Source: Treponema sp.
GTDB taxonomy: Bacteria > Spirochaetota > Spirochaetia > Treponematales > Treponemataceae
Assembly (NCBI GenBank): GCA_024697295.1
Contig: JAILFZ010000017.1
Coordinates: 1 to 33,288 of the forward strand
Reading direction: 5' to 3'
DNA: 33,288 nt
The notes under the pieces were generated by a model. The model saw only the letters and a program-made list of their open reading frames with translations, did no database searches and had not been told where the DNA came from. Made by a program: the position numbers and the translations under genes. Positions within the stretch are counted from its first letter, which is position 1; the number at the start of each line of letters is the position of its first letter. This document shows, piece by piece, positions 1 through 33,288 of this stretch.

Positions 1-1605
1 TTCTTCAAGTGTGTTTGCGCCTGCAGCAAATTTATAAACCTTTCCCGAATACGGATAAAAGGCTTCTTTGTCAAATTCTTCAACCAAAGTTCCGGCGGCA
101 GTATAGTGCTGGATTTTTGCGCTCATGCGGGTCGGAATAACACTTTCCTTGGAAATAATTATGCTGAATTCGTCATTTGCAGGAATTCCGACCTGAACAG
201 AATCCTGTAAAAACGAACTTGCCGCAACAGGGAGATTGACCTTTGAAAAATCAACCTTGCCGTCCATAATCGAAGCGATTGTCTTTCCTTCGTTATCAAA
301 AACCGCGTAGTCACAGTTGCCCTTAAAAACGACAATGCTAGTACCTTTTTCTGAAAAAACATCCTTTTCGTCCAGGGCAAGCATCCACGAAAGATAACCT
401 TCCATCGCGTGCATATCGAGGAATGCGTTTAATAATTCATCCTTGCCGTATCCAAACTGTTTTGTGAGCCACTGCGCAATTATTGAATCCAAAAAGCCTT
501 CCTCAGCCTTCTGTTTTTTATTGCCCGATGAAAATATTTTAATCACAATAGACTCGGCGCGTTTTCTTAAGCCGAGAATGCCTGTATAAAAGCTGTTTAC
601 GTTTTTGTTGTAGCTTGTTGTGATGGCAGATACCTGAATCGGCAGAAAAGGTCCTGTCTTGAACGGCTGGTAATCACGCAGCAGAAATTTGTTGTAGTAA
701 GAACTCATTTTTGGGAGCAGAGTCCCTTCAAACAAATCTTTATCGCAGTTCCATGCGTTGACGAGGGCGCGGGTGTTTCCGAATTTCTTGAACTTCCACT
801 TGTCGTAATTCATCGGTACTGTCGGAACGATGTCTTCTGCGCTGACAATATTCCAGATGTAGCCGTACTTTTCGTCCCAGGCATCATCTTTTGTAGTTAC
901 GTTGGGAGTTGCAAAGGTGTATGCGTAGACCCTGGATGATTCAAAAATATCAGAATTTAAAAACCAGCTTGCAAGCAGGTTTGCGACCGCAGCACCGCGG
1001 CTGTGGCCTGTAATCAGAAAGTAGCAGTTATCGATATCGATTCTGTTTTTTAAGAGGTACGAAATCAAAGCGGTGTGAACCTGCTGCGTGGCCCGCATAA
1101 AGCCTTCGTGGTAAAGATCCTGCTTTTGGGTTCTGTCGCTTACGTTAACGTTGGAAATCCATTCGTTTGAATTTAACGGAGTTCCGCGGATTACAATAAA
1201 AATCAGATTATGCTTTCCGGTTGAACTCTGGATTTGTTTAGTCGCAAAACTGAAGGCGGTCTGGTCGTTTCCCCAGAGACTGTCTTCATAATTTACATCG
1301 TAATGAAATTCAACAAGGCCGGAATCACAACCGATTGCTTCGTAACATTTTGAAAGTTCGTTGTCTGGATTTGAAGAGTCTGCGTCCACGTAGGCAACTT
1401 CCGCAAAAACTGCGGCAATGCGGGCAAGGTCGTGGTTATAGGAATGTGCGGAGTTTTTGCCAAACCAAGATTCGTCCCATTCCAGCTGGACCGGCACACT
1501 TTTGTCCCCAACGGTAGAAAAGCCTTTGATAGGGAAGGTTACCGTTTTTGCAAAAGCAAATGAATTGAGTGCGGCTATGGCGGCAAAAAGACTCAGGCGA
1601 TTCAT
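1..1605 (-). CDS. Secreted class 3 lipase / alpha-beta hydrolase (3' end beyond window)
   Basis: My reverse-strand reading from ATG at 1603-1605 stays open to base 1: MNRLSLFAAIAALNSFAFAK signal peptide, then ...NLIFIVIRGTPLNSNEWISN...FLITGHSRGAAVANLLASWF... with the GHSRG nucleophile elbow. It is not in the supplied ORF track, probably because it runs off the window. Confidence 0.85.
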   Translation of the reverse strand, partial: MNRLSLFAAIAALNSFAFAKTVTFPIKGFSTVGDKSVPVQLEWDESWFGKNSAHSYNHDLARIAAVFAEVAYVDADSSNPDNELSKCYEAIGCDSGLVEFHYDVNYEDSLWGNDQTAFSFATKQIQSSTGKHNLIFIVIRGTPLNSNEWISNVNVSDRTQKQDLYHEGFMRATQQVHTALISYLLKNRIDIDNCYFLITGHSRGAAVANLLASWFLNSDIFESSRVYAYTFATPNVTTKDDAWDEKYGYIWNIVSAEDIVPTVPMNYDKWKFKKFGNTRALVNAWNCDKDLFEGTLLPKMSSYYNKFLLRDYQPFKTGPFLPIQVSAITTSYNKNVNSFYTGILGLRKRAESIVIKIFSSGNKKQKAEEGFLDSIIAQWLTKQFGYGKDELLNAFLDMHAMEGYLSWMLALDEKDVFSEKGTSIVVFKGNCDYAVFDNEGKTIASIMDGKVDFSKVNLPVAASSFLQDSVQVGIPANDEFSIIISKESVIPTRMSAKIQHYTAAGTLVEEFDKEAFYPYSGKVYKFAAGANTLEE

Positions 1606-1608
1606 TTT

Positions 1609-2895
1609 TTAAAGCTGGGTTCCTTTGTCGGTTGAATCTACGTCAGCGCCGTCGAGCTGGATTTTGAGTTTTTTGAATTCTCCGTCGCGCATAACGGTTA
1701 CAGTAACCGTATCGTTAGGGCGCTTTGATTCAAGGGCGCTCGTGTAGTCTGCGTAAGTTCTTACGTCAATATTGTCGATGGCAGTGATAATATCTCCGCC
1801 AAGATAAATTGTTGTCGGGTTAAATCTGCTTCCGTACTGAACAGCCTTTGTTCCTCCGCGCAGCCCGCCTTTTTCTGCGTTGCTTCCGCTTTCTACCTGA
1901 CTGATGAGAATTCCATAATTGATGCTTAAGCCTGCGTAAGAAGCGATGTTTGATGTCATCTGAACAGGATAAATATTCATTGTACCGCGGCGTACTTTTC
2001 CGTACTTAAGAAGGTCGTTTACAACGCGTCTGGCAGTGCTTACAGGAACCGCAAAACCGATTCCGGCAGATGAGCCTGAGTTGGAAATAATCATTGTGTT
2101 GATTCCGACCATTTTTCCGCGCGTATCAAGAAGCGGTCCGCCGCTGTTGCCGGGGTTGATTGCCGCATCCGTCTGAATCATGTTGCGGATAATTACGTTT
2201 TTGCTTTCCTGAATCGGTCGTCCCAGTCCGGAGATGATTCCGGTTGTCATAGTGCGTTCAAGGGCGAACGGGTTTCCGATTGCGATAACCTTCTGTCCGA
2301 CTTTAAGCGCCTTTGAATCGCCGAAATCGATTGTTTTGAGCTGAACGTTATCCGGCGGGTCAAATTTAAGGACTGCAATATCGCTTTCTACGTCCTGACC
2401 GATTACGCGGCCTTCGTAACTTGTGCCGTCCCAGAGCGAAATGCTGATTTTATTTGCCTTGCTGATTACGTGAACATTTGTTACAACGTAACCGCGTTTG
2501 TCGATGATTGAACCTGAGCCTGAGCCGCCGTCCTGAACAACCGGTTCAAGAAACCAGTTGATTCCCATAACCTGGGTTGTAATGTTTACAACAGCTTCGT
2601 TGCATTTTTCATAAACGTAAATATTCTGTTCTTCGTCCTGAGTGTACTGGGAAGAAGATGCTGCAGTTTTAGTTACCTTCGGCTGTTCAACCGGGACTGC
2701 TTCAACAGGAGTTTCTTCCTCCGGCATTTTTTGTTCTGTAAATTCTGCTGCTTCGGCTGAAGTTTCTGTGATTTGTTCTTTATTTGAATTTGTTTTTTTA
2801 GAAACAAAAACGATTGCGAGAGTTGCGGCCAAAGCGCCTGCAATAATGCTGAAAAAAGCTGTTTTGAATAACTGATGTCTGGTGTATAAATTCAT
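1609..2895 (-). CDS. HtrA/DegP-like S1C serine protease with PDZ domain
   Basis: Catalytic triad motifs TNVHV (His), SDIAVLKFD (Asp) and NPGNSGGPLL (Ser), with a C-terminal PDZ-like region (GGDIITAIDNIDV). The start is probably MNLYTRHQ at 2895 rather than 2931; it has an N-terminal TM anchor. Confidence 0.93.
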   Translation of the reverse strand: MNLYTRHQLFKTAFFSIIAGALAATLAIVFVSKKTNSNKEQITETSAEAAEFTEQKMPEEETPVEAVPVEQPKVTKTAASSSQYTQDEEQNIYVYEKCNEAVVNITTQVMGINWFLEPVVQDGGSGSGSIIDKRGYVVTNVHVISKANKISISLWDGTSYEGRVIGQDVESDIAVLKFDPPDNVQLKTIDFGDSKALKVGQKVIAIGNPFALERTMTTGIISGLGRPIQESKNVIIRNMIQTDAAINPGNSGGPLLDTRGKMVGINTMIISNSGSSAGIGFAVPVSTARRVVNDLLKYGKVRRGTMNIYPVQMTSNIASYAGLSINYGILISQVESGSNAEKGGLRGGTKAVQYGSRFNPTTIYLGGDIITAIDNIDVRTYADYTSALESKRPNDTVTVTVMRDGEFKKLKIQLDGADVDSTDKGTQL

Positions 2896-2914
2896 AGTAA
2901 AAATATAACTAAAT

Positions 2915-4576
2915 TTACCTTGTGGAATCAAGTCTAAGTGTTTCGGTTATGCGGTCAGAGACACTTTCAGGGCCGTAATATTGAATCGGTCCCGGAAAGC
3001 GGTAATCTGTTTCTACTGCCCATTCATTGCGGTGTTTTTTAAATTCTTTGAATGCGGGAGCGGTAATGTCCACGAGCGATTTTGAAACTACAGGCTTTAA
3101 CTTTCCCTTGCGGGTTTCCATTCCCATCATCATTGTGAGCGGAACGCCTCCGGCAAGCCACTTGTCGGGAGATGAAGCGAGATTTTTTATGCAGGTAATG
3201 TAGCCGTTTGCGCTGTTTGCGGCCAGTAAAAAGGCAGCCTTTCCGAGCGCGTAACAATAATTGCAGTCAAAGTTTGAAGGAAAAACAGAGCGTCCTTCAT
3301 AGCCGTAAAAAAGTGCCATCGGAGAAAACTTTCCCTTGTAGGTGCCGATTCCCTGCATTGTTTCCAGGTAGTTTTTGCACATAATGATAAAAAGTTTTTC
3401 TGTTTCAATCTGGCTTACGATGATGTTTCCGTGCGGGTCCCGGAGGCCCAGAAACTGTTCTGCAAGCTCGGACGGAAGAAGTTCAAGAGTGTCAAAGGCG
3501 GCTGATGAAATGCGGGTTTTGAGCCACTTTTTTTTGGACTCAAGGGTTGTGAGGGCTGTAAAAACCTTTTCGTATTCAACCCAGTTGCGGTTCAATTCGT
3601 TGATAAGGTTTGCAGTCTCCGGAATGAATTCAACTATGCCTTCCGGGATCAGAATGGTTCCAAAGTTGAGCCCTTTTTCGGCCCGTTTTGCGATTACATT
3701 GCATATGTCGTGGAGAATCTGCGCCAGTCCCATGTTTTTGGCGGCAATTTCTTCGCCTATCAGCGTAACGTTCGGATGAACCTGGAGCGCGCATTCAAGT
3801 GCAATGTGGCTCGCCGAACGGCCCATGAGTTTTACAAAATTCCAGTATTTTTTTGAAGACATCGTGTCGCGCGACAGTGAGCCTATCAGTGCTGAATAAA
3901 CCTTTGTCGCCGTGTCAAACCCGAAAGAAGTTTCGATAAACTTGTTTTTTAAGTCACCGTCGATTGTCTTTGGAACTCCGATTACGCAGCATTTGATTTT
4001 GTTCTGTTCAAAGCACTCTGCAAGGAAGGCGGCGTTTGTGTTGCTGTCATCGCCTCCGATTATTATGAGCGCGTCGAGCTTTAGCTTTTTGACAGTTTGG
4101 ATTGTTTTTGCAATCTGCTCCTCTGTTTCGATTTTTGTGCGTCCGCTTCCGATTATGTCAAAACCGCCGGTGTTCCGGTATTCGTCGATTTTTTGTTTTT
4201 CAAGAATTTCGTAATCGCCTTTTACAAGTCCGCCTGGTCCCAGATGAAATCCGTAAAGGAGAGAATCTGGATTTGCCTGCTTGAGTGCGTCAAAGATTCC
4301 TGCAATTACGTTGTGACCGCCAGGTGCCTGACCTCCGCTTAAGAGGACTCCGACGCGCCGTTTTTTGCCGCCTTCTGCATTTTGTCCTTTTATAAACGAA
4401 AGTTCAGGGCGGCCTGATGTCAACGGAAACTCTTTCTGGATTTGTTCATGGCTTTCTGATTGTAAAATTGCGGAACCTGTTTTTACAACAACGTCTGACG
4501 CATTCTGTTCCAGTATGGGAGGAATCTTGGGAATGTAGTTGTAGCGTTCTTTTTGAAGTTCTGATAAAAAATCCAT
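2915..4576 (-). CDS. pfp: Diphosphate--fructose-6-phosphate 1-phosphotransferase, long (beta-subunit-like) form
   Basis: PFK motifs GVLLSGGQAPGGHNV, GGDDSNTNA (Asp typical of the PPi-dependent type) and GVPKTIDGDLKN; 553 aa. Confidence 0.93.
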   Translation of the reverse strand: MDFLSELQKERYNYIPKIPPILEQNASDVVVKTGSAILQSESHEQIQKEFPLTSGRPELSFIKGQNAEGGKKRRVGVLLSGGQAPGGHNVIAGIFDALKQANPDSLLYGFHLGPGGLVKGDYEILEKQKIDEYRNTGGFDIIGSGRTKIETEEQIAKTIQTVKKLKLDALIIIGGDDSNTNAAFLAECFEQNKIKCCVIGVPKTIDGDLKNKFIETSFGFDTATKVYSALIGSLSRDTMSSKKYWNFVKLMGRSASHIALECALQVHPNVTLIGEEIAAKNMGLAQILHDICNVIAKRAEKGLNFGTILIPEGIVEFIPETANLINELNRNWVEYEKVFTALTTLESKKKWLKTRISSAAFDTLELLPSELAEQFLGLRDPHGNIIVSQIETEKLFIIMCKNYLETMQGIGTYKGKFSPMALFYGYEGRSVFPSNFDCNYCYALGKAAFLLAANSANGYITCIKNLASSPDKWLAGGVPLTMMMGMETRKGKLKPVVSKSLVDITAPAFKEFKKHRNEWAVETDYRFPGPIQYYGPESVSDRITETLRLDSTR

Positions 4577-4636
4577 GTATTATCAGTATGCGGGAGAAGT
4601 TTAAAAAAATCAAATAATTAAGAATTAGAATTTGCC

Positions 4637-6292
4637 CTAAAAAATAACAGTAACGCCGGCTGTGATTTTAAGGTATTTTGCCTTTTCAAAGAGGAGGGTG
4701 CCAACACCCGCATTGAACATAAACGCTGCTTCAAGCGGCCTGATGTGAAGGTCGAGCCCTGTTTCTACGGCACGTGTCCAGTCGTTTTTGCCGCGCAAAT
4801 CATTTACGCGCTTACTGTGAGCGAACGATGAACTGAGCGAGCCCCACAAACCTGCGGATACAAGTTCTGTGTTCAACTGGAGTGCAAGTCCGTTATTCCA
4901 TACAAAGTCGCTTCCTTCGTTGTCTGTTCCCGCAGTTGAATACCATACGGCCTGGCTTGTTAAACCTGCGTAAACGATGCCTGAGTCCCATCCCAAAAGA
5001 CCGCCGATTGACAAGCCGTTTCCTGTGTCAGCTCCGTAAGGCTCCCATGTACCGGCTCCGGTCCGTCCGGCTCGCAGTGTAAAGCCCCAGTCCAGATCTC
5101 CTGAAGTCATCTTGCTGCGGAATGCAAATTTTGCCGCTCCCGTGATAAGTCCCGGAGTTTTTGGATAACCGAGGAGAAGGGCGCCTTTAAGAGAAAGCTC
5201 AAGAAAGTCGAGCGGACAGTACAAAAGACCGAGGCTAAGCGGGCTTGCGTAAAAAGTTCCTTCGCTGTCTTCCCGATAGAGCGGAATATCGCCGCTGATA
5301 TCTGCCAGAACGGCTCCGCCTGAAAGCTCGAGGGCAAAGGTTGATTTTGGAAGGCGGAATGCCTGCGGGAGGTTTCCGATTCCGCTGCCGCCCGGAGTAA
5401 GTGTAACTGACGGGAGTTTTATTGTGCTGTCGATTGTAAATGTCTGTTCAAGATGCTTGTCTGCACTATCTACGCTTACTGTGTAAACTCCGTCGCTTAA
5501 AATAAGGCCGCGGCTGTCGCGTCCGTCCCAGGTAATGCCCTGGGTCCATGTGGTAAATTCAGCTAGTTCAAAAATGACTGCCGTGTTTGACATCTGGTCC
5601 TGGATTTTAACCGTTGCAGTTCCTTTGTTTGTTGCGTAAAAAGAGAATTTGATTTTGCCCGGACTGCCCTTTAACGACGGGTTAAAACTTGAACGGGAGG
5701 TTTTGAGGTTCAATATATTAAAGGGGGCTTCTTCAAGTTCAAAACTTACTACCTGATATGTACGGCGGAATACGTAAATTGTCTGAGTCTCTTCTTTGTA
5801 GCCGAAACAGCGCGCGCTTACTGTATGTTCGCCTTCCTGGAGGAGGACGGTCCCGGACGAGATGGTTGTTCCGTCGACTAAAATCTGACAGTCTGCAGGT
5901 TTTGAATTAAAAGTTACATAGCCTTCGTACTTTGTTAATTCAACATAAAAAGTTTCTTCCTGGCCTGCTCTTACGTGGATTATATAACGCTTTGGTTCGT
6001 AGCCCTGTTTTTCGAGGCGGAGGCTGTAGCGTCCTGCCGGCAGGTCGTTGATTGTTAAGTCGGTGTTTCCTTCAAACTGACCGTTGAGAAAAACTGCCGC
6101 GCTGTTTACGTTTGAGCGGATTGTGATTTTAGTTCTGTTGTTTTTTATGATTTGAATTTTTTCTGACTTTAAAACCTGAGGTTCATCTTCGATATCAAGG
6201 TTTGCGGCAGGCATTGAATTTTGAGCCGTGCCTGTCTGTGCAAAGGCCCCCAGCGATGCAATCATTAAAAAAACAAGAAAAAGCTTTTTCAT
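4637..6292 (-). CDS. PEGA-domain protein with FlgD-like Ig segment and predicted C-terminal beta-barrel
   Basis: Signal peptide, two PEGA-like repeats (SAAVFLNGQFEGNTDLTINDLPAGRYSLRLEKQGYEP; ADCQILVDGTTISSG...EGEHTVSARCFGY), FlgD-like WDGRDSRGLILSDGVYTVSV, and an amphipathic C-terminal region ending in Phe (GVTVIF). Confidence 0.75.
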   Translation of the reverse strand: MKKLFLVFLMIASLGAFAQTGTAQNSMPAANLDIEDEPQVLKSEKIQIIKNNRTKITIRSNVNSAAVFLNGQFEGNTDLTINDLPAGRYSLRLEKQGYEPKRYIIHVRAGQEETFYVELTKYEGYVTFNSKPADCQILVDGTTISSGTVLLQEGEHTVSARCFGYKEETQTIYVFRRTYQVVSFELEEAPFNILNLKTSRSSFNPSLKGSPGKIKFSFYATNKGTATVKIQDQMSNTAVIFELAEFTTWTQGITWDGRDSRGLILSDGVYTVSVDSADKHLEQTFTIDSTIKLPSVTLTPGGSGIGNLPQAFRLPKSTFALELSGGAVLADISGDIPLYREDSEGTFYASPLSLGLLYCPLDFLELSLKGALLLGYPKTPGLITGAAKFAFRSKMTSGDLDWGFTLRAGRTGAGTWEPYGADTGNGLSIGGLLGWDSGIVYAGLTSQAVWYSTAGTDNEGSDFVWNNGLALQLNTELVSAGLWGSLSSSFAHSKRVNDLRGKNDWTRAVETGLDLHIRPLEAAFMFNAGVGTLLFEKAKYLKITAGVTVIF

Positions 6293-6307
6293 GAAAAATA
6301 TTTTACT

Positions 6308-6970
6308 TTATTCCTGCCCGGTCGGCAACATTCCGTGCTCAAGAAAGCTGAAATAGCCGTTTTTTGTCACAATAAGATGATCCAGAAGAGCAAGTCCCAG
6401 AATCTGCGATGCCTTTACAAGACGGTTTGTTGTTTGAATATCCTGTTCTGACGGCACAGCGTGCCCTCCCGGATGATTGTGGCATAAAATTATTCCGGAT
6501 GCCCTGTCCTTAATCGGCTGGCTGAATATTTCGGCGGGCTTGATAATCGCCATGTTTCCTGCACCGACGCAGATAACCTGGATGTTCATGATTTCTCGGC
6601 CGCCGTTGACTGTTATGCAGACAAAGTGCTCGGAGGGCTGCATTGCATAATGCTTTATAAAGGGAATCACATCAATCGGCTTGTTTACAACCGCCTGAGG
6701 ATTTCTGTTGTGGCGCCGGCCAAGTTCGAGGGCGGCTGCAACGGCAAGAGCGCGGCTTGAACCGACTCCGTCAATTCTGCACATGTTTTCTACCCAGTCT
6801 TCGGGGTTACAGTTCAGGATGGTTTTTAAAATTTTATCTGACATAACTTCGACGGGCATCTGCCTGGTGCCCGTTCCCAAAATCAGCATAATCAGTTCCC
6901 TGTCGTCCGGATAGGAAAGCCCGTTTTTAAGGACAAGGGAGCGTATATCAATCGGTTTTTCTTTCATCAC
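6308..6970 (-). CDS. radC: RadC family JAB-domain protein
   Basis: JAMM motif ILCHNHPGGHAVPSEQDIQTT and an N-terminal helix-hairpin-helix-like region (CRIDGVGSSRALAVAAALELGRR). Confidence 0.9.
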   Translation of the reverse strand: MMKEKPIDIRSLVLKNGLSYPDDRELIMLILGTGTRQMPVEVMSDKILKTILNCNPEDWVENMCRIDGVGSSRALAVAAALELGRRHNRNPQAVVNKPIDVIPFIKHYAMQPSEHFVCITVNGGREIMNIQVICVGAGNMAIIKPAEIFSQPIKDRASGIILCHNHPGGHAVPSEQDIQTTNRLVKASQILGLALLDHLIVTKNGYFSFLEHGMLPTGQE

Positions 6971-7085
6971 TATATATATTGCTCTGATTGTTTAAAAAGC
7001 CGTCGCGGATAAAATAATTAACTGTTATAAAAGGGAATTCAAATCGCGCTAAGAAAATGTGTTCGTTTTTACGATAATTGAATTA

Positions 7086-7736
7086 ATGAAAACCCGTAAA
7101 AATTCAATTCAATTATATTCAATTTTTTGTGCTTTAAGCATTTTGTCATTGTTGAACTTGTCTTCGTGCGTGACAGTCCGCGTGCAGACAATCGAACCGA
7201 TGGAAGAGGAAGAAGAAGTATCTCAGAAAGTGTGTTCGCGCAATCTGACAGACGAAGGCGTCAAAAAACAGGCCGAACTTGTACAGTTCTTTTTGTCAGA
7301 AAATCCTGAAATTTCAATCGACAAAATCAACCGTCTTGCAGGCTTTTACATTGACGAGGCATCTTCTGAAGGAATCAACAGCGACTGTGCTTTTGTGCAG
7401 ATGTGTCTTGAAACTGGCTTTTTAACATTCGGTAACCTTGTAACAGTCGGAATGAATAATTTTTGCGGGCTTGGTGCAATGGATGCGGGGCATCCGGGAG
7501 AGTGTTTTGCGACAGAACAGCTTGGCGTAAGGGCCCATGTTCAGCATTTGCACGCCTACGCCACTGACAGTACCGTAAAATTGAACCGGGAACTTGTTGA
7601 CCCGCGCTACAGCTGGGTCCACAAGGCTAAGTCTGCTAAAACCGTTCAGGAACTTGCCGGGCAGTGGGCAATGGATGCTTCATACGGCGACAAACTTGAT
7701 GCGCTTCTGACCCGGCTCGACAATTTTACACTATAG
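7086..7736 (+). CDS. Glucosaminidase-domain (peptidoglycan hydrolase) lipoprotein
   Basis: Lipobox-like LLNLSSC after start MKTRKNS (7086); glucosaminidase signature SSEGINSDCAFVQMCLETGFLTFG...NNFCGLG. Confidence 0.8.
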   Translation: MKTRKNSIQLYSIFCALSILSLLNLSSCVTVRVQTIEPMEEEEEVSQKVCSRNLTDEGVKKQAELVQFFLSENPEISIDKINRLAGFYIDEASSEGINSDCAFVQMCLETGFLTFGNLVTVGMNNFCGLGAMDAGHPGECFATEQLGVRAHVQHLHAYATDSTVKLNRELVDPRYSWVHKAKSAKTVQELAGQWAMDASYGDKLDALLTRLDNFTL

Positions 7737-7760
7737 TTCAAATGTCGGGGTTCCTTAAAA

Positions 7761-7939
7761 AAATGCCGGTAATATGTACACTTCCAGGAAAGCGCGTCTG
7801 TCTTCGCATAATTGAAGGTAATAGGTATCCGACTGCGCTCGCTTTGGCTCGCTTGCGATCCTTCAAAATGCTGCAGCAGCCGCTTGCTTTCCTTCCCGTT
7901 TCCATATCGTGTCTTTCTGTTTAAGTAAACCCGGCATTT
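7761..7939. repeat. Palindromic intergenic element, copy 1: 124-nt core 7784-7907 inside terminal inverted repeats
   Basis: The core matches the reverse complement of 32986-33109 with 7 substitutions and no indels. Terminal arms aaatgccgg (7761-7769) and ccggcattt (7931-7939). Inner arms aggaaagc (7786-7793) with gctttcct (7886-7893), and ttgaagg (7812-7818) with ccttcaa (7860-7866). Confidence 0.9.
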
Positions 7940-7970
7940 GTTCGATTTAGTTATTTTGATGGGAAAAGTT

Positions 7971-8113
7971 CGGGTTTTTCGTTTAGCAGAAGGTGCAAAT
8001 CTGCCGTAAGCGAGGTTACAACACAAACTCGCCTGAGCTTCGCTCACTGCGATGTTTGTTGCTTGTGTTCTCGCTGAGAGGCAGATTTGTATTGGGATAA
8101 TGTGAAAAACCCG
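7971..8113. repeat. Long imperfect hairpin element with terminal inverted repeats cgggtttttc / gaaaaacccg
   Basis: Nested arms: 7971-7980/8104-8113; aaatctgcc 7997-8005 / ggcagattt 8080-8088; gcgag 8010-8014 / ctcgc 8070-8074; aacacaa 8020-8026 / ttgtgtt 8063-8069; tcgc 8029-8032 / gcga 8049-8052; tgagc 8034-8038 / gctca 8042-8046. Confidence 0.85.
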
Positions 8114-8118
8114 GAATT

Positions 8119-8814
8119 TTACTTTATAGTTGTTCCGATGTATGAACGGCCTTCGAGTATTGCCTTGATGTTTTCGAGGTTTTTGCCGCCTGCGCAGATT
8201 ACTGTAAGTTTGAGTTCCTGTGCCTTTTTGCTTGCAATCGGGTCAAAAGGACAGTTTTTGCCCGGAACCCATTCATCTCCGACGAGCTTTCTAAAATCAG
8301 CCCACGAAATGTCATCGAGAGGCTTTGCGTCAGGATTTTTGCGCGGGTCGTCTGTGTAAACCTTTTCGATATTGCTCAGGTTAACAACAGTGTCGGCGCC
8401 AAACTTTTCTGCAAGCAGCACGGCATCGTTGTCTGTAGAAAAGCCCGGTTTCCAGCCTGCTGCCACAAGAACAGAGCCTGTAAAATCTTTTGCCTGTGTC
8501 GGGTCTGTTACAACTGCTTCCTTACAGAGTGAACCAAAACTTGCCTTTACAAACTGTGCGTTCAGGCGTGTTGCCATGATACCGATCCAGTCGGCTGCTT
8601 CTGTTTCTGCATCCGGAGCAACTTCTGCAACAGTTCTGAAAGCGTTCTGGTAAATGCGTGCAGGACCGCCGCCGCCGATTACAAAAATAAGTTTGTCACC
8701 CTTGTGTGAATCAAGATAATCTTTTACGAGTTTTACAAATTTAGAAACAAATTCCGTGTCAGGAAATTCCGGGGCAACGATTGAGCCTCCGACCGACAAA
8801 ACTTTAGTAGACAT
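8119..8814 (-). CDS. pyrH: UMP kinase, archaeal/spirochaete type
   Basis: Amino-acid kinase fold: VLSVGGSIVAPEF, FVIGGGGPARIY, GWKPGFSTDNDAVLLAEKFGADTVVNLSNIEKVYTDDPRKNPDAKPL. Confidence 0.85.
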   Translation of the reverse strand: MSTKVLSVGGSIVAPEFPDTEFVSKFVKLVKDYLDSHKGDKLIFVIGGGGPARIYQNAFRTVAEVAPDAETEAADWIGIMATRLNAQFVKASFGSLCKEAVVTDPTQAKDFTGSVLVAAGWKPGFSTDNDAVLLAEKFGADTVVNLSNIEKVYTDDPRKNPDAKPLDDISWADFRKLVGDEWVPGKNCPFDPIASKKAQELKLTVICAGGKNLENIKAILEGRSYIGTTIK

Positions 8815-8839
8815 AAAAATCCCCCTGTCTTCGCAATGT

Positions 8840-10519
8840 TTAGTATATACCTGCTACAACCGGGTTGTTCCAGAGCGAACTGTAATTTACGGTTCCCCGT
8901 GAAGATTCTTCCCAGATTGACTGCAGGGCATAAGTCCGCTTTTTGTGAACTATATGACTGTTTGCAAGTGACGGCTTTAACTCGTTGTATCCACGTGAAA
9001 AAGCGATGTGCTGGCTGTCGAGGCTGCCAAAATAATAATCCCGGGTATTTTCGATTGTGCGGAATGCCTTGTATTCAAGGCCTTTGCCGAGCACTAAATC
9101 TACCGGAACCCAGCCAAAGTTTTCGATGTAAAATTCGCACCACCAGTGATTGCGGTTATTCAATTCTGAGTCAACAAGAATTCCGCTGACACTCACGCAT
9201 GGAATTCCCAGGGTGCGCAGGAGGGTAGTGTAAACGATTGTAAAGTCATACGCGTCACCCCTGTTCGATTTGATTAAATCCCTGCACTCGGAATCGCTGC
9301 TGCGTGTCTGGGGTAAAAGTTCATAGGTGTCTATCATAAAATCGTAGACAAGTTTTGCCTGGTTATACGGATTTGTTTCTTTTTTGACGATTTGTTTTGC
9401 AAGTTCCCTGAATTCATCATCGCCGCTTGCAATCAGGGCGTCGCTTTGTGTATAAGTCTTGTACAAAACGCGTTCCTTTTCCCTGTACGGCTTGACCTGT
9501 TTTGGATTTATCCTGGTTTGAACCGTATAGTCTTCGATTACAAAGCTGTGATTGAACCTTACCTGTTTTTCCTGAATCTTTGATAATTCAAGCTGGTGAA
9601 TGATTGTATTCTGGTAATGTTCAAAAACCGGTTCAGGAGAACATTCTGTCAGTTCTGCCACCGGCTGCCTTGCGCTCAGCGGCGGGCGCGGAACACGGAG
9701 CGACAGGGTTGTGTTCAATTTTGAATGAATGTCTTTTATGTCGGCAGTTACGTTTACAACGTAGGTTTTTTTATTTGAATAGAATTTTGTGCCTGCAGGA
9801 GACTTGATTTCCAGTTCAAAAAGATTGCTTTCGCCTTTTTCTGTTTCAACAAAAAAATGTCCTGTGGCAGCACCGTCTGGAATGCGTACGTGAATTTCAC
9901 TGTCGCTCCAGTATTCAAAATCGTAGTTTGCTTCGTTTGCGGCAATGTAAACCGGTTCTTCCGCGGTCTGCTCTTCAATTGCGGCAGTAAACTTTACGGA
10001 AGCGTTGTTTCTGATTGTGCCAAAGTTTGTTCCGTTGATTACGAGGAGTGAACCCGGTGTAACGCTCGGGGCATTTGTTGAAATAATTACAGGAAGAGAA
10101 GTTTTTGTGTCAGGCGGCACCTGGACAGGAATTCCTGCTTCGTTTGCAAAAAAGCCCGGTTTTGAACTTCCGGATTTGGTTGTTACGATTACAAGACCGT
10201 CCTGTACATTTGTCGGAAGAACAATTTTAATCTGGCTGTCAGTCCAGCTTAAATAACCGCTTGCAGTAATTTTGGAAATTCCTACCTGCACATAATCCGA
10301 CGAAGTTCTCGTGTTTCCAAAGTTTTCGCCCGTGATTACCATCAGGTCTCCCGGCGAACCAACTGACGGGTTTACCGATTTAATCAAAGGAATTTTACGT
10401 GATTTATAAGTTACGATTGAGAAAAATCCTAAAATGAGAAAAATTATTGAGACGACAGAAATCGCCCTGAAAAAAGGATACTTTCTGAAAAGTATTTTGA
10501 ATGTTTTAACGGCGCTCAA
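8840..10519 (-). CDS. Membrane-anchored IPT/TIG-domain protein with transglutaminase-like domain
   Basis: N-terminal TM; two TIG-like units (IKSVNPSVGSPGDLMVITGENFGNTR; VIISTNAPSVTPGSLLVINGTNFGTIR); transglutaminase core (SDSECRDLIKSNRGDAYDFTIVYTTLLRTLGIPCVSVSG...NHWWCEFYIENFGWVPVDL). Confidence 0.85.
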   Translation of the reverse strand: MSAVKTFKILFRKYPFFRAISVVSIIFLILGFFSIVTYKSRKIPLIKSVNPSVGSPGDLMVITGENFGNTRTSSDYVQVGISKITASGYLSWTDSQIKIVLPTNVQDGLVIVTTKSGSSKPGFFANEAGIPVQVPPDTKTSLPVIISTNAPSVTPGSLLVINGTNFGTIRNNASVKFTAAIEEQTAEEPVYIAANEANYDFEYWSDSEIHVRIPDGAATGHFFVETEKGESNLFELEIKSPAGTKFYSNKKTYVVNVTADIKDIHSKLNTTLSLRVPRPPLSARQPVAELTECSPEPVFEHYQNTIIHQLELSKIQEKQVRFNHSFVIEDYTVQTRINPKQVKPYREKERVLYKTYTQSDALIASGDDEFRELAKQIVKKETNPYNQAKLVYDFMIDTYELLPQTRSSDSECRDLIKSNRGDAYDFTIVYTTLLRTLGIPCVSVSGILVDSELNNRNHWWCEFYIENFGWVPVDLVLGKGLEYKAFRTIENTRDYYFGSLDSQHIAFSRGYNELKPSLANSHIVHKKRTYALQSIWEESSRGTVNYSSLWNNPVVAGIY

Positions 10520-11210
10520 GATTCTCCGCCTGTTTCATTGGAATAGTGTGCATATCTGGCACTTCTATTCTAACAGTTGGCGCAGATTTTTTAAAGTCCG
10601 GTCTAAAAACATCTACCGAGTTTAACTGTGTAAAGATTCCGTTTTTGCCTGTTGAAGCGAGGTTTGTTGCAGAAATTACCTTCTGGTTTGAATATTTTTC
10701 TGTTGAATCTTCGGCCTTTTCTTCGGCGGCCTGTTTGAAGACTTGCGAAACCTTTAATTTGTCGATATTGCCGTCAACAACAACCTCGTTCTGAATCTTT
10801 GGTGTTGCTTCCGTTCTTGCAATCGCCTGAATTGTTTTGTTGCTGTCAGTGCTTCTGAGCTGGAGAGGGATAAAAATAAGGGCAAAGACTGCGGCTGCGG
10901 CAAATGGAACAGCCCATCTGAATACAGAAGAAAATACTTTCGGATTTTTATCGCTTGTCTTTGAAGTTGTCTGTGAGTAGCGGAGTTTTGTCTGGAGACG
11001 CTCAAAACTTTTGTCCAGAAAGTCCTGAGTTACGGAAGGTGGAAGTTCGTCGCTGTTTAAAAGAGAACGCAGTGATCTGAGCCGCGAAAGCTGCTCCCGG
11101 CACTTAGGGCATGAATTAACATGAGCCTCGTATTCCGGGATAAATTTCTGAGGAAGTTCACCATCCAAATAAACTGAATGCAAATCTTTTTCAGGACAAG
11201 TAGACATCAT
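10506..11210 (-). CDS. Anti-sigma factor with zinc-finger (zf-HC2/ZAS-like) domain and one TM
   Basis: Hx3Cx2C motif AHVNSCPKC in the N-terminal domain; TM WAVPFAAAAVFALIFIPL; start MMSTCPEK preceded by ggaggcg and overlapping the 3' end of the ECF sigma gene. Confidence 0.85.
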   Translation of the reverse strand: MMSTCPEKDLHSVYLDGELPQKFIPEYEAHVNSCPKCREQLSRLRSLRSLLNSDELPPSVTQDFLDKSFERLQTKLRYSQTTSKTSDKNPKVFSSVFRWAVPFAAAAVFALIFIPLQLRSTDSNKTIQAIARTEATPKIQNEVVVDGNIDKLKVSQVFKQAAEEKAEDSTEKYSNQKVISATNLASTGKNGIFTQLNSVDVFRPDFKKSAPTVRIEVPDMHTIPMKQAENLERR

Positions 11211-11760
11211 CGCCTCCAATAAGTTTTTCCAGTTGTTCGCGGGCACGGAACATACGTATTTTTACGTTTCCTTCCGTTATGCCGAGAACCAATCCGATTT
11301 CCTTATAGTTTAAATCCCCGTATTCGCGGAGAATAATAACTTCTTTGAGTGATTGCGGCAGTTTGGCCAGCGCTTCCGCTGCGATTTTTTGAGTTTCCTT
11401 TTTAAGGTAATCAGTTTCGCCGGAAGTCTGCTGCCTCTTGTCTTCGTAAAGTGCTTTGTGATACGCGTTGCGCTCTCTCACCTTGCGTTTTGCGTAGTTC
11501 AGGCTCGCATTTTTTACGACGCGGATGAGCCAAAATTTGGCGTCATCAAGGCTCGGAAAAACCATTTGTTTTTCGCTCGCCTTGATGTATGAATCGTGAA
11601 CAATATCCTCTGCAGCATCTTCATCATTGACAATACGCCACGAGATTTTAAATAGGAGGATCATAGTTTCGTTGTAAATACGACGAAAATCTGCAGGATC
11701 TGCCGCGTTCAAGGGTTTTTGATTGCCATCCACATTATTAATAATCATTTGAGTCCCCAA
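11191..11760 (-). CDS. ECF (sigma-70 family) RNA polymerase sigma factor
   Basis: Region 2 (DAAEDIVHDSYIKASE...FWLIRVVKNASLNYAKRK) and region 4 (LPQSLKEVIILREYGDLNYKEIGLVLGITEGNVKIRMFRAREQLEKLI). Confidence 0.93.
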   Translation of the reverse strand: MGTQMIINNVDGNQKPLNAADPADFRRIYNETMILLFKISWRIVNDEDAAEDIVHDSYIKASEKQMVFPSLDDAKFWLIRVVKNASLNYAKRKVRERNAYHKALYEDKRQQTSGETDYLKKETQKIAAEALAKLPQSLKEVIILREYGDLNYKEIGLVLGITEGNVKIRMFRAREQLEKLIGGDDVYLS

Positions 11761-11800
11761 AAGTTACAGAAAAAATTAAAAAAAGATATTTTTTTAATTA

Positions 11801-13363
11801 CTAATTACGCTTCCACTCAGGTCCTGCCGGTGTGTCGATGATTGTAATTCCGCGCTGTGTAAGTTCATTACGGATTTTATCTGCTGTTGCAAAGTCTTTT
11901 GCTTTTTTTGCTGCAGTGCGCTGTTCAACAAGGGCAGTGATTTCTGCGGCCTCCGGGTCACCTGAGTGATCGTAGGCTTTCTGGTTTTCTGAGGCTGCCT
12001 TTGCAAGTTTTTCTGCAACTTCAAATCCGTTTTTGAGTACATCGAGCGAGAGAACTTTTTCCATCACAAAGATATCTGCGAGTGCCTGGCCGGCTTTCTG
12101 GCCCTTTCCGTTTGAAGCCATCTGCAATGCAGAAAGCGCAATCGGAGTTGCGAGGTCGTTTTCAAGCCCTTCCTTAAAGCGGATGAGGTTTTTAGAAGGT
12201 TCGCTTTCTTTTGAAAGTTTTCCGAGTTTTTTTGCAAAGTTTTCTTTTGTAAGACCAAGCTTTTCTTCGCTGTTTGCTTTATTAATGAGTTTTGCAACGC
12301 GTTCGTTCAGGGCTGCGCGGCCGTTTCTTGCGCTTTCAAGTCCGTTGATGGAGAAGAGAAGAGGCTTACGGTAGTGACCGCCCAGCAGGAAGAATCTGTA
12401 GTCCAGCGGTTCAAAGCCCTTTGACTTGAGGGAATATCCTTTTTCAGGCGGAAGGTCTGTCTGGAGCGTGATAAAGTGACCTGAAGACTTTGACATCTTT
12501 CCGCCTTCAAGAATCAGAAATTCATTATGCATCCAGTATTTTACCCATGGTCCTTCTTTTGCTTCTTCCGGAGTAAAGCTTCCTTCACTCTGGGCAATTT
12601 CGTTTGTGTGGTGAACCGGCACATGGTCAATTCCACCAGTGTGGATGTCGATGTGCTTTCCGAGGTATTTCATGCTCATTGCAGAACACTCGATGTGCCA
12701 TCCCGGATAACCGCGTCCCCACGGGCTGTCCCAGGTCATGGCCTGATTTTCGAATTTGGATTTTGTAAACCACAGGACAAAGTCTCCGGGGTTGCGTTTA
12801 TTTTCGTCGACAACTACAACTTTGCGCTTTCCCTTTCCTGCAACGAGGCTGTCCAGGTCAAGGTTGGCCAGTTTTCCGTAATCCGGGTATGTTGAAATAT
12901 CGTAGTAGAGGTTTCCGCCTGACATGTAAGTGTGACCGTTTGCCTCGAGTTTTTTGATAAGGTCAATCATTTCCTGAATATGGTCAGTTGCCTTACAGAT
13001 TACGTCCGGGTGACGGATGTTGAGGGCGTCGATATCAGCCATAAAAGCGTCAGTGTAGAATTTAGCTACGTCGAGTACCGACTGGTGGCGTTCTTCGGCT
13101 GTTTTTACCATTTTGTCATCGCCGTCGTCAGTATCGCCGGTCAGGTGTCCGACGTCAGTGATGTTCATTACGTGTTTGATTTTATAGCCGAGGTAGCTCA
13201 GGGTTTTGTCGAGCACATCCAGAAATACATAAGCCCTCAAATTACCGATGTGGGCGTAATTGTAAACTGTCGGACCGCAGCCGTAAAAACCTACAAAGCC
13301 CGGTTTTACGCTTTCAAAGTCCTGCATTTTTCTGCCCATTGTGTTAAATACTTTCAATGCCAT
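11801..13363 (-). CDS. cysS: Cysteinyl-tRNA synthetase
   Basis: [24 protein letters not shown] (HIGH), [26 protein letters not shown] (KMSKS). Confidence 0.97.
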
Positions 13364-13464
13364 ATGTAATTCCTTTTGTGTTGAATTTTTGTCCTGCCAA
13401 CTTTAACTAAACCCGAACCCTTAAAAAGCCGATTTTTATTAAAGGATAATAGACAGGATTAAGT

Positions 13465-14409
13465 ATGATTTTACGCAATTTTGAACTTCTGTTCAATGAC
13501 AGTAATAATTTTAGAGGCAGCGTTCTGCATGATGAAAAGCTTTCCAGGCACACTTCGATGAATGTGGGCGGACCTGCGTCTCTTTTTATTGAACCTGCTG
13601 ATACTGAAAGCCTCGTTTATGCCATAAAAAACTGTATCCAAAGCAAAGTAGAATTCTTTGTGCTCGGCGGCGGAAGCAACGTAATCTTCTGCGATGAAGG
13701 ACTCGACGCCGTAATCTGCACCAGAAAATTGAATTCAATTCACTCTTCGCCAGGCGGAGACAAATCCATCAGGACCGGCGCCGGTGCAAGCTGGGCAGGT
13801 GTAATTCAATTCTGCAAAAGCCATAACCTCGGCGGTTTTGAACCTTTTACAGGCCTGAGCGGAACGGTCGGCGGCGCAATTTTTATGAACGCAAGCTGCT
13901 TTTCTCTTTCGACGGATTCAAGACTTTTGAATGTAACTTATCTTGATACAGAAGATTTTAAAATAAAAGAATATAATAAAAATCCGGCTGACTGGGCATA
14001 CAAGGTAAGCCCGTTTAACGGCGTAAAGAAAATCATCCTTGAAGCAGAATTTTCTGTGACAGAAGGTTTTGACAAAACTTTGAGCGATGCGACGATTCAA
14101 AGCCGCCGCGAAAAGGGACACTTTAAGGCTCCAAGTGCCGGAAGCGTATTTAAAAATGATGGCGATAAAATTGCCGGCCGGCTGATCGATGAATGCGGTC
14201 TTAAGGGCAAAAGAGTCGGAGGTGCCCAGATTGCTCCATGGCACGCAAATTTTATTATAAATCCGGATGGCAGGGCGACATATAAAGACGTACTTGCACT
14301 CGTGGAACTGATAAAAAAGGAAGTTTATAAAAAGCACGGAATTCAATTAAAACAAGAAGTTTTATTCATTGACAAAGAATTTTGTGCCCCTTATACTGAA
14401 GAAGACTAA
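13465..14409 (+). CDS. murB: UDP-N-acetylenolpyruvoylglucosamine reductase
   Basis: HTSMNVGGPASLFIEP, GGGSNVIF, GLSGTVGGAIFMNASCF, GHFKAPSAGSVFKN, GRLIDECGLKGKRVGGAQI. Confidence 0.95.
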   Translation: MILRNFELLFNDSNNFRGSVLHDEKLSRHTSMNVGGPASLFIEPADTESLVYAIKNCIQSKVEFFVLGGGSNVIFCDEGLDAVICTRKLNSIHSSPGGDKSIRTGAGASWAGVIQFCKSHNLGGFEPFTGLSGTVGGAIFMNASCFSLSTDSRLLNVTYLDTEDFKIKEYNKNPADWAYKVSPFNGVKKIILEAEFSVTEGFDKTLSDATIQSRREKGHFKAPSAGSVFKNDGDKIAGRLIDECGLKGKRVGGAQIAPWHANFIINPDGRATYKDVLALVELIKKEVYKKHGIQLKQEVLFIDKEFCAPYTEED

Positions 14410-14415
14410 TAGTAG

Positions 14416-15609
14416 GTGGATAAATTGCTACAGTTATCGTTTGTTAATTTTAGACAGGGCTCTTACATCGTTGTTGAAGGAAAACCTCAGAACGATATTT
14501 TTTACATCATTCAGTGCGGTAAGGTAAGATTACAGAGAGAAAATCAGATTCCGGGACAGCAGCCTGAAATTCAGGGACCGGGTGACTTCGTAGGCGTTGT
14601 TTCCTGTATGTCAAACCACTCACAGATTGATACGGCCGTGGCCCTTACTGATGTAGTCTGCATTTCTGTCCGCCGTGACCAGTACCCTGAACTGATTGAA
14701 CGCAACACACCTGTAGCTATGAAAATTATCCGTACATTTGCAAACCGCATGCGTTTGATGAATGATACTCTGATGCAGGCCACATTGAACAACTCAGCCG
14801 CCCAGTCAGCAGAACAGATTTATCAGGTTGCCTCTTATTACGACAAGATCAAGCAGCCAAGCATAGCAATTTACGCATATTATCAGTACATCAAGTCAAA
14901 TCCGATGGGTTCAAATGTTAACAACGCAAAAATGAGATTCCAGGCGCTGCGCGGTCAGAGCCGTGCCGTTTATTTTGAATCCAATCAGGACCTTTTAAGA
15001 GTTTACCCTAAAGATACCATGATTATGTCAGAAAACCAGAGTGGTGCTGATATGTTCATTATCCAGGACGGAAAGGTTAAGATTTCAAAAATCGTGGACG
15101 GAACAGAAGTAACACTGGCAATCCTCAAAAAAGGTGATATGTTCGGTGAAATGGCCCTGCTTGAAAACAAGCCGCGTTCAGCAAGTGCAATCGCAGAAGA
15201 AGAATGCCGCCTGATGACCGTTAACCGCCAGAACTTTAATCAGATGGTTGCAACTCAGCCTCAGCTGATTGCCCGCCTTACAACAACACTCGCAGAACGA
15301 ATCTTCGTTATGCAGAGACAGCTTGCAAACTCTCAGCTCACAGCACCTGTAGAAAAGATGGTTGATATGCTCGCCCTCCAGGTTGAAAAAGCAAAAATTT
15401 CAATTTCAAACAAAACTACATTTCAGACAGATATTACTCCGCAGGATATCGCAACAATGTGCGGGCTTACACAGCAGGAACAGGCACTTTACCTCCACAA
15501 GTTTATGATTGATCCTCATGTAAAACTGGTAGAAAACAAGATTCTTGTTCCGGATTGTCTGGAACTCGTAAAACAGGCTGCTTTTTACCGCAAGCAGTGC
15601 CGCAAGTAA
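14416..15609 (+). CDS. CRP-like regulator with two cyclic-nucleotide-binding-type domains
   Basis: GTG start. Two cupin-like CAP_ED units (GSYIVVEGKPQNDIFYIIQCGKVRLQ...PGDFVGVVSCM; DTMIMSENQSGADMFIIQDGKVKISKI...KKGDMFGEMALLENKPRSASAIAEEECRLMTV) joined by a helical linker, plus a C-terminal winged-helix-like region. Confidence 0.85.
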   Translation: MDKLLQLSFVNFRQGSYIVVEGKPQNDIFYIIQCGKVRLQRENQIPGQQPEIQGPGDFVGVVSCMSNHSQIDTAVALTDVVCISVRRDQYPELIERNTPVAMKIIRTFANRMRLMNDTLMQATLNNSAAQSAEQIYQVASYYDKIKQPSIAIYAYYQYIKSNPMGSNVNNAKMRFQALRGQSRAVYFESNQDLLRVYPKDTMIMSENQSGADMFIIQDGKVKISKIVDGTEVTLAILKKGDMFGEMALLENKPRSASAIAEEECRLMTVNRQNFNQMVATQPQLIARLTTTLAERIFVMQRQLANSQLTAPVEKMVDMLALQVEKAKISISNKTTFQTDITPQDIATMCGLTQQEQALYLHKFMIDPHVKLVENKILVPDCLELVKQAAFYRKQCRK

Positions 15610-15659
15610 TTATACTTGGTGAGGCACAGCCGCCAACGCGCTTTTATTAAGGAGTTTTA

Positions 15660-16187
15660 ATGAAATTCCGTCTTTTGTTTATTGCACTTTTTTCTTTGTC
15701 TCTTTTTGCTTTTGCCCTTCCGTCAGGCTATGGTTCAATTAAACTCGGGATGTCTGTAGACGAAGTAAAGAATGAATTAAAAAAGAACAGCGACTTCGGT
15801 TACCGTGGTGACAGAGACGTTTCTTTATCACCTCAGACAAAACAGGTTTTGATAGAAACTGATTCAACAAAAAATCCGTATTCGTTTTTTGGCCGCTGCT
15901 GGTTCCAGTTTGTGGACGAAAAACTTTTTTCAATAACCCTCAACTTAAATCCTAAAAAGCTTGACCATTTTTCCGTATTCAGCACATTGAAGGGCAAGTA
16001 CGGCAATCCGGACAAAATCTCGCCGGCGTTTTCGCAGTGGAAGGATGATGATGTTATGATGAGCCTTGAACGCCCGCTGACGCTCAAATACATTGACGCA
16101 CGTGCATTTGACAAAATGCAGGAAAAAAGCGGAGTCCAGAAAACTGTCGAAGAAAAATCCGTCGAAGACTTCCTGTCCGGCCTTTAA
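15660..16187 (+). CDS. Secreted hypothetical protein
   Basis: AAGGAG RBS upstream; signal peptide MKFRLLFIALFSLSLFAFA; conserved-looking GYGSIKLGMSVDEVKNELKK segment. Confidence 0.75.
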   Translation: MKFRLLFIALFSLSLFAFALPSGYGSIKLGMSVDEVKNELKKNSDFGYRGDRDVSLSPQTKQVLIETDSTKNPYSFFGRCWFQFVDEKLFSITLNLNPKKLDHFSVFSTLKGKYGNPDKISPAFSQWKDDDVMMSLERPLTLKYIDARAFDKMQEKSGVQKTVEEKSVEDFLSGL

Positions 16188-16200
16188 TTTTTGGCTGCCT

Positions 16201-16659
16201 TTACAGACCTAAAACTTTGTCGCCTGTTTTAATTCCATTCTTTTTGAACCAGCCCTGAGGAACTTCGAGCGCGTAGCGTACGCTGACCGTACTGTTGATG
16301 TTCTGCAGGCTGAACGGAGTCATGTCAAAGATGTCGCGGATGCGTCCGCTGCTGTCGATGTATGCGATTGAAAGCGGGTGAGGTGTGTTTTTCATCCAAA
16401 AGCTTAAAAACTGGTCGTTTTCAAAAACAAAGAGCATTCCTGTCCCGTCCGGGATATTTTTGCGCTCCATAAAGCCAAAGTTTCTTTCTTCAGGTTTTAC
16501 TGCCATTTCGCAGCTGACTTTTATCCGGGAGCCGTCTGCTTTTTGAATCATAAAATCCTTTACCGGAAGCTTTTGTGCCGAGCACGAAGAAAGCACGGTT
16601 AATTCAATCAGTGAAAGAAAAATAAAAACTTTCTGCTTAAAACTCAAACTTCCGGTCAT
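16201..16659 (-). CDS. DUF192 (COG1430-like) lipoprotein
   Basis: Lipobox-like VLSSC; RNFGFMERKNIPDGTGMLFVFENDQFLSFWMKNTPHPLSIAYIDSSGRI and ALEVPQGWFKKNGIKTGDKV match the DUF192 pattern. Confidence 0.85.
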   Translation of the reverse strand: MTGSLSFKQKVFIFLSLIELTVLSSCSAQKLPVKDFMIQKADGSRIKVSCEMAVKPEERNFGFMERKNIPDGTGMLFVFENDQFLSFWMKNTPHPLSIAYIDSSGRIRDIFDMTPFSLQNINSTVSVRYALEVPQGWFKKNGIKTGDKVLGL

Positions 16660-16664
16660 AAAAG

Positions 16665-17810
16665 TTAAACGTCCATATTTTTAAGTTCTGCAAGAGCGAT
16701 TTTGTCGTTCGGATCGTATTCAAGAACGGTCTGGAAGTAACTGGCTGCCAGGGCTGGATTTCCTTCTTTGAGTGCGATATAACCGAGGTTAGAAATAATC
16801 TTGGTGTTTTCGCCGTCCATTGAAAGAGCTTTTTCCAGATATTTTTTTGCCTTTGGAAGATCCTTTTCTTCCATGCAGCAGATTGCAAGTTCGTTGTATG
16901 TGTCGGCAGTCTCTCCGCCATCGAGTGAGAGTGCTTTTTCAAATGCCTTTTTGGCATCTTCGTAGCGTTCAAGGCGGCGCAGTCCCCAGCCGAGCATAAA
17001 CCACGCATTCCAGACATCAGGATTTTTCTGCAGGTAAGCACGGATTTCTTCGAGGCCTTTTTCTTCTTCGCCGTTTGCAATGAGTTTGTGGGCGGCCCTG
17101 AAGTGGTCGTCGTCCATGTTGCGGTTGTTAATCTGGTTGATTAACTGCTGTGCGCGGTTCTTTTTGTAAAGTCCGTTTTCGCCCATTGATTCGTCTGTTT
17201 CATCGCAGGTCAGGGCAAGGTATGTTTCAAAACAGCTTTTTGCTTCTGCAAAGTTGTACTGCTTAAGGTAGAAAAAACCGCTGTTAAAGAAAGCGTCTGG
17301 AACTGCAGGTTCGTTGTCCATTGCCATTTTATAAAAGTGAAGGGCTTCGTCATCGTAAGCGTCGGCATCTTCGATAAGTCCGTTTCTTCTGTATGAATCA
17401 GCCCTCTGGTCAAAGAAAAGCGCTGAATTCAAAATCGTCGGAACGTCTTCCGGGTCGTAACCGCGCAAAACAGCGTAAAGTTCTTCGGCCATGTCCCAGT
17501 CTTCGTTCTTTGTTTTTAAGATTGCGGCTTCTGTCATTTCTTTTTTTAGGTTAGGGCGTGCATTTTTTAAAAGCGAGCGGTAGTACAGAATATTTTTGTT
17601 GTCACTGTCGTAAGCCATGATTGTCAGAAGACCTGCGAGAATCTGCTCTTCTGTAAGTTCCTTCATGTTAAAAGTGCCCGGAGCGTCCTTGTCTTTTTTC
17701 TGTACAGGAAGCGGAATGGCCGGGTCAATGTGGATTCCTTTGCCGGAAAGCTTAACCTCATCACTGAAATTGATAAAGTAAACGGTGTCTAATGGATTTG
17801 AGGGATTCAT
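16665..17810 (-). CDS. TPR-repeat protein
   Basis: Serial TPR units (WNAWFMLGWGLRRLERYEDAKKAFEKALSLDGGE; AKKYLEKALSMDGENTKIISNLGYIALKEGNPALAASYFQTVLEYDPND). Confidence 0.88.
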   Translation of the reverse strand: MNPSNPLDTVYFINFSDEVKLSGKGIHIDPAIPLPVQKKDKDAPGTFNMKELTEEQILAGLLTIMAYDSDNKNILYYRSLLKNARPNLKKEMTEAAILKTKNEDWDMAEELYAVLRGYDPEDVPTILNSALFFDQRADSYRRNGLIEDADAYDDEALHFYKMAMDNEPAVPDAFFNSGFFYLKQYNFAEAKSCFETYLALTCDETDESMGENGLYKKNRAQQLINQINNRNMDDDHFRAAHKLIANGEEEKGLEEIRAYLQKNPDVWNAWFMLGWGLRRLERYEDAKKAFEKALSLDGGETADTYNELAICCMEEKDLPKAKKYLEKALSMDGENTKIISNLGYIALKEGNPALAASYFQTVLEYDPNDKIALAELKNMDV

Positions 17811-17849
17811 AAAAAGTACCTGTAAATATAATTAAACTAAAGCGGAAAA

Positions 17850-18797
17850 CTAATTTCCGCCGTTCTGATTGTTCTGTGGAGCAAGGGAGCCCTGAGCCGG
17901 AGCTGCCTGTTGTGCCTGCTGGGCAGCCTGAGCCTGGGCTGCGGCCCTTGCCTGTGCTGCCCTCTGCATTGCAATCTGGTCGCTTGCAGACAGCTGTGTT
18001 TTGCGTACAGCTGTAAGATAGTTGTTTACGTGAAGCTTGTATGAAAGAGGAACCATCTTTTCTGAAAAACTCATGCTTGCGGCAACGATGTCTTTACGGC
18101 CTTCGATAAGTTCTGCGGCAACAATTGCGCCATTCAACTGGAGTACTTCGTCCGGATCTTCAAATTCAAGGCGGAGCGTTGCAGGTTTATTTGTAAGGAA
18201 TTGAGACAGTCCGAGAAGAATAATCTTTGCCCCGGAAAAAGAAAGGTCGCGTACGATACAGTGGCGCGGAACCCCCTGAACCATAATAATGGCTTCTTCT
18301 TTTACGAGTCCCAGTTTTCGTTTTGAATCTTCATTCAAGATAATACGCTCTTCGCGGCGGCGGATTGCGTTTGAGTTTGCTTCGAGAAGGCGTCCGATAA
18401 CTTCAATCAGATCATCAGGCGGACGCTGTGTAAAGGTAAGGGTAACTATCGCAAGGTCTTTTGAATTCATGTACGGGACAATGCTTGTAACACGTCCTGC
18501 TACAAAAAAACTCATCAGCTGGTTTTCTGTTTCAAAAAAGCAGAAACGGATGTTGATGCCTGTTGTGTCTTTGTTGGATAGAGACTGAAACGCCCCCCCC
18601 TTTGTTCCAACGATGATTTTTGCATGCTGGAAAGAGGTTGAGTTAATGATACAGGGCCATTGACCGTTATTACATTTGACATAAATCTGGCGTGGGTCAA
18701 GTCCGATTGCGCGTATTATGTCCTTTGTGAATGTAATTTCTGTGTCGCGATACTGGTCGTAGTATTTTGTAATCTGTTGACTTGTTACAATCCCCAT
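17850..18797 (-). CDS. PilZ-domain protein (candidate c-di-GMP receptor) with Ala/Gln-rich tail
   Basis: PilZ signature RRREER...[18 protein letters not shown]-terminal domain typical of spirochaete PilZ proteins; low-complexity [23 protein letters not shown]-terminus. Confidence 0.85.
18593..18600 (-). repeat. Homopolymeric G8 tract (C8 on + strand) inside the PilZ CDS
   Basis: + strand cg-cccccccc-ttt; read on - as AAG GGG GGG GCG (K-G-G-A). Confidence 0.97.
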
Positions 18798-18854
18798 AAA
18801 TAAACATCTTATTTTATCTTGACTTTACTGTCAATTAAAAGTCCCGTTTTATCT

Positions 18855-19760
18855 CTAAAAACTAAAGCCTAAAAACGAAGCATTATATCGTCTGACAGTA
18901 TACGACTGAACATTTTTCCTGTTTACGTACATACTCGCAGAACCACCCCCGTCCATCTGCATTGCGTCACTTGCTCCCATGACCTTAAAGATTACGGCGC
19001 ATTCCGGGTAGGACAGTCCACGGCTTTTTGAAAGCTGTTCGCCCTCAACTACGAGGAGGTAGAGTGTTTTTTTGTCTTTTGAAACTCCGCAGGCAGTTCT
19101 TGAATCATGGCTGATGTATTCAAACGGCTGTATTACACCATCCTGTAAAATTGAAAAAAAGCCTCCGAAGGCGTATTCAAATTCAACAAGGGACTCCTTT
19201 GTCTGGGCCGGCAGAATGTGGGCAGAAAAGCCTTCTTTGCTGCGTAAAAAGCACAGGGCAGCGTAGGATTGAACAGGCGGGGCGAATTCAATTCCTTCAA
19301 ACTTGTGGATACCGATAATTTTTCTTGTTGAAGTAAGTTTTGCCCAGATGTTCCAGGAGCCGTCTTTACCGGCAAAAGGCGAAGTGTTGATAAAAATGTC
19401 GGATTCAAAACTTGAATTAAAATCGGCCGGACGAAGGCCTGTAAAAAACTCAGTTTTCTTTCCGTCTTTCTGAATGTATTTTACTGTTGAATCCGGAAAT
19501 GCGTGAATTTTTAGGTTTGGATTTGACAAATCAATTTTTACCGCGTGCCACTTAACCGGAAAATCCCTGTTGCAATAACTAAAATACCAGGCTCCTTCGC
19601 TTACCGCCTTCCAGTCAAAAGTTTTTGGGCAGTAAAGGTTTTGATACAGGAGCGGGTCTTCTGAAGACTGTTCAAACTTGTGATTAAAGGTTGAACAGGA
19701 AGTTACTGCCAGTAAAAGTGCGAGGAGTGCAAACGCTTTTAACTTATTGAGTTTTATCAA
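18855..19760 (-). CDS. Phosphodiester glycosidase (NAGPA/DUF2233-like) lipoprotein
   Basis: Lipobox-like AVTSC; C-terminal MGASDAMQMDGGGSASMYVNRK signature. Confidence 0.85.
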   Translation of the reverse strand: MIKLNKLKAFALLALLLAVTSCSTFNHKFEQSSEDPLLYQNLYCPKTFDWKAVSEGAWYFSYCNRDFPVKWHAVKIDLSNPNLKIHAFPDSTVKYIQKDGKKTEFFTGLRPADFNSSFESDIFINTSPFAGKDGSWNIWAKLTSTRKIIGIHKFEGIEFAPPVQSYAALCFLRSKEGFSAHILPAQTKESLVEFEYAFGGFFSILQDGVIQPFEYISHDSRTACGVSKDKKTLYLLVVEGEQLSKSRGLSYPECAVIFKVMGASDAMQMDGGGSASMYVNRKNVQSYTVRRYNASFLGFSF

Positions 19761-20365
19761 TGAATAAACCTTTGGGGCGGAGTTACAATCCAGATTGCCT
19801 TAACCGGCATGATTCCGGTGTTTACGATTGTGTGTGTAACGCTTGCCGAGAACGAAACGCTGTCGCCTGCCTTTAAGTCGTAGGTCAGGTTTTCGTAATG
19901 CAGCTGGCATGAGCCTTCGAGAATGTAGCCGATTTCGCGGCCAAGATGTCCGTATGAGCCGCGGCGTGTCTGACCGTGCACTGGAATCGTAATTCTGAAT
20001 GCTTCGAGCGAGTTTTCACCGTCCGAGCTGTTTGGTGCTGCGACTTCTTCGTAAAGAATGGCGCCTTCCTTAATCTTGCGTCTTTCCTCGCTGCGGATAA
20101 TTTCTACCGGACGTGAGCGGTGATATTCTTCAAATAAATACTCAAGGTTGATGTCGAGGACACCTGCAATTGTGAGAAGTGTATCGATTGCAGGACTTAC
20201 CTTGTTGCGTTCAATCTGGCTGACAAGGCTTTCGCTGACTCCCGCCCTCTGCGCAACGACTTTTAAGGTATAGCCTTTTCGTTCGCGTACCTGACGGATT
20301 TTTTCGCCAAAGCGGTATGGGAGTTTTTTCTGTTCTTCCGGGGCTTTATTTTGCGAAGCTGTCAT
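19757..20365 (-). CDS. XRE-family transcriptional regulator with C-terminal cupin
   Basis: HTH GEKIRQVRERKGYTLKVVAQRAGVSESLVSQIERNKVSPAIDTLLTIAGVL; cupin LGREIGYILEGSCQLHYENLTYDLKAGDSVSFSASVTHTIVNTG. Confidence 0.93.
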   Translation of the reverse strand: MTASQNKAPEEQKKLPYRFGEKIRQVRERKGYTLKVVAQRAGVSESLVSQIERNKVSPAIDTLLTIAGVLDINLEYLFEEYHRSRPVEIIRSEERRKIKEGAILYEEVAAPNSSDGENSLEAFRITIPVHGQTRRGSYGHLGREIGYILEGSCQLHYENLTYDLKAGDSVSFSASVTHTIVNTGIMPVKAIWIVTPPQRFIH

Positions 20366-21431
20366 TGTTCTGCTTCTCCCTGTTCTGCTCCATTACAAAG
20401 CGGATAAAGTGGTCTTCGAGTGTACGGTGCGGTCCGTCAAGATTAAGCCTCTTTCGGGCGCGCGCATTGTCACGTCTGATTGAATACTGGGTATAAAAGT
20501 CCTTGTAGTCGCCGCTTACGTCTGTTGTTACCTGTTCGCCCAGAAACTTGGATACTTCGTCACGGCCGATGGCGCTGATTCCCTTTTCGCGCAGCATGCG
20601 CTTGAGGCGGCTGATCTGTTCGTAGGAAATGCCGAACAAAAACTCTTCCATCGCCTGGCTTACTTCTGGGATTGCAAGCTGGGTTTTGATAAACTTGCTC
20701 CATACTTCGTCCATCTGGAACGAGAACATGATAAGTTCACTTGTTCCCATCATGGTTCCAAAAGCCGGAGCCAGGGTGCTGCGGGCCTTCCATACCTTTG
20801 TCAAAACCGGCGAAATATCAGAAATGTTCTGGTCTGCGCGGTGTTCCCACAAAAGGAGGAGGGAAGTAGCAAGCTGCCGTCTGAAATCTATATCCAGAGA
20901 ATCATCTTTTACAAGGTTAAGGTAAACATCTTCTGCCAGAAGAAGAAACATCATCGAAACAGTTTCTTCCTTGAAGGCAGTGATGAGTTTTGGATCCGCA
21001 TTGTCCTGAACTGCAAGTTTTGTAAGGGCAGAAAAGGTGTGGATTTTTGCAACAAGAAAGCCTTTTCCAAGGGTTGCCTTGCTTGGAAGCTGTAAAAAAC
21101 TTTCGCCGTAAGAATCCGTGCTTACAAGTGACTCGATAATATCCTGCGGAGTGCGTACGTCTGCCGTCATGTTTGCGCGTGCAAGAAGGGATGGAAAATC
21201 TGCAATGGAAACTGCAAGGTTCTTGAGGTTTTCCATGCGTTTTGTAAATGAATCGTGATGAGAAGGCGAATTGATTGCAAGTTTCTGGTTCAATTCGTCT
21301 ACGATTACTTTCTGTCGCCCGGTAAGAACTACGATTCCAGTCTCAACCGTGTTATCGAGCGTCTTGTTGTTGTCAATGAATTCGCTCAGGTCAATTGATT
21401 CGAATTCTGATGTCTTTAATTCTGACTGCAT
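20346..21431 (-). CDS. Hypothetical protein, no recognised domain
   Basis: Long ORF (361 aa) overlapping the XRE gene start by 20 nt; alpha-helical-looking composition; no motif I recognise. Confidence 0.8.
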   Translation of the reverse strand: MQSELKTSEFESIDLSEFIDNNKTLDNTVETGIVVLTGRQKVIVDELNQKLAINSPSHHDSFTKRMENLKNLAVSIADFPSLLARANMTADVRTPQDIIESLVSTDSYGESFLQLPSKATLGKGFLVAKIHTFSALTKLAVQDNADPKLITAFKEETVSMMFLLLAEDVYLNLVKDDSLDIDFRRQLATSLLLLWEHRADQNISDISPVLTKVWKARSTLAPAFGTMMGTSELIMFSFQMDEVWSKFIKTQLAIPEVSQAMEEFLFGISYEQISRLKRMLREKGISAIGRDEVSKFLGEQVTTDVSGDYKDFYTQYSIRRDNARARKRLNLDGPHRTLEDHFIRFVMEQNREKQNNDSFAK

Positions 21432-21510
21432 TTCTTTAATTCCGATAAATTCAACTTATTATAGCACAGTTTCATGTAAATTCAATCAGAATAAAAACCG
21501 ATAAAAAAAT

Positions 21511-22758
21511 ATGAAAAAGTCATTTTTTTTGATTATTGCAGCGTTTTATTCACTTTCTTCCCTTTTGGCCCAGAATTCACCTCTTTTGATTTCCAGGGAG
21601 GATATCAGAATCGAAGGCGGTTCCGGCAGGTTTAAGGACTCGGACGGCTACCATCTTTTTATCCGTAAGCGGCCCGGAATTGAATCCATCATGCTGACCG
21701 AAACGACAAAGGATCCGACGGGCAACATGGATAACTACGCTTACCGCGCTCTTGAATACAACTCTGTAAACGGAGACGAAATACGCTTCCTTAACGGAAA
21801 AAGACTTTCTTCAGAAATGGCAAAATTCAGCCTGATTGATTCGACTGCAGAAAAGGACGAACAGTTCGGCCAGGCCTTTCATATTTTTATTCCTTCAACA
21901 ATCGCCTACGGCTACGAATGGAGCCGCCATGGAACAATAAAAATCGACAGGGGAACCTTTATAAACATCCGCGCCTTTTCAAAAAAATACGGCGACTACA
22001 CGGGCTCTTTTTACGACAACCCGTTTATGTTTGACCTCGGCGCTCCGGTAAAAAAGCCTGTTCCGGCTCCTACACCGGTCCCGGAACCTGCTCCCCTTCC
22101 GGATGCAATTGAAGAACCTGTAGTTTTGACAGACGACTATAACCCTGTTGCCGCAAATGCCTTTTCAGACATTGCTGAGTTCAACGGGGGAACTTTGTGT
22201 TACAGCCACGGTCCCGACACTCTTGTGGACGACATTATGGACAGCCTCGCAAGAATCAGCCCTAAACAGAAAGTTGACGTCATTTTTGCAATCGACACAA
22301 CCGGCAGTATGAAAGATGACGTTCAGAAACTGCGTGAAGACTGGATTCCACGCCTGATTGCAAGCCTTAAAGACTACGGCAACCTTAGAATCGGACTTTT
22401 GCTTTACCGTGATTACGGGGATACCTACCGTCTGATGGGGCTTCCTGTAAAACGGTTTGAGTTTACAGATAAAATTGAAGTGTTTACCAAAAACCTGAAT
22501 AACTTTGTGATTTACGGAAACGAAGGCGGGGATATTCCGGAAGCGGTTTACGAAGCACTCTATGCTTCCCTGACGTTTTATAAATGGAGAATTGACGCAA
22601 CCAGAAAGATTATCCTGATAGGTGACGCAGAACCTCATCCAACGCCACGCGGTACAGGCAAGTATTCAAAAGAACTTGTAGCGCAGACCGCAAAGGCAAA
22701 AGGCGTTGTGATTGACGCCATTATCGTTCCGGACGATAAAAGCGCCAGAGGCCGTTAG
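21511..22758 (+). CDS. Secreted von Willebrand factor A (VWA) domain protein
   Basis: Signal peptide; Pro-rich linker KKPVPAPTPVPEPAPLP; MIDAS motif VIFAIDTTGSMKDDVQKL. Confidence 0.88.
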   Translation: MKKSFFLIIAAFYSLSSLLAQNSPLLISREDIRIEGGSGRFKDSDGYHLFIRKRPGIESIMLTETTKDPTGNMDNYAYRALEYNSVNGDEIRFLNGKRLSSEMAKFSLIDSTAEKDEQFGQAFHIFIPSTIAYGYEWSRHGTIKIDRGTFINIRAFSKKYGDYTGSFYDNPFMFDLGAPVKKPVPAPTPVPEPAPLPDAIEEPVVLTDDYNPVAANAFSDIAEFNGGTLCYSHGPDTLVDDIMDSLARISPKQKVDVIFAIDTTGSMKDDVQKLREDWIPRLIASLKDYGNLRIGLLLYRDYGDTYRLMGLPVKRFEFTDKIEVFTKNLNNFVIYGNEGGDIPEAVYEALYASLTFYKWRIDATRKIILIGDAEPHPTPRGTGKYSKELVAQTAKAKGVVIDAIIVPDDKSARGR

Positions 22759-23150
22759 TTTTTCTTGTCGGCCGGAATCTTTTCAAATTCGATTTCGGCA
22801 AGTTTTTTATAAGCGGCAGGAAGAGTTCCTGGAGCTGTTGAATTGTACATCTGTTTTAATTCATTAAGAACCGGAACTGCAAGGTCGTATTTCTTTTCTT
22901 TAACGTACAGGTGTGCAATTTCGTATTGTGCTTCCACATAAATTGCAGGAAAGTCAGCATAGCGCTCAACCGTTGTATTGTAGTAGGCAAGTGCCGCCTT
23001 GTAATTTCCTGATTCAAAATTTGACTGTCCGAGCTGAATCAATTCCTGCGCGGTCAGAGATTCCGGGATTTCTTTAGGAACTGAACTGCATGAAGCTAAA
23101 ACAGCTGTAAGGGCAGCTGCGATAATTGTAAAAGTGATTTTTTTGTTCAT
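22755..23150 (-). CDS. TPR-like lipoprotein
   Basis: Lipobox VLASCSS; TPR-like IQLGQSNFESGNYKAALAYYNTTVERYADFPAIYVEAQYEIAHLYVKEKKYDLAV; start MNKKITF at 23150. Confidence 0.82.
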   Translation of the reverse strand: MNKKITFTIIAAALTAVLASCSSVPKEIPESLTAQELIQLGQSNFESGNYKAALAYYNTTVERYADFPAIYVEAQYEIAHLYVKEKKYDLAVPVLNELKQMYNSTAPGTLPAAYKKLAEIEFEKIPADKKN

Positions 23151-23233
23151 ACCGAGAATATAACATTTTTGAATTGTATTCTCAAGCATGTTTCTTGGCC
23201 CCTAAAGCCGTCTTTCGCCCGCCACCGGTTGAA

Positions 23234-24328
23234 CTAAAATTTTTCGGAGATTACAATCCTGTTTTTGCCTGAGTTTTTGCCGGTCAAAAGCATTGCGTCC
23301 GCATCGTTTAGAACTTCCATCGGGGAACCTGCATTTCTTGAAGAGCTCATCCCGAAGGTTGCCGTAATGGGAATTGTGTTCCCTTCAAAAACTACAGGTT
23401 TTTTAACTATCTGCCTGCGTACGTCTTCGAGCAGAAAAATTGTGTTGTCGTCGATGGATGGAAACACAATTACAAACTCTTCGCCGCCCCAGCGCCCTAT
23501 TTTAATCGGATTGGGAAGCAGATCCCAGATTGCGTGGGTAAACGACTTAAGGATAAAGTCGCCTGCTCCGTGACCCCAGGTGTCATTCACCTTTTTAAAA
23601 TCATCGATATCAAAGATGCAGATTCCGTATTCGGTGCCGTCAAATTTTTTGTGAGCGGCTACTTCCGCAAAAATGTCCAGTGTGCGTCTTCTGTCCATAA
23701 GACCTGTCAGCGGATCGTGTTTGGCCAGATATTCAAGCTGTTCGTGCAGGAAGTTCCGCTTTTTTGTAAATTTGCGGAGCATGTTGTCAGTCGTGATACT
23801 TGCGTAGAGCAAAAAAATCAGGGATGCCGCCATGTAAAAAATCTGGCTTACAAGTGTCAGACGGCGGTTTACCGGAATGTAAAAGGTTAAAAGGGCAGGG
23901 CTTGTAAGTTTGACATAAATCAAATAGGAAAGGGCACCTACAAGAAGTCCCATCATTACAAGATAATATTTTTTGGTAACCTTATTTCTTGTTGTAAAAA
24001 GAAAAATTGCCGACAAGTTTGCGCAGATTACATATTCCATCCCACAGACAAGTCTTGTTGTAAATGCTTCGTAACAGCAGAAGAAAATAAGGGTAATCGT
24101 AAAAATTGTAAGGCTTTTGATGCGTGATAATTTTGAATAAAAAATGCACAAAAGCGCGTCTGAACTGGCAACGCAAACATTGCTGACAGCAAGCGGCAGA
24201 AATATATCGTGAGGAAGCATAAACAAAAACGGAGCCCATACAATCCGGCACAAAAACGAAAAGAGAAAAACCGGAAGAGTTTTGTTACGTGGAGAAAATA
24301 TTTTTCGCCGTATATTTAATTTTCGCAT
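23234..24328 (-). CDS. Diguanylate cyclase (GGDEF) with multi-TM N-terminal sensor
   Basis: Several TM segments, then DPLTGLMDRRRTLDIF...GICIFDIDDFKKVNDTWGHGAGD...RWGGEEFVIVFP. Confidence 0.93.
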   Translation of the reverse strand: MRKLNIRRKIFSPRNKTLPVFLFSFLCRIVWAPFLFMLPHDIFLPLAVSNVCVASSDALLCIFYSKLSRIKSLTIFTITLIFFCCYEAFTTRLVCGMEYVICANLSAIFLFTTRNKVTKKYYLVMMGLLVGALSYLIYVKLTSPALLTFYIPVNRRLTLVSQIFYMAASLIFLLYASITTDNMLRKFTKKRNFLHEQLEYLAKHDPLTGLMDRRRTLDIFAEVAAHKKFDGTEYGICIFDIDDFKKVNDTWGHGAGDFILKSFTHAIWDLLPNPIKIGRWGGEEFVIVFPSIDDNTIFLLEDVRRQIVKKPVVFEGNTIPITATFGMSSSRNAGSPMEVLNDADAMLLTGKNSGKNRIVISEKF

Positions 24329-24336
24329 GCCTGCTC

Positions 24337-25437
24337 CTAAAATTTTCTCGAAACACAGACCTGATTCTTTCCGTGCTGTTTGCCGTACATCAGCATAGTG
24401 TCTGCGTCGGTGATTACCCTGTCATAGTTAATTGCCGCCCTTGAAGAACTCAACCCGAATGTGATGGTGATTTTTATTTCCTTGCCTTCAAAATCAATTT
24501 TTTCTTTTTGAACTGCAAGGCGCATGTTTTCAAGGTCGTAATAAATCTGAGGACTTGCCCCGTTAAAAATAATCAGAAATTCTTCGCCGCCCCAGCGTGC
24601 AATATGTGAATTTGCAGGCATAAGCGACTGGACCACAGACGTTACCTTTTTAAGTACAATATCGCCTGCGTAGTGGCCGTAAGTGTCGTTTACAACTTTA
24701 AAATTATCAATGTCAAAAATACAGATTGAATAATCGATTCCGCTTTCGTTTTTCAGACGTTCAAATTCTTCAAAAAAGTACAGAATGCGGCGGCGGTTCA
24801 TAAGACCTGTCAGCTGGTCATGGTTGGCCATGTTGTAGAGTTCCTGCTCGCGGCGCCGTGTTTTGTATGAGGCGCGTTTGAGCTTGATACGGGTTACCGC
24901 ACACAGATAAATGATAAAAAGAGATGTGGAAATCGTAGAAAGTACCGTGTGAAATCTGTACAGGCTTTTATAGACTGTTACCGCTGTAAGGTAATCCTTG
25001 ATAAACTGGTCCGGGCGCGCAAACTGCTGCAAAATTACAAGCAGCGTAAAGGTTGCCGCAATAACCGACAGAAAAATATAGTATTTGTGTGAATCTTTAT
25101 TGGAGTGCGAAAAGAAGAAGAGCGAAGGGACGATGCAGACGGAAAAGAGGACCGTTCCCATGTCGGCACCGGTTACTGCCGTTATCACAAGTGAATTCAA
25201 CAGAACTTCCATGCATGCAAATGTCATAAAAAAGTTACGGTACCATGAAGAGTAAAGCAGAATGAAAATTCCATAAATCAGAGCCATTACAAAGTTGTAT
25301 ACAAAGAGGCTCTGGAAACCGTAAAAACTGAATAAGGGCGTAAAAAAAACATGACCAAAAAAGCCCAGCAGGTAGAGGGCAAATTCAGTATTGCGGAGAA
25401 AGAATAGTTTGTAATATTTTAGTTTAACACCCAGCAT
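24337..25437 (-). CDS. Diguanylate cyclase (GGDEF) with multi-TM N-terminal sensor, paralogue of the adjacent gene
   Basis: DQLTGLMNRRRILYFF...SICIFDIDNFKVVNDTYGHYAGD...RWGGEEFLIIFN. Confidence 0.93.
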   Translation of the reverse strand: MLGVKLKYYKLFFLRNTEFALYLLGFFGHVFFTPLFSFYGFQSLFVYNFVMALIYGIFILLYSSWYRNFFMTFACMEVLLNSLVITAVTGADMGTVLFSVCIVPSLFFFSHSNKDSHKYYIFLSVIAATFTLLVILQQFARPDQFIKDYLTAVTVYKSLYRFHTVLSTISTSLFIIYLCAVTRIKLKRASYKTRRREQELYNMANHDQLTGLMNRRRILYFFEEFERLKNESGIDYSICIFDIDNFKVVNDTYGHYAGDIVLKKVTSVVQSLMPANSHIARWGGEEFLIIFNGASPQIYYDLENMRLAVQKEKIDFEGKEIKITITFGLSSSRAAINYDRVITDADTMLMYGKQHGKNQVCVSRKF

Positions 25438-25557
25438 AAATTTAATTATAACACGCTGAATTCTTAAAAAAAATTAATAAAGCGTTTTTAATGCACTTCT
25501 CGACACTGAAAGTCATTTTCGCTAAAATGAGTCATCATTATTTTTGTGGAGAAAATC

Positions 25558-27057
25558 ATGTCTACACCATTGGAAAATTATCTTAATTCATGCGGTGGCA
25601 AACCTACTGCCGCAATGTGTGCTTATGTTGCAAATCTTCAGCAGGTTGCAAGCGTAAATCCTTCTATTGCTGCTGACGTTGTAAACGAAATTCAGAATCA
25701 GCGCAGTCACTTGAAACTCATCGCTTCAGAAAACTACTGTTCACTTGCCGTTCAGGCAGCTATGGGCAACCTCCTTACAGATAAATACGCAGAAGGTTAT
25801 CCTGAACACCGCTACTATGGTGGATGTGTTAACGTTGACTCTGTAGAAAATACTGCTGCACACGAAGCTGAAGAACTTTTTGGTGCAGACTATGCTTATG
25901 TTCAGCCGCACTCAGGCGCTGACACAAACCTTGTTGCATACTGGGCAATCCTTTCTGCAAAAGTTGAAACTCCAACCCTCGAAGAACTCGGCGTAAAATC
26001 ATTGAACGACCTTACTGACGCCCAGTTTGCTGAACTGCGCAAACGCTTCGGCAACCAGCGCCTCATGGGTCTCGACTACTCTTGCGGCGGTCACCTTACA
26101 CACGGTTATAAAATGAACGTTTCTGCCCGCATGTTCGAAAGCCATCCTTATGGTGTTGACAAAGAAACAGGTCTTTTGGACTACGATGCAATCGAAAAGC
26201 AGGCAATGGAAGTTAAACCTCTCATCCTTTTGACAGGTTATTCAGCTTATCCGCGCAAAATCAACTTTAAACGCTTCCGCGAAATTGCAGACAAATGCGG
26301 AGCAGTATTGATGGTTGATATGGCACACTTTGCAGGTCTCGTTGCTGGTAAAGTATTTACAGGCGACTATGATCCGGTAAAATGGGCAGACGTTGTAACT
26401 ACAACAACACACAAAACACTCCGCGGACCGCGTGGTGCCATGATTTTGTGTAAAAAAGAATTTGCCGACTACGTTAACAAGGGTTGTCCAATGGTTCTCG
26501 GCGGACCACTCCCGCACGTTATGGCAGCAAAAGCAATTGCATTTAAGGAAGCCAATTCAAAAGCTTATCAGGAATACGCACAGAAGGTTGTTAAAAACGC
26601 TCAGGCTCTTGCAAAAGCATTGCAGGACATTGGAGTTCGCCTCCAGACTGACGGTACAGACAACCATCTCATGCTCGCAGACGTTACATCTTACGGTCTT
26701 ACAGGTAAACAGGCCGAAGCTGCAATGTTTGAATGCGGCGTAACTGTAAACGCAAACGCCCTTCCATACGATAAAAACGGCGCATGGTGGACTTCTGGCC
26801 TTCGTCTCGGAACTCCTGCCCTCACAACACTGGGCATGGGTGAATCAGAAATGAAGGAAGTTGCTTCAATCATCGACCAGGTTCTCAAGGGAACAAAACC
26901 AGGCCTTACAAAAGACGGCAAACCTGCCAAGGGAAAAATCAACCTTGATCCTGAAGTTAAGGCAGCAGCTTCAAAACGCGTACAGAATCTGTTGAGCAAG
27001 TTTGTTCTCTATCCTGAACTTGACCTGGACTTCCTCAAAAAAGAATTTGTAAAATAA
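25558..27057 (+). CDS. glyA: Serine hydroxymethyltransferase, long (spirochaete/chlamydia-like) form
   Basis: LIASENYCSLAVQAAMGNLLTDKYAEGYPEHRYYGGC, VVTTTTHKTLRGPRGAMILC; about 500 aa with an insertion relative to the E. coli-type enzyme. Start MSTPLEN at 25558 preferred over 25546. Confidence 0.96.
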   Translation: MSTPLENYLNSCGGKPTAAMCAYVANLQQVASVNPSIAADVVNEIQNQRSHLKLIASENYCSLAVQAAMGNLLTDKYAEGYPEHRYYGGCVNVDSVENTAAHEAEELFGADYAYVQPHSGADTNLVAYWAILSAKVETPTLEELGVKSLNDLTDAQFAELRKRFGNQRLMGLDYSCGGHLTHGYKMNVSARMFESHPYGVDKETGLLDYDAIEKQAMEVKPLILLTGYSAYPRKINFKRFREIADKCGAVLMVDMAHFAGLVAGKVFTGDYDPVKWADVVTTTTHKTLRGPRGAMILCKKEFADYVNKGCPMVLGGPLPHVMAAKAIAFKEANSKAYQEYAQKVVKNAQALAKALQDIGVRLQTDGTDNHLMLADVTSYGLTGKQAEAAMFECGVTVNANALPYDKNGAWWTSGLRLGTPALTTLGMGESEMKEVASIIDQVLKGTKPGLTKDGKPAKGKINLDPEVKAAASKRVQNLLSKFVLYPELDLDFLKKEFVK

Positions 27058-27060
27058 AAT

Positions 27061-27188
27061 GACTTGGGCGCCGCCCGGCAAGCCGGGCCGGCTGTTCCAG
27101 GGCTCGCTAACGCTCGGTACCGCACGGGCTAAAGACCGTTGCGGTATCTGACTGCGTCACCCTTCCATAGCCTTGCGCTTTCCTTTTT
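27061..27188. repeat. GC-rich structured intergenic element after glyA
   Basis: Hairpin gcccggc (27073-27079) / gccgggc (27082-27088); hairpin taccgca-cgg (27118-27127) / ccg-t-tgcggta (27136-27146); clear GC spike against flanking sequence, ending near a T-run. Confidence 0.6.
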
Positions 27189-27272
27189 TAACTTTCATCT
27201 TTCAATTCTAAAATTTATCGTTAAAAGTGCCGATAATGTGGTAAAATAGTATAAATTTTTAATGAGGTATTT

Positions 27273-28679
27273 ATGTATAAAGCGCGCAGACGAACAATTC
27301 TAACTTTTGTTTACCTTTTTATTGCCATAACATTTATTCTGCTGGCCAGTTATCTGATTCCACAGACAAAAATCAACGACTTCAGGGATTACTCAAACAC
27401 CTTCCCGGTAACAGTAACTTCAGTTTTGTTCGGCATGCTGCTTTTGATTGCAAGTGCTGTTTACGGCTTTTCGCGCATAAACCTCGAAAAACGTGTAATG
27501 AGACACGGTGCCACTGCCTTTTTGACAGAATTTACCGAAAAACTCCGCTTCTGCTACTCGATGGAAGACTTTTATTCTCTTATTGCAAATATTCTCGAAG
27601 AGCAGGCAGACTGTTCCGTTCTGTATGTCGACCGCACAAACAACTACGTTCTGTACAACAGTCCTAACCGCCTTTCAAGCAGCCCTGAAATCATGGACAA
27701 ACTTGCACATAACTTTCCTCTCGACTGGGGACAGGGCGTTTACTACCTCGGCGAAAACCTTGGTATCGTTTCAAAAGTCCGTGATGCGCGCGGATTCTTC
27801 CTTTCGTGCGACGGACACCACCTGTATGTTTTCTGCCGTTATACAAGACAATTTGACCTTGAAACCTATCCAAAACTTTTTGAGGAATTCAGCCGCTTCC
27901 AGATTCGTGCGCAGACAATCCGCGGCCTTTCAGATATTTCTGAACTTTCAAAAGAATGGGAACAGCTTGCCCAGACACAGCGTTCCTTTCTTCCGCAGAA
28001 AATGCCGGAGCCTGAACGCTTAAAGCTCGGCGCATATTTCAGACCGCTGATCAACGTATCGGGTGACTATTATTCAGTCCTTCCGATTGATGAACATAAA
28101 ACTCTTGTAATGCTCGGAGACGTTTCCGGTAAAGGTCTTGCCGCCGCCCTTGTCATGGGTCTTGTGATGAACACGGTAAAAATCAAGGAAAACAAAGAAG
28201 ATTTGCCGGGTATTATTCAGGCAGTTGATAAGGCAATCAAGGGAATGCATCTTCAGGACAAGTACACTGTATTGTTCATGGGAATTATCGATACCCAGAA
28301 GATGACAATCCGCTATATCAACGCTTCAATGTCGGATCCGATAATTGTAACCCGTTCTCCGGAAGGTTACCGAATCAAATCTCTCGGTTCCAACTGTTCA
28401 ATCGTCGGAATCATTCCTATCGATGACATAGAAGTTTCTGAACAGAGACTTTTCTCAGGCGACCTGATTATGATGGCCTCTGACGGTGTATCAGAAGTAA
28501 TGAACGCAGACAAGGTTGAACTTGGTGATACTGAAATCTACAAGGATACAATCAAAAAGAGTGCTTCAAAGGACCCTGATGAATTTATCAAGGATATTGT
28601 AGATCTTGTTTTGTCATGGAACGCAGATACAAGGCTTCATGATGACGTTACAATGCTTGTTGCAAAAGTTCAGGGGTAG
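27273..28679 (+). CDS. Membrane PP2C/SpoIIE-type serine phosphatase (RsbU-like)
   Basis: Two N-terminal TM segments, middle sensor-like region, then INVSGDYYSVLPIDEHKTLVMLGDVSGKGLAAALVMGLVMNTV...MMASDGVSEVMN...HDDVTMLVAKV. Confidence 0.9.
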   Translation: MYKARRRTILTFVYLFIAITFILLASYLIPQTKINDFRDYSNTFPVTVTSVLFGMLLLIASAVYGFSRINLEKRVMRHGATAFLTEFTEKLRFCYSMEDFYSLIANILEEQADCSVLYVDRTNNYVLYNSPNRLSSSPEIMDKLAHNFPLDWGQGVYYLGENLGIVSKVRDARGFFLSCDGHHLYVFCRYTRQFDLETYPKLFEEFSRFQIRAQTIRGLSDISELSKEWEQLAQTQRSFLPQKMPEPERLKLGAYFRPLINVSGDYYSVLPIDEHKTLVMLGDVSGKGLAAALVMGLVMNTVKIKENKEDLPGIIQAVDKAIKGMHLQDKYTVLFMGIIDTQKMTIRYINASMSDPIIVTRSPEGYRIKSLGSNCSIVGIIPIDDIEVSEQRLFSGDLIMMASDGVSEVMNADKVELGDTEIYKDTIKKSASKDPDEFIKDIVDLVLSWNADTRLHDDVTMLVAKVQG

Positions 28680-28690
28680 GGGGAATTCAA

Positions 28691-30844
28691 ATGATTTACG
28701 TAGTTCTTAATCTTGCAATGGCAGCCTTTATGGTAGGGCTTGCTTTTTACACAGAAAACCAGACTAAGGAAGATGTAGACAATCCTCTCGTAACAATGGA
28801 TTACTTCCTTGCGGCAGCCCTCGGCTTTATGGCTCTTACAATCTGGTCATCAATCTATCACCCTGACCGACTGATGCTCCTGTTTGTCCGTCTTTCGCTC
28901 ATTTTTGCCACCGTCTACGCAATCGACTTTTGTACATACTGTATTCTTTTTCCGTCTTATGAAAGGCCGACCTCTGTTAAAGCCGTCAGATGGATTCTGA
29001 TAATTCTTTCATGCTGGTTCTGTTTTACAAAAGTTAAGGATATCAATATCACGGACTTTCTGGGAATCCAGATTAATTCGACACCGTTGTTTGAGGGACG
29101 CCTCTCCCTGTACTTCCCGTACACTTTGTATGATTTGTACAAGTTAATAATCCTTTTTGCAGGACCTGCTGTTTCTGTTTTAATAATGATTTTGCGTGCC
29201 GAAAACCGTGAAGACCGCCTCAACATGCAGAAAACCGTAATGAATGCCCTTTCCCTCCTTATCGGCTGGCTCGCTGTTGTCATAATCGGAAAGGCTACAG
29301 GTCGTGTTCCGATGTTCTCAACACTTATTCTCTTTGGTGTTGGCCTTGCCCAGGTATTGATTTCTTATTCTGCAATGCAGAACTTTTTGTACGACTTAAA
29401 ATACGTAATCGGCGTTGCGGTAACCTTTACGGTAAGTTATCTGATTCCGGCGTTTATCGTAGGATTCTTCTTTCCGCGTTTATGGCCGATTGCCGCAAAA
29501 AATCTTTTCTTGTTCATCCTGTACATCAGTGCGGTAATTGCTGCTGCCGTAACCATTTCGTATCAGGTTTCAAAATTCCTTTCAAAGCGTGCGTACTTCC
29601 GTTCATTCCAGTATGCAGACACATTTGAAGATCAGCTTTCTAAAATGGACTATAGCGGAGAGCCGGAAGAAATCGTTAAGGCGATGGAAACAATATTCTC
29701 CCACAACCTCGGTTTGTCAGAAATTACAATCCTCGTAGAAAACGAAGGCAAACTGAGGGCGGTTTTTGAAAAAGAAAAACAGATTGAATTAAGCGCGACC
29801 GATTCTGTATTTGACTCAATGTTAAACCAGAACCGTACTGTAGTATTAAAAAGTGCGGTAGAAAACGGACACGCCTATGAAAGCGATAAAGAAGAACTTT
29901 TAAAGCTCTTCAATTCAACAGACTCAGATGCGATTATTCTCCTTGCAGAAGGCCGTCACCTGATCGGTACAATGCTTCTTGGACCAAAGGCCGGCGGTAA
30001 CATCTACAGCGAATACGACTCAGTTACATTCACAAAGCTGTATTCATACTTCTTTGTATTCGGCTACTACCTGAAGAACATCGCAAACCAGTCAATCGTC
30101 GGTACCGTAAACCGCGAAATCCGCATGTCGAGCCAGATTATTACTTCGATTCAGGAAAACATGGATCCGATTAAAAATCCGCACTACGACGCAGGTTATA
30201 TCATGGAACATGCCCACAACATCGGCGGTGAATTTGTTGATCTTATCCGCCTGACCGATCACCGCCACATCTTTGTACTCGGTGACCTGAGCGGCAAGGG
30301 TATCAGTGCTTCCATGAGTATGGTCATCATCAAGTCTATTATCCGTACTTATCTTGAAGAAACCCGCGACTTTAAACTCCTCGTAGAAAAAGTAAACCAG
30401 TTTATCCGGTTCAATCTTCCAAAGGGCACCTTTTTTGAAGGTATGTTCGGTTTGATTGACTTTAGCGACGATACGCTTTATTACATCAACTGTGGAGTTC
30501 CTTCTTTGTTCCTGTACACAAGATCGTATAACAACGTAATCGAAATCCAGGGTGATGGCCGTGTACTCGGCTTTGTTAAAGACATTTCACATCTGATTAA
30601 AGTTAAAAAGGTTAAGTTGAATCCGGGAGATATCATCGTAACCTGTACCGACGGTTTGATTGATTCAAAATCTTTGCGCGGCGAAACATACGGCAAGGAG
30701 CGGATTCAAAAATCAATCACAGAAAGCACAACCTTTACTGCAGAACGCATTGCCAAAACAGTTTACCAGACCTGTACAAACTTCCTTTCAAAGGAACTGG
30801 ACGACGACGTAAGTATTTTGGTTATCAAGAGGCTTTCAAAATAG
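28691..30844 (+). CDS. Multi-TM PP2C/SpoIIE-type serine phosphatase (RsbU-like)
   Basis: N-terminal multi-TM region, GAF-like middle, then NIGGEFVDLIRLTDHRHIFVLGDLSGKGISASMSMVIIKSIIRTYLE...VTCTDGLIDS...LDDDVSILVIK. Confidence 0.9.
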   Translation: MIYVVLNLAMAAFMVGLAFYTENQTKEDVDNPLVTMDYFLAAALGFMALTIWSSIYHPDRLMLLFVRLSLIFATVYAIDFCTYCILFPSYERPTSVKAVRWILIILSCWFCFTKVKDINITDFLGIQINSTPLFEGRLSLYFPYTLYDLYKLIILFAGPAVSVLIMILRAENREDRLNMQKTVMNALSLLIGWLAVVIIGKATGRVPMFSTLILFGVGLAQVLISYSAMQNFLYDLKYVIGVAVTFTVSYLIPAFIVGFFFPRLWPIAAKNLFLFILYISAVIAAAVTISYQVSKFLSKRAYFRSFQYADTFEDQLSKMDYSGEPEEIVKAMETIFSHNLGLSEITILVENEGKLRAVFEKEKQIELSATDSVFDSMLNQNRTVVLKSAVENGHAYESDKEELLKLFNSTDSDAIILLAEGRHLIGTMLLGPKAGGNIYSEYDSVTFTKLYSYFFVFGYYLKNIANQSIVGTVNREIRMSSQIITSIQENMDPIKNPHYDAGYIMEHAHNIGGEFVDLIRLTDHRHIFVLGDLSGKGISASMSMVIIKSIIRTYLEETRDFKLLVEKVNQFIRFNLPKGTFFEGMFGLIDFSDDTLYYINCGVPSLFLYTRSYNNVIEIQGDGRVLGFVKDISHLIKVKKVKLNPGDIIVTCTDGLIDSKSLRGETYGKERIQKSITESTTFTAERIAKTVYQTCTNFLSKELDDDVSILVIKRLSK

Positions 30845-30915
30845 CAGGGAAAAAGCATGATAAAAATTGAATTCATGCAAGGCTGCTAATGCGGTGTTTA
30901 TTATGGAGGAATTAA

Positions 30916-31242
30916 ATGGATCAACTTAAAATTACAGAAAAAAACGGCGCCAACTACACTCTCCTCGAACTTTCAGGCGTAATTAATTCATATACTTCCC
31001 AGGAATTTTCAAACAAGGTTTATGATTTGATCAAAAATTCAAACCTCGTCCTCGAAATGAGCCAGGTAGAAGCAATCGATTCCACGGGTGTCGGAATTAT
31101 CATGGCAGGCTTTAACGACGGACTTGATAATAAACACAAATTGTACATAATGAACCCGTCTCCATACAGCCGCAAGGCTCTTGACGATACCGGTTTTTCG
31201 GACACTTTTTTATTTATACACTCAGTAACGGAAGTTCAATAA
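30916..31242 (+). CDS. STAS-domain anti-sigma factor antagonist-like protein
   Basis: GGAGGAATTAA RBS; LVLEMSQVEAIDSTGVGIIMAGFNDG (conserved Ser in the DSTGVG motif). Confidence 0.93.
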   Translation: MDQLKITEKNGANYTLLELSGVINSYTSQEFSNKVYDLIKNSNLVLEMSQVEAIDSTGVGIIMAGFNDGLDNKHKLYIMNPSPYSRKALDDTGFSDTFLFIHSVTEVQ

Positions 31243-31243
31243 A

Positions 31244-32053
31244 ATGAAAAAATCAATTTTAGTTTTTCTCGCATCAGCTGTTCTTTTCAGCGCTTGCACA
31301 AAAAAATCAGATGCAAAGCCAGCGCTTCAAAAAGCAGACCCGGAAATTCAAAAACTGTCAGCTGTTCTAAATGCAATGTCAGAACGCTGTAAGGCATCAA
31401 TTCCGAATGGAGACCCGGCTGAGTTTTTGAGTGACTTAAAGGAAGTGCTCGCCTGGGATGACGCCCATCACGGAACAGATTTGTCCCTTTATTATTTAAT
31501 CGATAAAAAAAATAAGGTCGGCCCGGACTATGTACCTCAGGGCCTGATTAAAGTAAGCCAGCGTGACATCTGGAATGTAAGCCGGAACGATTTGTCATTA
31601 AGGCCTGAAAGTTATGCGGCCCTCGAAGATCTTTCGCGCGCGGCCCTTGCCGACGGAATCAAACTGATGGTAAGTTCAACTTACCGCTCTTACAAATATC
31701 AGGAAGGGCTTTTTAACCGTTACTGCGCTCAGGACGGACTGGAACTTGCAGAACGTTACAGCGCAAGACCCGGAACAAGCCAGCATCAGCTTGCCTGTGC
31801 AGTAGATTTTGGTTCAATCACAGACGACTGGGGCGACACAAAGATGGGAAAATGGGTTTACGAAAACGCAGCAGACTATGGCTGGAGCCTTTCCTTCCCA
31901 AAAGGATACGAAGACGTAACAGGCTATATGTGGGAGTGCTGGCACTTCAGATACATCGGTGTTCCGGCATGCAAGTTCCAGAAAAAATGGTTTTCGGACG
32001 TCCAGCAGTTTATGCTTGAATTTATAAACGAGTGGAAAAAACAGTCCGTGTGA
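31244..32053 (+). CDS. D-alanyl-D-alanine carboxypeptidase (VanY/M15B-like) lipoprotein
   Basis: Lipobox LFSAC; SSTYRSYKYQEGLFNRY, RPGTSQHQLACAVDFGS, MWECWHFRYIG zinc-peptidase motifs. Confidence 0.92.
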   Translation: MKKSILVFLASAVLFSACTKKSDAKPALQKADPEIQKLSAVLNAMSERCKASIPNGDPAEFLSDLKEVLAWDDAHHGTDLSLYYLIDKKNKVGPDYVPQGLIKVSQRDIWNVSRNDLSLRPESYAALEDLSRAALADGIKLMVSSTYRSYKYQEGLFNRYCAQDGLELAERYSARPGTSQHQLACAVDFGSITDDWGDTKMGKWVYENAADYGWSLSFPKGYEDVTGYMWECWHFRYIGVPACKFQKKWFSDVQQFMLEFINEWKKQSV

Positions 32054-32077
32054 TAACCAGATTACGGGTTGCCCTTT

Positions 32078-32947
32078 ATGAATCTGTACATTTTTTCTAC
32101 CGTTCTTGCAGGATTCCTCTGGGGAATCATTTCTGTCTTTCTCAAGAACCTTGTTAACTCCGGATTTGCTTCAATGCAGGTGCTTGCCGTGCGGAGCGTT
32201 CTGTCGGCTGTTTTTATGCTGATTTTTTTGTTTTTTAAAAACAGAAGGCTCTTAAAAATTGAACTGCGCGATTTGTGGATGTTTGTCGGAACGGGCGTAA
32301 TCAGCCTGACCTTTTTTTCCGTCTGCTATTTTCACACGATTATTGAAAGCGGGGCAGGAGTTGCCGTAATTCTTCTGTATACTTCGCCGGTCTTTGTGCT
32401 TTTACTGTCGGCTCTTCTTTTTAGAGAAAAAATTACAAAGTTCAAGATAATTGCCCTTGTATTGACCTTTACAGGCTGTATCTTTGTGAGCGGGGCGGGA
32501 GGAGAGAATCACCTGAGCCTCAGGGGCTTTTTAATCGGACTTTGTGCAGGACTCGGCTACGCGCTTTATTCAATTTTCAGCAGGTTTGCGCTTAAAAAAT
32601 ATGATTCGCTCACAGTAACTTTTTATACATTTCTGTTTTCTTCGCTTTCTGCAGTTCCGCTTTCAAACCTGGCTGGCATTACCCCATTGTTGAATTCAAC
32701 TACCGTCCTTTTATCCTGTGGAATCGCCCTTGTCTGTACTGTCCTTCCTTACATTTTTTACACCTTTGGACTTACGGGACTTGAAAACTCAAAGGCCGCA
32801 ATCTTTGTCACTGTTGAACCTCTGGTGGGTACCCTCGCCGGCATTTTTTTGTGGCATGAGGAAATCACGCTTTTTAAAGCCTGCGGTATCCTTTTTATAT
32901 TCACCGCACTTCTTTTCAATCAGAAAGATTCGAAAAATACCGATTAA
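32078..32947 (+). CDS. EamA/DMT-family transporter
   Basis: About 10 hydrophobic segments in two homologous halves; LLYTSPVFVLLLSALLFREKIT and AIFVTVEPLVGTLAGIFLWHEEIT EamA motifs. Start ATG at 32078 preferred over TTG at 32069. Confidence 0.9.
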   Translation: MNLYIFSTVLAGFLWGIISVFLKNLVNSGFASMQVLAVRSVLSAVFMLIFLFFKNRRLLKIELRDLWMFVGTGVISLTFFSVCYFHTIIESGAGVAVILLYTSPVFVLLLSALLFREKITKFKIIALVLTFTGCIFVSGAGGENHLSLRGFLIGLCAGLGYALYSIFSRFALKKYDSLTVTFYTFLFSSLSAVPLSNLAGITPLLNSTTVLLSCGIALVCTVLPYIFYTFGLTGLENSKAAIFVTVEPLVGTLAGIFLWHEEITLFKACGILFIFTALLFNQKDSKNTD

Positions 32948-32954
32948 ACCTGAA

Positions 32955-33154
32955 AAATATCGGGTTATTTGTAAAAACAGGCCAAATATGGAAACGGGAA
33001 GGAAAGCGAGCGGCTGCCGCAGCATTTTGAAGGTTCGCAAGCGAGCCATAGCGAGCGCAGTCGGATTCCTATTACCTTCAATCATGCGAGGACAGACGCG
33101 CTTTCCTGGTAGTTTCCATGGTTCTGTATTTTTATTTATAAAAACCCGATATTT
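32955..33154. repeat. Palindromic intergenic element, copy 2 (inverted relative to copy 1): core 32986-33109 inside terminal inverted repeats
   Basis: Perfect 12-nt arms aaatatcgggtt (32955-32966) / aacccgatattt (33143-33154). Second arms atggaaac-ggga-aggaaagcg (32988-33008) / cgctttcct-ggta-gtttccat (33099-33119). Core matches the reverse complement of 7784-7907. Confidence 0.92.
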
Positions 33155-33208
33155 ATAATATTTAGATATAAATCTGTAGATTATCTGAATGCTGTTATAA
33201 TAAAGGGC

Positions 33209-33288
33209 GTGATTAAAGGCAAAGATGCAGTTACGATTGAAGAAGTAATGTCTCACCCGGAGCAGATAAAGTTTGCTTATCAGCCGAT
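33209..33288 (+). CDS. Possible 5' end of a hypothetical protein (truncated by window)
   Basis: GTG start then VIKGKDAVTIEEVMSHPEQIKFAYQP, open to the end of the window; too short to identify. Confidence 0.35.
   Translation, partial: MIKGKDAVTIEEVMSHPEQIKFAYQP

Follow-up and report, generated by a model that had tools for sequence, protein, structure and literature searches.

What is a block of intergenic DNA that occurs twice, in opposite orientations, on a single Treponema contig? The window considered here is the whole 33,288-nt stretch of contig JAILFZ010000017.1 that was analysed, and the evidence gathered from it and from related genomes favors one answer at a probability of about 0.8: the core repeat is the center of palindromic, non-autonomous transposons (MITEs, about 200–260 bp) that together form a superfamily specific to Treponema. 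In outline, the terminal inverted repeats would be the substrate of a transposase supplied in trans, and insertion between genes would duplicate target bases; in several sister species that transposase most probably belongs to the ISAs1 family. The interior would fold into a single long hairpin whose apical motif (the putative recognition site) is invariant and whose arms vary freely and are nearly always Watson-Crick paired. The core would have stayed the same through several swaps of its ends, and effects on neighboring genes, for example two-way termination, would be secondary. MITEs as such are ordinary; this one is in all likelihood a new form, clearly marked and confined to one lineage, in which a long-lived hairpin core is combined with interchangeable ends.

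Two copies of a palindromic element

Alignment of positions 7784-7907 with the reverse complement of 32986-33109 gives 124 aligned bases, 7 substitutions and no indels, exactly as the first-pass annotation had it, and inverted repeat I1 recovers the same repeat independently (175 nt, 83%). The stop codons that the annotation placed just before each copy are also there: TAG ends at 7736 and TAA at 32947, and both elements begin at most 10 nt away. Its account of the flanks as largely diverged holds only in part. The flanks do differ between copies, but they are not unrelated DNA: left and right flank pair within each copy. The unit is therefore a 200-bp palindrome, and not the 124-nt core alone. 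The features are as follows.

7736..7739, no strand: GTTC direct repeat immediately flanking copy 1, left unit; its G doubles as the final base of the TAG stop codon upstream
7740..7939, + strand: element A copy 1, a probable 200-bp palindromic MITE; arms AAATGTCGGGG...CCCGGCATTT; end-to-end fold, −60.7 kcal/mol
7784..7907, + strand: conserved core of copy 1, within the bounds drawn by the first-pass annotation
7815..7863, + strand: apical motif region of copy 1, consisting of GGTAATAGGTATCCGACTGCG, a variable hairpin tip and CTTGCGATCC; the family hardly varies here
7940..7943, no strand: GTTC direct repeat immediately flanking copy 1, right unit
7965..8119, + strand: element 2, a different hairpin element adjoining copy 1; similar end sequence, AAAGTTCGGGTTT ... 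AAACCCGGAATTT; fold z-score −9.2
32955..33154, − strand: element A copy 2, a probable 200-bp palindromic MITE, inverted; arms AAATATCGGGTTT...AACCCGATATTT; −69.5 kcal/mol; 139.5 bits with covariance model R1
32986..33109, − strand: conserved core of copy 2

The terminal inverted repeats are AAATGTCGGG/CCCGGCATTT in copy 1 and AAATATCGGG/CCCGATATTT in copy 2, and ends of the window type read AAATRTCGGG. Model R1 scores copy 1 at 150.1 bits over 7769-7908. Element 2, which is unrelated to element A, adjoins it at three loci (L001, L002 and L008); it has eight copies in its own genome and is missing at the orthologous site (L087) of a close relative, G098.

Copy number and distribution

A search of the host genome returns eight full-length copies and several fragments, well beyond the two in the window, which excludes chance as the source of the repeat. 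Together with relatives in some 20 other genomes of the Treponema lineage, these copies bear out the annotation's suggestion of a dispersed, multicopy, non-coding element. Across 296 Spirochaetota genomes, model R1 identifies the family in at least 15 genomes from within the genus and at least one from a sister genus, and in none outside these two among the candidates scored; ten candidates per genome were scored under strict filters, so both counts and absences are lower bounds. Fuller R1 scans find 52 matches in T. zioleckii and 40 in G244, a complete genome of the same genus, and copy number varies between 1 and 52 among related genomes.

A degenerate 21-mer from the apical motif matches 30 stretches in the one-genome-per-species GTDB collection, all of them spirochaete: T. 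zioleckii kT3, and MAGs of Treponema and of Spirochaetales/Spirochaetaceae. The same 21-mer has no match in the viral contigs of IMG/VR, and the phage and plasmid collections searched contain no match to the element. Rfam returns no catalogued family (no gathering-level match; one chance-level microRNA match, E 0.41). A review of prokaryotic MITEs mentions no spirochaete (PMC10969869), and the literature searched contains no description of this Treponema family. The element is a new, lineage-specific Treponema MITE superfamily. It occurs widely among Treponema of the rumen and their relatives and comes with a named candidate transposase family, which makes the proposal directly testable.

Evidence for mobility

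Mobility is supported twice: by empty sites in relatives of the host, and by target duplications in G244. Five of the eight own copies (L003, L004, L005, L006 and L008) lie at sites that are empty at the orthologous position in close relatives G098 and/or G099. AACTATTARTT (about 11 bp) is present twice at the filled L005 site and once at the empty one; the empty L006 site reads ...TTATTGAACAAAAAAAACGGG. At the window-type ends the duplications are less clear-cut: six of the eight own copies have GTTC or GAAC, its complement, directly at both ends, copy 2 has neither, and longer duplications vary. (At the site orthologous to L005 in G099, L294, the left flank is the same but the core is inverted.)

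The G244 genome carries a very recently amplified form of the family, in which the core mostly sits inside a 257-bp unit (range 253–258 bp) with ends CAGGGMTTACGCATGA, or CAGGG[CA]TTACGCATGA when written with ambiguity. Nine insertions are identical, and 14 of 21 are flanked by exact 9–10 bp target duplications. A second subfamily, in T. zioleckii, has ends CAGGGATTCCGCATTAT and provides one 10-bp duplication, ATAAATAAGG.

Type II bacterial MITEs are intergenic elements of 50–500 bp with terminal inverted repeats, target duplications and stable hairpins, moved in trans by an insertion sequence (IS) that shares only their ends (PMC10969869). The Treponema element resembles them in size (200 bp in the window, 253–258 bp in G244, with no transposase gene), terminal inverted repeats, intergenic sites and a stable hairpin, and in its sister-species form also in target duplications and, probably, in being moved by an IS with which it has only the ends in common. 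It differs in its interior, which is conserved across many species, contains an invariant apical motif, and lies between several unrelated ends.

Nested insertions also were observed. Two loci in G244, L279 (G244:C1:504517-504951, 435 bp) and L280 (G244:C1:2084728-2085121, 394 bp), hold nested MITEs, with a further long hairpin inside the core. A third hairpin (CTTCGCARCACAGYTGCT..CGGAGAATCGCT..ACGCTCCCTA) is inserted within core copies in three genomes (L010, L035, L048 and L052).

Candidate transposases

Elements of the ISAs1 family have CAGGG ends and produce target duplications of 8–10 bp, a size that fits the 9–10 bp duplications of the MITE. An intact 1,169-bp IS of this family is present in G375, from a sister genus; its 367-aa transposase scores 326.7 bits on NF033564 (transpos_ISAs1), and its ends, CAGGGCTTCAGCATGA / CAGGGCTTACGCATGA, are the same 16-mers that bound the MITE in G211 and G244. 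These identical ends and the duplication size make ISAs1 the probable mover of the G244/G211 form; judged from sequence, ISAs1 transposases probably move the sister-species form in trans. The likeness stops at the ends: the MITE is without a transposase gene, its interior is unrelated to the IS, and the window copies are without these ends.

Carrier genomes were searched for ISAs1 with profile PF13808. The host genome, a MAG of 1.93 Mb in 205 contigs and 83% complete, in which IS copies assemble badly, has no PF13808 match, and the window ends are not those of the ISAs1 IS. Nor did a search of it for Y1 and ISAs1 transposases turn up an autonomous partner with window-type ends. In T. zioleckii, 84 matches to the window-type end motif include no inverted pair 1–3 kb apart that would mark an autonomous element, and in G244 there is no ISAs1 element with ends matching its MITE.

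Several other candidates were rejected. The ISAs1-like transposase that G244 itself encodes (392 aa, four near-identical copies) belongs to an element with ends CACGGAAATCAA, not CAGGG; single-occurrence matches to the MITE ends in G244 bound no visible transposon; and the end motif is not a separate high-copy repeat in the host genome, most solo copies being chance matches in genes or ordinary terminators (for example, C36:29099-29133 and C87:3139). The second ISAs1-like IS, with the 392-aa transposase, is found at L264, L269, L271 and L272 in G244, and also at L266 and L267.

A palindromic, dispersed, intergenic repeat also brings to mind REP/REPIN-type elements, which are moved by a RAYT (Y1) transposase. 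This identity is hardly tenable. PF01797 (Y1_Tnp) is undetected in the host genome (G000), in T. zioleckii (G028) and in the closest relatives (G098 and G099), and this missing transposase contradicts it. Moreover, elements of 200–260 bp with terminal inverted repeats and target duplications are not tagged palindromes of 20–40 bp. Integron attC sites likewise are an unlikely identity, given dispersed single copies beside ordinary genes.

Hairpin fold and base-pair signature

Conservation of the fold is evident across 77 copies, in which 92.5% of helix cells are paired, compared with 64.6% after shuffling and 30–44% with the partner slid; double-sided changes occupy 825 cells compared with 255. 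Both comparisons are inflated by an alignment fitted to the structure. An earlier, sequence-only alignment of 28 copies showed compensatory changes in 29 of 38 predicted pairs. Outside the model, 38 copies have C-G and 34 have G-C at loop pair X-Y, none has a contrary standard pair, and the pair adjoins an invariant A/G mismatch in the apical loop. The stems vary freely; in the apical loop, GTAA..GG.AT..GACTGCG and TTGC.A scarcely change, with columns that reach 95% conservation or more in the 77 copies. A purely selfish spacer would not be expected to carry a motif so conserved, and in this respect the motif counts against the MITE reading.

Very strong covariation around an invariant internal-loop motif is what a conserved structured RNA, a regulator or small RNA transcribed from one strand, would display. 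The kinds of pairs present argue otherwise. Only 20 of 2,598 helix cells (0.8%) are G-T, fewer than the 53 that are A-C mismatches, with the three least reliable pairs left out and counts that ignore kinship; selection on a one-strand RNA predicts the reverse. For comparison, G-T accounts for 16 of 296 in 14 tRNAs from the same loci (the zero count of A-C there is uninformative, since ARAGORN favors standard pairs). Because a one-strand RNA would tolerate G-U, we infer from this rarity that the fold is maintained in the DNA itself or is needed on both strands. With no match in Rfam, a placement relative to genes that is not constant, and a copy number that varies so widely between related genomes, a structured RNA is very improbable.

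Two general points emerge. Strong covariation is not enough by itself to class a repeat as a non-coding RNA; and where a hairpin covaries strongly, scarce G-T can serve to separate DNA-level or two-strand hairpins from one-strand RNAs.

Genomic context and transcription termination

Could the element be mainly a two-way intrinsic transcription terminator, spread or co-opted? The outer stem often has an A-run before it and a T-run after it, as in AAAAAATGCG...CGCATTTTTT; both window copies begin within 10 nt of a stop codon; and strand symmetry would also account for the scarcity of G-T pairs. However, the neighboring genes, classified with an ORF heuristic, have no fixed arrangement: 22 divergent, 18 convergent and 24 tandem. 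Divergent neighbors thus are as frequent as convergent ones, so many copies do not lie at gene ends, and the enrichment just after gene 3' ends that marks the SPRITE element of pneumococcus does not appear. Moreover, termination does not need an invariant apical motif, and a terminator scan of 7600-8250, allowing loops of 3–8 only, finds none. Two-way termination by the A/T runs may occur without explaining either placement or apical motif, and as the main function of the element it is unlikely.

The comparison with pneumococcus extends beyond termination. SPRITE, RUP and BOX of Streptococcus pneumoniae are dispersed hairpin repeats that cluster and insert into one another, and the SPRITE arms have terminator-like A/T runs (PMC3049150). 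Dispersed hairpins, A/T-run arms (as in SPRITE), clustering and nesting also characterize the Treponema element. It belongs to another lineage, however, with no sign of sequence relation; it has a conserved apical loop motif; and a linked IS family has been identified for its sister-species form.

Beside one core copy in T. zioleckii (L046), a long run of tandem 63-base repeats, apparently coding, occupies positions 500-1200.

Exchange of ends around the core

To return to the MITE reading, four end types surround the same core: AAATGTCGAG, CAGGGNTT, CAGGGCAASCGCACCGGAAA and TGTYGKAGAGAAGTGCA. End type changes at least seven times on the core tree, where three changes would be the minimum; the tree has few columns and many open forks, and its end labels were assigned by eye. 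The outer ends have changed from species to species, and the core outlives these swaps.

A bolder, and distinctly tentative, proposal is that the apical hairpin (GTAAKWGGWATC[C/G]GACTGCG, tip, TTGC[G/C]AWC) may be a recognition module in its own right, to which a Treponema protein would bind in the form of a cruciform or folded DNA strand, and which would last over long periods through capture between the ends of successive unrelated transposons. If so, the thing conserved would be the hairpin, rather than any single transposon.

Two sets of copies stand somewhat apart. Those in G170 (L129, L144, L200 and L209) have the fourth end type, TGTYGKAGAGAAGTGCA, without a clear target duplication. 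In copies without recognized transposon ends (L133, L162, L169 and L131), the outermost arms differ from one copy to another, but within a copy they pair without a mismatch over as many as 18 bp.
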